Assembly: GCF_900162685.1 (NCBI RefSeq)
Contig: NZ_LT727827.1
Span: forward strand, 124,001 to 188,000
Reading direction: 5' to 3'
DNA: 64,000 nucleotides
DNA from: Terribacillus halophilus
GTDB lineage: Bacteria > Bacillota > Bacilli > Bacillales > Amphibacillaceae
Within the stretch, counting starts at the first letter, position 1; each line of letters begins with the position of its first letter. The notes beneath the pieces are model-generated. The model was not told where the DNA came from. It saw only the letters and a program-made list of their open reading frames with translations, and searched no databases. The translations under genes were made by a program, and so were the position numbers. Positions 1 through 64,000 of the stretch are shown here, one piece after another.

Positions 1-846
1 ATCTGACAATCTCTCTGCTGTAGCTGCTATTCGCTCATAAGCACCTTTAAGCTCTCCAATAGATCCGTAATTTTTATCAATGCTGCTCATCACTTGATTT
101 ACCATCTCGGACATTACTGCTACTGATTTCGTAATCTGATTTAACTGGGCTGAAATGTCCTCAACAGAATGTTTGCTCGTATCTGCCATTTTACGCACTT
201 CACTTGCCACCACGGAAAAACCTCGTCCATGCTCCCCCGCTCTTGCTGCTTCAATGCTGGCATTCAGTCCTAATAAATTGGATTGATCTGCTATTCCTTT
301 TACTGTGGAAGCCATGTTCTTAATTTTATCGATATTTTCTTTTACAACCCGAAATTCTCCGATTAATTTGTCCATATCCGTAACAGCCAGCTGAGAAGAT
401 TGATGCACTTCGCTTGTACTGCTATTCATCTCTTCCACTAAAGTCATAAACTCTTTAGAGCTTTGCTTTAAAATAGTTTCCTGCTTCGTTATATCTGTAG
501 CTATTTTTATAATACTGTCTACTTCACCATTTTCATTAACTACTGGTGTATAAAATGCATCCAGCCATAAACTGCTTCCATCTTTTTTAACTCTTTGCAC
601 CTTATCGTTATACATCTTATTATTACGCAGATTGTTCCAAAACCCTGTGTAATCTTGACTCTGCGTATACGTTTGTAAACATAACTGTCGGTGATTCATA
701 TTTTGCAGCTCGTTTACCCCGTACCCAATCACTCCAGCGAAAATATCATTTGCCCACAAGATATTTCCTTGTGAATCAAATAGAATCATTGCTATTGAAC
801 GTTCAATAGCTGTAAACAATTTCTCTTGTTCTAGATTATATTGCAC
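1..846 (-). CDS. PAS-domain methyl-accepting chemotaxis protein, soluble, C-terminus cut by window edge
   Basis: The reading frame is open from a GTG at 846 to the window edge (282 codons). GGGGG sits 7 bases ahead of the GTG. Residues about 8-115 read as a PAS sensor domain (ILFDSQGNILWAND, then a DITKQE ending typical of PAS/PAC). Residues about 150 onward are the coiled-coil signalling domain, with the hairpin-tip signature NASIEAARAGEHGRGF. No transmembrane segment or HAMP domain precedes the signalling part, so this is a cytoplasmic receptor that should feed CheA/CheW, similar in size to soluble B. subtilis YfmS. The ligand is unknown. The last residues lie outside the window. Family call is firm. 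Confidence 0.9.
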   Translation of the reverse strand, partial: MQYNLEQEKLFTAIERSIAMILFDSQGNILWANDIFAGVIGYGVNELQNMNHRQLCLQTYTQSQDYTGFWNNLRNNKMYNDKVQRVKKDGSSLWLDAFYTPVVNENGEVDSIIKIATDITKQETILKQSSKEFMTLVEEMNSSTSEVHQSSQLAVTDMDKLIGEFRVVKENIDKIKNMASTVKGIADQSNLLGLNASIEAARAGEHGRGFSVVASEVRKMADTSKHSVEDISAQLNQITKSVAVMSEMVNQVMSSIDKNYGSIGELKGAYERIAATAERLSD

Positions 847-1292
847 TACCGTTCCCCCATCATCTTTATCTCTCTTTTTAACTCGCGGTCAGTTCTACTT
901 CGTTTTCAAGATTAGATTCTCGTTTTAGTTGTATTCTGTATCGCATGGTATTTTCTTAGCATTAGTAATATCGGTAATTCTTTTACATTCATAAAGCAAA
1001 TAAAAGATTTAGTTAAATTTTGGTTAACTTTTCACAAATTACTTGCTAGTAAGTATATGTTTGTGACCCGGATGTGCAGATACAGCCAAAAGTTCTATTT
1101 TTGTAATTATTCTATTCAAATGAGCGCTTAAACCAGACCATCTCTGCGTAATCATGTGGGTAAGCCTTCTTAATACCTCTAACGCTTCTTCACAGCTTTA
1201 AATACAATAGCAAGCCCTATTATCCGAATTTACTGTAATTTTAGTGTGCGTTATGATTAATGTTGTGTTTACAAGCCAAAGGGGGAATCATT
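847..1292. other. gene-free spacer between divergent genes
   Basis: This AT-rich stretch separates the chemoreceptor gene (leftward) from the binding-protein gene (rightward). I see no coding sequence. It holds a candidate promoter for the rightward gene at 1229-1257 and nothing else I can support. Confidence 0.6.
1229..1257 (+). promoter_or_regulatory. candidate SigA-type promoter for the betaine-binding lipoprotein gene
   Basis: TTTACT at 1229-1234 and TATGAT at 1252-1257 are separated by 17 bases (4/6 and 5/6 matches to the consensus hexamers). Transcription would begin near 1264. That excludes the upstream ATG at 1260 as start and supports the TTG at 1293. Inferred from motif spacing only. 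Confidence 0.4.
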
Positions 1293-2177
1293 TTGATTAG
1301 AGTATTTGGAATTATCTTCACTTTATCTGTAGTTCTTTTGCTAACAGGTTGCGCATCCCAAAGTAACAGCAGCTCTGGAAGTAATTTGGGGGAAGATCTT
1401 GATTACACAATTACAGGACTGGAGCCCGGATCAGGAGCAATGGGGCTTACCGAAGATGTGATAGAGGGTTATGATAATTTGAACGACTGGGAATTATTAG
1501 AAGGGTCAACTGCCAGCATGCTAACCGAGCTGGGCGAAGCAATTGATAATGAAGAACCGATTGTAATCGTTGGCTGGAATCCGCACTGGATGTTTGCATC
1601 GTATGACCTAAAATATTTAGATGATTCAGAAGGCATATATGGCGGTGAAGAGAGCATACATACAATTGCTAGAAAAGGTTTAGAAGATGATTTACCAGGA
1701 GCTTATGAAATTCTCGACCGGTTTAACTGGGAATCAGAAGATATGGAGTCAGTGATGGATGATGCACAAGATGTGGAATTTGAGGAAGCTGCAAGCAAAT
1801 GGATTGAAGCAAATTCAGATAAAGTAAATGAATGGATTGATGGAATTGAGAAAGTGCAAGGGGAAGAGATTGAACTAGTTTCTACACCTTGGGATTCAGA
1901 ACGAGCTTCAGGTGAAGTCGTGAAACAAGTATTAGAACAACAAGGATTTGAAGTAACAGTAACACCTGTTGATCCGGCCATTATGTTCCAAGCTATTGGG
2001 CAAGGAGAAGCGGATGCTTCAGTTGCACCATGGCTGCCAACCACCCATGGCTCGTTCTTTGAACAATACGAGGGTGACTTTATTGATTTAGGTGCAAACC
2101 TCACAGGTGCTCAAACTGGCATGGTTGTACCATCTTATGTAGACATTGATTCGATAGAAGATTTGCCAACAAAATAA
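1293..2177 (+). CDS. glycine betaine/proline-type ABC transporter substrate-binding lipoprotein (OpuAC-like), orphan
   Basis: The 294-residue product is a periplasmic-binding-protein-like lipoprotein of the OpuAC/ProX family. These capture quaternary ammonium osmoprotectants outside the membrane. The chosen TTG start at 1293 has AAAGGGGG 8 bases upstream and puts a short N-terminus ahead of a hydrophobic stretch and the lipobox LLTGC. The longer frame from 1260 has no ribosome site. The segment GWNPHWMFASYDLKYL matches the OpuAC core that supplies aromatic cage residues, and VAPWLPTTH near residue 245 is the second lobe equivalent. No permease or ATPase gene is adjacent, so it must work with a transporter encoded elsewhere. 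Exact ligand not determinable. Confidence 0.85.
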   Translation: MIRVFGIIFTLSVVLLLTGCASQSNSSSGSNLGEDLDYTITGLEPGSGAMGLTEDVIEGYDNLNDWELLEGSTASMLTELGEAIDNEEPIVIVGWNPHWMFASYDLKYLDDSEGIYGGEESIHTIARKGLEDDLPGAYEILDRFNWESEDMESVMDDAQDVEFEEAASKWIEANSDKVNEWIDGIEKVQGEEIELVSTPWDSERASGEVVKQVLEQQGFEVTVTPVDPAIMFQAIGQGEADASVAPWLPTTHGSFFEQYEGDFIDLGANLTGAQTGMVVPSYVDIDSIEDLPTK

Positions 2178-2193
2178 CTGGCACCATTAAACT

Positions 2194-2230
2194 AGACAGA
2201 TCACGTATGCAGTGCTCTGTCTCGTTTCTA
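2194..2230 (+). terminator. probable terminator after the betaine-binding lipoprotein gene
   Basis: AGACAGA (2194-2200) pairs with TCTGTCT (2216-2222), with a further short CAC/GTG pairing inside. T-rich sequence follows. Confidence 0.5.
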
Positions 2231-2413
2231 TTTATATCTCCCCGGATAACAGGACAACTACTAGCAGACCTAAAGTCCTTTATATAAAGTTTAATTGCTA
2301 TTTCTCCAAAGTAATTACTTCATCCTTGCACCCTCTACACCTTTACCCATGCACTTTTATCACTTCTACATACAATATTCTGTTACCAGTTTGCTTAAGC
2401 ATTACATTTTATT

Positions 2414-3793
2414 ATGGAGGTGTTAGTCATCGCATCAGAAACGAAATTAACCGGTCGTGTTATTTTCAGAGGTGAACCTGGTTATGAAGAAGCACGCCTA
2501 AATTGGAATCCGTACACGAACACATATCCCCTCGTTATTGTGTTCGCACAGGAGCATGATGATGTGGTTCATGCAATAAAATGGGCCCGAGAAAATAATG
2601 TTCCTCTTCGTGCTCGGGGCGGGCGTCACGCATTGGAAAGAAGTATGTCTGTTGTGAAAGACGGTATTGTTATCGACGTCAGTGAAATGACTCGAGTTCG
2701 ACTCAATAGCAAGAAGGAAATAGCGCTTATCGAAACCGGCATCGATGTTGGGCCGCTTGTCAGTTCATTAGCTGCAAGAGGCTTTATGTCTCCCTTTGGA
2801 GATAGTCCTACCGTTGGAATCGCTGGTCTCACACTAGGGGGAGGAATTGGGCCGCTTCAACGCACAATTGGTCTTGCTAGTGATAATTTGATTGGGGTAA
2901 AAATGGTTGATGCTGAAGGAAGAACCATTATAGCAGATGAGAATAATAATGCTGACCTTCTGTGGGCTTCGCGCGGCGGAGGCGGAGGAAATTTCGGCAT
3001 CGCTACAGAATACAAATTCAAGGTGCACCGTGCCCCTGAAAGAGCGACTGTATTCGACATTAATTGGCCGTGGGAGCAATTCGAAGATGTAGTGAAGGTC
3101 TGGCAAAAATGGTCTCCTTCTGCTGACGACAGATTAGGCACTAGTTTAGAGGTTTACACGAAAGACAATGGGCTGCTTCAAGCAACAGGACTGTTTCTCG
3201 GTTCAAAGGAAGAGTTAACTCATGAGTTAAAACCACTATTAAAAACAGGTACGCCATCAGAAGTTAACATTCAAACGTTACCTTGGCCAGCTGTCGTTGA
3301 AAATCGACTGCAGCCTGACCAAATACCAACAGATGCTGCAAACAAATTTTCTTCATCCTATGGTTTCCAGCCATTCCCTGATGAAGCAATCAAAGCGATG
3401 CGATATTTCCTCGAAAACGCAACCGGCACCGACTCTAATTTCTTCTTCCTAAACTGGGGTGGCGCTGTAAGCAGAGTTGCTCCTGAAGCAACCGCATTCT
3501 TCTGGCGCGATCCGAAGTATTATTTTGAGTGGAGTGCAACCTGGAAAAATCCTTCTGACGCGCAAAGAAACATTGCTGTAGTAGAAAGAACGCGCCAGAT
3601 GTTAGCGCCATTCTCTAAAGGATCTTATGTCAACGTTCCGGATTTTAACATTAGAAACTTTGGTAGTGCTTATTATGGAGCAAACTTTGACAGACTCCGG
3701 CAAGTAAAAACAAAATATGATCCAAATAATGTATTCAATTACCCGCAAAGTATTCCTCCATTAAACGGAAGATCTGGTTTTAGATTGTTCTAA
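2414..3793 (+). CDS. berberine-bridge-type FAD-binding oxidoreductase (YvdP/YgaK-like)
   Basis: A 459-residue flavin oxidase with an N-terminal FAD-binding PCMH domain and the C-terminal BBE segment ending YDPNNVFNYPQSIPP. RGGRH near residue 75 contains the histidine that usually carries the covalent flavin. The second covalent site of plant and fungal members, a Cys in GxCPTVG, is Ser here (GDSPTVG), so only single covalent attachment is expected. B. subtilis relatives include YvdP (CotQ). The start is uncertain: a strong GGAGGTG at 2416-2422 lies inside the annotated N-terminus, and the codon at normal spacing from it is ATC (2429), not ATG/GTG/TTG. The ATG at 2414 has no ribosome site of its own. 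Substrate unknown. Confidence 0.85.
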   Translation: MEVLVIASETKLTGRVIFRGEPGYEEARLNWNPYTNTYPLVIVFAQEHDDVVHAIKWARENNVPLRARGGRHALERSMSVVKDGIVIDVSEMTRVRLNSKKEIALIETGIDVGPLVSSLAARGFMSPFGDSPTVGIAGLTLGGGIGPLQRTIGLASDNLIGVKMVDAEGRTIIADENNNADLLWASRGGGGGNFGIATEYKFKVHRAPERATVFDINWPWEQFEDVVKVWQKWSPSADDRLGTSLEVYTKDNGLLQATGLFLGSKEELTHELKPLLKTGTPSEVNIQTLPWPAVVENRLQPDQIPTDAANKFSSSYGFQPFPDEAIKAMRYFLENATGTDSNFFFLNWGGAVSRVAPEATAFFWRDPKYYFEWSATWKNPSDAQRNIAVVERTRQMLAPFSKGSYVNVPDFNIRNFGSAYYGANFDRLRQVKTKYDPNNVFNYPQSIPPLNGRSGFRLF

Positions 3794-3814
3794 GATGGAA
3801 GATAATTTGTATGT

Positions 3815-3851
3815 AAAGAAGGGAGAAACCAAGAAGGTCTCTCCCTTCTTT
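3815..3851 (+). terminator. hairpin after the FAD oxidoreductase gene
   Basis: A 12-bp perfect stem pairs 3815-3826 with 3840-3851 around a 13-base loop, just after the stop of the rightward gene. The T-run is short, so termination strength is uncertain. Confidence 0.65.
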
Positions 3852-3866
3852 ACCATTACACATAGA

Positions 3867-3912
3867 AAAAGACCCGAAATCGGAGATGTTATTCTCACGA
3901 AATCAAGGTCCT
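3867..3912 (-). terminator. imperfect hairpin terminator of the TrmA-family gene
   Basis: Read leftward, GACCTTGATTTCG pairs with CGATTTCGGGTC with internal mismatches and is followed by TTTTT. The same element type follows the second TrmA paralogue at 33364-33413. Confidence 0.55.
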
Positions 3913-3929
3913 CAGACGAAATGCTTATT

Positions 3930-5345
3930 TTAGTTAGATTCTATCTTCTCCAGCATCGCAACACACTCTACGTGCACTGTATGCGGGAACAAATCAACCG
4001 GTTGAACTTGATCGAGACGGTAACCGAATTGCTCAAGCTCTTTAATATCTTCAGCAAATGTTTCTGGATTACAAGAAACGTAAATGACTTTCTTCGGTTC
4101 AGAACGTCCGATTTTACGCATCACTTTGCCGCCTGCACCTGCGCGCGGCGGGTCGAGCAGCAGCAAGTCTGGTGTGCCAAAGTGTTCGAGAACTTGGTCG
4201 ATACCGTGTCTTGCATTTTCAGCAAGGAAGTACGTGTTGGAAATGCCGTTATCAGATGCATTTCGCTTCGCAGATTCAATCGAACTTTCTACTATCTCAA
4301 TACCAGCAAGTTTTTTCACTCGACTGGCAAATGGCAGGGAGAAGGTTCCAACGCCGCAGAATAGCTCCAGCATATTTTCCGTGCCTTGAGGATTGGCCAT
4401 TTCAAGCGCTAAATCAATTAGCTTTTGTGCTTGTACCGGGTTCGTTTGGAAGAAGGTATCAAACCATAAACGATAACGGTAGCCGCTAATTTCATCATAA
4501 ATGAAGTCGCGTCCAGACAAGAGATGCATGTCCTCTGCCTGTGTACGATCTGCCAAGTCTGTATTGACGAACCACATGAAGCTCTTCACTTTCGGGTAGT
4601 TCTGTTCAATACGTTCTTTCAGCTGCTCAACAGCTTCTGCCAACTCAGCATCAGGTGCTTGTGTGGCGAACAGACCTAACATGATTTCATCTGTTACGAA
4701 TGATTGTCTTACCATTAAATGACGAAGCAATCCTTCATGTGTATCTTTGTTATAACCGCTAAGCGCATACTCTTTTACCCAAGCAGAAATCTCCATAGCA
4801 GCATTCTTCATATCTTCTCCGGCAATCAAACATGTTTCAAGCGGGATAATATTGCGGAAGTTGCCTTGCTCATGAAGCCCCATGGAACCATCCGCTGCGA
4901 ATGTGAACTCCATTTTATTACGGTAATTCCACGGATCTTCCTCCATGCCAATTGTGTCCTTCACAAGCTCTGGATCAAAACCTTGACTGATGAGTGAATT
5001 CTTCACAAAATCTGTCTTTTGTTTTAGCTGGCCTTCATACTGCCAATGCTGCCACACACAGCCACCGCATAAGTCAAAATGCGGACATGGTGCCGTAACA
5101 CGCTCTGGATGCGCCTCAACTATTTCCTCTAAATCGGCTTTCGATCTTTTCGCATGCGGCCAAGTTACAGTGGCGCGCACCTTTTCACCTGGCAGTGTTT
5201 TTGGGATGGTTACTTTTATGTTATGAGTCTTGACCAGTTCGTGTTCATACCGAACAACTGCTTGGCCAGCCCCTTTATGATCTAACTGATTAATGTCGAG
5301 TTCCATTAACTCTGGATCTAATTCAATGCGTTTTGCTTTTGGCAT
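3930..5345 (-). CDS. TrmA/RumA-family 23S rRNA (uracil-C5)-methyltransferase (YfjO-like paralogue)
   Basis: The 471-residue protein has an N-terminal TRAM-like domain, then a 4Fe-4S cluster motif (CPHFDLCGGC near residues 85-95, with a further Cys at ETCLIAG) and a C-terminal Rossmann SAM-methyltransferase domain (ELFCGVGTFSLPFA). The nucleophile loop YVSCNPETFAED supplies the catalytic Cys. The ATG at 5345 is chosen because AAGGAGG lies 8-9 bases upstream; an in-frame ATG at 5366 lies within that site region. A second family member sits at 33451-34836 in the syntenic position of RlmCD, so this copy more likely corresponds to B. subtilis YfjO. Its target uridine cannot be read from sequence. 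Confidence 0.88.
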   Translation of the reverse strand: MPKAKRIELDPELMELDINQLDHKGAGQAVVRYEHELVKTHNIKVTIPKTLPGEKVRATVTWPHAKRSKADLEEIVEAHPERVTAPCPHFDLCGGCVWQHWQYEGQLKQKTDFVKNSLISQGFDPELVKDTIGMEEDPWNYRNKMEFTFAADGSMGLHEQGNFRNIIPLETCLIAGEDMKNAAMEISAWVKEYALSGYNKDTHEGLLRHLMVRQSFVTDEIMLGLFATQAPDAELAEAVEQLKERIEQNYPKVKSFMWFVNTDLADRTQAEDMHLLSGRDFIYDEISGYRYRLWFDTFFQTNPVQAQKLIDLALEMANPQGTENMLELFCGVGTFSLPFASRVKKLAGIEIVESSIESAKRNASDNGISNTYFLAENARHGIDQVLEHFGTPDLLLLDPPRAGAGGKVMRKIGRSEPKKVIYVSCNPETFAEDIKELEQFGYRLDQVQPVDLFPHTVHVECVAMLEKIESN

Positions 5346-5481
5346 TATTCTTCCTCCTTCCTTCATGGAATCTTTAATCTATTATCTAAATAAAAGGTAA
5401 TTTATAAAAAGGATTCCTATACTTTTTTATCATGTTTTGCGGTTTGATGCTAGCTAAAATTGCAAAAGTCTCGTTTCATAA

Positions 5482-5513
5482 GAAAAAGACTCGATCCCTA
5501 AAAGAATCGAGTC
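5482..5513 (-). terminator. terminator of the AbgT transporter gene
   Basis: GACTCGAT (5488-5495) pairs with ATCGAGTC (5506-5513). Read leftward the stem is followed by TTTTTCTT. It lies 17 bases past the stop at 5530. Confidence 0.8.
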
Positions 5514-5529
5514 CACCTTGTCACGCAGT

Positions 5530-7059
5530 TCACTGCGTGTACTCAATAGGAGTTCCAGGACCGATTGGCAGCCCCGTGAGCATCCAGATTAACAGCATTA
5601 CGACCCAGCCGATTGTAAAGACAATGGAGTAAGGAAGCATGGTTGAAACCAATGTTCCGATCCCAACCTTTTTGTCATATTTCTGCGCGAATGCGATAAC
5701 AATAGCAAAATACGGCATGAGGGGAGAAATAACATTTGTAGTGGAATCAGCTATTCGGTACACAAGCTGTGTGAACTCCGGTGAATAGCCGGACAGCATC
5801 ATCATTGGTATAAAAACTGGGGCCATGATTGCCCACTTAGCAGAGGCACTTCCTATAAATAGATTGATGAAGCCAGATACAACGATGAAAGTGAGAATTA
5901 GCGGGATTCCTTTAAACCCTGTCGCGTCAATAAGTGCTGCGCCTTTTACAGCAAGCACAGTGCCTAAATTGGATTCGCTAAAGTAAGCGACGAATTGGGC
6001 TGCCGCAAAGGCCAGCACGATATACGCACCCATCGTAGCCATTGTTTCCGACAATTGATTGGCAACGTCTTTATCATTCTTAATTTCTTTGGTGATAAGT
6101 CCATACACCAATCCAGGAATAAAGAATACAATCAGTATTACGGGCACAAGTGTACCTAAGAAAGGCGTATCGATAAAGTTGTCTTCTCCTGCCCGTAACG
6201 GTCCCCAAGATGGCACAACCAATAATGCAACACCGGCAACCGTTACGAGGAATGCAAGAAGTGCTCCCCACAGCCCTTTCTTTTCTTCTGGTCGCAAGTA
6301 TGTTACATCTTCCTTCACACTTCCTCTGTACGTTCCAAGACGTGGTTCTACAATCTTATCCGTAACCAGCGTCCCTAGGATTGTTAGCAGGATGACCGAG
6401 CCGAACATAAAGTAATAATTCATCGCATAGTTGATGCCTTCCGCATAAACGGGATCAATAATGGCAGCAGCATCTTTTGTTAAACCGCCAAGCAGCGGAT
6501 CAAGTGACGTGAGTAAAAGGTTCGCACTGAATCCACCTGATACTCCGGCAAAAGCGGCAGCAAGGCCTGCTAATGGATGGCGTCCCAAACCAGCAAACAA
6601 CACTGCACCCAACGGCGTTAGCACCACGTAGCCGGCATCTGCTGCCATACTGGACATAACACCGCCAAATACTAAAGCTGCTGTCATCAATGTACGAGGA
6701 ACAGAAGTAACGAGCCCTCTTAAGGCTGCACTAATCAATCCAGAACGTTCAGCAATTCCAATACCAAGCATCGTCACCAAGACAGTTCCGAGCGGCGCAA
6801 AATTAGTAAAGTTGGTAACAGCACTCTCAAAAAGATAAAGAATACCTTCTGAGCTAAGCAGGTTTTTTACTGCAATTGTCTCTCCTTTGTTAATCGGGTC
6901 TTCCACACTAAGTCCGATAGCAGAAAAAACTGCTGATAAAATAACCACAGCTATAGCAAAAATGAAAAAAAGCGTAACAGGATGAGGAAGCTTGTTACCG
7001 ACTCGTTCGATACCATTCAGAGCGCGCATAATGAAACTTGTGTTTTGAGACTTCTCCAT
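5530..7059 (-). CDS. AbgT-family transporter (p-aminobenzoyl-glutamate transporter type)
   Basis: A 509-residue integral membrane protein with around a dozen hydrophobic segments, long enough for the AbgT fold. It starts at an ATG with AGGAGGT 8 bases upstream. Family marks include the N-terminal GIERVGNKLPHPVTLFF, the glycine-rich GAVLFAGLGRHPLAG, and the C-terminal ADSTTNVISPLMPYF and GTLVSTMLPYS. AbgT proteins import p-aminobenzoyl-glutamate or export p-aminobenzoate and sulfonamides (AbgT, MtrF). No aminobenzoyl-glutamate hydrolase is next to it, so the physiological substrate is open. Monocistronic. Confidence 0.9.
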   Translation of the reverse strand: MEKSQNTSFIMRALNGIERVGNKLPHPVTLFFIFAIAVVILSAVFSAIGLSVEDPINKGETIAVKNLLSSEGILYLFESAVTNFTNFAPLGTVLVTMLGIGIAERSGLISAALRGLVTSVPRTLMTAALVFGGVMSSMAADAGYVVLTPLGAVLFAGLGRHPLAGLAAAFAGVSGGFSANLLLTSLDPLLGGLTKDAAAIIDPVYAEGINYAMNYYFMFGSVILLTILGTLVTDKIVEPRLGTYRGSVKEDVTYLRPEEKKGLWGALLAFLVTVAGVALLVVPSWGPLRAGEDNFIDTPFLGTLVPVILIVFFIPGLVYGLITKEIKNDKDVANQLSETMATMGAYIVLAFAAAQFVAYFSESNLGTVLAVKGAALIDATGFKGIPLILTFIVVSGFINLFIGSASAKWAIMAPVFIPMMMLSGYSPEFTQLVYRIADSTTNVISPLMPYFAIVIAFAQKYDKKVGIGTLVSTMLPYSIVFTIGWVVMLLIWMLTGLPIGPGTPIEYTQ

Positions 7060-7180
7060 GCTCTTTACCTCCTACGAGTATAAATTCAAATTATTGCGCG
7101 AAATCATACTCTATATATAGACAAGAGCTCTAATCATTAGAATAGGTAAAAAATCCGGATCTTTAAGCTAAAACAATCCA

Positions 7181-7227
7181 AAATAAGACCTAACATTGGT
7201 AAAGTGTCTTCACCAATACTAGGTCTT
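7181..7227 (-). terminator. hairpin terminator downstream of the small basic-protein gene
   Basis: AAGACCTAacATTGGT (7185-7200) pairs with ACCAATactAGGTCTT (7212-7227). Read leftward a TTATTTT tract follows. It separates the small gene at 7275 from the AbgT gene. Confidence 0.75.
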
Positions 7228-7274
7228 ACTAAGGAATACCTAATGAATACCTGTTAGATTACTGTCTGAACAGA

Positions 7275-7385
7275 TTAATTTCTTCCGCCCCGAGAGTTTG
7301 ATCTTGCTTTCCCTCTTCTTTGTTCGTCTGGGCGCTTACCTTCACCATTTTTCTTTTCCCGAGGTGCATAAGAATCTTTTACCAT
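7275..7385 (-). CDS. small basic hydrophilic protein, 36 residues, function unknown
   Basis: This frame is too short for most gene callers but is well formed. It has an ATG at 7385, AGGAGGG 6 bases upstream, a TAA at 7275-7277 and its own hairpin terminator just downstream. The product starts MVKDSYAPREKKNG and ends SRGGRN. It is rich in Arg, Lys, Gly and Asn, with no hydrophobic segment, and is probably disordered. That composition resembles small spore- or stress-associated peptides of Bacillaceae or a nucleic-acid binder, but I do not recognise the family. Confidence 0.6.
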   Translation of the reverse strand: MVKDSYAPREKKNGEGKRPDEQRRGKARSNSRGGRN

Positions 7386-7687
7386 GAAATGACCCTCCTC
7401 TTATCGTAATCGTACAGAGTTAGGATTTCCGGAAGAAAATCTGTTATGCAGATCAAGATAGGATTAAAAACGCTTCTTTAGAGTAGGAAGGAATTATAAG
7501 ATTCGTCATCACGAAGAAAGTTGTGGCAAATAATACACTCAAAATAACTGCACAAATCTGAAGTTCTCTAATTTGTGCGGTCTTCTGCTCTGTGTTATAA
7601 CCATATTTAGTGTGTGAACAGAAACTCATCTCACAATCATCTACCTTTATTAATTGTATCTATACATAGACAGGAGTGTTCCTTCCC
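7386..7687. other. gene-free spacer upstream of the MATE gene
   Basis: No coding sequence seen. A 10-base stem pairs CTGCACAAAT (7548-7557) with ATTTGTGCGG (7571-7580), one mismatch. It has no T-run on either strand, so its role is unclear. The promoter of the leftward small gene and that of the rightward exporter must both lie here. Confidence 0.5.
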
Positions 7688-9028
7688 TTGGCGCAGCAGG
7701 ATTTTACAAGAGGTCCAATTTTGAAGCAGCTGATTACGTTTGCCGGCCCAATTATGCTTACGAACTTATTGCAAGTTTCTTATCAATTCATTGACAGTCT
7801 TTGGGTTGGAAATCTTTTAGGCGCAAATGCACTTGGCGCGGTAACCATCTCTTCCACCATTGTATTAACGATTCTTGCCTTTATTATCGGGATCAACAAC
7901 ACCACACTGACGATCCTTTCTCAGCAAAGAGGAAGCGGTGACAAACAAGGTCTTAAAGCTTATTTAAATGCCTTTGTTATTGTGTTAGGTTTGTTATCCA
8001 TATTCGTAGGCATCATTGGATTGTTATTCTCCCGGCAAATGCTAGGTCTGCTTAATACACCAGCAGACATGGTAGAGCAAGCCCAAACGTATTTGCAGGT
8101 GAACTTTCTAGGCATTTTGTTTTTAATGGGTTACAACTTTATCGGTACCGTTTTAAGAGCTTTAGGTGATAGTAAAACGCCGTTAAAATTTGTTTTTGCG
8201 GCTGTTCTTTTGAATGTTGTGTTAGATCCGCTCTTTATTGCTGTATTTGACTGGGGTATTCAAGGCGCTGCGTATGCGACCGTCTTATCGCAAGGTGTTG
8301 CCTTTTTATTAGGTCTAGGTTACACCCTGCGTCATCGGCTCGCTCCTTTTACCATCCCTTTCTTACCGACAAATAAGCAGGTATGGCTGATCCTGAAGCT
8401 TGGTATTCCATCCGGACTGCAAATGATGGTTATTTATGCTGGCGTAACAGCGATAATGAGTGTCGTCAATTCTTTCGGCGGAGCCGTTACAGCAGGCTTC
8501 GGAGCATCGCAGCGAATAGACAGCTTGATCACGCTGCCCGCTATGGCATTAGGAACAGCGGTGAACAGTATGGCCGGACAAAATATTGGGATTGGCCGCT
8601 GGGACCGTGTCAAGGAGATTGCTAAATATGGCGCCCTCTACAATCTAGGAATCATGTTCGTCATAGCAGTTCTTGTTTTTCTTTTAGCAGAACCGCTAAC
8701 CGGTCTGTTTATTGAAGAGAATCAGGCTTACGCATTTGGTACGGATTACTTAAAAATCATCGCCTTCTTCTATCCATTTATTGGCCTTAATTTTATCTTA
8801 AATGGTATCGTCCGGAGCTCAGGAGCGATGTACCAAGTCTTAATCTTGAACATCATTTCCTTTTGGCTGCTTCGATACCCACTCACCTATGTTTGTTCGG
8901 CTCTTATCGGGCAGAATGGTATTGCCTTAGGAATGGGAATCAGTTTTATTCTGAGCAGTATTTTTTCTTTCTCCTATTATAAATGGGGCAAATGGAACAA
9001 GAAGCAGTTATTCAGTGAAAGAAATTAA
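7688..9028 (+). CDS. MATE-family multidrug/toxin efflux transporter
   Basis: About 446 residues with twelve predicted membrane spans in two repeats. The N-terminus DFTRGPILKQLITFAGPIM matches the DFT-G-I-K-L-FA-P start of DinF/NorM-type MATE antiporters. GTVLRALGDSKTPLKF and GIVRSSGAMYQ are the equivalent loops of the two halves. These exporters use Na+ or H+ gradients to expel cationic drugs or metabolites. AGGAG at 7672-7676 gives 11-base spacing to the TTG at 7688, which yields the canonical N-terminus; GTG at 7676 overlaps the ribosome site. Substrate unknown. Stands alone between spacers. Confidence 0.88.
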   Translation: MAQQDFTRGPILKQLITFAGPIMLTNLLQVSYQFIDSLWVGNLLGANALGAVTISSTIVLTILAFIIGINNTTLTILSQQRGSGDKQGLKAYLNAFVIVLGLLSIFVGIIGLLFSRQMLGLLNTPADMVEQAQTYLQVNFLGILFLMGYNFIGTVLRALGDSKTPLKFVFAAVLLNVVLDPLFIAVFDWGIQGAAYATVLSQGVAFLLGLGYTLRHRLAPFTIPFLPTNKQVWLILKLGIPSGLQMMVIYAGVTAIMSVVNSFGGAVTAGFGASQRIDSLITLPAMALGTAVNSMAGQNIGIGRWDRVKEIAKYGALYNLGIMFVIAVLVFLLAEPLTGLFIEENQAYAFGTDYLKIIAFFYPFIGLNFILNGIVRSSGAMYQVLILNIISFWLLRYPLTYVCSALIGQNGIALGMGISFILSSIFSFSYYKWGKWNKKQLFSERN

Positions 9029-9034
9029 CTCAGC

Positions 9035-9087
9035 AAAAAAGAAAAGGCATTGCATCTGTTTAGCAGCTGCAATACCTTTTCTTTTTT
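9035..9087. terminator. bidirectional terminator between MATE gene and DUF3500 gene
   Basis: AAAAAAGAAAAGGcATTGCA (9035-9054) pairs with TGCAATaCCTTTTCTTTTTT (9068-9087). The A-rich and T-rich flanks serve both converging genes. Confidence 0.9.
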
Positions 9088-9092
9088 AACTG

Positions 9093-10291
9093 TTATTCTG
9101 TAAACGACCCGCCATAATCGGCTAGTTTGTCACGCCATACTGTATGGAAGTGTGCTTCCGCATCTTCTCCGCTGTTGTAGCCTACACCTTGCTGTGAAGC
9201 GAATTCCAGCCAAAGACGAGGCCCGTCAATTCTTACATAAGAACCTACATCATCATAATCAGTAGATCCAGCCCAGCCAATATATGTTTCGGCAAGTGCT
9301 TCATCAGATAAGTATACATCTAGCAATTCTTGTGCAGTATCCTCATCAGCATCTTCTACCCAAGCTTTAATAGCTGTTTGCACAAGCTCCTGCTGCTCCT
9401 CACTCAAGTCTGTATACAAAATTCCTTCACTTTCTTCAGGAAACTCACCGTCACTGTCTGCTCCTACTACTACATCTCGGAATGTTTCATCGATTTTCGC
9501 CTCGGCAAGCTGATTTTCATCTAGTGAATTGATAATAGAGTACAACCCATCTTTACGTGTTTCAATTGGAGAGTACGTTGTGCCATCCAATTCAAACGTC
9601 TGCGGTTCTGTACCAGTGAATTGCGGAGTCGCGCTGACTTCTTCCCCATTAAATACAAGGTTCTCTGCCAAATGGTGTCCGCTAATCTGCAGCATCCACG
9701 TATCCGTATCGGAGGGTTCACCTAATATAGCGATATAGTACATGCCAGAACCCCATTCAGTCCGGCCCGTATCCGTTGTCAAGAACTCATCTGCTCGTAC
9801 AATATTAAGCATCGTCTCATAACCCTGTTCACTTAATGATACCTTAGCAAGTGCTAATGCAGCTTCCACGCTTTCCTCAGATAAATCACCTAATGCTACT
9901 CCATTACGGTTTGTGGAGTTAGCAGGCAAGTTCGTCCAATGCTGTGCATTTTCTTGGTAAACTCATATGTAACTGTTTCTTTTTGATCATCTGTTAACGT
10001 ATCTAAGAAAGCTTCAGCTAGTTCAGCCTCTGTACCATCTTCAGCTTCCGTATCAGCAGATGCTTCTACTAAATCAATAATGGAGTCTTTGGGCTCAGAC
10101 TGCATTGCCGCTCCATCGGGCGCTTCTCCTCCTGGTCCGCCTTGTCCATTCCCCATCTCAGGAGCTCCAGTTTCAGTTGCTGTTGCTGTATCTGATTTCG
10201 TATCTGTTGTTGTATCCGAGTTTGCACATCCCGTTAAAAGCAGAAAGCTTGAAGCCATCGCGTAGATTCCATTCTTCATCCAAGTATTCAT
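9093..10291 (-). pseudogene. DUF3500 lipoprotein, reading frame broken by a one-base deletion
   Basis: Two overlapping frames form one family-length protein of about 399 residues if one base is restored. The 5' part (from ATG 10291, GGAGG 8 bases upstream) has a signal peptide with lipobox LLTGC and a Ser/Thr/Asp/Gly-rich linker, and enters the domain at FLDTLTDDQKETVTYEFTKK. The 3' part carries the rest of DUF3500: LGDLSEESVEAALAL, the ISGHHLAENLVF motif, GWAGSTDY and FHTVWRD. At the run of four A around 9949-9952 the downstream frame reads NAQHWTNLPANS, exactly the family continuation, so one A appears missing. The result is either a true null allele, a phase-variable homopolymer or a sequencing error. 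DUF3500 function is unknown; the protein would be surface-anchored. Confidence 0.85.
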
Positions 10292-10453
10292 ATTTGTACC
10301 TCCGTTATTAAATTGCTGTGTTGTTTACATGTCTTACTTTATCAGCAGATTGTGTAAACGGAATGGCACAAATATAGAAAAAGATAGCGAGTACGCCTAA
10401 GTTTTTCCATAGAATTTTAAGTTGACTGAAGTGGATAGCCACTTATTTTTCCA

Positions 10454-10684
10454 CTACACTAAAATAGTACTTACAGTAGCAAATAGGATGAATATAGAAG
10501 TTAGAAACAACATGATAGCTATAGGTTTTCTCCTGTTCATATATTCAGAACCACCCCACAAAAGAAACATCATTCCTAAAAAGAAGAACATATAGACATG
10601 GTTATTGGAATTATTTGTGGTTAACCCATATATTGAAAAACATAGTACTATTATTGCACACGCGATTTGCATCACTTTTAACAA
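10454..10684 (-). CDS. small membrane protein, DUF3953-like
   Basis: A 76-residue protein with three hydrophobic segments, starting LKVMQIACAIIVLCFSIYGL. This pattern and length match small Bacillus membrane proteins of the DUF3953 type as I remember them. The TTG at 10684 is chosen (GAGGTG about 7 bases upstream) because it gives that family-like N-terminus. The longer frame from 10741 would add a Cys-containing tail that overlaps the preceding gene's end. It follows the 219-residue membrane protein gene closely and may share its transcript. Function unknown. Confidence 0.6.
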   Translation of the reverse strand: MLKVMQIACAIIVLCFSIYGLTTNNSNNHVYMFFFLGMMFLLWGGSEYMNRRKPIAIMLFLTSIFILFATVSTILV

Positions 10685-10718
10685 ACCCCACACCTCATCT
10701 CGGTAGAACCATTCTAAC

Positions 10719-11378
10719 TTACAGCTTTCGCAATTTTTCATCCGACTTCATAATAATATGCACGCCAGAAACACTAGCCCAATCAACGTGATTTTCCCTA
10801 TCAGAAACATCAATCTTTTTCCTTAGCTTTACTGTTTTGGTTTCATTTCCTGGTAAACTTATTTCAAAAGGCTTTTTATTATTCATTAGCGAAACCACCG
10901 GGAGTTCGTCATCAAACAAGTGTTTCTCGTAAAATGTAACAGTGAATTGAACAACTTCCTCACTTTTATTTTCAAATACAAGTTCACATCCACCATCCAT
11001 TGTAGATTCCCCAACCATCTCAAATTCGCAAGTGCTACGCTCTCCATCATAAGAAACGGCGTAAATGCCTGTTGCAAATGTCTCTTGATATGAATTTACA
11101 ACCATAGCAGGTACATAAATTGTAACCAATATCCACAGGAATACAGCACGTTTATGATATTTTTCTAACGACCTGGTCAAGAAAAATAAGCTTACAATAA
11201 ACAATACAAGTGAAGTAATTCCAACATATTGCAGACCATTCATAGGTTGGGGAGGGACATGCAATTTCGTCATAATGGTCTCTCCAAAAGGTACTGCATT
11301 TGGAAATTGAACCGTTATTGCTGAAGATACAATAAGAAGAATAAGAGCAATCCAGAAGTATTTTATATTTTTAATCAA
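10719..11378 (-). CDS. membrane-anchored protein with extracytoplasmic C-terminal domain, unknown function
   Basis: 219 residues from a TTG with AGAGGTG 5 bases upstream. Three hydrophobic segments (about 7-25, 50-70, 80-100) are followed by a roughly 110-residue soluble domain containing a Cys pair (STCEFEM and GGCELVF) and beta-rich sequence ending MKSDEKLRKL. The Cys spacing would allow a disulfide outside the cell. I do not recognise the family. A decayed paralogue of the same protein lies immediately upstream (11526-11930): the C-terminal halves align through HLFDD-PVVSLMNN and IIKS-K-RKL, so this pair arose by tandem duplication. Confidence 0.65.
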   Translation of the reverse strand: MIKNIKYFWIALILLIVSSAITVQFPNAVPFGETIMTKLHVPPQPMNGLQYVGITSLVLFIVSLFFLTRSLEKYHKRAVFLWILVTIYVPAMVVNSYQETFATGIYAVSYDGERSTCEFEMVGESTMDGGCELVFENKSEEVVQFTVTFYEKHLFDDELPVVSLMNNKKPFEISLPGNETKTVKLRKKIDVSDRENHVDWASVSGVHIIMKSDEKLRKL

Positions 11379-11525
11379 TTCAACACCTCTTTTACAGCCA
11401 AGTTAATATAGCAGTGTAAAGAACGAATAGGCACAAAACATAATATGATTACCACATTTTTGGTTTATAGTCATGGTACTCGTCACAAATATCCTTAGAC
11501 ACAGCAAGAGAATCATCGTATTATC

Positions 11526-11930
11526 CTATAGCTTACGCGTCTTATCACCAGACTTAATAATAATATTTATCTCTGAAGCACCTCCGCCTTGTATATGCTT
11601 CTTCATATTCGAGACATTAATGTTAGTCTGTATCTTTACCACCTTACTTTCCTTTCCTTGCAAACGCACATTATAAGGCGCATCGTTATTCATGAGTGAA
11701 ACAACCGGTGTATCATCATCAAATAAATGCTCCTCATAAAAATCTAAAGTAAATTGCACTTCTTCCTCGCTACGATTCTCAAAGGGCAGCTCACATTCTC
11801 CGTATAAAGTTGAATCATCAACCAGTGTAAAATTACAATTACTTCTAAACTTATCATACGTTACCGCATAAGTTCCCGTAGCTAACGTCTTTCTGCAATC
11901 ACATCATAACCACAACAACAATAGCTAAAG
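11526..11930 (-). pseudogene. degraded tandem paralogue of the 10719-11378 membrane protein
   Basis: The frame encodes the C-terminal domain equivalent (TLATGTYAVTYDKF, then NCNFTLV, GECELPFENRSEEE, HLFDDDTPVVSLMNN, ending SGDKTRKL). Going upstream, the frame hits TGA near 11907. The next membrane segment (AIVVVVMM) is in another frame, and the first two membrane segments are missing. Both Cys of the intact copy are kept. It is a remnant, not an independent gene, unless the C-terminal part is expressed alone. Confidence 0.75.
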
Positions 11931-12054
11931 GTAATATTGTATAGTCAAAACATTCTTATAATTATACAGGAAAAATACTAAGGTTTGGTGATTCTCATCT
12001 ATTGCCTTTAAGCCCCTTACCGTTCCCACGTGTTTCTAGGACAGAAGGCTGAAT

Positions 12055-12101
12055 GAAAAAAGACCTGAAATCGATAGTATTCATTTATCGATTTCAGGTC
12101 T
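12055..12101 (-). terminator. terminator of the dus gene
   Basis: AGACCTGAAATCGAT (12061-12075) pairs with ATCGATTTCAGGTCT (12087-12101). Read leftward it is followed by TTTTTT. Confidence 0.85.
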
Positions 12102-12189
12102 AATTAAATGTTGTTGATCAATCATAGCTTTCTTTACAAATTAGCAAAGCGGAATTAGCCCACTTTACCAATGAGTTAATATCTTAATC

Positions 12190-13167
12190 TTACTCCACCA
12201 CAGTAAGATATTTCTCCTCAAACTCATCCAACAATTCTCTTGCTTCATTGGTTGATTTTGTATTCATTAATTCATTTCTTAATGCACTTGCCCCTTTGAA
12301 GCCTTTCACGTATATCTTAAAGAAACGCGGAAGTGGCTTGAATGGGCGTTTTACTTCTTGTGAATATTTATCGTGAAGATCCAGATGCAGCCTTAAGAGA
12401 TCGAGCAATTCCTTGCTGCTATGTTCTTTCGGCTCTTTCTCAAAGGCGAATGGATTTGTAAAAATTCCGCGCCCAATCATAATCCCGTCAACACCGTATT
12501 TTTCAACGAGTTCCAATCCAGTTTTACGATCAGGAATGTCGCCATTGATTGTTAAAAGTGTGTCCGGTGCTACTTCGTCACGAAGTTTCTTAATTTCGGG
12601 AATTAATTCCCAGTGTGCGTCGACTTTACTCATTTCTGCTCTTGTACGCAAATGAATAGAAAGATTAGCAATGTCTTGCTTCAGCACATGAGTCAGCCAA
12701 TCACGCCACTCTTCGATTTCCGTGTAACCAAGTCTTGTCTTCACACTTACAGGCAGCCCGCCTGCTTTAGCTGCTTGAATTAACTCAGCCGCAACTTCGG
12801 GACGACAAATTAGGCCGCTGCCTTTTCCATTCCCAGCTACATTCGGGACAGGGCAGCCCATATTGAGATCAACGCCCTTAAAGCCTTGCTGCGCCATCCC
12901 AATACTCATCTCACGAAAATTCTCAGGGCGATCTCCCCATATATGTGCAACCATTGGTTGTTCATCTTCTGTAAAAGTCAAACGACCACGAACGCTATCC
13001 TTCCCGTCAGGATGACAATAGCTTTCCGAGTTCGTAAATTCTGTAAAGAACACATCAGGTCTAGCTGCTTCACTCACTACATGACGAAAAACAACATCCG
13101 TCACATCCTCCATGGGAGCCAACACAAAAAATGGACGCGGTAAATCACGCCAAAAATTATCTTTCAT
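12190..13167 (-). CDS. tRNA-dihydrouridine synthase
   Basis: A 325-residue FMN-dependent TIM-barrel enzyme that reduces uridines in tRNA D-loops. It starts [14 protein letters not shown], the usual Dus N-terminus. [21 protein letters not shown] includes the catalytic Cys, TINGDIPD and IMIGRGI are phosphate- and FMN-binding loops, and a C-terminal helical tRNA-binding domain follows. The ATG at 13167 has GAGAGG 9 bases upstream; the longer frame to 13278 adds an unrelated Lys-rich leader with no ribosome site. Which D-loop position it serves cannot be told. Transcribed alone between two hairpins. Confidence 0.9.
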
Positions 13168-13360
13168 ATATAAAATCCTCTCATTATAGTTACCAGGCAA
13201 ACCTTTATCTAAATCTAATAAAGCTAAATAGACTATACTTCTTTTACTTTTATAGCATGTTGGAGTACTTTTTATCAAACGACAGTAAATTTAGAAAATT
13301 CAACACATGTTTAGGTTTGGTCAAAGTAATCTATTATAACGAAGGCATTGTATGCGCATA

Positions 13361-13406
13361 AAAAAGCCTTAGAAATCAGTAGTTGTCATTTTACTGATGT
13401 CCTAAG
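13361..13406 (-). terminator. terminator of the hydrolase-nanE-kinase operon
   Basis: Imperfect stem with TTAG/CTAA and ATCAGTA/TACTGAT pairings. Read leftward it is followed by a TTTTTT tract. It lies about 20 bases beyond the kinase stop. Confidence 0.7.
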
Positions 13407-13422
13407 CTTAAGACAAGGTATT

Positions 13423-14019
13423 TTAAGAGTCGATAACTATATCAGCTGAAATAACAGGACAGATCTTGTTAGAGTAGTATTCCTCCGCTTTCCAATACCT
13501 TGATTTAAATTTTTCTATTTTCCCTTGAGTTTCTAATGACTCTCGTTCAAAGCGTTCTTCACGAGGACAATCTAAATAGACCATTAAATCAAACAAGCTC
13601 CTCCATTGCTCTCGCTGAAGAAATACGCCTTCAATAATAACAATACATTCTTGCGGGATTAACTTTGTTCTTATTTCCATTTCATCAAGGTCATTCTGAT
13701 AATAAGGTAACGTGATTTTATTTTCTGTTCTCAATCTCGCAAATAAATTCTCTCGTAAATAGTCCACGTCCCATTGCAAATTATAGTATTCATACCATTC
13801 ATCAAAACCAGTACCATATCTTAGTTTACGTTTTACTATATAATCATCTATATGAAAGGTTATGACCTTGTAGTCAATCTCGTTTAACAGCTCTGATAAA
13901 CTCTTAGCGAGTGTGCTTTTACCAGATCTGCTTAAACCGTCTAGACCAAGTATAAAACGTCCATTAGTATATCTAGCCTTAACCAGCTCTAACAACCTTA
14001 TACGATTACTAAAATTCAT
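13423..14019 (-). CDS. uridine kinase-like P-loop kinase
   Basis: 198 residues of the phosphoribulokinase/uridine kinase superfamily. The Walker A motif GLDGLSRSGKSTLA is near residue 25, HIDDY near residue 60 matches the family's catalytic Asp region, VIIEGVFLQR is the Walker B strand, and YLDCPREERFERE is the lid. AAGGAGG is 5-6 bases ahead of the ATG at 14019. It is the last gene of an operon with nanE and a GH115-like hydrolase, 40 bases after nanE. In that setting it could phosphorylate a sugar or sugar-derived compound, but nucleoside kinase activity is the default for the fold. Substrate is inference. Confidence 0.75.
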   Translation of the reverse strand: MNFSNRIRLLELVKARYTNGRFILGLDGLSRSGKSTLAKSLSELLNEIDYKVITFHIDDYIVKRKLRYGTGFDEWYEYYNLQWDVDYLRENLFARLRTENKITLPYYQNDLDEMEIRTKLIPQECIVIIEGVFLQREQWRSLFDLMVYLDCPREERFERESLETQGKIEKFKSRYWKAEEYYSNKICPVISADIVIDS

Positions 14020-14059
14020 ATATCCTCCTTGATTGTGTAGCATACACAATAGCTAGCAA

Positions 14060-14737
14060 TCAATTTATAGTCTCCACAAACCGTTCCGTAATCTGCTGCG
14101 GCCTAGTAATTGCACCACCAACCACCACGGCATGCGCACCAATCTGTAAGCATCGTTTAGCCATTTCCGGCGTCGCTACATTGCCTTCAGCAATTACAGG
14201 AGTACGAACATGTTCAATCACTTGCTTTAAAAATGCAAAATCGTTGTCGTAAAGCTTCTTCTTATTTGTTTCCTCTGTGTATCCGTATAGTGTAGTTGAG
14301 ATACAGTCAAAACCAAGTTTCTCCGCTTGTATAGCTTCTTCTAGGGTAGCAATATCCGCCATCAGTTGTACCGCTGCATCTTTTCCCCGAACATATGTTA
14401 CTAGTTTACCTAATGCAATATTTTCAGGTCTTCTCCGTACTGTCGCATCCATGGCAATCATCTCACAGCCACTTTCAAGCAGCTCATCAATTTCTCGATA
14501 AGTGGCTGTGATAAATACAGAGGAATCTTTATAGTCACGCTTCACTATTCCTACGACTGGCAAGCTCACTTCTTTTTTTATTTCTATAATATCTGTCTTA
14601 GAATTTGCCCGTATCCCTTTTGCACCGCCCTGCTTTGCAGCTAGTGCCATTTTCGACATAATAAAGGAACTATGCAAGGCTTCGTCGGGTAAAGCTTGGC
14701 AAGATACAATTAGATTATTTTTAACAGCGTTTAACAT
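14060..14737 (-). CDS. nanE: N-acetylmannosamine-6-phosphate 2-epimerase
   Basis: 225-residue TIM-barrel enzyme that converts ManNAc-6-P to GlcNAc-6-P in sialic acid or amino-sugar catabolism. Signatures are [14 protein letters not shown] at the N-terminus, [15 protein letters not shown] with the catalytic Lys, [22 protein letters not shown] and the phosphate-binding [14 protein letters not shown] and [15 protein letters not shown] lies upstream of the ATG. No sialate lyase, ManNAc kinase or sialic acid transporter is in the window. The operon partners are a GH115-like hydrolase and a P-loop kinase, an unusual context for NanE. Confidence 0.93.
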
Positions 14738-14791
14738 TCTTCCTTCCCTCCTACCAGTTAAATAGATTTCCTACCGACATAGACCTATTCC

Positions 14792-16801
14792 CTAGCTATA
14801 GATATTTTTTTCTTTCATCGCAAGAAAGAGCTCATCGTCTGTCATGTGGTTCCGCAGATTGGTCAGCAGCATAATCCTTCTATCTTCTTCTGCATACATG
14901 AGTTCTCGCTGCCAGTCAAAAAATCTCGGTCCCTCTCCAATCATGCGTATGTAGCTCATCAGATTTTTGAGGATATATGCAGTAAACTTACAATTACTTA
15001 AGCAATCATTTTCATAAAACCCGTTCCAGACGCCGTATTCACTCTTTCTCATTTCTGCATTTGCTGCTTGGAACTTTTCAGATGCCCTGCCAGCCTTGTA
15101 AAATGCACGCATATATTTTTCACCCGTAAAATCCTCATAAGCATCGCAAAAATCTAATACGCCCTGTATACAATACAAATGTAACTTTGACTGCATATAT
15201 ATGGTAGAATCAAACACCTTTTTTTGTGGCTCTGGCAGTGCATTGCTAACTTTCTCGCATTTACTGACCAAATCAGAAAAAGAATTCAAACCCTTTGTAC
15301 AAGTATTTTCAAGAAAGGCAACTTGTCTGCCAAATGATCCATTTTCCGCTGCCCATGCAAAATCTGGTGAATGATTGTTGTTATCCTTCATCCATTGTGT
15401 TGCCAGCACTCTTACCCCGTAATTATAGAATTGCTCACCAGCGTGGTCATCTTCATGATCGCCATACTTCACCGTACATTTCGCGTAATCTGAAAAACAA
15501 GCCGCAACATTACCAAAATCACCAAAATATTCTGAAACAAACACTTGTGCATGGCCCGTACTATCAATCTCTTTTCCTTCCCAAATCTTTTTAATAGCTT
15601 CTAAATAAAACACATGCGACCGTATATTAGAGCAATTCACGATTAGGAAATCACCTACACCTTTTGCGAATGCATGGTGTAATTCCTGGTTAACAAAGTC
15701 GATAGAGTTTGGAAGCATTGTAATATGGTTTGCTGCTTGCAAATCATAAAACGACACATGATAATAAATTCCATGACGCCCTTTATTAGTTGGCAGAGCT
15801 GGTACTCTCAAGTTAGTACTTTCTTGCCTTCTAGAAACCATTTTACCGTACCCATTATCCGCCCATATCTTTATGATTTCTGGATTCAACTGAATATGAC
15901 CTTCATTGTAAAGTTCCATAACCTCGCCATATAAATTTGTACAGCAAACAGGATTATCTACATATTTTTCGACCAGATCATACTGAATATTGATTAATTC
16001 GCTAATTAACGCGCCTCTTTTTTGAGGAGTATCATATGCCGAATCCTCTGCCCAAAAAGGATAATCCCCTTGTCCTCGAAAACCTAAATTAAAAATCGTC
16101 TTATGATCCTTCTGCTCCGCTATGCCCTCTTCCCAAAGCGCATGAAAAAATTTAGGATATTTTTTATAAGATGCTTCTAAATGAGGATATTTTCGCGTAA
16201 ACATTTCCGCACCCAAAGGCTCCGCATGATGATGCGTTATCCAAAGTCCTGTATCCACAGCTTTTTGCCGAAACTTTCTCGAATTCCGATCTGTCCCTGG
16301 AATAACCATATTCCCCCCGCACCTAAGCAACGCCTCAAAAGCCATATCCCACAACTCATCCGACTGATTTTTCTCACACATATAATCAATCAAAACCTCA
16401 TCATTAATAAACCAGCCTCTGTATTTTACTGCCTTCCTTGAAGAGGTATATGTCTGTATAGGAATTTCAATATAATCCACAGACTCGATTTCTTGATCCA
16501 TCCAAAACCAGAATGGCTTAATCTTCAGAAATTCATTACTTAAGTAAAGTAAGGCATACACAAATCCTAAATCATCGGAGGCTCTTATCTCCATAGCGTC
16601 TGGAGCGGAAAATACAATTCTATATACTTCTGGATTAAGCTCCGAATCTTGAACTAAGTCAATCCTGTTTTCTACTCCCTCTGTTACATTGAATTTCTTT
16701 TCCATATCTCGCTTTAAGATTTTTATACCGTTTAGAATAGGTCTGGAAGCTAGATTTGAATTGATTTTTGTGCATATATTAAAGTAATAGAAGTTGTTCA
16801 T
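14792..16801 (-). CDS. glycosyl hydrolase family 115-like protein (alpha-glucuronidase family), short form
   Basis: 669 residues from an ATG preceded by GGGGGAGG 5 bases upstream. The N-terminal part is a carbohydrate-enzyme accessory alpha/beta domain. From about residue 125 it follows GH115: KYRGWFINDE, THHHAEPLGAEMF, FNLGFRGQGDYPFW and later GRHGIYYHVSFYD. Characterised GH115 enzymes remove glucuronic acid from xylan and are considerably longer; this one lacks the C-terminal domain. There is no signal peptide, so it should act inside the cell on imported oligosaccharides. It is the first gene of an operon with nanE and a kinase. Substrate specificity is not established by sequence. Confidence 0.8.
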   Translation of the reverse strand: MNNFYYFNICTKINSNLASRPILNGIKILKRDMEKKFNVTEGVENRIDLVQDSELNPEVYRIVFSAPDAMEIRASDDLGFVYALLYLSNEFLKIKPFWFWMDQEIESVDYIEIPIQTYTSSRKAVKYRGWFINDEVLIDYMCEKNQSDELWDMAFEALLRCGGNMVIPGTDRNSRKFRQKAVDTGLWITHHHAEPLGAEMFTRKYPHLEASYKKYPKFFHALWEEGIAEQKDHKTIFNLGFRGQGDYPFWAEDSAYDTPQKRGALISELINIQYDLVEKYVDNPVCCTNLYGEVMELYNEGHIQLNPEIIKIWADNGYGKMVSRRQESTNLRVPALPTNKGRHGIYYHVSFYDLQAANHITMLPNSIDFVNQELHHAFAKGVGDFLIVNCSNIRSHVFYLEAIKKIWEGKEIDSTGHAQVFVSEYFGDFGNVAACFSDYAKCTVKYGDHEDDHAGEQFYNYGVRVLATQWMKDNNNHSPDFAWAAENGSFGRQVAFLENTCTKGLNSFSDLVSKCEKVSNALPEPQKKVFDSTIYMQSKLHLYCIQGVLDFCDAYEDFTGEKYMRAFYKAGRASEKFQAANAEMRKSEYGVWNGFYENDCLSNCKFTAYILKNLMSYIRMIGEGPRFFDWQRELMYAEEDRRIMLLTNLRNHMTDDELFLAMKEKNIYS

Positions 16802-16933
16802 TATTTCCTCCCCCTTAATAATTAATTCACTAGTATGCTTTGAATCTGTGTCTGTAATTATTTCACTTGAAGTACCCTTTACTTAATTTAGATGAAGGGG
16901 ATTGTAATCTTCTATTACTACCATTATACATAA

Positions 16934-16949
16934 TCGAAAGCGCTTTAAT
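16934..16949. promoter_or_regulatory. cre-like palindrome (catabolite or LacI-family operator)
   Basis: TCGAAAGCGCTTTAAT contains the perfect palindrome AAAGCGCTTT, close to the Bacillus cre consensus TGWAANCGNTNWCA. It lies about 130 bases upstream of the GH115-like start, where CcpA or a LacI-family repressor would control a sugar operon. Confidence 0.5.
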
Positions 16950-17050
16950 AAAATTCGGCTTGTTTTCTAAAAGATCTGCTTTTACCTTTTTTCTTAAGCT
17001 ATATTTATACAAGGAGTTGCTTTAGGAAAAGCGAAAACTTAATAGAATAA

Positions 17051-17088
17051 AATAGACCCGTATCCTTTCAATTAGAATACGAGTTCTA
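17051..17088 (-). terminator. weak hairpin terminator of the LXG operon
   Basis: TAGACCCGTAT pairs imperfectly with ATACGAGTTCTA. Read leftward the stem runs into TATTTTATT. It lies about 160 bases after the stop of the last operon gene. Confidence 0.45.
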
Positions 17089-17246
17089 CATAAGTGCTAT
17101 ATTGATTAAGTAATTTTAAGTGGTGCACATTCTATCGATCTTAAACCGCTTTAGTGCTTTCTAGGAGATAGACTTGGACTTGAGACAGCCCAAATTCGAT
17201 TTAGGTATGTACCGAATATATTGAAAGACGCCAAAAGGTATCCGTT

Positions 17247-18266
17247 TTATTTCCTATCTCTAAAGCAAGCAATGAAGGAACATGTTAAAATGAATACCTC
17301 CCCTAGGATTATAAACACCTCCACTGCCGTTTCGCCATCCCATACCCAGCTTGACTTGTTAATCCAGAAAAATAAAAGTGCTATTAACAAGAAAGAATTA
17401 CTTTTCCAAAAAAATGAAAAACCCCTCTTGAATGAGAATATCTTCTCTTTTTTATTTTTAGTGGTCTTATTTTTTTTCTTTTGAGAGGCAAGAGGTTTAT
17501 CACTTTCTAGAAAGTTTATTAAAGATTCTTGTACAGTTTCCACATATAGACTGACCGAAATGCTGATAAACAAGTATTTATTTCCATCTGATTTATCCAT
17601 CTCAATATTCCATATATAGTTTTTCCCTGGAACAAGTATCATCCCAGTCTCCAAATTCCATTGATCTTTGTTACTTATTCTTTTATTGTATAAAATTTTA
17701 CTCGCTTGCTGGTTATTTCTTTTAAAATCTTTTAGAAATAAAGGTATTTTGGGATCGAAATCTCCCTCCTCTGCAATTTTATCTAATACTACTGGGTCTA
17801 CATTGTGAAGTTCTTCAAATTGGTCATCCGTAATCTCTATTATAATTTTAAACGGATCTTCATTAGATGTTGAATCAAGATTATAGAAATCACCAATGAC
17901 TTTATTCAACTCTGAGTTTTTAGTCTGGAAAATTATATGTTTTTGTTCTTTTAATTGCACCCACTCTACAATAACGGTTGAATCCTCAGACGGATACACT
18001 AACATTAGCTTATCCAAGCTTTCAAATCTTCCTACTTTATTAGCTTCTCTAGTATTTATGGCAATTTCTTTTAGTAAGCTTAGCTGTTGATCTTCATACT
18101 TCTGATTACTAATGAAGGTTTGAGGTGCTTTGATAATCTGATTTATTTCCTTCTTAGAAATCTCAAAGTCCTTCGCTACCTTTCTTGCTTCCTCGGCAGA
18201 ACATGAATCAACAATAACTGCCAAAAGTACTTGTGTTGTGATTCTCACTTTTTCATTTAGTATCAT
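17247..18266 (-). CDS. EspG-like LXG-operon protein with C-terminal membrane hairpin
   Basis: 339 residues, ATG at 18266 with GGAGG 9 bases upstream. The N-terminal half is helical and the middle is beta-rich. A Lys-rich linker (ASQKKKNKTTKNKKEK) and two hydrophobic segments near the C-terminus predict a cytoplasmic domain tethered to the membrane. Its middle region follows the same pattern as the 259-residue protein two genes upstream (FLKDFKRNNQ versus FLSDFKSNSQ; LVPGKNYIWNIEMD versus LLPSANLVWHLDYD; then a Y-E-FL ending), so the two are distant paralogues. It closes the LXG toxin operon. A chaperone or targeting role is inference from position. Confidence 0.6.
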   Translation of the reverse strand: MILNEKVRITTQVLLAVIVDSCSAEEARKVAKDFEISKKEINQIIKAPQTFISNQKYEDQQLSLLKEIAINTREANKVGRFESLDKLMLVYPSEDSTVIVEWVQLKEQKHIIFQTKNSELNKVIGDFYNLDSTSNEDPFKIIIEITDDQFEELHNVDPVVLDKIAEEGDFDPKIPLFLKDFKRNNQQASKILYNKRISNKDQWNLETGMILVPGKNYIWNIEMDKSDGNKYLFISISVSLYVETVQESLINFLESDKPLASQKKKNKTTKNKKEKIFSFKRGFSFFWKSNSFLLIALLFFWINKSSWVWDGETAVEVFIILGEVFILTCSFIACFRDRK

Positions 18267-18374
18267 GTGATTTTTCCTCCAACTCCCACAAGCTCACTCA
18301 ATTACAAATCCGTTTTTAAGACATTTAATACGTATTACATCCTAACGCTTGAAATTAAAAAAATACTACTAAAT

Positions 18375-18749
18375 TCAATTATTAAATATAAAACCTAACA
18401 TAGACCACATTAAAATATGGAAAATAAAAAACAACAAAGCAGCTAATTTATTTAAAATAAATGGAAGTCTTCTAAATATAATCTGTATGTAGTAATTCAT
18501 ACCAGATGTCAGGATTGCTATATACTTAAATAGATAATCTGCTATACTTTTAGGTTCTCCAAAAACATTCGATTCATAAAGAGTAATTACTAAACGTTGC
18601 AAAAAGATTGAAAAGAAAGCAAAGATAGTATTGGCTGTAATAATTAAAGCAATATAAGAACTTGGGATTGGAATGTTAATTCCTAATAAAGCCAATGATA
18701 ATAAATTCCATAAAATAATAGCAATTACTAACCCAATGATTTTCTTCAT
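18375..18749 (-). CDS. four-segment membrane protein, probable immunity protein for the LXG toxin
   Basis: 124 residues with about four hydrophobic segments (residues 4-24, 30-50, 70-85, 100-120), no recognised family. GAAGGT lies about 13 bases ahead of the ATG. It lies between the two EspG-like genes in the LXG operon. The effector encoded upstream ends in a glycine zipper, the mark of membrane-inserting LXG toxins such as TelE, and their known protector is also a small membrane protein. Immunity is therefore a reasonable inference, not shown. Confidence 0.55.
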   Translation of the reverse strand: MKKIIGLVIAIILWNLLSLALLGINIPIPSSYIALIITANTIFAFFSIFLQRLVITLYESNVFGEPKSIADYLFKYIAILTSGMNYYIQIIFRRLPFILNKLAALLFFIFHILMWSMLGFIFNN

Positions 18750-18803
18750 GTGTTATTTATGACCTTCCCTTCCCAAGTCGAGTATCTTATCTAAGGTTTA
18801 TTC

Positions 18804-19583
18804 TTAGATGAACTGTGATATTTCCTCACTTAACTTCTCACTATAAAATTTACCGTTATATGGAACCACAAAAACTTCCTTTTCATGTATGTTGTCATAA
18901 TCAAGGTGCCAAACCAAATTTGCACTCGGTAATAAGAATATAACTTGTTTCATCTCAAAATAATCATTTATATAGTCCATTTCTATAAAGGACAGATTAT
19001 CAAATTCTTGACTATTTGATTTAAAATCTGATAGAAATTGTCTCAGATGCTTTTCTAATTTCTCATCAAAAATCATGGAATCCAGAGTATTTAAATCCAT
19101 TTGATGGAGTAGATTATAAATCTCTTCTGACAATTGCAAAGCTGGCGTCTCTTGACATTCTAACTTACCACTTAATTCAAAATGCTTAAGCAAAACAGAC
19201 TGAAAACCATTGTCTTTTAATTGAACGGAGAATACATGTTTACCTTTGCTAATTTCTTGAAATACTACTTTCTCTTCACCTTCTATAAGGTGGATAAATA
19301 ACACTTTATCTCTCCTGATACATCTTACTTTTTTTTTGGATTGGACTAGAATATGTATTAATTCTTCTAATTCCGCACCAACCATGGTGTCCCTACTATC
19401 ATCTTTTAAACCTTTTACTGTCAATGAAAGGTCTGTATCTTCAATAAATCGATCTATTGCGACATTGTTTTCTTCTAGGTTCAAGCTATTTAGTATCTGA
19501 CTTGCCATACTCTCGTACCCGCATAGCGCTAATGCGGAAGCAAGCTCATTTGTTGTTAATGTGCACAATTCAGATTTCATCAT
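18804..19583 (-). CDS. EspG-like LXG-operon accessory protein
   Basis: 259 residues, ATG at 19583 with GAGGAG 9 bases upstream, 24 bases after the LXG toxin gene. It is soluble with mixed alpha/beta character and no signal peptide. The start LTTNELASALALCGYE and the late LVWHLDYDN segment recall the layout of actinobacterial EspG chaperones, which bind ESX substrates in the cytoplasm, but similarity is weak. It shares a core pattern with the 17247-18266 protein. Likely job: chaperone or targeting factor for the LXG effector. I do not recognise a named Firmicutes family. Confidence 0.55.
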   Translation of the reverse strand: MMKSELCTLTTNELASALALCGYESMASQILNSLNLEENNVAIDRFIEDTDLSLTVKGLKDDSRDTMVGAELEELIHILVQSKKKVRCIRRDKVLFIHLIEGEEKVVFQEISKGKHVFSVQLKDNGFQSVLLKHFELSGKLECQETPALQLSEEIYNLLHQMDLNTLDSMIFDEKLEKHLRQFLSDFKSNSQEFDNLSFIEMDYINDYFEMKQVIFLLPSANLVWHLDYDNIHEKEVFVVPYNGKFYSEKLSEEISQFI

Positions 19584-19607
19584 TACTCTCTACTCCTCTT
19601 TATTAAT

Positions 19608-21191
19608 CTACTTAAATAAGCCTGTAACGAAATTTTTAGCACCGGATAAAGAATCACTAACATCCTCTTTCAACTCTTTATAATTTTCTTTAGTGTTTTC
19701 TAATTGTTCATCAACCCACTTACCAGCCTTTTCGCCAAAGTCCTTCACTTTATTTTCAAATGCTATCGAGGATACGATACCAACTGTTGCCCCAACTGCT
19801 CCGCCAATTAGTGTGCCAACTCCTGGGCAAATCATCGTACCAATTGCTGCCCCACCCGTTGTAAGTCCTGCCACACCAACGTCCATTCCTAGACCCGCTG
19901 CAAACCTTCCTCCTTTTTCCAAGAATGTTTTATCCTTATTCTTATCACTAAAAAATTCTCCACCGTTTGTTCCCAAAGAAAAAATTATTCCTCCATAAGG
20001 TATTTTTTTAACGAGCCCTTTTACCATTTTTGTATTTGTTAGTTGCCCAAATGTTTTTGGAATATCAAGAGGCATTTTTCCATAATTGTTAAGAGTAACT
20101 TTAGAGTATTTAGCAAAGGAAGAAAAAGTTTCTAGTATCTTCCCATAACTTTTAGTAGTAGTACCAGGTCTAAAACCAACAAGATGCCGCAACAGATTAC
20201 TTGGTGCATTATCATATTTTTCTAAGACAGTTCTAACTGCGCTTATAGAACTTGTACTTCCTTTTTTTAATATACTGTATAACTTATCTGCTAGTTTGGA
20301 TTTATATTTTCCGTTCTTTTGTACCCAGTCAGGATGAGCTTTCACTTTAAACTTCCCGTTATCTGTTCTCACTAAAGTGAGTCTCTTACTTATAAGAATA
20401 GATGCCGCTAAAGCATTTTTACTTGCATCTAATCCACCATTTAATTTACCTAACTTATCCAGCCAATCAGAAACATTTCCTAAAGCTGTGGCGTCTCCAT
20501 CTTTTATTGATAATTCTACAGCCGCATCGACTAACTTATTAATCGTTTCGTTTCCAGCAAAATATTTATCAATCTCTTTCATTGTACCAGAATCGAGCCT
20601 AATTCCCTTCGATTCCCAAGATGCAACGCGATCGATGTAATCAACAATAGCATCTAATTCAGCAGCAGATTCTTTTAATGCTTTTGAGCTTTTATCATTT
20701 AGATCAGTTAAATCTTCCATAGTTTTATCAACACTATGGTTCGCCATGTCAAAACGCTGTGACAAAGAAGTAAGAGAGATTGATGGTATTCCTACAATGT
20801 CACTGACAGAATGGATTTCTCTATTTATATCCTCAATTGTACTCATGGCCAGCTTTTCAATAGATTTTATTTCTGTCTTTACATCTTGTTCCAAAAATTC
20901 TTGTTTAACAAATCCTGTTCCTTCTTCAAATTCTGATATATATTTTTTTACTTCATCCAAGTTTTTAAGGTGGTTTTCGATGAATAGGTTTAACATTAAG
21001 ATGGCAGGAATATGAAGGACGGTAAGGTGATCTTTAATTGCGCTTGCTCCATCACCTTTAAAAGCATCACCCAAATTAATGATTTTGTTTACCGAATCAC
21101 GGAGATCCAATACTTGCTCTTTCTCATTTTCTTTCTTTTTTTTTGACTGATCCAATTCTGGTAGAACTTCAGATACCTTTATTACATTCAT
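19608..21191 (-). CDS. LXG-domain type VII secretion effector with glycine-zipper C-terminal toxin domain
   Basis: 527 residues, ATG at 21191 with AAGGAG 9 bases upstream. Residues 1 to about 210 are a typical LXG targeting domain (MNVIKVSEVLPELDQSKKK, then the DAFKGDGASAIKDH turn and long helices). The C-terminal part contains a Gly-rich hydrophobic stretch at about 433-476 (VGVAGLTTGGAAIG, GVGTLIGGAVGATVG) with repeated GxxxG spacing. It looks like membrane-permeabilising LXG toxins such as streptococcal TelE, not a nuclease or NADase. Secretion needs an EssC-type machine encoded elsewhere. The operon continues with two EspG-like genes and a membrane protein. The partner gene just upstream is truncated by IS21. 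Confidence 0.85.
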   Translation of the reverse strand: MNVIKVSEVLPELDQSKKKKENEKEQVLDLRDSVNKIINLGDAFKGDGASAIKDHLTVLHIPAILMLNLFIENHLKNLDEVKKYISEFEEGTGFVKQEFLEQDVKTEIKSIEKLAMSTIEDINREIHSVSDIVGIPSISLTSLSQRFDMANHSVDKTMEDLTDLNDKSSKALKESAAELDAIVDYIDRVASWESKGIRLDSGTMKEIDKYFAGNETINKLVDAAVELSIKDGDATALGNVSDWLDKLGKLNGGLDASKNALAASILISKRLTLVRTDNGKFKVKAHPDWVQKNGKYKSKLADKLYSILKKGSTSSISAVRTVLEKYDNAPSNLLRHLVGFRPGTTTKSYGKILETFSSFAKYSKVTLNNYGKMPLDIPKTFGQLTNTKMVKGLVKKIPYGGIIFSLGTNGGEFFSDKNKDKTFLEKGGRFAAGLGMDVGVAGLTTGGAAIGTMICPGVGTLIGGAVGATVGIVSSIAFENKVKDFGEKAGKWVDEQLENTKENYKELKEDVSDSLSGAKNFVTGLFK

Positions 21192-21205
21192 TCTGCCATA
21201 CTCCT

Positions 21206-21355
21206 TTATTTTATTTGCTCGGCAAGCTCTTTATCCTTTTCGATCAGCTGATCAATCTGTGTCCTCATCTCGTTTTCCGTTCGTAAGAGAAGTCTTTTAT
21301 ATGTTTCTATAGCTTTGTAATACTTTTCTTCAATATTAATAACTTCATTCAACAT
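21206..21355 (-). pseudogene. 3' fragment of a small helical LXG partner (YwqI/DUF5344-like) cut by IS21
   Basis: 49 codons from an in-frame ATG at 21355 to TAA at 21206, ending 14 bases before the LXG start. The sequence (EKYYKAIETYKRLLLRTENE, ending KELAEQIK) is one amphipathic helix, like the C-terminal half of the WXG-like partner proteins that precede LXG toxins (YwqI, Lap proteins). The expected N-terminal half is absent. The IS21-family element begins about ten bases upstream, and no continuation is found on its other side. Confidence 0.6.
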
Positions 21356-21481
21356 GTCTAAACGGTGTAAACGCTAGAATAAAGTTGACACTTTTTGCTC
21401 GATAGGAATTTACACTTTTGCTCAATCAACCTACTACTTTAGTAAAATAGATTTGACGTTATTTTACTGGAGGTTAGTATT

Positions 21482-23038
21482 TTGGAGGAGAAGTTAGTGT
21501 TATATATTAAGATTAAGGAATTACATAAGAGAAAGTTTAAAGTAGCACAAATCTCTAAGGAGCTTAAGATCTCAAGACCGACTGTCTATAAGTATTTAGA
21601 AATGACATTCGATGAGGCAAAGGCCTATACTGAACAGCCCTCGAGAAAGATGAAAAAATTAGATCACTATAAGGACTGGATACTGGCCTGGCTAGAAGAG
21701 TATCCCCACCTAAGCAGTGCTCAGATCCATGATTGGCTTTTAGAAAGATACCCCGACCTAGTGGTCGGCGGAAGTACTGTAAGAACATATGTAAGGGATA
21801 TTCGAGAAGTCTATCAGATTGAGAAAAAGATGATTGTTCGTCAATACGAAGCAGTTCCTGAGCAGCCAATGGGTAAACAACTCCAGGTAGATTGGGGAGA
21901 AACAAAACAGAAAAACGTGAACAATAAGGAAATCAAACTATACTTTATTGCCTTTGTACTCGCTAACTCACGACACAAATATATGGAATGGCAAGCACGT
22001 CCATTCACTACAAGAGATGCGATTCGTTGTCACGAAAACGCATTCCAGTTCTATGGGGGACGAACAGAAGAAATTGTCTATGATCAGGATCACTTAATCT
22101 CAGTAAGTGAAAATGCAGGTCAACTACTTTTAACAGCTGAGTTTCAAAGCTATGTAAACGAGCGTAAATTCAAAGTTCACCTGTGCCGAAGAGCGGATCC
22201 AGAATCTAAAGGTATGATTGAAAATGTAGTGAAATACATAAAAGGCAACTTCGCTGATAGTCGTGTGTTTAGAGATATAGAAGATTGGAATAAACGGGCA
22301 AGGCAGTGGCTCGAGCGTACTGGAAACCACCAGGTTCACCAGACAATGAAAAAAAGACCAGCAGAAGTGTTTCTCCTCGAAAAGCAACACTTACAGCCAG
22401 TCTCTTCGTTACTTTCATATGAAAGTACCAATAACCAAAGTATAACAAGAAGTGTCAGCAAGGACAACACGATCCGGTACAAGTCAAACCGTTACTCTGT
22501 CCCACTGGGGACTTATCAAAATATGAGTGAGAATCTTGTGTGGATTGAAATCAGGGAAGATGATCAGGCCCTGATCATCCGTAAAGAAGCAAATGGTGAA
22601 GTGATTGGCGAGCATATGATCAGTTCTGAAAAGGGAAAGCTGATTCAAAACCGTCACCATACTCGTGATCGCTCCAAAGGTGTGGAAGAGCTTAAACAAC
22701 GCCTCATTTCCCACTTTGGAGATCAGGTTCGCGCAGCTGCATATTTAGATGAGATTAGCCAAAGATACCCTAGGTATCGGAGAGATCAATTTACAATTAT
22801 TCATAAGGTGATCCAACAATACCCAGCTTTAATTGATACTGTTTTAACCAAGTGCACGACAGAAAAGCTCTACAATGCGAATGACTTTCGCGATATCGCT
22901 CATCACCTTGATGCTTTACGAGATGAGCCGATTGAAGAAGTACAATCTTATTACACGAGTCCGCCAAAACATTCTCATATCAAAGCCTCTACCCGTTCTC
23001 TAAATGCCTATACTAGCATTTTAGGAGGTAGAGCATGA
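21482..23038 (+). CDS. istA: IS21-family transposase IstA
   Basis: 518 residues from a TTG with TGGAGG 8 bases upstream. The N-terminal helix-turn-helix (FKVAQISKELKISRPTVYKYL) binds the IS ends. The DDE integrase core shows LQVDWGE, EIVYDQDHL and ESKGMIENVVKYIKGNF as the three acidic positions, and a C-terminal Mu-transposase-like beta domain follows. Stop overlaps the istB start by 4 bases, giving translational coupling. No frameshift or stop, so it appears functional. Confidence 0.95.
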   Translation: MEEKLVLYIKIKELHKRKFKVAQISKELKISRPTVYKYLEMTFDEAKAYTEQPSRKMKKLDHYKDWILAWLEEYPHLSSAQIHDWLLERYPDLVVGGSTVRTYVRDIREVYQIEKKMIVRQYEAVPEQPMGKQLQVDWGETKQKNVNNKEIKLYFIAFVLANSRHKYMEWQARPFTTRDAIRCHENAFQFYGGRTEEIVYDQDHLISVSENAGQLLLTAEFQSYVNERKFKVHLCRRADPESKGMIENVVKYIKGNFADSRVFRDIEDWNKRARQWLERTGNHQVHQTMKKRPAEVFLLEKQHLQPVSSLLSYESTNNQSITRSVSKDNTIRYKSNRYSVPLGTYQNMSENLVWIEIREDDQALIIRKEANGEVIGEHMISSEKGKLIQNRHHTRDRSKGVEELKQRLISHFGDQVRAAAYLDEISQRYPRYRRDQFTIIHKVIQQYPALIDTVLTKCTTEKLYNANDFRDIAHHLDALRDEPIEEVQSYYTSPPKHSHIKASTRSLNAYTSILGGRA

Positions 23039-23802
23039 TGAATAAGACAGTACATGAACTACAAAATCAATTCCGGCAGCTACGCTTAGCAGAAACGGCG
23101 GAGGAGCTACCACAGCTTCTTCGCGAAGCTGAAAAAGCATCGTGGACTTACTTGGAATTTTTAGAGTCTATCACTCGCTTTGAATTAGCCAAGCGTGAAG
23201 CGAAAAGTCTGGAGAAAAGAATGAAATGGGCACGCTTCCCTTTCGTGAAGTCATTAGACGAGTTTGAGCTGAAAGGCCAAAACATTCTGACGGCTCGCCA
23301 GCTCTCTCAACTGCGAGAATTAAGCTGGCTGGAGCAACAGTACAATCTCATTCTTTTAGGTCCTCCCGGCATCGGAAAAACGTATATCGCAATTGGTCTT
23401 GGATTGGAGGCTGTTTACAGAGGGTTCAATGTTAATTTCGCTACAATGGGAGAACTTGTGCAGCTTCTAAAATCAGAAGAATACCTGAACAAATCTAAAG
23501 TTCAGCTTAAGAGAATTAGAAATGCCGACCTAGTGATCATTGATGATTTAATGTATATGGCCATGGATCAAAGAGAAGCAAACCTATTCTTTCATTTGAT
23601 TAATCATCTGTACGAACGAAGTTCGATTATCCTGACGTCAAATAAAAGTCCAGATGAATGGGGCAATTTAATCGGAGACCAAGGTATCACCACAGCGATT
23701 TTAGACCGTTTACTTCATCGAGTGGAAGTGATTCATGGAGGCGAGGAAGAGGAAAGCTATCGGATGAAAAATCGGAAGAGCATCTTTTCAGCAGAAGTGT
23801 AA
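23035..23802 (+). CDS. istB: IS21-family AAA+ helper ATPase IstB
   Basis: 255 residues. Walker A is GPPGIGKT (near residue 110), Walker B LVIIDDL, with a sensor strand ILTSNKSPDEWG. IstB assembles on target DNA and recruits IstA. AGGAGG lies 6 bases before the ATG. The length and domain order are normal for the family and the frame is intact. Confidence 0.95.
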   Translation: MMNKTVHELQNQFRQLRLAETAEELPQLLREAEKASWTYLEFLESITRFELAKREAKSLEKRMKWARFPFVKSLDEFELKGQNILTARQLSQLRELSWLEQQYNLILLGPPGIGKTYIAIGLGLEAVYRGFNVNFATMGELVQLLKSEEYLNKSKVQLKRIRNADLVIIDDLMYMAMDQREANLFFHLINHLYERSSIILTSNKSPDEWGNLIGDQGITTAILDRLLHRVEVIHGGEEEESYRMKNRKSIFSAEV

Positions 23803-23929
23803 AAAGGAAACGAGCAAAAAGTGTAAAATTCAACTTGACGTCTACAACTATTCACTAGTAATCGTTTTTTATATCAAGGGCAATCTTTTTATGTTTTGTA
23901 ATAAAACTAGTAACTTATTTATATATATG

Positions 23930-23958
23930 TATAGGGTTATGATTCGGTAATCCTGATT
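23930..23958 (+). repeat. left copy of a 29-bp inverted repeat framing the XRE gene
   Basis: TATAGGGTTATGATTCGGT followed by AATCCTGATT. It matches the reverse complement of 24435-24463 at 28 of 29 positions. The enclosed 534-bp unit contains only the XRE-family gene and its flanks. Confidence 0.8.
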
Positions 23959-23973
23959 CAGGACCAATAAAAT

Positions 23974-23999
23974 AGACTGCTGACTATATGTCGCAGTCT
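23974..23999 (-). terminator. terminator of the XRE regulator gene
   Basis: AGACTGC (23974-23980) pairs with GCAGTCT (23993-23999), followed leftward by ATTTTATT. Confidence 0.7.
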
Positions 24000-24012
24000 T
24001 CACTCATAAAAA

Positions 24013-24297
24013 TCAATCTATGATTCTTTTTAAGGATTCTTTATTCTGAATAATTGTTTTCAGATACTTCTCCGCCTCTTCTTCCATTCCGAAACCGTTT
24101 AATAGAATGTTAAGTTTCGTAGTTAATTCACATCCTCTTTTCCCTCTAATTAAACGATAAATATAACTAGGGGACAAATTCGTTCTATCCGATATTTCGT
24201 GCAAGCTATACCCTCGTTCTTTTTTTAATACTTCTACTAACTCACCAAATCGCTCGTCAATCATTTTAACAATAGTCATCTTCTCTTCGTTAAGCAT
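24013..24297 (-). CDS. XRE-family helix-turn-helix DNA-binding protein
   Basis: 94 residues. The ATG at 24297 is preferred (GGGAGGG 6 bases upstream) over the upstream ATG at 24312. The region GYSLHEISDRTNLSPSYIYRLIRGKRG is a classic Cro/CI-type HTH and no other domain is present. The gene is the only content of a unit bounded by a 29-bp inverted repeat whose right copy lies about 140 bases upstream of the start, where an autoregulatory operator could be. Target genes unknown. Confidence 0.8.
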   Translation of the reverse strand: MLNEEKMTIVKMIDERFGELVEVLKKERGYSLHEISDRTNLSPSYIYRLIRGKRGCELTTKLNILLNGFGMEEEAEKYLKTIIQNKESLKRIID

Positions 24298-24434
24298 TTC
24301 TTTCCCTCCCACAAAACTACAATTAAGCAGTACCTATTTTGTTATTGCCTTTTATTCTAAGCAATTCGAACAAGTTAATTACCACTATGAGAGGTCTAAT
24401 TACTACGTGATGCAATATAATCTAACAATATTCA

Positions 24435-24463
24435 AATCAGGATGACCGAATCATAACCCTATA
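24435..24463 (-). repeat. right copy of the 29-bp inverted repeat
   Basis: Reverse complement of 23930-23958 with one mismatch (C for A). Beyond it the two flanks diverge into AT-rich sequence. Confidence 0.8.
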
Positions 24464-24764
24464 TAAATTATTGTTGAATTTAAGTTTAAACGGTCTCTAA
24501 TTGAAAGCGATCCATGAATTCAAAAAGACACTATTTAAAGATAAACTAAGTAGCGCAACATAAAACAATAAACTCTTATTATTTTTGAACCAGGTACGTA
24601 TATTAAGAGGAGGCAATAGTTACAACCTAACTTGTTTAAAATGAAAGATGCATTCCTCTATAGCCCTACCTAACTGCATAAAGAGTCTATATATTCACAA
24701 AAAGCATAGTCACAATTGTATTTTTGATTACCGGTTTTGACTTTAGGTAAAACTCGTGACAACC

Positions 24765-25046
24765 CTACCGCTGAGTGTTGCAGTTTTTCATAAGAATTTC
24801 ACCTATTTTTTGAAAAAACTCTATTCGTTTATTTCCGATAGTCAAAACCGGGAAAAATCTACCGCTGACTGTTGGAACTTTGATTAAGCTAAAAGAACTT
24901 ATTTGTACCTATTGTCAACTAAGTCTACTAGATTCAATTCACTTATTCATTTATTGTCTTTAGTCAATTTATATTTGGCGATTTACCGCAAACTATTGTA
25001 ATCTCTAAAACTTTGTCCATTTCTACCGCTGATTCCTGCAGTTTTT
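24765..25046 (+). repeat. four degenerate copies of a TACCGCTGANTNTTG element
   Basis: Copies start at 24765 (CTACCGCTGAGTGTTGCAG), 24859 (CTACCGCTGACTGTTGGAA), 24983 (TTACCGCAAACTATTGTAA) and 25023 (CTACCGCTGATTCCTGCAG), each running into T-rich sequence. The first two units also share ATTC-TTTATT and TAGTCAA near their 3' ends, so units of about 94 and 124 bp are homologous. Spacing is irregular, which excludes a CRISPR array. Confidence 0.65.
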
Positions 25047-25096
25047 ACGTTACACAGTTTAACTACTTGGTATAATCATATATAATTGAATGCCAT

Positions 25097-25357
25097 TCAG
25101 TTTGAGTCATGCTGTTCAGAAATAAGAGTTAATAGGAATTCCTCAAACTGCTTATCTTCTAAATAATACAAATCAATGAAAAGGTATGGCTGCTTATCTC
25201 CTTTTGCTACCGTTTCATAGCCCTCTCTCCTTCCAAAACGATCATTTCTTGAAGAATATTCGTACCCCAACCAGTCCAACAATTGAAAAAAACGCATTGT
25301 GGGGTGGGATCTCCAGATCTCATACACCAAACTTATTATTTTACTTTTATGTTCCAT
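25097..25357 (-). CDS. small hypothetical protein, DUF1040-like motif
   Basis: 86 residues, soluble, no signal. IWRSHPTMRFFQLLDWLG near the N-terminus resembles the IW-P-R-QLL core of small DUF1040-type proteins found on plasmids and phages. The rest (DRFGRREGYETVAKG, FIDLYYLEDKQFEEFL) is unrecognised. GGAAGG lies about 13 bases before the ATG, longer than ideal. Isolated between gene-free stretches of the accessory island. Confidence 0.5.
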   Translation of the reverse strand: MEHKSKIISLVYEIWRSHPTMRFFQLLDWLGYEYSSRNDRFGRREGYETVAKGDKQPYLFIDLYYLEDKQFEEFLLTLISEQHDSN

Positions 25358-25696
25358 CTTTTATATTCAATCCTTCCATATTAATGTAGTGTGTAGTGGT
25401 TAGTTTTTCCCCATATACCCTAGAAATACAAGGCAAAGACGAAAAGAAATGCCACCATTATCTCCACACTTTATACAACTGTTAATTGTGTATACACTTT
25501 CTCAGATAAATACTGATACCATGCGAAAATTGACTACAAAAGTGTTAACCAAAGTATCATCTAAAAGCCAAAGTTAGCAGTAAATCAAGTTTTAAGTGTA
25601 AACACATTCGAATATACACTGTAATATCATGAGACTTTCACATTTATTTTAAACACTGTATAATGGTCTTAGAGGGCGAAGATACTATTTCTACCT
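25358..25696. other. gene-free stretch with two GTGTAWACAC palindromes
   Basis: GTGTATACAC at 25488-25497 and GTGTAAACAC at 25596-25605 are near-identical palindromes 108 bp apart, and ACACTGTATA-type half sites occur nearby. They could be repressor operators. No coding sequence seen. Confidence 0.5.
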
Positions 25697-25969
25697 TCAT
25701 CTTTCTAGGAATCTATTCATTTCGGCTAAGCTAAGATCAGCAGGTTTTTTACCCGTCTTTTTGCAATAGTTAAATAATGCCCTTACTTTTATTCTTGGTT
25801 CCTTCGGATCACGTGGAATTACATATACTCCATCCAACAAAGCATCATCAAACTTATTTATTTCATCGTTTATTTTATTCTTATCTCTTTTTACTTTATA
25901 TAATCTGAGCCATCTCCATACAATAAGGAAACACACCGTATAACCCAACGCTATGCTAGTAATCCTCAT
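25697..25969 (-). CDS. small single-pass membrane protein, unknown function
   Basis: 90 residues. The ATG at 25969 is chosen because AGAGGTGG lies 6 bases upstream; the longer frame to 26089 has no such site. One N-terminal membrane span (ITSIALGYTVCFLIVW) is followed by a basic linker and a cytoplasmic domain with PRDPKEPRIKVRALFNYCKK and LSLAEMNRFLE. Family not recognised. Diverges from the 61-residue gene at 26134. Confidence 0.55.
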   Translation of the reverse strand: MRITSIALGYTVCFLIVWRWLRLYKVKRDKNKINDEINKFDDALLDGVYVIPRDPKEPRIKVRALFNYCKKTGKKPADLSLAEMNRFLER

Positions 25970-26133
25970 GCTATCCACCTCTAACTTTGTTATTCTCAAT
26001 CCACTTCTGAAACTACTAGTACTATAAATATAGAATATAACTTGTATGCTGCTATGACTTTTTAACTTTTTAGTTAGAAAGCCCTCCAACTCCCTTTTTC
26101 AAAAAAACAATCTAGTAAAGGAGCAACTTTCGT

Positions 26134-26319
26134 ATGCCACTCGGTAAAGAAATAAATCAAAACCTAATCAAGAATGCTAAGAAGACTGCAGCCAAACATC
26201 AGAGGTTCAAAGAAAGCCTCAAAAGCTTTTATCTCAATAACAGAGAAAAAGAGTATCAACAAAACCAACTTGAAATGTCACAGCTCTTAAAAGATTTAGA
26301 TAGTAGACAACAACAATAG
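26134..26319 (+). CDS. small helical hydrophilic protein, unknown
   Basis: 61 residues, AAAGGAG about 9 bases before the ATG. Almost entirely charged and polar (KEINQNLIKNAKKTAAKHQR, ending LLKDLDSRQQQ), predicting one or two amphipathic helices. No family recognised. It precedes the excisionase-like gene by about 95 bases and may be co-transcribed. Confidence 0.5.
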   Translation: MPLGKEINQNLIKNAKKTAAKHQRFKESLKSFYLNNREKEYQQNQLEMSQLLKDLDSRQQQ

Positions 26320-26413
26320 TGAATCTGTAGCAAAGTTTATCCTTTATAACTTTTTGGTTAAAAAGGATTTTATAAAACCAAATCAAAATCTACTATGAAA
26401 GGCACAATACGTG

Positions 26414-26650
26414 ATGAAACTATATCCAGAAAGAGAAGCAGCAAAAAAACTTGGTTTGAGTATTGGCACTATTCAACGTATGTGTGAAACTGGAAAGTTA
26501 AAGGGCTGCTATAAAATTAACGACACTTGGCAAATTCCTCAAGATAATTTCATTACTAACAAAACACATGATATTAGGTCAGAAAGTTATGTACGGTATC
26601 TTGATAGGAAGAACAGTCACCATGGTAACTTAGATGAGTTTGACCTATAA
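26414..26650 (+). CDS. excisionase/MerR-like helix-turn-helix protein
   Basis: 78 residues. YPEREAAKKLGLSIGTIQRMCETGKLKG is a DNA-binding HTH of the excisionase (HTH_17) type, and WQIPQDNFI is the usual wing strand. The C-terminal tail is polar. GAAAGG lies upstream of the ATG at 26414. Such proteins direct excision of mobile elements or regulate them; no integrase is in the window, so it may be a relic or a regulator. Confidence 0.7.
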   Translation: MKLYPEREAAKKLGLSIGTIQRMCETGKLKGCYKINDTWQIPQDNFITNKTHDIRSESYVRYLDRKNSHHGNLDEFDL

Positions 26651-26662
26651 AATTTAGAACAA

Positions 26663-26699
26663 GAAGAAGGAACTAGTATGCATGGCTAGTCCCTTCTTC
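26663..26699. terminator. bidirectional terminator between converging genes
   Basis: GAAGAAGGaACTAG pairs with CTAGTcCCTTCTTC. Its right arm overlaps the stop codon of the leftward 26698 gene. Confidence 0.8.
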
Positions 26700-27036
26700 A
26701 TTCCATATTGTGATCTTCATAAGTGACTGATATCCGCTGCTCCTTCATGTCTTCCACTTGTTCATTAAATGTAGTTACAGCTTTGTTTATCTTTCTGGTA
26801 ACATCTTCACATAGCTCTTCATCATGATTCATCCGACTTGTCGTTTCCTTCTTCATCGCATCAATGATTTTACCTTTTTGATCTTCACTAATGATTATCT
26901 TATTGACATAAGAGTAGAAGCGTTCATCATTTTCTCTAATACCATCTATGGGAGTCTTTAGAGCCTTTTTCTTGTCGGAGTAATCCTTGTTAGGGATTAG
27001 CTGTTCGGTAGCTTGGAATGTGCGTTGCTGTCCCAT
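26698..27036 (-). CDS. small helical partner protein of the lipase toxin operon (TlaA-like by position)
   Basis: 112 residues, directly after the lipase gene (stop TAA abuts the ATG), with AAGGAGG upstream. Predicted mainly helical and charged, including KIIDAMKKETTSRMNHDEE and TTFNEQVEDMKEQ, with no signal peptide. Size and position match the small helical proteins that bind the LXG-like domain of type VII lipase toxins such as S. aureus TslA, but no sequence motif proves it. Alternative: an unrelated cytoplasmic accessory protein. Confidence 0.55.
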   Translation of the reverse strand: MGQQRTFQATEQLIPNKDYSDKKKALKTPIDGIRENDERFYSYVNKIIISEDQKGKIIDAMKKETTSRMNHDEELCEDVTRKINKAVTTFNEQVEDMKEQRISVTYEDHNME

Positions 27037-28869
27037 TTAGAACCTCCTTGAAAAATCGAATAGCCTGGATACATTGTCCTCTTCATCAAATAAATCCTCG
27101 ATGGCCTTTCGGTACTTCTCGATATACAGCTTACCGCTTTCCACTGACTTCTTTAGTTCATGGATTTCTTCATCAAAATCATTATTCTCCAAAGGGTAAA
27201 AGACTTCATGTACTTTTATAGACTTCATTTCTTTATTAAATGTGGGTAAGTGTCCATGCTTGGCTAATAAGTCACGGTAACTACTTGGACTGGATTCCAT
27301 GCGATCGATCTCGTCCTGGACTTTCCGTTGTTCATCCTTATAACTATCATCTAATACCTCTTTTACCGCTTGCTCGAAATTCCGAATCTTGGTTTCTTTT
27401 TCTTCTAGGATGGGGAGGGTCTCTCGATACATGCGGAGTGCTGCGGAGATGTTCACTTTGATAGGATCGCCATTAGTTGCTGTGTAGACCATATCTGTAC
27501 CGAAATAGCTTTTATTCCCTTTCGACATGGCAGCAAGTAGTTCCGGTATGCTATGGCTAGCTACTATTTTATTTAGACTCTCAAAAAAACCGCTATCTTT
27601 CATGCGATCCATTGATGCCGTTAACGATGACTTTATCCATAATATACTTCCGCCAAATGCAACCGTAGAGATATCTTGCAAAAATTGAACACCAGACAAA
27701 CTGGAATTGGCATTTAATCCATCTTCTATCGTTGAAAGGTGAGACTCTATCAGTTCCAGTTCTTCAATCATCGTATCTTTTTCTTTAAGGGATATATAAC
27801 CCGCTTCTTGTAACCGTCCAAATATCAAGTCCTTGTTATCCAAAACGACTCTTACTTTATCCAGTAAGGGCGGGACACTCTTATTTAGAGCTTTTACTGT
27901 TTCATCGAATTCTCCTTGATTAAACGTGTACCAACTCAAGAAACTCCCGAAGCTGTTTACATCCTTCAGATAGTCTATATTCACCCCAAAGAGCTGTTTA
28001 GCGACCTCTTTTGTGCCACCTGCATTATCTGCTTTTGCATAAATTACTGCTAAGTCCTGTACATCCTTTATAACTTCAGGAGGAATGTCTTTTGCTAACT
28101 CTTTAATTCCCGAGACATCTGGGTTGGTGTCAACAACTTCAATCTGCCCCAATTCTACCATCCCTGGAATAAAAGGGGTCAACCCGTTTAGCGGGTCATC
28201 AGAAGAGATTATTTGATGTATGTTTTTGGATTCGTCTTTAAAAAACTCTTTAGTGAACACCTCTAACTCATCCGCAGAAACTCTTTGGCGTAGATCCGCA
28301 TCGTTTCTCACCTTAAACTTTTCTATTACTGCTTTTTGAAAGTCAATATTCATATCAAATAACTGATAAGCGTTAACTTGGGCCCCATTCATACCATAAA
28401 CCTCGTCGAAAGTGCCATAGCCTAAGTATGCCTCTGCATTATTGTGGTGGCCAAGTGAATGCCCCCAAGAGATCACCTTAGCGTCTTCGTCTACGCCTAA
28501 TTTATTCTTGGCCTTTTCAACAAATAAATCTGTAGCTTGAGGTTGGTCAATTGATTCCCCTGCAAGTGGACCTTTGGCATTAAATGACCAGTCTGGTCCA
28601 TTGGTGGTTCCTTGAGAGATAACGTACATCTCTTCTTGATTTCCGTCATCAATGTATATGGCTGTACCGTTATAGCCCGTCTGATTAATTAAACTATCTT
28701 CAGTATCAGAGGAGTGGAATATTTTTATATCTGCATCTAAAAGTGAGCCTGTCTCTTCTAGGTAAATTTGTTGTATGGTTGACTTTAATTTATCTGCGGT
28801 CATATTTTCGTATTCTTTATTAGTTAATCGCATTGCCATCAGTTCATAATCAAGTATGCCTTTAGCCAT
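27037..28869 (-). CDS. type VII-type lipase toxin, N-terminal lipase and C-terminal helical (reverse-LXG) domain
   Basis: 610 residues from the ATG at 28869 (AAGGT 11 bases upstream; a GTG at 28878 is the alternative). The N-terminal 250 residues form an alpha/beta-hydrolase with the nucleophile motif GHSLG (Ser about 138), preceded by strand AKVISW and followed by NNAEAYL. The C-terminal 280 residues are long helices (LRMYRETLPILEEKE, EIDRMESSPSSYRDLL). There is no Sec signal peptide. Order lipase then helical domain mirrors S. aureus TslA, a type VII-secreted phospholipase with reversed LXG architecture. The upstream lipoprotein and downstream small helical gene complete the same three-part layout. 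Activity and secretion are inferred. Confidence 0.72.
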   Translation of the reverse strand: MAKGILDYELMAMRLTNKEYENMTADKLKSTIQQIYLEETGSLLDADIKIFHSSDTEDSLINQTGYNGTAIYIDDGNQEEMYVISQGTTNGPDWSFNAKGPLAGESIDQPQATDLFVEKAKNKLGVDEDAKVISWGHSLGHHNNAEAYLGYGTFDEVYGMNGAQVNAYQLFDMNIDFQKAVIEKFKVRNDADLRQRVSADELEVFTKEFFKDESKNIHQIISSDDPLNGLTPFIPGMVELGQIEVVDTNPDVSGIKELAKDIPPEVIKDVQDLAVIYAKADNAGGTKEVAKQLFGVNIDYLKDVNSFGSFLSWYTFNQGEFDETVKALNKSVPPLLDKVRVVLDNKDLIFGRLQEAGYISLKEKDTMIEELELIESHLSTIEDGLNANSSLSGVQFLQDISTVAFGGSILWIKSSLTASMDRMKDSGFFESLNKIVASHSIPELLAAMSKGNKSYFGTDMVYTATNGDPIKVNISAALRMYRETLPILEEKETKIRNFEQAVKEVLDDSYKDEQRKVQDEIDRMESSPSSYRDLLAKHGHLPTFNKEMKSIKVHEVFYPLENNDFDEEIHELKKSVESGKLYIEKYRKAIEDLFDEEDNVSRLFDFSRRF

Positions 28870-28874
28870 TGCAT

Positions 28875-29543
28875 TCACTTACCTTTGTCATTGTTAAATT
28901 GAATCGATTTTAACACATCTGATACTTTTTCTTTCTCTTCTTCTTTTAGAGAATCACACTGATTATTTTCAATATCTTCTCTACAAATAATGCTTGTAAA
29001 TACCTGTATTTCTTGTTTACTTTCATTTCTTACTATGGCTGCAATATAACTAGTTGAATCATCCGAATCCATTTCAGCAATCTCAAGATGTTGGTTCTCA
29101 TTCTCACTCGGTACTTTTTTAAAATCCAGTTCTTCTCCAGCTCTACGATTCATTAGATCTCTACTATATTCAATATCAGGTATGGAGCTATAGTAGTTAA
29201 TGATGAATTGGTCCATTACATCTGCATCATTGTCATCATAATAAAAGATCAGAGATTCTGAATTTCCTTCATTACCCGCCATACTTGTTTCGTCTACAAC
29301 CATGTCTTCAGGAAAATCAAGAGTGAAAGTATTAGTAGCTGATTTAAGAGTGTAATAACCTTCTCTGACTGGTTCAGTTGATTCTAAGTAATCTCTCGTC
29401 AATTCATCCTGGAAAGCCGGCACATCCGGCAAGTCTTTGGGATCCATCTCAGAAGGGGAGAGGGACTCTTTGCCATTACTCATATTGCATCCTCCTAAAA
29501 TCAGCGTAGTAAGTATCACAATGATTGCAAATTTATATTTCAC
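28875..29543 (-). CDS. lipoprotein, probable immunity protein for the lipase toxin (TilA-like by position)
   Basis: 222 residues from a GTG with GGAGGT 8 bases upstream. Signal peptide with lipobox LILGGC, then an acidic linker and a domain with SATNTFTLDFPEDMVVDE and a Cys pair near the C-terminus (IICREDIENNQC). Its stop TGA overlaps the lipase gene's upstream GTG and lies 5 bases before the chosen ATG, so the two are translationally linked. A lipid-anchored protein outside the membrane is where protection from a phospholipase toxin is needed. Family not recognised. Confidence 0.6.
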   Translation of the reverse strand: MKYKFAIIVILTTLILGGCNMSNGKESLSPSEMDPKDLPDVPAFQDELTRDYLESTEPVREGYYTLKSATNTFTLDFPEDMVVDETSMAGNEGNSESLIFYYDDNDADVMDQFIINYYSSIPDIEYSRDLMNRRAGEELDFKKVPSENENQHLEIAEMDSDDSTSYIAAIVRNESKQEIQVFTSIICREDIENNQCDSLKEEEKEKVSDVLKSIQFNNDKGK

Positions 29544-29704
29544 GCAGCGTTACCTCCATAAGGTTTGGATTGTTGCTGTAATGTAGTCCATAAAAATTAT
29601 ACAAAACACATCCAATCATTCCCAGCCTTTGTAAGAAGCTTTTCCAAAACGGTTCTTTAGTCTTGGGGATATGTACCAGTGTTATTTTCCTGACAAAAAT
29701 GCTA

Positions 29705-29899
29705 TTATCCTTCTTCCTCTTCGTTTAGTGGAATGATTTTGCCATTAGGGTACTCCTTTACCAACTTGCCATCCTTTTCGTATACGATATATGTATTATT
29801 CTTTTTTGCCTGTTCCATGGCCACTTCTCCGGTTCGTTTTATGTACTCATCCATCCACTCATACTTTCTTTTTGTTCGATTGTTCTTGTTATCTGCCAT
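29705..29899 (-). CDS. small charged hypothetical protein
   Basis: 64 residues, AGGAGGT 7-8 bases before the ATG, so very likely translated. Hydrophilic, with EWMDEYIKRTGEVAMEQAKK as a helix and a C-terminal KLVKEYPNGKIIPLNEEEE that recalls small Bacillus proteins with a YPNG-K turn. Located ahead of the lipase-toxin operon on the same strand. No function assigned. Confidence 0.55.
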   Translation of the reverse strand: MADNKNNRTKRKYEWMDEYIKRTGEVAMEQAKKNNTYIVYEKDGKLVKEYPNGKIIPLNEEEEG

Positions 29900-30026
29900 A
29901 CTTAAGACCTCCTATCAGTTCTTAGTAAAAGTTTAATTGTCCTTCCTTCTTATACATCTAGGTATCTTTAGGATGCGCTTTTAAGCTTCTCATGCTACGT
30001 TCACATTGCCTTTTACCTCCTCCTAC

Positions 30027-30239
30027 TTATCTCATCCTAGATAACCCAATAGCCTTTTTACTTGCATTGTGAGCTGCTTTATAAAGCGGGTTATACCTCT
30101 TTTCGTCTGACTTTAGATAGCTAACAATCAAATGTATGTCCGGATTAGAAAGAGAGAATAATTTTAGCTTTTTATTTATTCTCTTAGCAACATCATTTAT
30201 AGTTGGAAACTTCTCTAGTAGCATTTTCTCATCATGCAC
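30027..30239 (-). pseudogene. probable C-terminal remnant of a larger gene
   Basis: The 70-codon frame (KMLLEKFPTINDVAKRINKK, ending AIGLSRMR) has no ribosome site at its GTG. The frame continues upstream without a start (ISYWNGIDLV) until a TAA near 30283. It looks like the end of a longer protein whose 5' part is lost. Family not recognised. If it were translated from 30239 it would be a small basic protein. Confidence 0.35.
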
Positions 30240-30840
30240 TAAGTCAATTCCATTCCAGTACGAAATCCAGATGCTTTAGCGCAAAGTCAACAGCCATAAT
30301 CTCTCCATAGATACTTACAGTCTGCATACTGCTGTTATACTGTTTTTTAGATTATACAAATGTACATCCTTGTCCTACATAAATAGCACCTAAACCAAAT
30401 ATACTTTATCTTTTTAATTCTGAAGCATCAACAAACACCCGAAGTATCTCTTGATCCTACAACCAATTATCTGCTCTTCTCTCGCTTCTTTTGACGGTAC
30501 CTTTTGTTCTCTATGAAGTGCTCTTAGTCTCCATTCCTATTCACCTGATACACTCTTCTATTCCTCAACAGAAATCCTCCTTTTACTAACGACTATAGGC
30601 AAAATAAATACAGCTCACATCCGATTGAATGTGAGCTGTATTTATTAAGCAAGCTGTCTATACATTTATTCTTAAAAGTCATCTTGATTCCTGCTTTTTA
30701 ATAAAGTTATGGCCTAGAAGAAAAAAATATTTATTCATTCATTCTTCTAGTAATTATCAGAGAAGCTACTGAGATTCAATTGCTATTATACACAAAATAA
30801 TAGTCCATGTAGTCAACGTCAATCTCTTTTACCTTAATTT
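30240..30840. other. 600-bp gene-free stretch
   Basis: Contains one strong hairpin (30603-30646) and otherwise AT-rich sequence with no supported gene. May be decayed accessory DNA. Confidence 0.5.
30603..30646. terminator. strong 18-bp hairpin
   Basis: AATAAATACAGCTCACAT (30603-30620) pairs perfectly with its reverse complement at 30629-30646, loop of 8. It lies 195 bases past the stop of the 30841 gene, far for its terminator, and could serve either direction. Confidence 0.75.
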
Positions 30841-31809
30841 TTATTCCCTCCAATAACCGCCACCTTCGCTATTTGATAAATTTATACTCGTATCTCCATC
30901 TCCATCAATCCAAATCTCTGATCCTTCCGATAACGTGCGAAAGTGTGGGTCAACAAATTCTAAACTTCCATCTGCCACTGCATTTATATTATCTAAAGCT
31001 TCTAAAGCATCAATTGCCTCTACTATTGCACCAATACCTAGTAGCCCTATACCTAACTTCAGACCACTTTTGATTACTTTTTCAGAATTTCCAGTTGCGA
31101 TACCGCTCACAATATTAATAGTATGCCTAACTGGTGCTGTAATAATAGCAAAACCACCATCTAATATTTTATCAGTTAAAGTAGGTTTTTTTATTCTTTC
31201 AAGTCTATGTATCTCTTCGTTACATTTTTTAACTTCATCATATATATTACTTATTATTATCTCGCAATGAGATTCAATATTTTTCAAATACATTAACCAT
31301 TGATGATATATTTGTTTAAAATGCTTTTCATAGCCAAATACTTCTGAATCAATTTCTAAAACAACTTTTGTCTTGTTAGCAACTAATCCCTGGTCCTCAT
31401 AGTACTTAATTGCATTAGTAAGAGTTTGCCTCATTAAAAGGACATTTTTTATTTCTTCAAGAGCATCCCCTCTTATTCTTAAATTACTTCTTTTATAGGT
31501 ATCATACCCCTCCGGCTCCAAGCTTGATTCATTTTTAGGTTCAATGTATTTCATAAATTCATTACTTTTTATATCAATATAATTAAAATAAGTCTTATAT
31601 GATCTCTCCATGTTGATATAGATTTTACGAAAATAAGCTATACTCTTATATGAGTGTTTATCCTTTGGATAATATCTCCATATAATTTGATTATAATATT
31701 TTTTCTTATTCCGAATGGAAATGAATTTAATCCCAATAATCACCACAGAAAATAATGATATAAATATACTAATAAAGTAAAAAAGCATATTTGAATCGAT
31801 ATTATCCAT
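30841..31809 (-). CDS. membrane-anchored protein of the accessory island, unknown function
   Basis: 322 residues. One N-terminal membrane span (about 9-30), a long charged helical middle (KNIESHCEIIISNIYDEVKK), a Gly-rich hydrophobic stretch at about 250-275 (SGLKLGIGLLGIGAIVEAI), and the C-terminal tail VDPHFRTLSEG...DGDGDTSINL...GGGYWRE. The tail resembles the VDPH and YWRDGDGDTS endings of surface or secretion-linked proteins in Firmicutes mobile elements. GGAG lies about 12 bases before the ATG. The Gly-rich segment could be a membrane-active element like that in the LXG toxin, but this is speculation. Confidence 0.5.
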   Translation of the reverse strand: MDNIDSNMLFYFISIFISLFSVVIIGIKFISIRNKKKYYNQIIWRYYPKDKHSYKSIAYFRKIYINMERSYKTYFNYIDIKSNEFMKYIEPKNESSLEPEGYDTYKRSNLRIRGDALEEIKNVLLMRQTLTNAIKYYEDQGLVANKTKVVLEIDSEVFGYEKHFKQIYHQWLMYLKNIESHCEIIISNIYDEVKKCNEEIHRLERIKKPTLTDKILDGGFAIITAPVRHTINIVSGIATGNSEKVIKSGLKLGIGLLGIGAIVEAIDALEALDNINAVADGSLEFVDPHFRTLSEGSEIWIDGDGDTSINLSNSEGGGYWRE

Positions 31810-32231
31810 ATTCTTTTATTTCTCCGTTCACTTAGTTATTGTGAGATATACATAGCTATAGTCTTAATAAACTGCGAGATAAAACATCTAGCAATTTTTA
31901 CCTAGTAAATTATACCATGTTCTGGAATTGTAGAACTGTTATTTATTCATATTTAGATATATAGATAGTATCATTAACTGTTCTACACACAACTCTTATG
32001 ATATTTGCATCTTTCCTACAATAAGACTAGTTGGTGGTAACATGAACGAAAAAGCCGAGAAGGAGGAAAGCTGCCGAAACTCTATAAGAACAAGGTTTAT
32101 TACATATAAAACAAAAAGATACTGGATCAATTACTGATCCAGTATTCTAAAACTTATTATTATCCAGTAAACGCTCTTGTTTTTTTCCTTTGAGGGGAAA
32201 TATGAATCTACTCAATTACTATGGTTTTATA
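31810..32231. other. gene-free stretch with terminator
   Basis: Contains the terminator at 32112-32145 and a possible short translated leader region near 32041 (ATG after GGTAAC) that I cannot support as a gene. Nothing else seen. Confidence 0.5.
32112..32145 (-). terminator. terminator of the nuclease-like gene
   Basis: ATACTGGATCA (32119-32129) pairs with TGATCCAGTAT (32135-32145). Read leftward it is followed by CTTTTTGTTTT. Confidence 0.8.
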
Positions 32232-32918
32232 TTAAGCTTCTAACAACCTTGCTAGGTTAATCGTAATGGTATGTTCCTCAGCCGACTCTTTAAACATGAG
32301 CAGGATTTCATTTTTACATTTAACTTGTTCTTTTAAGCTATTAAGTAAATCGGAATTTGACAAAAGCTGCTTACGTTTTTCTGCTGTAACGTTTATTGCT
32401 AAGAAAATACCTTTTTTATATTTATATCTGTCTATAAACTGATCAATCTTATATATATCTTTTTTCATATCTTTAACAGAAAGGTTTGGGTTAGCTTTTA
32501 CTTCAATAATTAAGTCTTGGTTATCGGTGGTATAAGGTTCATGTATTAAAAAGTCAGGATAATATGGTCCTTCGGTGCTTTTAATATTGAATAAATGTTC
32601 AATATCACTACTTACTTGAGATTTCCGAAGTTCAGCCTGTAATATTACATTTTCATCCTTCTCATTTTGTTCCATAATTTTGCGAGATTGATGATAGAGT
32701 TCATAACAAAAGACCCTTTCATGATGCATACTCAAATAAGGTATTAGCTTTTCTCTTTTCGGGTCCTGAGTATCAATTTCATTAGCATTTATCATTGAAT
32801 CAACCCAGTTTTGATTTCCAAAGTAAACATCCTTGACGTTATTGAGTGCTCTTCTAAGAAATTTTATATAGTTATTAATATTCAATAAGCAACTCTCCAA
32901 TTTAATATTTAAAAGCAT
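32232..32918 (-). CDS. orphan PD-(D/E)XK nuclease-like protein
   Basis: 228 residues from an ATG with GGAAGG 6 bases upstream. The N-terminal half is helical (FLRRALNNVKDVYFG, MHHERVFCYELYHQSRK). The central EGPYYPDFLIHEP followed by DLIIEVKAN gives the D-x(n)-E-x-K active-site pattern of PD-(D/E)XK nucleases, and YKKGIFLAINVT is the next core strand. Such proteins are often stand-alone defence or restriction-type nucleases. No methyltransferase or helicase partner is adjacent. Nuclease activity and role are inference from the motif. Confidence 0.6.
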   Translation of the reverse strand: MLLNIKLESCLLNINNYIKFLRRALNNVKDVYFGNQNWVDSMINANEIDTQDPKREKLIPYLSMHHERVFCYELYHQSRKIMEQNEKDENVILQAELRKSQVSSDIEHLFNIKSTEGPYYPDFLIHEPYTTDNQDLIIEVKANPNLSVKDMKKDIYKIDQFIDRYKYKKGIFLAINVTAEKRKQLLSNSDLLNSLKEQVKCKNEILLMFKESAEEHTITINLARLLEA

Positions 32919-33450
32919 GAATACCTTCCCATCAAACCCTAATAGATTCTGTTCATAATCCGTGGAACAAAAGCGATCTTATCTTTAGAATCCTTATTTT
33001 CAACTACTATTATAGCATTACTTATATTTTACAAGGATATGCTTTTACCTCTAAGTTCTTAATTCTTAACTCTTATACTAATAACGTAAAATGTGCAAAC
33101 GAAATTGATTTCTTGACTCTACTATGTACAAAAATAATAAACATTTCCTAAAAAGACCCGCTCCAACCCGCATTCCACCGTTCGAGTTAAAATAAAGATT
33201 TCCTACCGAACCCCCATTTCCACACTTTTTCTGTTCAAAATTGGCCGTTTTTCACCCGTTTTTCCACCTGTTTTTTCACCCTTTTTCCTCAGTTAAAATA
33301 AAGATCTCCGATAATGGAAGGAAGAGAATATCGAGAAAAGACAGTAGGGACAAGGGATAATAGAAAAAAGACCCAGAAATCGGAATTGTTTATTTTACCG
33401 AAATCCAGGTCTTAATAGGAAAAGTTTATTTTCACTGAGAAATGTTTATT
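32919..33450. other. 530-bp gene-free boundary region with interspersed short repeats
   Basis: Marks the change from accessory island to conserved core. It holds several copies of a TAAAATAAA-ATTTCC motif on both strands (33133-33457), four TTTT-CACC-type units at 33247-33287, and the rlmCD terminator. No coding sequence seen. Confidence 0.6.
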
Positions 33451-33457
33451 TTAGTTA
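33133..33457. repeat. six copies of a TAAAATAAANATTTCC motif, three on each strand
   Basis: Plus-strand copies at 33133-33148, 33186-33203 and 33292-33309. Minus-strand copies at 33382-33397, 33418-33432 and 33439-33457, the last overlapping the rlmCD stop. A similar copy ends the other TrmA-family gene at about 3918-3938. Confidence 0.6.
33364..33413 (-). terminator. imperfect terminator of rlmCD
   Basis: AAGACCTGGATTTCGG pairs with CCGATTTCTGGGTCTT with two internal loops. Leftward it is followed by TTTTTT. Confidence 0.65.
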
Positions 33458-34836
33458 GACACTTTCAACTCAATCTCCGCCACACATTCAATATGCCCGG
33501 TCTGTGGGAACATGTCGACTGGCTGTACTTGTTTTGTCTCGAAGCCGCCGTCTTCCAGGAAGCGCAAATCACGAGCTAGTGTGCTTGGGTTGCAGCTTAC
33601 GTAGACGATGCGTTTTGGTTTCATGTCGATCATGGCTTGCAGCAGTTCTTCGTCGCAGCCTTTGCGTGGTGGGTCGACGACGATGACGTCTGGGTTGAGG
33701 CCTTGGGCTTTCCACCATGGCATTACTTCTTCGGCTTTGCCGACGTAGAATTCAGCGTTGTCCATGTAGTTTAGCTTGGCGTTCATTTTCGCGTCTGATA
33801 CTGCTTGCGGTACGATTTCGACTCCGTAAACTTTCTTGGCTTTTTGTGCCAGAAACAAGGAGATGGTGCCGATACCAGAGTAAGCGTCGATGACTGTTTC
33901 ATTTCCGCTTAAGTTTGCATATTTTAACGCTTGGTCATACAACACCTTTGTTTGTGCTGGGTTTACTTGGTAGAAGGACTGCGCTGAAATAGCGAATTTG
34001 ATATCTCCGATTGTATCGTAGATGTACTCTTCTCCCCATAGAAGCTTTGTCTTACGGCCAAGGATGACGTTTGTGCGTTCTTTGTTGATGTTTTGAACAA
34101 TTGATTTGATATGAGGGTACGTTTCGTGCAGCTCAGCTACAAGCTCTTTCGCATATGGCAGTTCATTGGTACGTGTAACGAGCACAATCATCGTTTCATT
34201 CGTCTGTTGACCAGTACGGACCATGATGTGACGTAAAACACCGCGATGCTGCTCTTCATTATAAGCCGGAATTCCAAGACGGCTGGCAATACGGCGGACT
34301 GCTTCGACCATGCGGTCATTGACCTCATCTTGAATAACACATGTTTCCATGTCGTCAATGATATCGTGGCTTCGTTTACGATAGAAACCAGTGATCATCT
34401 CCCCATTGCGTTCGGCTGCTGGAATTTGAATTTTGTTTCGGTAGCGCCACGGATCATCCATGCCAAGAGATGGGTGTACAGGTACATGCTCTAAATGGCC
34501 AATTTTCTTCATTGCGTTCTGCACTTGTCTTTGCTTCATGTCCAGCTGCATGGTATAGCTCATATGCTGCAGCTGACAGCCACCACATTGGATATACACA
34601 TCACATGGCGGTTCTACTCGATGTTCACTCGGCTTCGTTACTTCAAGCAGCTTGCCAAATCCGAAGTTCTTTTTCGTTTTAATTACTTTTACTTGCGCTG
34701 TCTCACCTGGAAGCGCATATGGAACAAACAATGGATAGCCGTTTACTTTCCCTACACCGTCCCCATCATGGGTAAGATCTTCGAAAGTGAGCTCAATTGT
34801 CTGATTCTTTTCAACTGGTGGCGTCGTTTTTGCCAT
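33451..34836 (-). CDS. rlmCD: 23S rRNA (uracil-C5)-methyltransferase RlmCD
   Basis: 461 residues. TRAM domain ([20 protein letters not shown]) about 10-70, 4Fe-4S Cys cluster ([16 protein letters not shown]), SAM-binding [30 protein letters not shown] and the catalytic Cys in [14 protein letters not shown]. subtilis RlmCD (YefA) methylates U747 and U1939 of 23S rRNA, and its gene sits next to dagK just as here, so this copy is the RlmCD orthologue. The ATG at 34836 is chosen (AGGA 8 bases upstream, family-like N-terminus); the longer frame begins with a Lys-rich leader. Confidence 0.92.
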
Positions 34837-34930
34837 TTTCATCGTCCTTTTTGTGTTTGCTTTCATGAGTGTATCACATTGTGACTAAAATCCGAAATAC
34901 AGGTCTATTGCCCGGGAAATATGTCGAAAA

Positions 34931-34971
34931 AAGAAACAAGACAGCTTATTTTTGTAAGCTATCTTGTTTCT
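34931..34971 (-). terminator. terminator overlapping the end of dagK
   Basis: ACAAGAcAGCTTA pairs with TAAGCTaTCTTGT. The right arm lies inside the last dagK codons, and the leftward strand continues in TTTCTTTTTT. Confidence 0.85.
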
Positions 34972-35863
34972 TTATGAATTCATCGGTTACGAAGTATTCA
35001 ATGTGCTGATGCAGATTGACGAATTCACCTGGCAATGAGCCGCCGTATTCACCATCAATATTCAGCTGCATCTTATCAGCTGGTTTTACTTTAATCCGGT
35101 TAGCTTTTGTATAGAAGATCAGATTATGATCCAAGTGTGCTCCTCGAATGGCTAAGGAAACAACACGAATGAATTCTGCGATATTTGTCTTCCGTAAAAT
35201 AACCAAATCGAATAAACCATCGTCCAGCAAAGCATCTGGAGCTAGTTTTTCGAAGCCACCGACAGAGTTTGTATTGGATACAAGGAAGAGCATGATCTCA
35301 TCCTCAAACCATTTGCCATCATACTCAATTTCAACCTTGATTGGGCGAAGGGAAGGCAGCATTTCAATACCTTTAAGGTAATACGCCATCTGACCAAGCA
35401 TCGTCTTCGTTTTGCTGGGCACGTCATATGTAAGCTCTGTCAGCTTTCCGCCTCCAGCAATATTCATAAAGTAATGGTCATTTACTTTTCCAATATCAAG
35501 CTTGCGTGTCTTGCCTTCCACAATAATCTCCGCTGCTCGTTTGATATTGCGGGGAATATTTAATGCACGAGCCAAGTCATTTGTCGTCCCGACCGGAATA
35601 ATACCAAGTTTCGGGCGGTTTGGCTGTTCAGCTAAACCAGAGACGACTTCATTCACAGTACCATCTCCGCCGCATGCAACGACAAGCTCGTAGCCTCGCT
35701 CTACTGCCAAGCGTGCTGCTGTCTTAGCGTCGCCTTCACAGGTGGTCGCATGTGCCGAAGTTTCATAGCCTGCTTTTTCAAAGATTTCAAGTACATCCGG
35801 GAGCTCCCGTCTGAACGCTTCTTTCCCAGAAGTTGGATTATAAATGATCCGAGCGCGTTTCAT
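34946..35863 (-). CDS. dagK: diacylglycerol kinase (DgkB/YerQ type)
   Basis: 305 residues. Soluble lipid kinase that turns diacylglycerol, a by-product of lipoteichoic acid synthesis, into phosphatidic acid at the inner membrane face. IIYNPTSGKEAF and VVACGGDGTVNEVVSGL form the nucleotide-binding site; GIIPVGTTNDLARAL and LDDGLFDLVIL are further family blocks. The ATG at 35863 has AGGAGG 7 bases upstream. Position between gatB and rlmCD is as in B. subtilis, although two extra genes lie between here. Confidence 0.93.
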   Translation of the reverse strand: MKRARIIYNPTSGKEAFRRELPDVLEIFEKAGYETSAHATTCEGDAKTAARLAVERGYELVVACGGDGTVNEVVSGLAEQPNRPKLGIIPVGTTNDLARALNIPRNIKRAAEIIVEGKTRKLDIGKVNDHYFMNIAGGGKLTELTYDVPSKTKTMLGQMAYYLKGIEMLPSLRPIKVEIEYDGKWFEDEIMLFLVSNTNSVGGFEKLAPDALLDDGLFDLVILRKTNIAEFIRVVSLAIRGAHLDHNLIFYTKANRIKVKPADKMQLNIDGEYGGSLPGEFVNLHQHIEYFVTDEFIKKQDSLQK

Positions 35864-36005
35864 CGTATTGCCTCCTACCAAACCTTACGTTCATATTCTC
35901 CATGCTCTATCATAGCTTTTTTTTCCTATTTTGAAAAGGTCTTTGCCGCTGCAGGAAGCCTGTCTACTCTCAGTATAGGAAATACAAGCCTTATTTAACC
36001 CGTTT

Positions 36006-36455
36006 TCAGGAAATTCCCTGTTCTTTTCGCCAAGATCCCTGCACTTTGCGAATATGAACGATTTGACCTGTATGGTACGTGATATGCTGGCAAATATGAG
36101 CTATCTCTTTTGCCCATGTCTGGAGCTTTTCTTCATCCGCTTCCTCTACTGCCTGAAGCCAGCTATCCATAATCACAAATAGCTGTTGTACGGTTTTCTC
36201 CCAGCTCTCTTCACCCTCAAAAGTCTGCTGAATTTCTGTAACCTCCGTTCTCTCCTTACCATCTGTAAACTGCTTTAAATAATCAGCTTTGTAGAAAAGC
36301 AAATGCCGGATAATGTCGTGAATGGAATTCGTCTCTTCTGCCTGTGTCCATGCCGCTTGCTCTGCCGTCAGTCCTTCGATTGCTGGCTTTATCGGCACAA
36401 ACCAGGTAGTTTTGTTATAGGAAGACTCGAGTTGATCTAGTATGTATGATTTCAC
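36006..36455 (-). CDS. DinB-family protein
   Basis: 149 residues, GTG start with GGGGAA upstream. Four-helix DinB/YfiT-like fold with the usual metal-binding His set: SIHDIIRHLLFYKADYL near residue 45 and HICQHITYHTGQIVHIRK near 120. The members with known function are bacillithiol- or mycothiol-dependent thiol transferases or metal-dependent hydrolases; the substrate here is unknown. Monocistronic. Confidence 0.85.
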   Translation of the reverse strand: MKSYILDQLESSYNKTTWFVPIKPAIEGLTAEQAAWTQAEETNSIHDIIRHLLFYKADYLKQFTDGKERTEVTEIQQTFEGEESWEKTVQQLFVIMDSWLQAVEEADEEKLQTWAKEIAHICQHITYHTGQIVHIRKVQGSWRKEQGIS

Positions 36456-36680
36456 TTGTATTCCCCGTTTCTAAATTGATATATTCCATTCTTTGTACAC
36501 TAGTTTGCATGTAATGTACCAGTATAATGTACTGCTAGCACAGCATCTTAACTGTCAAGTGTAAACTATACGCAGATTTCTATATAATCTATCCTTGCTA
36601 TAAATGGTAAGCATGAAAAGTAATCCCACACGTACACTTCTTAAAACTCTTATCCATCACTCTAGCAAGCAGCTTATGCT

Positions 36681-37394
36681 TCATCTAGTACTTCCCTCAA
36701 ATTGCTCAGTCAGCCAATATCTCATGCCTTCAACCATATCTGCTGTAAACTGATGATCCACATCTTTATAAATATCAAATACAACCTGCGAACTATGACA
36801 ATGAGCGGCATACGCATGCTGACCTTTCACATTTATGATTGTGTCTCTGTCACCGTGCATAAGTAAGACCGGTGCTCCGCTGTATTTTTGCTCAACAGGG
36901 TCATAAGCTTTTAGCCGTTCTTTCTCTTCTTCTGTTAAAGCGGCTCTTCCATCTTCCTGCCGAAATAGTTCTTCTGACAGGATAAAAGCACCTGATCCAT
37001 TCACATTCACCAACCCTTGTATTTCATCATACCTTGCAAAGATTCCACTGGCGATAAAGCCGCCCATGGAACTGCCAATAACGAGTATGTCTTCCATATC
37101 AACATCTAAGTCAGATATCAGGTGTTCGAATTCATCGATTGTCTGGAACACTGTACTCCAAAACAATTGCTGTCGTGATTTCCCATCAAAATGATTAGCT
37201 ATCGGATCTCTGCTGTCATGTTGAATAATATCTGGTAAGACTACCGTGTACCCATCTCCCTGCAGCTCTTGTGCCAGGTCATCATAACCAGCTGTACTTC
37301 CGCCCCAGCCGTGGTAGATGAAAAGAATCGGCGCTTCTGTATTCGAACCTTTATACATGTGATAAGGGAGTTGTGCTTCCTCTCTTTCCCTCAT
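36681..37394 (-). CDS. alpha/beta hydrolase (dienelactone hydrolase/YtmA-like)
   Basis: 237 residues. FIYHGWGG is the oxyanion loop, VIGSSMGGFIASG holds the nucleophile Ser, LLMHGDRDTIIN supplies the Asp and VDHQFT the His of the triad. GGGGGA is 5-6 bases ahead of the ATG at 37394; the longer frame (to 37421) starts inside that region. No signal peptide, so cytoplasmic esterase or peptidase. Substrate unknown. Confidence 0.82.
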   Translation of the reverse strand: MREREEAQLPYHMYKGSNTEAPILFIYHGWGGSTAGYDDLAQELQGDGYTVVLPDIIQHDSRDPIANHFDGKSRQQLFWSTVFQTIDEFEHLISDLDVDMEDILVIGSSMGGFIASGIFARYDEIQGLVNVNGSGAFILSEELFRQEDGRAALTEEEKERLKAYDPVEQKYSGAPVLLMHGDRDTIINVKGQHAYAAHCHSSQVVFDIYKDVDHQFTADMVEGMRYWLTEQFEGSTR

Positions 37395-37481
37395 GATAGT
37401 CCCCCTGTCTATTTCGCTCACTCTGCTTATAGTCTATCAAATAACAGAACGGCAATCAGACCGTATAAAAATCTTCTATAC

Positions 37482-37513
37482 AAAAAAAAGACCCTGTCAC
37501 AAGACAGGATCTT
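37482..37513 (-). terminator. terminator of the gatCAB operon
   Basis: AGACCCTGTC pairs with GACAGGATCT, followed leftward by TTTTTTTT. It begins 6 bases past the gatB stop. Confidence 0.9.
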
Positions 37514-37518
37514 CATTT

Positions 37519-38949
37519 TTAGCGCTTATTCATTTCCGCAACTAGGATTTTGTTTACCATCGGCGGGTTGGCTTGGCCTTTTGTCTGTTTCATAACTTGG
37601 CCGACTAGGAAGCCTAGGGCACGGTCTTTCCCGTTCTTGAAGTCAATAACAGACTGTTCATTCTGGTCAAGGATTGCTGTGATGATTTCTGTCAGCTGTC
37701 CTTCATCAGAGATTTGAACAAGTCCTTTATCTTTTACGATTTGTTCTGGATCGCCACCATTTTCTACAAGTTCAGCGAATACTTTCTTCGCCATCTTAGA
37801 AGAAATTGTGCCATTTTCGATTAGTGTAATCATTTTCGATAGGCCTTCAGGAGTCAAGGCAATATCAGCAAGGTCTTTCTGCTGTTTGTTCAAGTAAGCA
37901 GAAACCTCACCCATCAGCCAGTTAGAAGCTCCTTTAGCATCTGCGCCAGCTTTCAAGGTTGCCTCAAAGAAGTCAGACATCTCTACGCTAAGCGTCAATA
38001 CCATTGCATCATAGGCAGGCAAGCCAAGCTCATTTATATAGCGAGCTTTACGAGCATCCGGAAGCTCAGGAATAGATGCGCGGATGCGCTCCTTCCAAGC
38101 GTCGTCGATATACAATGGTACAAGATCAGGCTCTGGGAAGTAACGGTAATCGTCAGCGCCTTCTTTAATACGCATTAGAATCGTCTCTTTTGTGGACTCA
38201 TCATAACGGCGTGTTTCTTGAAGGATTTCACCGCCGGCTAGCAATACTTTCTGCTGGCGTTTTTCTTCGAATTCAAGACCTTTTTGAACGAATGTGAAGC
38301 TGTTCAAGTTTTTCAGCTCTGCTTTTGTACCAAATTTCTCTTGTCCAATTGGACGAAGTGAAATATTAGCATCACAGCGCAAGGAACCTTCTTCCATCTT
38401 CACGTCAGAAACGCCAGTGTACTGGATGATATTACGAAGCTTTTCCAAGTACGCATATGCTTCCGCCGGTGTACGAAGATCTGGCTCTGATACGATTTCA
38501 ATTAGAGGCGTACCTTGACGGTTGTAATCGACTAGAGAATAGCCATCGCCTGTGTGGGACAGTTTACCAGCATCTTCTTCCATGTGGATACGTGTGATAC
38601 CGATTTTCTTCGTATAGCCGTCTACTTCAATTTCAATCCAGCCGTTTTCACCGATCGGCTGATCAAATTGTGAGATTTGATATGCTTTCGGGTTATCCGG
38701 ATAGAAGTAGTTTTTTCGGTCAAATTTGGTATGTGTTGCAATCTCACAGTTCAGTGCCATCGCAGCTTTCATCGCAAAATTGACTGCTTCTTTATTTAAA
38801 ACTGGAAGCACACCTGGGTACCCAAGATCGATTGGGTTTGTGTTTTCATTTGGTTCGGCACCGAATGCATTTGGGCTCGGGCTGAAGATTTTAGATTTTG
38901 TCTTCAGCTCTACGTGTACTTCGAGTCCGATAATAGTTTCGAAATTCAT
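37519..38949 (-). CDS. gatB: Asp/Glu-tRNA(Asn/Gln) amidotransferase subunit B
   Basis: 476 residues. GatB phosphorylates mischarged Glu-tRNA(Gln) and transfers ammonia from GatA. The N-terminus [19 protein letters not shown], the catalytic-cradle block [28 protein letters not shown] and the C-terminal YqeY-like helices are all present. ATG overlaps the gatA stop by 4 bases and GGAGG lies inside the gatA end. Complete. Confidence 0.97.
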
Positions 38950-40412
38950 CCTTTTACGCCTCCCAATGCCGGTTTCTGTTTGTGATGATCTGTCGCTTGC
39001 TCGAACGCATGAGCAGCACGGTAGATCGTCTCCTCATCAAAGTGCTTACCGATGATTTGCAAGCCGATCGGCAGCCCTTCGCTTGAGAATCCGCATGGCA
39101 GGGAGATTCCAGGAACACCTGCAAGGTTTACCGGGATAGTCAGGATATCTGTTGCATACATTGTCAATGGATCTTCCACTTTTTCGCCCACTTTAAAAGC
39201 AGGTGTCGGTGTAGTTGGTCCAACGATTACATCATAGTCTTCGAACACTTTATCGAAGTCGTTTTTAATCAATGTACGAGCTTTTTGAGCTTTTTTATAA
39301 TATGCGTCGTAGTAACCAGAGCTTAACGCAAATGTACCAAGCATGATACGGCGTTTTACTTCTTCACCGAAACCATCGCGGCGGGAGTATTTGAATACAT
39401 CCACCATGTTCTCTGCTTGTGTAGAACGTACGCCATAACGTACACCGTCAAAGCGTGCAAGGTTTGCCGATGCTTCTGAAGAAGACAGCAAGTAGTACGC
39501 TGCTACAGCGTAACGAGAGTGCGGCAAGGAAACTTCTTCCCAAGATGCGCCCAAGTCTTCATATACTTTCAATGCAGCTTTAATGGATTCACGTACTTCA
39601 TCTGAGACACCTTCGCCAAGGTATTCAGAAGGAACCGCGATGCGAAGACCTTTCACATCTTGTTTCAATGCTTCTGTGTAATTTGGAATTTCTACATCAG
39701 CACTTGTCGAGTCCATTTCATCATGACCTACGATTGCTTGCAGCAAGTGTGCATTGTCTTCTACGGTACGTGTCATTGGTCCGATTTGGTCAAGTGAAGA
39801 TGCAAATGCAACTAGACCAAAACGAGAAACAAGACCGTACGTAGGCTTCAAGCCGACAACGCCGCAGAATGCTGCTGGTTCACGGATAGAACCGCCTGTA
39901 TCAGAACCTAGGGAGAAGAAAACCTCTCCTGCTGCTACAGCTGCAGCAGATGCACCACTAGATCCGCCTGGTACATAATCTGTATTCCATGGGTTGCGCG
40001 TTGTGAAATAAGCAGAGTTCTCATTAGAAGAACCCATCGCAAATTCATCCATGTTCAGCTTACCAATTGTTACCGTATTTTTCTCTTTTAGCTTGGAAAC
40101 AACTGTCGCATCGTAAAGCGGGTCTGTGAAGTTATCCAAAAACTTACTCGCACAAGTAGTACGAAGACCTTTGGTTACAATATTATCTTTAATTCCAATC
40201 GGAATACCGAATAGCGGATTGTCGCTGCCCTGCTCGTCCAATTCCTTCGCATGAGCACGCGCTTTCTCCTCATCAAGTGTCAAGAAAGCTTTTACTTCAT
40301 CATCCACTTCCTTAATACGATTATAGGAAGCATCGACGAGATCAGTAATTGTGATCTCCTTGTTATGTAGCTTCTCTTGTAATTCTTTCAATGTATAATC
40401 AAACAAAGACAT
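38946..40412 (-). CDS. gatA: Asp/Glu-tRNA(Asn/Gln) amidotransferase subunit A
   Basis: 488 residues, amidase-signature enzyme that releases ammonia from glutamine. Lys in [10 protein letters not shown], the Gly/Ser-rich block [16 protein letters not shown] and [13 protein letters not shown] supply the Ser-cisSer-Lys triad. AAGGAGG is 6 bases before the ATG. Lies 11 bases after gatC in the gatCAB operon. Confidence 0.97.
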
Positions 40413-40423
40413 AATCTTCCTCC

Positions 40424-40714
40424 TTAGTCCAAAATCGACGGCACACGGAACTGGCCATTCTTCTCATCCGGTGCATTCTTCAATGCATCCTCCCGGTCGA
40501 TCCATTTACGCGGTTCATCCTCACGCATGACGTTCTTCAAATCAAGCACATGCGTCGTAGGCTCCACATTATCCGTATCAAGCTCATTCAAAAGCTCAGC
40601 ATACCCAATAATCGCATCGAGTTCCTTCGTCATTTTTTCTGCTTCTTCATCAGTAATGGCAAGACGCGCCAAATGCGCAACATGCAAAACCTGTTCTTTC
40701 GTAATCTCTGACAT
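40424..40714 (-). CDS. gatC: Asp/Glu-tRNA(Asn/Gln) amidotransferase subunit C
   Basis: 96 residues, the small subunit that belts GatA to Gat[19 protein letters not shown] and the C-terminal [20 protein letters not shown] are typical. ATG at 40714 has GGAGGTG 5-6 bases upstream; the frame from 40738 would start inside the ribosome site. First gene of gatCAB. Confidence 0.95.
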
Positions 40715-40849
40715 ACTGTCACCTCCGGAATTCACCATACATGTATATAAAAATGATCATAGCAAAAGGAGCTGCCGTAAAGCAACCAGACTATAACTTA
40801 TAACTATTTTAGCACGTTTTGACCGTCAAATTAAGCTAAGCTCTCCACA

Positions 40850-40888
40850 AAAAGAAAAAGCCCGCCTTATTCGAAAATAAAGCGAGCA
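40850..40888 (-). terminator. second terminator between the pheromone gene and gatC
   Basis: GCCCGCCTTATT pairs with AATAAAGCGAGC (two mismatches) and is followed leftward by TTTTTCTTTTTG. With the hairpin at 40965 it isolates the quorum-sensing cassette from gatCAB. Confidence 0.75.
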
Positions 40889-40964
40889 ATTGAGGGTCTT
40901 ACTTAAGGGAAATAGTACATGATGTATATATTCGGTGAAGGTTTGGAATCTCCTTCTAAGAAAA

Positions 40965-40996
40965 AGAAAAAAATGTAGCCAGTAGGGCTACATTTT
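40965..40996 (-). terminator. terminator at the pheromone gene stop codon
   Basis: AAAATGTAGCC (40970-40980) pairs with GGCTACATTTT (40986-40996). The stem begins at the TAA of the peptide gene and leftward is followed by TTTTTCTTTTT. Confidence 0.85.
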
Positions 40997-41196
40997 TAAA
41001 ATGCTCCAGGCTGTAAATCAAGAGCCACTAGATTACTCTCTGAGAAGGCACCTGGCTGTAAGTCCAATACAGTCGGATTCTTTGTCGAGAACGCTCCTGG
41101 TTGTAAGTCTAATGCTTCTGGGTTACTACTGCCACTGAATACTAGGCCAACACTTAATAGAACTGCCCCAACTGTAATTCCAATAACTTTTTTCAT
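40996..41196 (-). CDS. secreted pro-peptide with three tandem LDLQPGAF repeats, putative quorum-sensing pheromone
   Basis: 66 residues: Lys-Lys start and a hydrophobic Sec signal (VIGITVGAVLLSVGLVFS) followed by three 15-residue units, each ending LDLQPGAF (residues 29-36, 44-51, 59-66; the last is the C-terminus). The octapeptide is identical in all three, yet seven of its eight codons vary silently, which means the peptide itself is under selection. AGGAGG is 6 bases before the ATG. It starts 11 bases after the stop of a PlcR/NprR-like regulator, the layout of PlcR-PapR and NprR-NprX pairs. Predicted path: export, trimming to a short peptide, re-import by an oligopeptide permease and binding to the regulator. 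Repeat-bearing precursors are uncommon among these systems. Function inferred. Confidence 0.8.
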   Translation of the reverse strand: MKKVIGITVGAVLLSVGLVFSGSSNPEALDLQPGAFSTKNPTVLDLQPGAFSESNLVALDLQPGAF

Positions 41197-41207
41197 ACGA
41201 TTTCCTC

Positions 41208-42470
41208 CTATAATCTTAATAAACCTTGGTAATACTTGTTAGCCATCTTGTAGAACAAAGAAGCATTCTTGTATTTCTTTATTTCTTCGTATTTTTCTGC
41301 AATCATATTGGAATAAATAATAACGTTAATATTATCTTCTTGTTCTATTAAATGCGGGAGTAATAGATTAGTTATAGTATTTTCTAGCCGTAAAAAGTCA
41401 CCGTTTAGCGCTGCTTGGAAGATTTCTATCTCCCATTTTATAACCTTACCACCTAATTTTTGCTTAGCCATTATTTCCTCAGCTTGGTTAATTAAGCATT
41501 GAGCTTCTTTAAATCTATTTGTGATATAGTATTCTCTAATTAGAGAAGTAACCGTAGTTAAATTGAAACTCATCTGCATATTATCCATATCAAATGCAGT
41601 CTTATAATACTTTATTGCTTCTTCCGATTGACCAGCTCGAGAGTATAGATAACCTAGATTGTGGTTTGTAAGCTGGATAATATCATTTTCTTCAGTTATT
41701 TCACCAAGGTGCTTAGCTAAGTTATATTGCTTTATTGCCATATCATGCATATGCAATCTCCTATAGGCAATTCCCAGCACTATATGACACTGCGCACAGC
41801 GCACAAAATTGTAATTTTCTCGGAAAACAGAAAGTGCTTTTTGCCCATACTCTAGCGCGTTCAAATCATTTACTAGTTTACTATGAAGAACCGCTAAGAG
41901 ATAATGAATATCAGCAATCTCATTGTCTGCTAATTCAATTGAGTCCATTATAGATTCGGCAAATTCATAACTAGATATTGCCTTAGAGTATTCTTCAGTT
42001 ACTGTATGAGAATAATTTCCCAAAAATTTATTCCAATAGAATAAATGAATTGACTCAAAAGTATTTTTTAGTGATTCAAGTCGCTCAATCTGTTCCTTCG
42101 CTTCCTCAACTCTGCCTTCCACCAAATAAAACCTAATCTTTTGAATCTCGAACAACATTTCATGGTCGGAATTATTTGCTTTAAACAGAATCTCAAGTTC
42201 CTCGAAGCGTTGTCTTCTTTCGTCGGCATTGTGTACCTCGTACAGCATGCCGTACCATTCCTCTGCCTTCTCCTTGATCATATCTTCATTCTCTGCGTTC
42301 AGCTGGATGCCGAGTCGTTCACAAAGAAGGCTGATGACTTCAGGGCTGGCGTCGGTTTTTTGGTTTTCGATTTTGGACAGGTAGGATTCTGAAACAATGC
42401 CCGCTGCTAGGTCTTCTTGTGTCATATTTTGCTTGATTCTATGTAGTTTAATTAAAGGGCCTATTTCCAT
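41208..42470 (-). CDS. RRNPP-type TPR transcriptional regulator (PlcR/NprR-like)
   Basis: 420 residues, the length of NprR. HTH of XRE type at about 5-60 (IGPLIKLHRIKQNMTQEDLAAGIVSESYLSKIEN), then TPR-like helices to the C-terminus (for example NHNLGYLYSRAGQSEEAIKYY at about 280). The ATG at 42470 is chosen because it gives the canonical N-terminus and has GAGGTG upstream; the longer frame adds a Lys/Arg-rich leader. The next gene encodes a repeat-bearing secreted peptide, so the TPR domain is expected to bind that peptide in the cytoplasm. The cassette interrupts the conserved camS-gatC neighbourhood. Targets unknown. Confidence 0.88.
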   Translation of the reverse strand: MEIGPLIKLHRIKQNMTQEDLAAGIVSESYLSKIENQKTDASPEVISLLCERLGIQLNAENEDMIKEKAEEWYGMLYEVHNADERRQRFEELEILFKANNSDHEMLFEIQKIRFYLVEGRVEEAKEQIERLESLKNTFESIHLFYWNKFLGNYSHTVTEEYSKAISSYEFAESIMDSIELADNEIADIHYLLAVLHSKLVNDLNALEYGQKALSVFRENYNFVRCAQCHIVLGIAYRRLHMHDMAIKQYNLAKHLGEITEENDIIQLTNHNLGYLYSRAGQSEEAIKYYKTAFDMDNMQMSFNLTTVTSLIREYYITNRFKEAQCLINQAEEIMAKQKLGGKVIKWEIEIFQAALNGDFLRLENTITNLLLPHLIEQEDNINVIIYSNMIAEKYEEIKKYKNASLFYKMANKYYQGLLRL

Positions 42471-42683
42471 TTGGGCTACACCTCGAAACATTTTTTTCTT
42501 TCTGCGTAAGAGCTTGTGCCCAAGACCATTGCTGGAATGTGTTTCTGTTTCCATTTTAACACATCCCAACTTTTAGTGTATTGGGAAAGTAGGGATTAAA
42601 GCGTATGCTTCTCTACCTATTTCCAGGCAATACTTTCCTGGTCTTGTCTAACATTGTATGCTTTTTTCTCTATATTGGCTGCT

Positions 42684-43898
42684 TTAATTAAGAATATAAA
42701 CTTTTGGTTCTTTTGTATCGTGTTCTCTTGTGATGAGGGCTTCGGTTTGATCATTGGATGTGATGTTCATTTCCAAATCATAATAGTTTGGGAAGATATC
42801 CATAATTTGTCCGTAAGCATACTGTGAGAATGCGACAACTTCGGCATTTCCTTCAAATTGAATCGGTATATCAATTGTCAGCTTTTTCAGCTCGCCATCC
42901 CGGTAAAAGCCTCTGCCGACCATGCCTGTATAGTTCGGGAAGAAACTTGCTACTTTTGTTTCAAAAGCGGTAATATATTGGCTCTCATCAGGATAGTTTT
43001 CTTCTGCATCATCAGATGGGAACAAAACGTTATCTTCCTTAATCTTTTTCCAATCTCCTACCGAACTGCTGCCTTCTTCCACGGTCGTTTCTGCAACAAA
43101 ATTACCTGGTACGACTGATTCTTTTTTTGCTTCACGGTAGATAGCAATATGAATTGGCACTTGTCCAAGACCTTCTTTTTCTCGCATTCTGTCTACAATT
43201 TTCTTCGCCATATCATTGGCTTGTGAAAGCATCTCGTCTTGTGAAATATCTTCACGGTATGGGCCTTTACCGCCTGTTGTAAATTGGTATTCCGACTTCA
43301 TGGCAAGTGCAATGGAAACCCCGCCGAGTTTGATGTCGCCATTATCATCCTCCATCATATAGTCCTGCTCAAGTATGTGAGAAAGATATTTCGGATTATC
43401 GCGGAAGTCATCCACCTTCGCTTCGTCTTCATTCAACTCCGGGTTCAGACCGAGTTCTTTTGCTTTTTCTTCATCGGAGATCTTTCCATCTTTATCTTTT
43501 TGCGCCTTGGAATAACGGCTCAGCCAGCTGTACAGCGTATCACTATCGAGCATTTGTCCTTCACGGAAATAATAATCTTCTGGACTGAATACATCCTTGG
43601 AATGATTACGCAGCCCTTCTTCTACTTCATGAATATCCAATCGGTTGGCAATCTGATTGACGATTACGCCACGTGCTGCGCTCGTTTCGTAATTAACAAC
43701 ACCCTTAGCTTTGCTGCTTTCATATGGGAGCAGCACTTTATATTCTTCATCTGAATAATTATAGCTGGAAACAACCGACGTTTTTTCCCCGCCGTCTGCT
43801 GTTTCCTGCTTCACTTCTTCTTCACCGCCGCCTACCGGTCCGCAGCTTGCCAGCAAAAAGAGTGCTCCTAGTCCAAGAACACCTGCTATTTTCTTCAT
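42684..43898 (-). CDS. camS: CamS-family lipoprotein (YerH), sex-pheromone precursor family
   Basis: 404 residues, ATG at 43898 with GAGGAG 6 bases upstream. Signal peptide ending LGALFLLAS before the lipobox Cys. The mature protein has the CamS domain (ANRLDIHEVEEGL, VSIALAMKSEYQFTTGG, VPIHIAIYREAKKESVVPGNF, FFPNYTGMVGRGFY). In enterococci and staphylococci the cleaved CamS signal gives the heptapeptide cAM373 (AIFILAS); the corresponding residues here are ALFLLAS. Location after ligA is conserved in Bacillus (yerH). The function of the lipoprotein itself is unknown. Confidence 0.92.
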   Translation of the reverse strand: MKKIAGVLGLGALFLLASCGPVGGGEEEVKQETADGGEKTSVVSSYNYSDEEYKVLLPYESSKAKGVVNYETSAARGVIVNQIANRLDIHEVEEGLRNHSKDVFSPEDYYFREGQMLDSDTLYSWLSRYSKAQKDKDGKISDEEKAKELGLNPELNEDEAKVDDFRDNPKYLSHILEQDYMMEDDNGDIKLGGVSIALAMKSEYQFTTGGKGPYREDISQDEMLSQANDMAKKIVDRMREKEGLGQVPIHIAIYREAKKESVVPGNFVAETTVEEGSSSVGDWKKIKEDNVLFPSDDAEENYPDESQYITAFETKVASFFPNYTGMVGRGFYRDGELKKLTIDIPIQFEGNAEVVAFSQYAYGQIMDIFPNYYDLEMNITSNDQTEALITREHDTKEPKVYILN

Positions 43899-43911
43899 GT
43901 GTTTCTCCTCT

Positions 43912-45933
<2,022 letters not shown>

Positions 45934-48153
45934 TTAATCTTTTGTGATAGGTGCGAATGTAGCGAGCAGGCGCTTAATTCCAACTGGTGCAGGGAAGGCG
46001 ATATCAAGCTCCATCGCTTCTCCTTCGCCGTTCACTTTCACGACTGTTCCTTCGCCCCATTTCTTATGAACAGCCTTATCGCCAAGCCCCCATCCGAGTG
46101 CATCAGCACCTGATTTTGGTTTCGGTTTGCGTACAACACGCTTTGGAGCCTGCTTTTGAGCTGCCGCTTGTCTGCTGCCCTGGCCAAATGTATTTTGTTT
46201 TGTTTCCTGCATTCCCTCAAGCAGTTCACTTGGAATCTCACTAATGAATCGGCTGACTGGGTTCATATTTGTCCGACCGAACAACGTACGCATTTTTGCA
46301 CGAGTAAGATAGAGTTCTTCTTCTGCACGGGTAATCCCAACATACGCAAGACGGCGTTCTTCCTCCATCTCTGTTTCGTCCATTTGCGAGCGGCTGTGCG
46401 GAAATACATTCTCTTCCATTCCGATTAGGAACACAACAGGAAACTCCAGTCCTTTTGCGCCGTGCAGTGTCATCAAGATGACCTTGTCGTCGCTAGCTGG
46501 ATCTTCATCCATCGAATCAATATCTGCAATCAATGCAAGGTCAGTCAAGAAGGCAATCAATGACTTGTCCTCACTCGTTTGCTCAAAGTTCTTTGTTACT
46601 GTTTTGAACTCTTCTAAGTTCTCCAGACGACTTTGTGATTCGATGCTTTTCTCCGCACGCAGCATCTCTTCATAGCCTGAGCCTTCTAGCACTTGCTGAA
46701 CCATATCTGTTGCTGTCAGGAATTCGACTTGCTTCGTCCAGTTGTTGATCATTGTTCCAAATTCACTCAGCGCATTAGCAGCTTTTGCACTGACACCAGT
46801 AAAATCAACTTCTTTTAATGTATCGAACAAAGATATTTCATGCATGTTCGCATATGCTTGCAATTTCTCGATAGAAGTCTTCCCAATACCGCGTTTTGGC
46901 TCGTTAACAACACGCTCAAAGCTGATGTCATCATCTGGATTGGCAATTAAGCGAAGATAAGCGAGCATATCTTTAATTTCTTTACGGTCGTAGAACTTCG
47001 TGCCGCCAATCATCTGATATGGAACGCCTGCTTTTACGAACGTTTCCTCAATAGAACGAGACTGCGCGTTCGTACGGTACAAAATAGCAATATCTCGATA
47101 ATGCTTTTTCTTTTCTGTAATAACCATTTCTTCGATCTTCTCTGTTACGTACAAAGCTTCATCCCGCTCCGTCGCTGCTTCGTAATAACGAAGCTTGGAA
47201 CCATCCATGTTATCCGTCCACAAATTCTTCGGCTTGCGCCCTGTATTGTTGCCAATTACTTTGTTGGCTGCATCAAGAATCGTCTTCGTTGAGCGGTAAT
47301 TTTGTTCGAGCATAACGACCTTTGCATTTGGATAATCCTTTTCAAAGGAAAGGATATTTGCAATATCAGCTCCGCGCCAGCGATAAATCGATTGGTCGGA
47401 GTCTCCTACTACACAAAGGTTTTTATAACGAGATGCCAATTGGTTTACCAAACGATACTGCGCGTGGTTGGTATCCTGGTACTCATCCACATGGATGTAT
47501 TGGAAACGGCGCTGGTAGTATTGCAATACTTCCGGTACGCGGTCGAACAGCTGAATTGTTTGCATGATCAAGTCATCAAAATCGAGTGACTGATTGCGGC
47601 GCAATGTTTTCTGATATAAATCAAATACTTCGGCCACTTTCTTTTCATACAAGCTTCCAGCTTCCTTGAGGTATTCTTCAGGCGTAATCAATTCGTTTTT
47701 CGAGGAACTAATAGCACCAAGCATTGCACGAGGGTCATATTGTTTTGGATCCAGATTGAGCCGTTTCAGAGCTTGTTTAATGACAGACAGCTGATCACTC
47801 GAATCCAAAATAGAAAAGTTGCTGTTGTATCCTATTCTGTCTATATCGCGACGTAAAATGCGCACACACATGGAGTGGAAAGTCGAAACCCAAATCTGAG
47901 CGCCTTCTTCTCCCACTAATTTGTGCACACGTTCCCGCATTTCACGAGCTGCTTTGTTTGTGAAAGTAATCGCCAAAATACTGCGCGGCGACACTTCTTT
48001 TTCTCCAAGCAGATAAGCAATTCGGTTCGTCAGCACGCGGGTCTTACCGCTTCCTGCACCTGCCATAATTAAAAGCGGTCCTTCCGTATGCTGCACCGCT
48101 TCTGCTTGCTCTTTATTTAAACCATTTATTAAATCATTCGCCAATTGGCTCAT
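45934..48153 (-). CDS. pcrA: ATP-dependent DNA helicase PcrA (UvrD/Rep family)
   Basis: 739 residues, SF1A 3'-5' helicase. Walker [10 protein letters not shown], motif [25 protein letters not shown], and the late [17 protein letters not shown] and [13 protein letters not shown] are all present, with the Tudor-like C-terminal domain that contacts RNA polymerase. Essential for replication and repair in Bacillus. Lies between pcrB and ligA as in B. subtilis. Confidence 0.98.
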
Positions 48154-48172
48154 GTTTGCACCGCCTTTATTT

Positions 48173-48856
48173 CTATCCTTTTACTGCTTTGACTGTCTTC
48201 AGAGCAGCCTTTATATTATCATACACATGGTTTCCGACAATAATCACATCCGCATGCCGCTTCATCTCTGCTGCCTGTTCGGCTGACGTAATGCCGCCTC
48301 CGTAAAATAACAGTGTATTCGACAGCTGGCTTTTCACTTTTTGTACGAGTGATGGGTCGGCGTACGCGCCACTGTTTTCTAAATAGAAAACTGGAAGCTT
48401 GTACATATGTTCTGCCATATAAGCATAAGCGATTATATCTTCCTCAGACGGCATGTCGCATTGCGTATGTGTAAACACTTTTGCATCCGGATTAATGACA
48501 CAATACCCTTCCATCACAATTTCGTCCCAATGCATCATATCACGATAAGCTTTCACTGCTTCATGGTGCAGACCCATGATCCATTGCTTGTTCTTACTAT
48601 TCATCACCATTGGCACATAATAGTAATCAAAACCGGGTGTGATTGCCTCCATATCGCTAATCTCCAAAATAACTGGAACGGTATGACGGCGAATTCGCGC
48701 AAGCAAATCAAGTACACCATCCAGCGTCACATTGTCAGTACCTCCAACAATGACGGCATCTGTACCAGACTCACAGATTTTCTCTAAATCCTCATCGGCA
48801 ATCGCTTTAGCCGGATCAAGCTTGAATATATGTTGCCACTCTTTCATGTTATACAC
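48173..48856 (-). CDS. pcrB: heptaprenylglyceryl phosphate synthase
   Basis: 227 residues, TIM-barrel prenyltransferase that joins glycerol-1-phosphate and heptaprenyl diphosphate to make an archaeal-type ether lipid precursor. [48 protein letters not shown] and LLFYGGGI match the family. The GTG at 48856 (GGAGG 8 bases upstream) yields the B. subtilis-like N-terminus; the ATG at 48871 overlaps that ribosome site. 19 bases upstream of pcrA. Confidence 0.93.
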
Positions 48857-48959
48857 GTGTACGTCCTCCATTACTTGCTTCCATAACGTACATTATAGCA
48901 AAAATCGACGGGATAATTTAGTGGTTGCCAGAGGAAAATACGAACAGTTAACGAACGAA

Positions 48960-48989
48960 GAAAGCCTGGCAACGGATTGCCAGGCTTTT
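48960..48989 (-). terminator. terminator of the yerC/oxidoreductase unit
   Basis: AAAGCCTGGCAA pairs with TTGCCAGGCTTT, a 12-bp perfect stem with a 4-base loop, just past the oxidoreductase stop. Separates that unit from pcrB. Confidence 0.85.
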
Positions 48990-48994
48990 CTTGT

Positions 48995-49987
48995 TTATTG
49001 GATTCGATCAGCAGGGAATATTAAGCCGAATTGGCTTCGGGCTTTATCCATAATTTCCGCTACAGAAAGCGCCAAATCATGGGTATTGATACTGGATTCC
49101 CGTTTACCGGATTGAATTAAGCTTACGAATTCTTCTATCTCGTATACCATGCGGTGCTCATTATCCTGCGGTCCGCTAATGGTTTCTTCTGTGCTGTCGT
49201 GATATTGAATCGTTACATCTTCTAAATGGCCGATGTGGTCTATTTTAATTGTTGCATCTTCGCCTTGAATTTCAGAAGGCTGTGTGGAGCTTGTGATTTT
49301 GGAATAGTAAACGACTGCCTCCATTCCTTCATACGTCAGCGTAATCGTTGCTTGTCCGTCCACGCCGGATTCGAGCAACGTTCCGCTCGCCTTAACATCC
49401 TGTGGTTTACCGAACAACGCAATAAGTGGATACAAGCAATAAATACCGATGTCCATTGTAGCTCCGTTACTGAGCTCTGGATTGAAGGCGTTTAGTATTT
49501 CTCCTTGCCTGTAAGCATCATAACGAGAAGAATACTGGCAAAGCTGGGCAACATAACGGCGAACTGGCCCAATTTTATCCAAATGCTGCTGCAAAATGCG
49601 GTAATTCGGCAAAAATGTCGTCTTCATTGCTTCCATTAACAACACATCGTGCTGTTTAGCAGTCTCAATTAAGTCTTTCACTTCTGCTGCATTTGATGCA
49701 AGCGGCTTTTCACATAATACGTGTACGCCATGCTGCATAAAGATCTTCGCTTGACTTGCGTGCAATGCATTCGGGCTGGCGATATAAACAGCGTCCACTT
49801 TCCCGCTTGCCGCCATTTCCTCCATGTCAGTGAATGTATGTACAGCTCCTTGCTTCTCCGCAAATGCTGCTGCTCGTTCAGCATGTCGAGAATACACAGT
49901 TGTCAGTTCAAAACCCTTAACCTTTCTTCCTGCTTCCAAAAAAGATTCCGTTATCCAGTTCGTTCCGATTACACCAAAGCGTACCAT
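48995..49987 (-). CDS. Gfo/Idh/MocA-family NAD(P)-dependent oxidoreductase
   Basis: 330 residues. N-terminal Rossmann domain starting MVRFGVIGTNWITESF, the YIASPNALH strand and the EKPLASN signature; C-terminal alpha/beta domain with GATMDIGIYCLYPL. Members reduce or oxidise sugars, inositols and related compounds. AAGGAG precedes the ATG at 49987. It follows the yerC-like gene by 13 bases, so they are probably one operon. Substrate unknown. Confidence 0.88.
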   Translation of the reverse strand: MVRFGVIGTNWITESFLEAGRKVKGFELTTVYSRHAERAAAFAEKQGAVHTFTDMEEMAASGKVDAVYIASPNALHASQAKIFMQHGVHVLCEKPLASNAAEVKDLIETAKQHDVLLMEAMKTTFLPNYRILQQHLDKIGPVRRYVAQLCQYSSRYDAYRQGEILNAFNPELSNGATMDIGIYCLYPLIALFGKPQDVKASGTLLESGVDGQATITLTYEGMEAVVYYSKITSSTQPSEIQGEDATIKIDHIGHLEDVTIQYHDSTEETISGPQDNEHRMVYEIEEFVSLIQSGKRESSINTHDLALSVAEIMDKARSQFGLIFPADRIQ

Positions 49988-50000
49988 CCACGTCAGCTCC

Positions 50001-50303
50001 TTAATCTTCTTTTTTATCTTCCAAACGTTCCAAAACTGTGTTGTACCCATCGTTCCCATAGTTTAGGCAGCGCTTCACACGTGAAATAGTCGTTGTAGAC
50101 GCACTTGTCTCTTGTACGATTGCGTGATACGTTGCCCCTTCACGCAGCATTTTTGCCACTTGCAGGCGTTGTGTCAGTGATTGTATTTCACTAATCGTCG
50201 CAATATCATCAAAGAAGCGATAGCAATCTTCCTTATCTTTCAGCGTCAGAATTGCCTCAAACAATTCATCTAAATGCTCACCACGGAGCTTGTCAAGCTG
50301 CAT
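50001..50303 (-). CDS. yerC: YerC/YecD-family TrpR-related DNA-binding protein
   Basis: 100 residues, GGGAGG 7 bases before the ATG. MQLDKLRGEHLDELFEAIL and the DNA-binding MLREGATYHAIVQETSASTTTISRVKRCL match the TrpR-like YerC family. B. subtilis yerC lies between the pur operon and pcrB, as here. Presumed regulator; the target is not identifiable from this window. Confidence 0.92.
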   Translation of the reverse strand: MQLDKLRGEHLDELFEAILTLKDKEDCYRFFDDIATISEIQSLTQRLQVAKMLREGATYHAIVQETSASTTTISRVKRCLNYGNDGYNTVLERLEDKKED

Positions 50304-50464
50304 ACAGCTTCCCTCCCCATACGCACGATTGTGCTTGTTACCTTATTCTTTATCATACATCATCTGAAACATTTTTGCGTCATTTGCGTCCAATGGAATT
50401 TTTATACTCGCATAGGCTGCTCATGCTGAGGAAAAATAAGGTCAAAAGAAAAGAGGTGCCACAA

Positions 50465-50698
50465 ATGCTGAAACCGAATATTGGGATTGTCCAAGCTTTA
50501 ATCCGAATTGCCGCCGGCGTCAGCATGGTCGGTTATGCGACAGCTGCTCTCGTCACTAAACCGAAGCAGCTTACTGCCCACTTAACGCTGCTAGCCGGTG
50601 CAGTTAAAATCGCTGAAGGTATTGTGCGGTACTGCCCAAGTATGGCTTTGATCAATCAATTCCGGCATAAAGAAGATTTAGAATCAGAAGGCTCATAA
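50465..50698 (+). CDS. DUF2892/YgaP-type inner-membrane protein
   Basis: 77 residues. The ATG at 50465 has GAGGTG 6 bases upstream; the longer frame from 50252 overlaps yerC on the other strand and is not believed. MLKPNIGIVQALIRIAAGVSM is the typical DUF2892 start, followed by a second membrane span and VRYCPSMALI. Fused in other bacteria to rhodanese domains, so sometimes tied to sulfur metabolism. The only rightward gene between dagK and the window end. Confidence 0.8.
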   Translation: MLKPNIGIVQALIRIAAGVSMVGYATAALVTKPKQLTAHLTLLAGAVKIAEGIVRYCPSMALINQFRHKEDLESEGS

Positions 50699-50727
50699 AA
50701 AAACTAACACATAACCTTTTAAGCAAA

Positions 50728-50771
50728 AAATCCAAATAACACTGCAATTAACAGCAGTGTTATTTGGATTT
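50728..50771 (+). terminator. strong terminator after the DUF2892 gene
   Basis: AAATCCAAATAACACTGC (50728-50745) pairs perfectly with 50754-50771, with a short loop. A-rich upstream side allows activity in both directions. Confidence 0.85.
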
Positions 50772-50803
50772 ATGCATGGAAACTAAGTTGAGAGCACCGC
50801 TCC

Positions 50804-50846
50804 GGAAATACACTCCGCTTTCCTGCAGGAGTCTCCGTGTATTTCC
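50804..50846. repeat. intergenic hairpin repeat
   Basis: GGAAATACAC (50804-50813) pairs with GTGTATTTCC (50837-50846), enclosing TCCGCTTTCCTGCAGGAGTC with a central CCTGCAGG palindrome. This CTCCGCTTTCC-type element is of the kind dispersed between genes in Bacillaceae genomes. Confidence 0.6.
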
Positions 50847-51075
50847 TACGCTGATTTGTGTTATGAAAACCTTCACTAGTGTAGGTAGAATACGTAGACT
50901 CCTCGAAAATAAAAAGCGATTTTCTTGTCGGTATCTTAGTTCAAATGCTATTCCTGTCTAACGGTAACAGCAAGAGTTGGAGAGGCAGTAACAGCCGGGG
51001 GACTGCATTAAGATTGGATGTTTTAATTGCTCGCTAACATACCGAATTAATCTTGTTTGTCCCAGTCTCTACCTA

Positions 51076-52329
51076 TCAATCCCCAAACCCAATGTCAGTT
51101 CGATAATGGAAATTCGGGTTATCTTTAAAGGTTTGCAGTCCTTCTTTGACACTTTTTACGGCGTCAGACCGATTTTGATGTACAGCGCCAATGAACAAAA
51201 TACGGCCGCCATTGGACACATACCCATCCGCAGTCTTATCTGACCCAGCATGGATGCAGTATACATCTTGTGGTAAAGAAGACAAATCTGGAATAGGAAG
51301 CTGCTTTTCATAACTCCCAGGATAACCGCTTGCTGCAATCACGGTTCCAGTTGCATACGCATCCTTCCACGTCAGCAACGGATCTTTGCCAGCAGTTACA
51401 TCCTGCATCACTTGCAGCAAGTCATTTTCCAAAAGTGGCAAAATCACTTGTGTTTCCGGATCTCCGAAGCGTGCATTAAATTCAATCACTTTTGGTCCGT
51501 CTGTTGTTTCAATCAAACCTGCGTAAAGAACACCTGTGAAAGAACGCCCTTCCTTTACTAAACCGGCTGCAGCTGGGATGAGGATACGCTCGATTGCCTC
51601 ATCAATAACTGCTTGCTGCAAATCCGGGATCGGGGCATAAGCCCCCATGCCTCCCGTATTTGGGCCTTGATCATGATCGTAAACGCGCTTATGATCACGA
51701 GCTGGAACAAGCGGGAATACATTCTTTCCATGTACAAAAGCCATGAGTGAAAACTCTTTACCATCCAAGAAATCTTCAATAACAACCAGATTGCCAGCCT
51801 GACCGAATTGGTTTCCTACAAGCATGTTTTCTACAGCCTCATTTGCTTGTTCCACCGTCTGCGCCACAACGACACCTTTACCTGCTGCTAGACCGTCTGC
51901 TTTTACAACAATCGGTGCACCTTTTTCGGCAATATAGGCTTTTGCTTTTGCTGCATCCGAGAAGGTTTGACTTGCAGCTGTTGGAATATGGTGTGCTTGC
52001 ATAAACTGCTTGGCATAATCCTTACTTCCCTCAATTAAAGCTGCTTCTTTTGTCGGTCCAAACACATGCAGTCCTGCCTGCTGAAAAGCATTGACGACAC
52101 CAGCCAACAATGGAATCTCCGGTCCGACGAAGGTCCAGTCAATTTTCTCTTCTTTTGCATAGCTTACCAGGTCATCCACTGCTGTTACATCAATTGGCAC
52201 ACAGGTAGCCAAATCAGCGATTCCGCCATTTCCTGGTGCTGCGTATAACGCGGTTATTTCCGTACTTAAAGATAGCTTTGCAACGATACTGTGCTCCCGG
52301 CCGCCGCTGCCGATTACAAGAACTTTCAC
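51076..52329 (-). CDS. purD: phosphoribosylamine-glycine ligase
   Basis: 417 residues, ATP-grasp enzyme making GAR, step 2 of purine synthesis. MKVLVIGSGGREHSI start, APGNGGIAD, VVKADGLAAGKGVVVA (ATP-binding), GPNTGGMGAYAP and EFNARFGDPETQ. GTG at 52329 has GGGGGAG about 6 bases upstream; the longer frame starts in the spacer. Last gene of the pur operon. Confidence 0.97.
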   Translation of the reverse strand: MKVLVIGSGGREHSIVAKLSLSTEITALYAAPGNGGIADLATCVPIDVTAVDDLVSYAKEEKIDWTFVGPEIPLLAGVVNAFQQAGLHVFGPTKEAALIEGSKDYAKQFMQAHHIPTAASQTFSDAAKAKAYIAEKGAPIVVKADGLAAGKGVVVAQTVEQANEAVENMLVGNQFGQAGNLVVIEDFLDGKEFSLMAFVHGKNVFPLVPARDHKRVYDHDQGPNTGGMGAYAPIPDLQQAVIDEAIERILIPAAAGLVKEGRSFTGVLYAGLIETTDGPKVIEFNARFGDPETQVILPLLENDLLQVMQDVTAGKDPLLTWKDAYATGTVIAASGYPGSYEKQLPIPDLSSLPQDVYCIHAGSDKTADGYVSNGGRILFIGAVHQNRSDAVKSVKEGLQTFKDNPNFHYRTDIGFGD

Positions 52330-52347
52330 ATGTACTCCCCCTGACAA

Positions 52348-53874
52348 TTAATGCTTAAAGTGACGCATTTCTGTAAAGACCATGGCAATATTGTGCGCAT
52401 TACATACAGCGATAGAATCTTCATCTCGTTTCGATCCGCCAGGCTGAATAATTGCCGTCACGCCAGCTTGAATAGCTGCTTCCACCGTGTCTGGCATCGG
52501 GAAGAACGCATCAGATGCAAGGACACTTCCTGCTGCTTTGTCACCAGCTTGCTCTAGCGCAATTTTAGCTGCACCGACACGGTTCATCTGACCTGCACCA
52601 ACACCGATTGTTTGATCATCTTTTGCTGCCACAATCGCATTGGATTTCACATGCTTCACGACTTTCCAAGCGAAAAGCAAATTCTTCAATTCTTCGTCTG
52701 TTGGCTTACGGTCGGTTGCCACTGTAAGATCAGCTTCTGTAACTGCTCCCGTATCATAGTCCTGCACGAGCAGTCCGCCGCTAACGCTGACAACTTTTTT
52801 CGGCTGCTCTATTTTATCGGCAGCAAGCTCCAGCAAGCGAATATTTTTCTTTTCTGTAAGCAGTGTTAATGCTTCTTCTGTGAAGCTTGGGGCAATCACA
52901 ATTTCTAAGAAGATTTCTTTCAGCTGTAAGGCTGTGTCTTTGTCTACCTCTCGGTTCAAAGCTACAATACCGCCAAAGATAGAAGTAGAATCTGCTTCAA
53001 ATGCTTTGCGGAAAGCATCCGAAATTGTTTCTCCGATTCCGACGCCGCATGGATTCATATGTTTTACTGCCACTGCAGCTGGTTCTTGGAACTCCATGAC
53101 AATCTCGAGCGCTGCATTAGCATCTTGGATATTATTATAAGAAAGCTCTTTGCCGTGCAGCTGCTTTGCATTCGCTATTGAAGCCCCTTTTACGATCGGG
53201 TCTTTGTAGAATGCGGCTGCTTGGTGCGGGTTTTCTCCATAACGTAAAGATTGCACTTTTTCGTACGTAAGCGTCAGTGTTTCCGTGTCCTGCTCCTCAT
53301 TCAATTCCGCCAAGTAACCTGCAATCATCGCATCGTAGTTAGCTGTATGACGGAACACTTTCCCGGCTAAGCGACGTTTCGCTTCATAAGAAAGCTCTCC
53401 TTCTCGCAAAGCAGCTAGGGTGGCATCATAATCTGCTGGGTCTACCAAAACTGTGACGCCAGCAAAGTTCTTCGCTGCAGAACGAAGCATTGTTGGACCG
53501 CCAATATCAATGTTTTCAATTGCATCAGCTTCTGTTACATCTGGCTTCTCGATTGTATTTTTAAAAGGATACAGATTAACAACAACCAAATCAATTGGTG
53601 TGATGTCACGTTCTTTCAGCTGCTGCATATGACTTTCGTCATCTCTTCTAGCCAATAGGCCGCCATGGATGGCTGGGTGCAATGTTTTCACACGTCCGTC
53701 CATAATTTCATCAAATTTCGTCACGTCAGATACTGCTGCAGCTGGAATTCCTGCATCCTTCAGCTGTTTTAGCGTTCCTCCGGTTGAAATGATGTCATAT
53801 TCCATTGCTGCCAACTCCTTGGCAAATGGGATGATTCCTGTTTTATCTGAAACGCTGATTAACGCACGTGGCAT
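52348..53874 (-). CDS. purH: bifunctional AICAR transformylase/IMP cyclohydrolase
   Basis: 508 residues, last two steps to IMP. The N-terminal MGS-like cyclohydrolase domain ([44 protein letters not shown]) is followed by the transformylase domain ([33 protein letters not shown]). AAAGGAATG precedes the ATG. Follows purN by 6 bases. Confidence 0.97.
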
Positions 53875-53880
53875 TAGCTG

Positions 53881-54450
53881 TCATTCCTTTCCTTCTCGTG
53901 TAAGTATGTATCGAATCGTTTCCGGGTACAAACGGTGCTCAATTTGCTGTATCCGCTGATGTAAGGTTTGGTGTGTATCTTCCGGGCAAACAGGAACTGC
54001 TTCCTGCGCGATAATGGTGCCTGTGTCCATGCCGCTATCGACAAAATGAATGGTTACACCGCTCACTTTTACCCCAGCGGCTAACGCTTGTCCGATAGCA
54101 TCTTTGCCGGCGAATGCTGGCAATAAGGATGGATGAATATTTAAGATCCGTTCGGCAAATGCCTCTAGCAAGGTAGATCCGATTAACCGCATATAGCCCG
54201 CCAAAAAGATCCACTCAATTTGCATGTCATGTAATTTCGTTAGGATTGCTTGTTCATAGGCTTGCTTATCTGGAAAAGTTTTTGGATCGCAAACTAAGAC
54301 GTCTACATTCCAACCTGCTGCTTTTTGGATAACTGGGGCTTCAGGCTTATCACAAACAAGCAGGCGAACAGCGCATGGTAATGCAGAAGCTTGCACAATC
54401 GCCTCCGCATTGCTGCCGCTGCCAGAAGCGAAGACAGCAGCTGCAATCAT
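53881..54450 (-). CDS. purN: phosphoribosylglycinamide formyltransferase
   Basis: 189 residues, folate-dependent GAR transformylase. [11 protein letters not shown] binds phosphoribose; [31 protein letters not shown] with the catalytic Asn-His, and [15 protein letters not shown] with the Asp. The ATG at 54450 overlaps the purM stop by 4 bases, with TGGAG upstream; the longer frame is out of the purM frame and not real. Confidence 0.96.
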
Positions 54451-55472
54451 GCTTGGAACTCCACGCCGTTTTGCTCTGTCACTTCGCCGATGATCCAGGC
54501 TCTCTCGCCAGCATCCTGAAGTAAGCTCATGCACTGGTCTGCTTCTTCTTGCGATACGATCAGCGCCATGCCGATTCCGGTATTAAATACGCCAAGCATA
54601 TCTTCAAAAGTGATATCTGCTTTGTCCATCAAGAATTCATAAACAGCCGGCAGTTCCCAGCTGCCTGTCTGAATGCGTACACCCAGATGCTCCGGCACCG
54701 CGCGAGGGAGATTCTCATGAAACCCGCCGCCGGTAATATGAGAAATACCGTGAATGTCTACTTTTTCTTGGACAGCACGGACAGCTTTTGCATAAATTTT
54801 TGTTGGTTCAAGCAAGATCTCTCCTAAAGGACGGTCAAACGGTGCATATACGTCATCCAGCGAAAGATTATGCTCCTCTAGCAGGCGGCGAACCAATGAA
54901 AAACCATTTGAATGCAAACCGCTTGATGCGATTCCAATGATTGTGTCACCAGCTTGCACAGCAGCTCCGCTGATGAGCTCTGACTTCTCGCCGATACCGA
55001 CAACAAAACCAGCCAAATCATACTCGTCTTCTGCATACATGCCTGGCATTTCCGCCGTTTCACCGCCGATTAAAGCAGCACCTGCTTCTACACAGCCATC
55101 AGAAATTCCTTTAACAATCTGTTCAATTTTCTCTGGTTCATTTTTTCCGCAAGCAATGTAATCAAGGAAAAACAATGCCTGTGCACCTTGTGCAATAATG
55201 TCATTCACACACATCGCGACCAAGTCAATGCCGACTGTATCATGCTGATTCATATCAAATGCCAGCTTCAGCTTCGTGCCGACTCCATCTGTACCAGAAA
55301 CAAGTACCGGCTCCTTATAAGAAAACGACGATAAATCAAATAGTCCAGCAAACGCTCCGACACCGCCAATGACCTCTGGACGGTTCGTACGCTTGATATG
55401 TTTTTTCATCAAATCCACTGCGCGATAGCCTGCTTCCACATCTACGCCGGCTTGTTTGTAAAGTTCACTCAT
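54447..55472 (-). CDS. purM: AIR synthetase (phosphoribosylformylglycinamidine cyclo-ligase)
   Basis: 341 residues. [30 protein letters not shown] (ATP site), [13 protein letters not shown] and [13 protein letters not shown] identify PurM. AGGAGG is 6-7 bases before the ATG. Forms AIR from FGAM. Confidence 0.97.
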
Positions 55473-55482
55473 GCTTGGCCTC

Positions 55483-56895
55483 CTAACACTTGTATGCCGG
55501 AAGTACAGTATCCGGGTAGATCTCAGTTGGGTAGTTTCCTGTAAAGCATGCTTTGCAGATGCCGTGTGTCATGACGTCGTTATCGCCAACAATGCAATCC
55601 TGCAGACCATCGACGCTAAGGAAAGAAAGTGAATCTGCTTCAATCAATTCCCGCATTTCTTCGATGCTGTGATTCGCAGCAATTAACTCCGAAGTCGTCG
55701 ACGTGTCAATGCCGTAAAAACACGGATTCTGAATTGGCGGTGATGCAATCCGCACATGTACTTCTGTTGCTCCAGCTTCTTTCAGCATGCGGACAATCCG
55801 CTTACTCGTCGTACCGCGAACGATAGAGTCATCGACCATTACGACACGCTTGCCTTTCACGATTCCACGTACAGCAGACAATTTCATCTTCACGCCTTGT
55901 TCCCGCAGCTCTTGGGAGGGTTGGATAAACGTCCGGCCAACATAACGGTTTTTAATCAATCCAAGCTCGTATGGAATGCCAGTAGCTTCGGAGAATCCGA
56001 TTGCAGCTGAAATACTGGAATCAGGTACTCCTGTGACAACATCCGCTTCAATTGGCGCTTCCTGTGCGAGCACTTTACCCATTTTTTTTCGGGAAGCATG
56101 CACATTTTGACCGTTCAAATCGGAATCCGGCCGGGAGAAATAGACATACTCCATGGAACAAAGTGACCGCTCCAACGTGGAGGAAAAGCGCTGTGAATGC
56201 AGGCCGGTATCGCTGATTGTAATCAATTCGCCTGGCTCTACTTCACGTACATATTCCGCTCCTGTTACATCAAAAGCACATGTTTCCGAAGATACAACCC
56301 AGGCATCTCCGAGTTTACCGAGCGATAAGGGACGCAAGCCTTTCGGATCTACTGCAACGAACATTTGCGTTTCTGTGAGAATCGTCAAGCTGTACGCACC
56401 TTTGACCATACTGAGTGCAGATTTGATCGCTTCATCCAATTCAATTTGACCGCTGCGCTTAATCAAATGCGCAATCACTTCTGTATCAGAAGAAGTTTGC
56501 AAGATGCTGCCTTGTGCTTCCAGCTGCTGCTTTAATCCGTATGCATTGACAAGGTTGCCGTTATGGGCAATTGCGAGACTATCTCTCTGGGAACGAAACA
56601 ACAATGGCTGCACATTTTCATAGCCTCCGCCCCCTGCAGTTGCATAACGAACGTGACCTATTGCCGCATTGCCGTTCAGTTTATTAAACTCTCCTCCAGC
56701 AAACACTTCATTAATCAAGCCAAGACCTTTGTGCAAATGCAGATTTTCTCGGTCTGTTGTCACAACGCCAGCACCTTCCTGCCCGCGGTGCTGCAAGGCA
56801 TGAAGACCGTAATACGTTACTTCTGCTGCTTTTTCATGTCCCCAAATCGCAAAGACGCCGCATTCCTCGTTCAAGCCTTTGATTTCAGCAAGCAT
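55483..56895 (-). CDS. purF: amidophosphoribosyltransferase
   Basis: 470 residues, committed step of purine synthesis. An 11-residue propeptide ([11 protein letters not shown]) precedes the catalytic Cys of [21 protein letters not shown] follows in the glutaminase domain. The phosphoribosyltransferase domain has [14 protein letters not shown]. Late Cys residues (ICKACFTG) belong to the Fe-S cluster of the Bacillus-type enzyme. ATG at 56895 has AAAGGAG 7 bases upstream. It overlaps the purL end by 25 bases, as in B. subtilis. Confidence 0.98.
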
Positions 56896-59093
56896 GGAAT
56901 AGCTCCTTTCCAAAGTGCCTCAAGTGTTGGTACTGCTTCTAGGATGATCGTCTTGTCTCCCTGTACAACTGTAAGCTCCGCTGTTTCTGTCACAACACCG
57001 ATTTGTGCTGCCGCTGGTACAGCCTCTTCAAAGGCTGCTTGCTTTTCAGGTGAAACGGATACTAGAAAACGTGATTGAGATTCACTGAAGAGTGATGCTG
57101 TTGCATCTTCTTCTACTGTCACTTGTGCACCAAGCTTTGTGTCAAACAAGCTTTCCGCCAATGCGACAGCCAAACCACCCTCGGCAAGATCATGTGCAGA
57201 AGCTAGTAATCCTTGCTGGATACTAGCTAGCACAGCTTGCTGATTGCTTGCTTCGGTATCAAGATCAATAGCAGGAGCTTTCCCGTAATAACGTTCTTCA
57301 AGCAGATTTTGCAGCTCACTGCCGCCGAACTCTGCTTTTGTTTCCCCTACTAGATAGATAGCATCACCAGCTTGCTTAAATGTGCTCGTCGTTACATGTT
57401 TGATGTCTTCTACTAAGCCAACCATACCGACAATCGGCGTCGGGAAAATAGACTGTTGGTTAGATTCATTATAAAGTGATACATTTCCGCTGATGACTGG
57501 TGTTTCCAATGCAAGACAAGCAGCACTCATGCCGTCTACACTCTTTTCCATCTGCCAGAAGTTCTCCGGCTTATCTGGATTTCCAAAGTTCAAGCCATCA
57601 GTCAGTGCCAGTGGTTTTGCACCAGAACTGATGATATTTCTTGCTGCTTCTGCTACTGCAATTTTTCCGCCTGTTTCCGGATCCAAGTAAATATAACGAG
57701 AATTACAGTCTGTCGTCATTGCGATAGCTTTTTGTGTTCCACGAACGCGAACAATCGCTGCGTCGCTTCCTGGTGCCACCACTGTATCAGCACCAACCAT
57801 GCTGTCATATTGATCGTACACCCATTCTTTGCTGGCAATGGTCGGCTGCTGCAGCAGTTGTTTGAGCGTTTCTGCATAGTTTGTGACAGCTGGCTTATAA
57901 TCAATTGTTTGAAACTCTTTGAAATAGTCCGGTACTTTGGAGTCTTTATAGTAAACTGGCGCATCTTCTGCCAAACTATCAACCGGTATCTCAGCAGCAA
58001 CTTCCCCATGATGCAGCAAACGGAACTGCTTATCGTCAGTCACTGTTCCGACCGCAACAGCTTGTAAGCCGTATTTCTCGAATACATCAATAATGCCTTG
58101 TTCCTGTCCTTTTTTCACAACGAGCAGCATGCGCTCTTGTGATTCAGACAACATCAATTCGTAAGGCGTCATATGCAGCTCCCGCTGCGGTACAAGATCC
58201 AAATTCATTTCCATTCCCATGCCAGCTTTACTAGCCATCTCGCTCGCACTTGATGTTAAACCAGCAGCACCCATGTCCTGCATACCAACAAGCGCTTCAT
58301 GCTGGATAACTTCCAAACAAGCTTCGATCAGCAGTTTTTCCATAAACGGATCGCCAACTTGCACGGACGGACGTTTTGATTCGGACTCTTCGCTCAAATC
58401 TTCTGAAGCGAAGGTCGCGCCATGGATTCCATCGCGGCCAGTTGGAGCACCAGCGTAAATCACGGTATTGCCAACGCCTGCCGCGATTCCTTTTTGAATA
58501 TCCTTCTGCTCAATCAAACCGACACACATGGCATTCACTAGTGGATTGCCTTCATAGCTTGTATCGAATTGAATTTCACCGCCGACGGTTGGTACACCAA
58601 CACAGTTGCCGTACCCTGCAATACCGTGGACAACTTCCTCCAATAAATATTTCACACGTGGTGTTGTCAGATTGCCGAAGCGTAAAGAATTCAATAGCGC
58701 AATGGGACGCGCTCCCATGGAAAATACATCACGGATAATACCGCCGACACCTGTTGCGGCACCTTGGTAAGGCTCGACCGCGGAAGGATGGTTATGACTC
58801 TCGATCTTGAACACGACTGCCTTGTCATCACCAATATCAACAATTCCAGCTCCTTCGCCGGGTCCTTGTAACACATGCGGTCCCTTTGTCGGGAATTTAC
58901 GCAATAATGGCTTGGATGTTTTATAGCTGCAATGCTCGGACCACATAACGGAGAAAATGCCTGTTTCAGTGAAGTTTGGCTGTCTGCCTAAAATGTTTTT
59001 AACAGATTGAAACTCTTCATCTGTCATACCCATATCGCGATACAGACGGTCTTGTTCGATTTTTTCTGGGCTGATTTCAGCTTGTTGTAACAT
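56871..59093 (-). CDS. purL: FGAM synthase large subunit
   Basis: 740 residues, small-type PurL that works with PurS and Pur[16 protein letters not shown] near the N-terminus, [37 protein letters not shown] and the second-half [23 protein letters not shown] is about 6 bases before the ATG; overlaps purQ by 17 bases. Confidence 0.98.
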
Positions 59094-59760
59094 ACATTTC
59101 CCTCCAGTGGTGTAGTACAGATTGGAATAGTGCTAAACCGTCTTTTGAACCAAGCAGATCTTCAACCGCTCGTTCCGGATGCGGCATCATACCGAGTACG
59201 TTTCCTGCTTTGTTGACAATACCGGCAATATTAGCTCGAGAACCGTTCGGATTATTTTTGTAAGTGAAAACAATCTGATTATTCTGCTGTAACGTCTCCA
59301 GCGTTGCATCATCACAATAGTAATTTCCTTCACCATGCGCAATGGGAATTTGAATTTCCTGTCCCTTTTCATAACCACTTGTAAATAGCGTATCGTTACG
59401 TTCGACTACTAATGTTTCGTAGTGGCACATAAATTTCAATTTTTCATTTCGCAGCATAGCTCCTGGCAGCAAACCTGTTTCCAAAAGAATTTGGAATCCG
59501 TTGCAAACGCCAAGGACAGGTGTACCTGTTTCAGCTTTTTGTTTAATCTGATTTAATACGTTTGATACCGACGCGATAGCTCCGGAGCGAAGATAATCAC
59601 CATAACTAAAACCGCCTGGCAGCAAAATAGCATCATAGTCTGCTAGATTCGCATTTTCATACCATACAAGATCAGCTTCTTCTCCTAAACCGTCCCGGAC
59701 CGCATGATACATGTCTCGGTCGCAGTTGGAGCCTGGAAAAACAATGACAGCGAATTTCAC
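59077..59760 (-). CDS. purQ: FGAM synthase glutaminase subunit
   Basis: 227 residues, class I glutamine amidotransferase. [30 protein letters not shown] with the catalytic Cys and [11 protein letters not shown] with the His and Glu. GTG overlaps the purS stop by 4 bases with GAGGAGGG upstream. Confidence 0.98.
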
Positions 59761-60008
59761 GACTTGATGCCCTCCTCGACTGTGTAGCTGTATTCTTCCA
59801 TCACAGGATTGGCTAGCAGCTTGTCACACATACGCTGCACTTCTTGTGCTACATCGGCACTATCTGACAAACTCATTTCGATGTATTTCCCGACACGCGT
59901 ATCCGCTACTTCCGGAAAACCATTTGCCTGCAGTGCTTCTTGTACTGCCTTACCTTGTGGGTCTAATACCCCTTCTTTCAGCGTGATGAAGATTCTGACT
60001 TTTTTCAT
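59757..60008 (-). CDS. purS: FGAM synthase subunit PurS
   Basis: 83 residues, the small scaffold subunit that carries ammonia between PurQ and Pur[21 protein letters not shown] and VRVGKY-type core ([12 protein letters not shown]) are typical. Overlaps purC by 4 bases. Confidence 0.96.
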
Positions 60009-60727
60009 TTTGCTGCCTCCAGTCGATTTAAAATTGCATCATATACATCAATCAAATTCCCAATATCTTCACGGAACACATCTTTATCCATCTTACTGCC
60101 ACTCTCTTTATCCCAAAGCCGGCACGTATCCGGTGAAATCTCATCGGAGAGAAGAATAGAGCCATTCTGATCGCGGCCGAATTCCAGTTTGAAATCGACC
60201 AGCTGCAGGCCGACTCTATCGAAGAATGCCTGCAAATGCCGGTTGACTTCTAATGCTGCTTGCTTAATGAAAACAAGCTCATCTTCATTCAGATCCGTCA
60301 GCAACAGCGCATGCGCGTCATTGATAATCGGATCATCTAAACTGTCATCTTTGTAGTAAAGCTCTGTCAAAACGGGGTGGAAAACGGTTTTCTCAGGAAT
60401 ACCAAGTCTTCTGATAATGCTTCCTGCTGCAACATTCCGAACAACTACTTCGAGCGGTATAATGGACGTCTGCCGCACTAGCTGCTCTGTCTCATTAAGC
60501 GCCTTAATAAAGTGTGAAGTAATGCCCTTCTCTTTCAAGTAGTCAAAGATATGAGCAGAGATCAGATTGTTGTAACGGCCTTTTCCTTCGAAGCTCGCTT
60601 TCTTCTTGCCATTGAATGCTGTTGCATCATTCTTATAAGAGAGCACAAGCTGCTGCTCGTCCTCCATAGATTGAAATACTTGCTTGGCTTTTCCTTCATA
60701 CAGCAATTTACCTTTCACGTTCTCCAC
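60005..60727 (-). CDS. purC: SAICAR synthetase
   Basis: About 240 residues. KLLYEGKAKQVF, KNDATAFNGKKKA, ISPDTCRLWD and FKLEFGRD are PurC signatures. The start is not certain: GTG at 60727 aligns best with B. subtilis PurC, GTG at 60718 has GGGGTGGAG ahead of it, and TTG at 60739 has no ribosome site. Joins aspartate to CAIR. Confidence 0.95.
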   Translation of the reverse strand: MENVKGKLLYEGKAKQVFQSMEDEQQLVLSYKNDATAFNGKKKASFEGKGRYNNLISAHIFDYLKEKGITSHFIKALNETEQLVRQTSIIPLEVVVRNVAAGSIIRRLGIPEKTVFHPVLTELYYKDDSLDDPIINDAHALLLTDLNEDELVFIKQAALEVNRHLQAFFDRVGLQLVDFKLEFGRDQNGSILLSDEISPDTCRLWDKESGSKMDKDVFREDIGNLIDVYDAILNRLEAAK

Positions 60728-60743
60728 CCCGTTTGTCAAAGTA

Positions 60744-62039
60744 TTATTCTAAACCAATTTTATGGAAAATCTGATCTACGTTCTTCAAGTGGTACGTATA
60801 GTCGAAGCAATCATCAATCTCTTCCTGGCTAAGGAAAGCAGAGATTTCTGTTTCCGCCTCGATCAGCTGTTTGAAGTGTGTCTGTGTTTCCCATGCTTCC
60901 ATCGCTTTAGGCTGCACAATATCATAGGCTTGCTCTCGGCTCATGCCCTTGTCGATAAGTGCTAACAGTACACGTTGTGAGAAAATAACGCCGTATGTGC
61001 GGTCGATATTGCGCTTCATATTTTCCGGGAAAACTGTCAAGTTCTTCACAATGTTAGAGAAGCGGCTCAGCATGTAATCAAGTGCAATTGTTGCATCTGG
61101 TAAAATCACACGCTCTGCAGAAGAATGAGAGATATCTCTTTCATGCCAAAGTGCAACGTTCTCGTAAGCTGTTACCATATGTCCGCGAATCAGACGAGAC
61201 ATGCCGACCATGTTTTCGGACCCGATTGGATTTCGTTTATGCGGCATTGCGGAAGATCCTTTTTGCCCTTTTGCGAAGAATTCTTCTACTTCACGTGTTT
61301 CTGTTTTTTGCAGGCCGCGAATCTCCGTTGCAAATTTTTCAATGCTTGTTGCAATCAATGCCAATGTGCTCATATATTGCGCATGACGATCACGCTGCAA
61401 TGTTTGTGTAGATACTGGTGCTGGCTTCAAGCCTAGCTTTTTCGTAACATATTTCTCTACATACGGATCGATGTTTGCATATGTACCGACCGCACCGGAA
61501 AGTTTGCCGTATTGAATCGTATCAGCAGCTGCATCAAAACGCTCTAAGTTGCGTTTCATTTCTTCGTACCAAAGTGCCAGCTTCAAACCGAATGTTGTCG
61601 GCTCTGCGTGTACACCATGTGTACGTCCCATCATCACAGTATGCTTATGTTCTTTCGCTTTCGCTTCCAGAATGTCGATAAAGTTGACAATACCTTTGCG
61701 GATGATTTGGTTCGCTTGCAGCAATATATAGGAAAGGGCAGTGTCGACAACATCTGTGGATGTCAGACCGTAATGCACCCATTTGCGCTCTTCCCCAAGC
61801 GTTTCAGAGACAGCACGCGTGAAAGCTACTACATCATGTCGCGTTTCCTGTTCAATCTCTAAAATACGATTAATATCAAAGGATGCGTTTTCGCGAAGTA
61901 CTTTGACATCTGCCTCAGGAATAATGCCAAGGTCACTCCAAGCTTCACATGCTAAGATTTCTACCTCGAGCCATGCACGGTACTTATTTTCGTCTGTCCA
62001 AATTTTACCCATTTCTTCTCTTGTATAACGTTCAATCAT
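60744..62039 (-). CDS. purB: adenylosuccinate lyase
   Basis: 431 residues, fumarase/aspartase superfamily; cleaves SAICAR and adenylosuccinate. [16 protein letters not shown] with the catalytic His, [12 protein letters not shown] and the flexible signature loop [22 protein letters not shown] is 8 bases before the ATG, which overlaps the purK stop by 4 bases. Confidence 0.98.
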
Positions 62040-63163
62040 GCCTTGTTTCCTCCTAGTGATCGTGTAAAGGCGTCGGTTGCATCCAGCAAGACCTCTCTTG
62101 ACGTACCAACCATTGTTAAATGCCCCATCTTTCGTTTCGGCTTGGCTTCTTGTTTGCCGTAATCATGGAGATGAGCAAGCGGTTTGTCAGGAGATTGCCA
62201 ATACTGGTCCAGCGCTTCTCCTAATAAATTTATCATAACAGCGGCCCCGATAAAATGGACCGGCAAAAGTGGCAGTCCGCAAATAGCGCGGATGTGCTGC
62301 TCAAATTGCGATACCGTGCAAGCTTCAATCGTATAATGACCGGAATTATGCGGGCGAGGCGCCACTTCATTCATATACAATTGATTGCCAGCAACAAACA
62401 TTTCGACGGTGAATGTGCCAACAACTCCCGCCGCCTCAGCCAGCTTGCCCGCTGCTGCACGAGCTTGCTCCGCTACTTCTTCCGGAATAGCGGCTGGCAC
62501 AATTGTTCGAGACAGGATGTGTTCACGGTGCTCATTTTCGGCTACTGGGAAATAAGTAATTGCTCCATCTGTACCTCTTGTGAGCACAATGGATATTTCT
62601 CTATCAAATGTCAGCCATGATTCGAGTATGCAGCGCCCATTTTTCCGGACAAATGCAGCCGCTTCTTGCAGATCATCCTTACTAGTCAGTTTTAGCTGCC
62701 CTTTGCCATCGTATCCGCCGCGGCATGTTTTCACAACAGCCGGAAAACCAATGCTTCTAATTTCAGTCAGCAATTCTTTCTCCTCGTTTACAATTGCAAA
62801 AGGAGCTGACGGCAGATGAAGATCCTTCATTAGATTCTTTTCATTCGCTCGGTCTCGGCTGATTTCCAAGAGCCGAGAACCTTGCGGAAGCTTCTCGGCT
62901 TCTTCAAGTAATCTGGCTGCTTCCAAATCTACATTTTCGAATTCATAGGTGACAACATCACTGATGTTTGCAAGTTCTCGGATGGCGGTTAAATCATCAT
63001 AAGCCGCTTTAATATGGTTATCTGCTACTTGTGCTGTCGGACAATCGGGCGTTGGATCGAGGACAACGATTCGGTACCCCATATGTTTAGCAGCTGTGGC
63101 CATCATCCTTCCAAGCTGACCGCCGCCGAGAATGCCGATTGTTTTGCTATTATTTGGTCGCAA
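62036..63163 (-). CDS. purK: N5-carboxyaminoimidazole ribonucleotide synthase
   Basis: 375 residues, ATP-grasp. [31 protein letters not shown] (ATP-binding) and [14 protein letters not shown] identify PurK. TTG start with GAGGAA 6-7 bases upstream, inside the end of purE (14-base overlap). Confidence 0.96.
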
Positions 63164-63641
63164 GCTGATTCCTCATTTCTGCAACTTGTTTCTTCATACT
63201 TTCCTGATAAGCAGCTAGTCGCTGGGCAATACGAAAATCATGGATACCGAGCATCTGTGCGGCTAGGATGCCTGCATTCTTTGCTCCAGCCTTACCAATG
63301 GCTACCGTCGCAACAGGTACGCCGCCAGGCATTTGAACAATCGAGAGAAGGGAATCCATGCCATCGAGCGCTTTCGTCTGAACTGGTACACCTATTACCG
63401 GCAATGTTGTCTTACTGGCCACCATTCCTGGCAAATGTGCTGCCCCGCCGGCTCCGGCAATGATTACCTTCAACCCTCTATCCCTGGCTGCTGCCGCATA
63501 ATCGAACATATCCTCCGGAGTACGGTGCGCTGATATCACTTCTTTTTCATAAGCGATGTCCAGCTCTTCCAATAGCTTGCACGAATGCTCCATCGTCTCC
63601 CAATCTGAGATGCTGCCCATGATGATTCCAATCTCCGCCAA
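63150..63641 (-). CDS. purE: N5-carboxyaminoimidazole ribonucleotide mutase
   Basis: 163 residues, class I Pur[26 protein letters not shown] with the catalytic His, [15 protein letters not shown] and [13 protein letters not shown] start with GAGGGA 6 bases upstream. First gene of the pur operon, preceded by a guanine riboswitch, its terminator and PurBoxes. Confidence 0.96.
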
Positions 63642-63670
63642 TCCAATCCCTCTTTCCTCTTTTTTGCCGT

Positions 63671-63722
63671 AAAAAAAGCCTATTCACCCCTCCCGTAAAA
63701 TCAGAGAGAAGATGAATAGGCT
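63671..63722 (-). terminator. riboswitch-controlled terminator of the pur leader
   Basis: AGCCTATTCA (63677-63686) pairs with TGAATAGGCT (63713-63722). Leftward the stem is followed by TTTTTTT. It lies between the guanine aptamer and purE, so guanine binding should favour this stem and stop transcription. Confidence 0.9.
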
Positions 63723-63782
63723 AACATTGCTGTAAGCTCATAATCATGCACACGTCCAGCCGATCTTCGGCTGTTCCATCTT

Positions 63783-63852
63783 CCCTCATAGTCCGCCATT
63801 TACGGTAGCAGGTAGAAACTTCCGGACCGTATCTCCGGAAATATATGAGGTG
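63783..63852 (-). ncRNA. guanine riboswitch aptamer (purine riboswitch)
   Basis: Read leftward: P1 CCTCATA ... TATGAGG, the J/L signature TTTCCGGAGATACGGTCCGG, then AGTTTCTACC and CCGTAAAT with a GGACTATGAGG 3' strand. The base pairing with the ligand (position 74) is C, which specifies guanine rather than adenine. It regulates the pur operon together with PurR. Confidence 0.95.
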
Positions 63853-63921
63853 TGATCTATAAATACAGCTAAGTTGCTGTACGATATTATCAAATCTAGC
63901 CGTGTCTTTCATGCATGTATT

Positions 63922-63950
63922 ATGATAACAATTTTGATACCTATCGTCAA
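63922..63950 (-). promoter_or_regulatory. SigA promoter of the pur operon
   Basis: Leftward TTGACG (63945-63950) and TATCAT (63922-63927) with a 17-base spacer. Confidence 0.75.
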
Positions 63951-63954
63951 TGAG

Positions 63955-63999
63955 AAAATCGAACGATGATCAAATCGTTATATTTATTGTTCGGTTTTT
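63955..63999 (-). promoter_or_regulatory. pair of inverted PurBoxes (PurR operator)
   Basis: AAAATCGAACGAT on the plus strand (63955-63967) and AAAACCGAACAATAA on the minus strand (63984-63999) are two CGAAC-core PurBoxes in opposite orientation just upstream of the -35 box, matching the B. subtilis PurR arrangement. PRPP relieves PurR repression. Confidence 0.85.
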
Positions 64000-64000
64000 A

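Follow-up and report, generated by a model that had tools for sequence, protein, structure and literature searches.

The window, that is, the whole 64,000-nucleotide stretch that was analysed (NZ_LT727827.1, positions 124,001 to 188,000), comes from Terribacillus halophilus, whose genus is found in soil. On its minus strand lies a gene for a putative peptide receptor, followed 11 bp after the receptor stop codon by a short ORF for a predicted pheromone precursor, the ATG of which is preceded by AGGAGG (Table 1). The receptor was read from the Met at 42470, which is Met34 of the longest ORF (from 42569). This start is backed by an upstream GAGGTG and by small indels that frameshift the extension in some genomes of the genus.

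Table 1. Features of the receptor-precursor locus, in window coordinates.
Feature	Positions	Strand	Remarks
Inverted repeat GGGATGTGTT-N14-AACACATTCC	42534..42567	-	Upstream of receptor
NprR-type receptor gene, 420 aa	41208..42470	-	HTH_3 E 8.6e-12, TPR_12 E 3.2e-12
DNA-binding helix-turn-helix (HTH) part	42290..42470	-	85.6-98.9% DNA identity between genus genomes
Predicted nine-TPR peptide-binding part, residues 59-419	41214..42296	-	AlphaFold2 model
Candidate exchangeable module: receptor TPR part and precursor	40958..42101	-	Change points, tree conflict, saturated silent sites
Tyr and Phe codons aligned with NprR Y223 and F225 (tetramer contacts)	41805..41813	-	Alignment
Asn codon aligned with RapF N227 (peptide-anchoring) and NprR N275	41658..41660	-	HMMER alignments
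Predicted pheromone precursor, 66 aa	40996..41196	-	N-terminal signal, then three LDLQPGAF
N-terminal secretion signal, extent inferred	41134..41196	-	Lys near start, hydrophobic core
Pheromone copy 1, LDLQPGAF, residues 29-36	41089..41112	-	
Pheromone copy 2, LDLQPGAF, residues 44-51	41044..41067	-	
Pheromone copy 3, LDLQPGAF, residues 59-66	40999..41022	-	Ends at stop codon
Terminator-like stem-loop 1	40969..40997	-	T-run; directly behind precursor, at edge of divergent segment
Terminator-like stem-loop 2	40860..40887	-	T-run; within conserved DNA

An earlier note, made from the letters of the window, had described the precursor with its three exact LDLQPGAF copies, and this description was borne out in length, spacing and position. 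Its codon table was likewise correct: the codons vary silently at seven of the eight positions, and TTA at position 3 is the only fixed codon. When residues 21-66 were shuffled 200,000 times, a 5-mer occurred three times in none of the shuffles and twice in 256. Scans of Pfam and NCBIfam assigned no family to the precursor. In the genome with the nearest relative of the pair (G004), the copies read LDLQPGAF, LDLQPGAF and NDLQPGAF; therefore, DLQPGAF is the invariant part. Between adjacent copies in the window, the core showed 10 silent and 0 replacement codons, and the two linkers showed 1 silent and 5 replacement codons. The same comparison was made in 13 of the 16 multi-copy precursors found among relatives (L026, L134 and L115 were left out, and linkers were compared between equal-length neighbours only). 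The core had 278 identical, 152 silent and 2 replacement codons, compared with 146, 40 and 35 in the linker (Fisher p 5e-18, from comparisons that are not independent). Because the core changes were silent and the linker changes were often replacements, these data support the note's claim of purifying selection that keeps the octapeptide, and not the linker. In three precursors with near-identical repeats (L068, L088 and L109), the linker was largely unchanged too, as expected of young or homogenised copies.

The AlphaFold2 model of the receptor contained 18 TPR helices in residues 59-419, with a mean pLDDT of 77.3 and values below 50 for residues 1-58. NprR is described as having 18 helices that form nine TPRs (PMC4970707), and PlcR as having a five-TPR fold (PMC12700828). 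On the predicted structure, the window receptor is thus an NprR-type regulator with an HTH and nine TPRs; PlcR-type identity was ruled out by the TPR number. The label PlcR/NprR-like given at first reading consequently stood in its NprR part and fell in its PlcR part. Profile searches matched the receptor to NprR (4gpk, E 1.6e-29) and Rap105 (E 3.2e-31), and a PDB search with the single sequence placed two designed TPR proteins first, ahead of NprR. The 50 rows listed by VIA-align included Rap, NprR and an arbitrium receptor and no PlcR, an absence that by itself excludes nothing. Membership of the Rap-Phr class goes with the lack of a DNA-binding domain, and here HTH_3 was present (E 8.6e-12).

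The role of the peptide-anchoring Asn is documented for RapF, PlcR and PrgX (PMC3601992). The aligned Asn was invariant in 12 of 12 rows of the receptor alignment, where N275 of NprR and the aligned residue numbers were counted by hand from the rows. At the two positions of the NprR tetramer contacts (PMC4970707), Tyr was invariant (Y223) and Phe stood in 90% or more of the 12 rows (F225). The same report defines Spo0F contacts in NprR. The receptor might work mainly as a brake on sporulation in the manner of Rap, acting on Spo0F until the peptide turns it off, as apo-NprR does, rather than as a transcription factor. We regard this as unlikely, since the HTH is present and conserved and three of the four Spo0F-contact positions (D107, Y118, E188 and Y223) are not clearly aligned. 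Y223 alone clearly aligns; Y118 corresponds to a conserved Lys, E188 is one column off an invariant Glu, and D107 falls at a gap.

The genes ligA, camS, receptor, gatC and gatA were found grouped in 10 of 10 same-genus genomes, the window's own included, as expected from the note's remark that the cassette lies inside a conserved camS-gatC block. Therefore, the receptor-precursor pair is a resident of the camS-gatC site in the genus and not an insertion peculiar to the window genome, and the insertion of a mobile cassette was ruled out on the same ground. Among 111 related receptors (defined below), camS or gatC was near 66 and both were near 36 (gatC 50, camS 52), counts that are lower bounds because the flanks measured about 1.5 kb in most loci. 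A tblastn search of phages gave zero matches, one of 303 candidate stretches in viral contigs matched, through the HTH only, and 20 plasmid records were obtained, each below 60% identity. The two terminators that had been ascribed to the cassette were recovered as stem-loops with T-runs on the peptide strand (Table 1). The region held five terminator-like sites on both strands together, compared with 2.0 expected in shuffles; promoter-like sites showed no excess (6, compared with 7.4). The inverted repeat upstream of the receptor could be aligned across all ten genomes of the genus, which differ in it by single bases, and had one genomic site at up to 3 mismatches. Its exact half-sites were present upstream of 7 of the 87 receptors scanned, all seven from Terribacillus. 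It is possibly an operator for autoregulation, an RNA hairpin or an element with another role. Because the repeat occurs once in the genome, an operator search gives no list of regulon targets.

We then compared the window with nine other genomes of the genus (G001-G009), one genome per species; loci found by name in the genus belonged to Terribacillus aidingensis, to strains of T. halophilus and T. saccharophilus, and to a 'Virgibacillus sp. 7505'. Relative to its nearest genome (G002), the window had flanks of 92.5 and 96.3% identity and an HTH of 95.6%, versus 60.6% in the module over 40990-42050. Relative to the more distant G004, the flanks were 81.1 and 89.2% and the module 80.1% identical, and the peptide was common to both. 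G004 and G009 had flanks of 96.5 and 98.6% identity, compared with 62.6% in the module, and their precursors held three copies and a single SQPRAY core, respectively. The relation was reversed for G001 and G005 (module 99.8%, flanks 93.5 and 96.4%). Change points in three species pairs fell at 42012-42101 on the right, which corresponds to about residue 123-153 of the receptor, and at 40956-40972 on the left, just behind the precursor. Three peptide types, with DLQPGAF, QP..Y and TPGVL cores, occurred in the genus at a copy number of 1 or 3 per precursor. For the TPGVL type, the right edge was further upstream, between about 42325 and 42250.

Silent sites showed the same pattern. The dS of the TPR half was 2.7 (saturated) between the window and G002, compared with 0.18-0.39 in ligA, camS, the receptor N-part and gatA, and 1.8 between G004 and G009, compared with 0.06-0.15 in the other stretches. 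Between G001 and G005, it was 0.012, compared with 0.09-0.35 elsewhere. The flank tree joined the window with G002 and G003, and G004 with G009, both with full support, whereas the tree of the TPR half, from which the precursor was left out, joined the window with G004 (99/99). In AU tests on groups named after the identities had been seen, the flanks rejected window plus G004 (p 9e-5), the QP..Y group (p 1e-47) and the TPGVL group (p 9e-12), and the module rejected window plus G002 plus G003 (p 3e-49) and G004 plus G009 (p 2e-122). The peptide type agreed with the TPR type of the receptor in 10 of 10 genus genomes, and the three peptide types need two changes on the module tree versus four on the flank tree. 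Taken at the level of sequence, the comparisons show an HTH receptor with nine predicted TPRs, a signal-like precursor, selection on the octapeptide and exchange of the TPR half and the precursor in one piece between Terribacillus species. The ligand-binding half and the pheromone gene thus have the appearance of a specificity module that can be exchanged and of which three peptide types exist.

Fast, arms-race-like evolution of the receptor half and the peptide in place would require no exchange of DNA. It would fit the raised replacement changes in the TPR half (window/G002 dN 0.377) and the fact that G002 and G003 have the same broad peptide type and a module identity of 65.4%, which also indicates that the QP..Y type is itself diverse. 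It is nevertheless very improbable, because selection at the protein level does not saturate silent sites, as seen at the dS of 2.7 between the window and G002. Moreover, despite the deep split between them, the window and G004 have a common module of ordinary divergence, the module and flank trees reject each other, and the low module dS of G001 and G005 points to recent exchange.

How the mosaic arose is a separate matter. The types could be old alleles that predate the species split and were lost at random, that is, a trans-species polymorphism. Consistent with this, the module identity of the window and G004 (80.1%) is about that of the upstream flank (81.1%). In a quick tree, eight Terribacillus receptors formed one clade (SH-aLRT 100), which suggests that the types originated in Terribacillus itself. 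Against it, the 99.8% module identity of G001 and G005 needs recent exchange, though within one type, and the sharp module edges need recombination under either origin; with one genome per species, standing polymorphism is invisible to the comparison. We consider such old alleles a serious possibility, at somewhat less than an even chance. The chances are about even that the cassette passes from one species to another when homologous recombination takes place in the conserved DNA of the HTH and of the gatC side, that the copy number (1 or 3 within the genus and as many as 10 across the family) travels along, and that selection favouring difference maintains several types. Across all receptors read, of 33 pairs whose HTH parts were close at silent sites, 19 had a saturated or strongly changed TPR half, in a scan with hand-set thresholds whose pairs are not independent and include some Terribacillus, and in which the short HTH stretch makes single pairs noisy. 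Module exchange may therefore be general in the family.

Receptors of this kind were found in 44 genomes from a mixed set of 61 kin (E <=1e-20) and, by profile search, in at least 115 of the 159 genomes that represent the taxonomic family (E <=1e-60). From the loci fetched, which are part of these matches, 128 distinct receptors were read. The 111 close ones, termed primary, had a profile score above 430, a cut chosen after the scores were seen. A credible secreted precursor, with secretion judged by a hydrophobic N-terminus, was located just downstream of 97 of the 111. The search for peptide genes beside homologous regulators that the earlier note had proposed was thus successful, with one to ten copies per precursor. 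Among the precursors picked by script, 95 of 96 started 11-29 nt past the receptor stop, and all 96 had a Shine-Dalgarno-like string, which had also counted in the picking of the start. The remaining 14 receptors (L130, L133, L136, L140-L149 and the second receptor of L116) look from their loci like orphan receptors. In L136, L140 and L143, gatC lay within about 300 bases after the receptor.

Three to ten copies were present in 16 of the 97 precursors, and 81 were below that. Compared with three in the window, L018 and L048 had six (KDAEPSIF), L068 and L113 seven, and L109 ten. The repeat counter had flagged 17 precursors, of which L024 (a chance match) and L153 (outside the primary set) were dropped; L115 was added after the tree had been built. 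On the receptor tree (97 rows, 15 of them multi-copy, with a spurious "precursor" in the L145 row), the state changed between multi-copy and single-copy at least six times, gain and loss being indistinguishable. Of the ten Terribacillus receptors, eight are in this tree; the other two are a near-duplicate and one that scores under the cut. A core of [EQHKT]P, a small residue and two mostly hydrophobic residues was matched by 82 of the 97 precursors, most commonly as EPSIF, EPSIL, EPSVL or EPSVF; the pattern was loose and caught the tail in a few rows, and the count includes L145. In 73 of these 82, 6-11 residues trail the last core match. The C-terminal end of the last copy, which the note likened to PapR, is therefore true of the window but not of most matched relatives, and trimming of the mature ends is not obvious because of this tail. 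Its other expectation, one copy per precursor, agrees with the 81 of 97 here, but multi-copy NprR-type precursors had already been published.

The repeated peptide might instead act outside the cell, as an antimicrobial or a substrate decoy, while the receptor senses something else. The peptide is a putative ligand, and the 14 related receptors lacking a credible precursor would suit such a division of roles. However, peptide and TPR types match in all ten genus genomes and change together, and the cores share a spaced Pro with NprX SKPDIVG (PMC5641580). An extracellular role is accordingly very unlikely in our judgement.

We consider it highly probable that the window pair is an NprR/NprX-type quorum-sensing system with a three-copy precursor, predicted steps of export, processing and binding, and exchange of the module among species. 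By analogy with known systems, the precursor would be exported via Sec and cut by extracellular proteases into copies of about DLQPGAF or LDLQPGAF, of seven or eight residues. An oligopeptide permease would import the peptide; six oligopeptide-binding proteins (SBP_bac_5) are encoded in the genome. The peptide would then bind in the TPR groove around the conserved Asn and alter the assembly of the receptor and DNA binding by the HTH; in NprR-NprX, the bound peptide turns a receptor dimer into a tetramer that binds DNA. Several copies would supply more peptide per precursor for the same response, and exchange of the module would change the peptide to which the cell responds, with the HTH and its targets unaltered. 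For two phage Rap systems, duplicated Phr precursors are described as giving several pheromones with different affinities and the same responses (PMC11343458). Since the products of these duplicated precursors give the same responses, three identical copies would most simply mean more peptide per precursor. No gene for an M4 neutral protease (Peptidase_M4) was found in a search of the genome, and nprA is not beside the pair, whose neighbours are camS and gatC. The regulon can therefore not equal that of B. thuringiensis NprR.

The nearest known counterpart is NprR-NprX of the Bacillus cereus group. In both systems, an HTH receptor with nine TPRs is directly followed by the precursor gene, the known or predicted peptide has 7-9 residues with an inner Pro, the anchor Asn and the tetramer Tyr and Phe align, and several pherotypes exist, seven of them in the B. 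cereus group (PMC4147580). They differ in that the window precursor has three copies, the last of them C-terminal, whereas the active part of NprX is reported to be internal in its precursor (PMC4147580). In addition, NprR-NprX sits beside nprA, unlike the window pair, and most Spo0F-contact residues of NprR are not clearly kept. Adjacency to nprA and control of neutral protease are features of the B. cereus locus and not of the fold.

Tandem identical or near-identical copies in NprR and Rap propeptides have been described (PMC9765709, PMC5199041, PMC11343458), so that the repeat itself is not new. In the mBio 2022 account (PMC9765709), atypically large NprR propeptides were repeated in 17 of 17 cases, and the AimR, NprR, PlcR and Rap subfamilies together showed a maximum of six copies; the PLoS Biol 2016 account mentions duplications in some nprX genes (PMC5199041). 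The present family differs from these in that a relative (L109) reaches ten copies and that the peptide gene and the receptor half exchange as a unit. Our search of the literature on multi-copy precursors and exchange yielded no description of ten copies, nor of an exchange with its boundaries in an NprR-type receptor. Multi-copy precursors and cell-to-cell signalling by peptides are known, and the mosaicism of the module is more surprising than the repeat.

Comparable arrangements are described in two other systems. In the ComRS pherotypes of Streptococcus suis (PMC4072589), the DNA-binding half is identical between two types, the variation lies entirely in the peptide-binding half, and the type is transferable with the peptide gene; that receptor is, however, of the five-TPR type, with a small single-copy peptide and competence as its output. 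In comQXPA of Bacillus subtilis (PMC4008528), a variable sensor half, a conserved output half and an adjoining variable pheromone gene are likewise found, but in unrelated proteins, namely, a membrane histidine kinase with its own modifying enzyme. Within the Rap family, recombination was sought and not found according to the PLoS Biol 2016 account (PMC5199041). A clear case of exchange in the NprR branch would therefore, if true, be a second route to new specificity. The wider questions are why precursors hold several copies, and how peptide and receptor shift specificity together without losing contact. Terribacillus offers natural species pairs with near-identical flanks and HTH, different peptide-receptor halves and one or three copies, so that copy number, dose and specificity are addressable at one site.

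Several single loci deserve mention. The precursor of L109 (2805-3359, G118) has ten MDKHPGVL copies, L068 seven of MNVEPSIL/VL and L113 seven of HDAEPSIF, all above the maximum of six given in PMC9765709. In L115 (G121, 3060-3602), at least three DLVPGVL copies precede the point at which the precursor runs into a 543-base run of N. In the precursor that goes with a more distant receptor from another family of the order (L026, G039), HESHPDP occurs five to six times, mostly at a period of 14 residues. In L010/L075 (G007) and L017/L077 (G009), the receptor frame was broken N-terminally and the precursor was intact, owing to either decay or assembly errors. In the genus g18, five of eight genomes (G167-G170 and G173) had three to five NprR-type receptors (E <=1e-60) among the matches listed. 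Two receptors stood in tandem in L116 (G170), and the g18 peptides were diverged and mostly single-copy.
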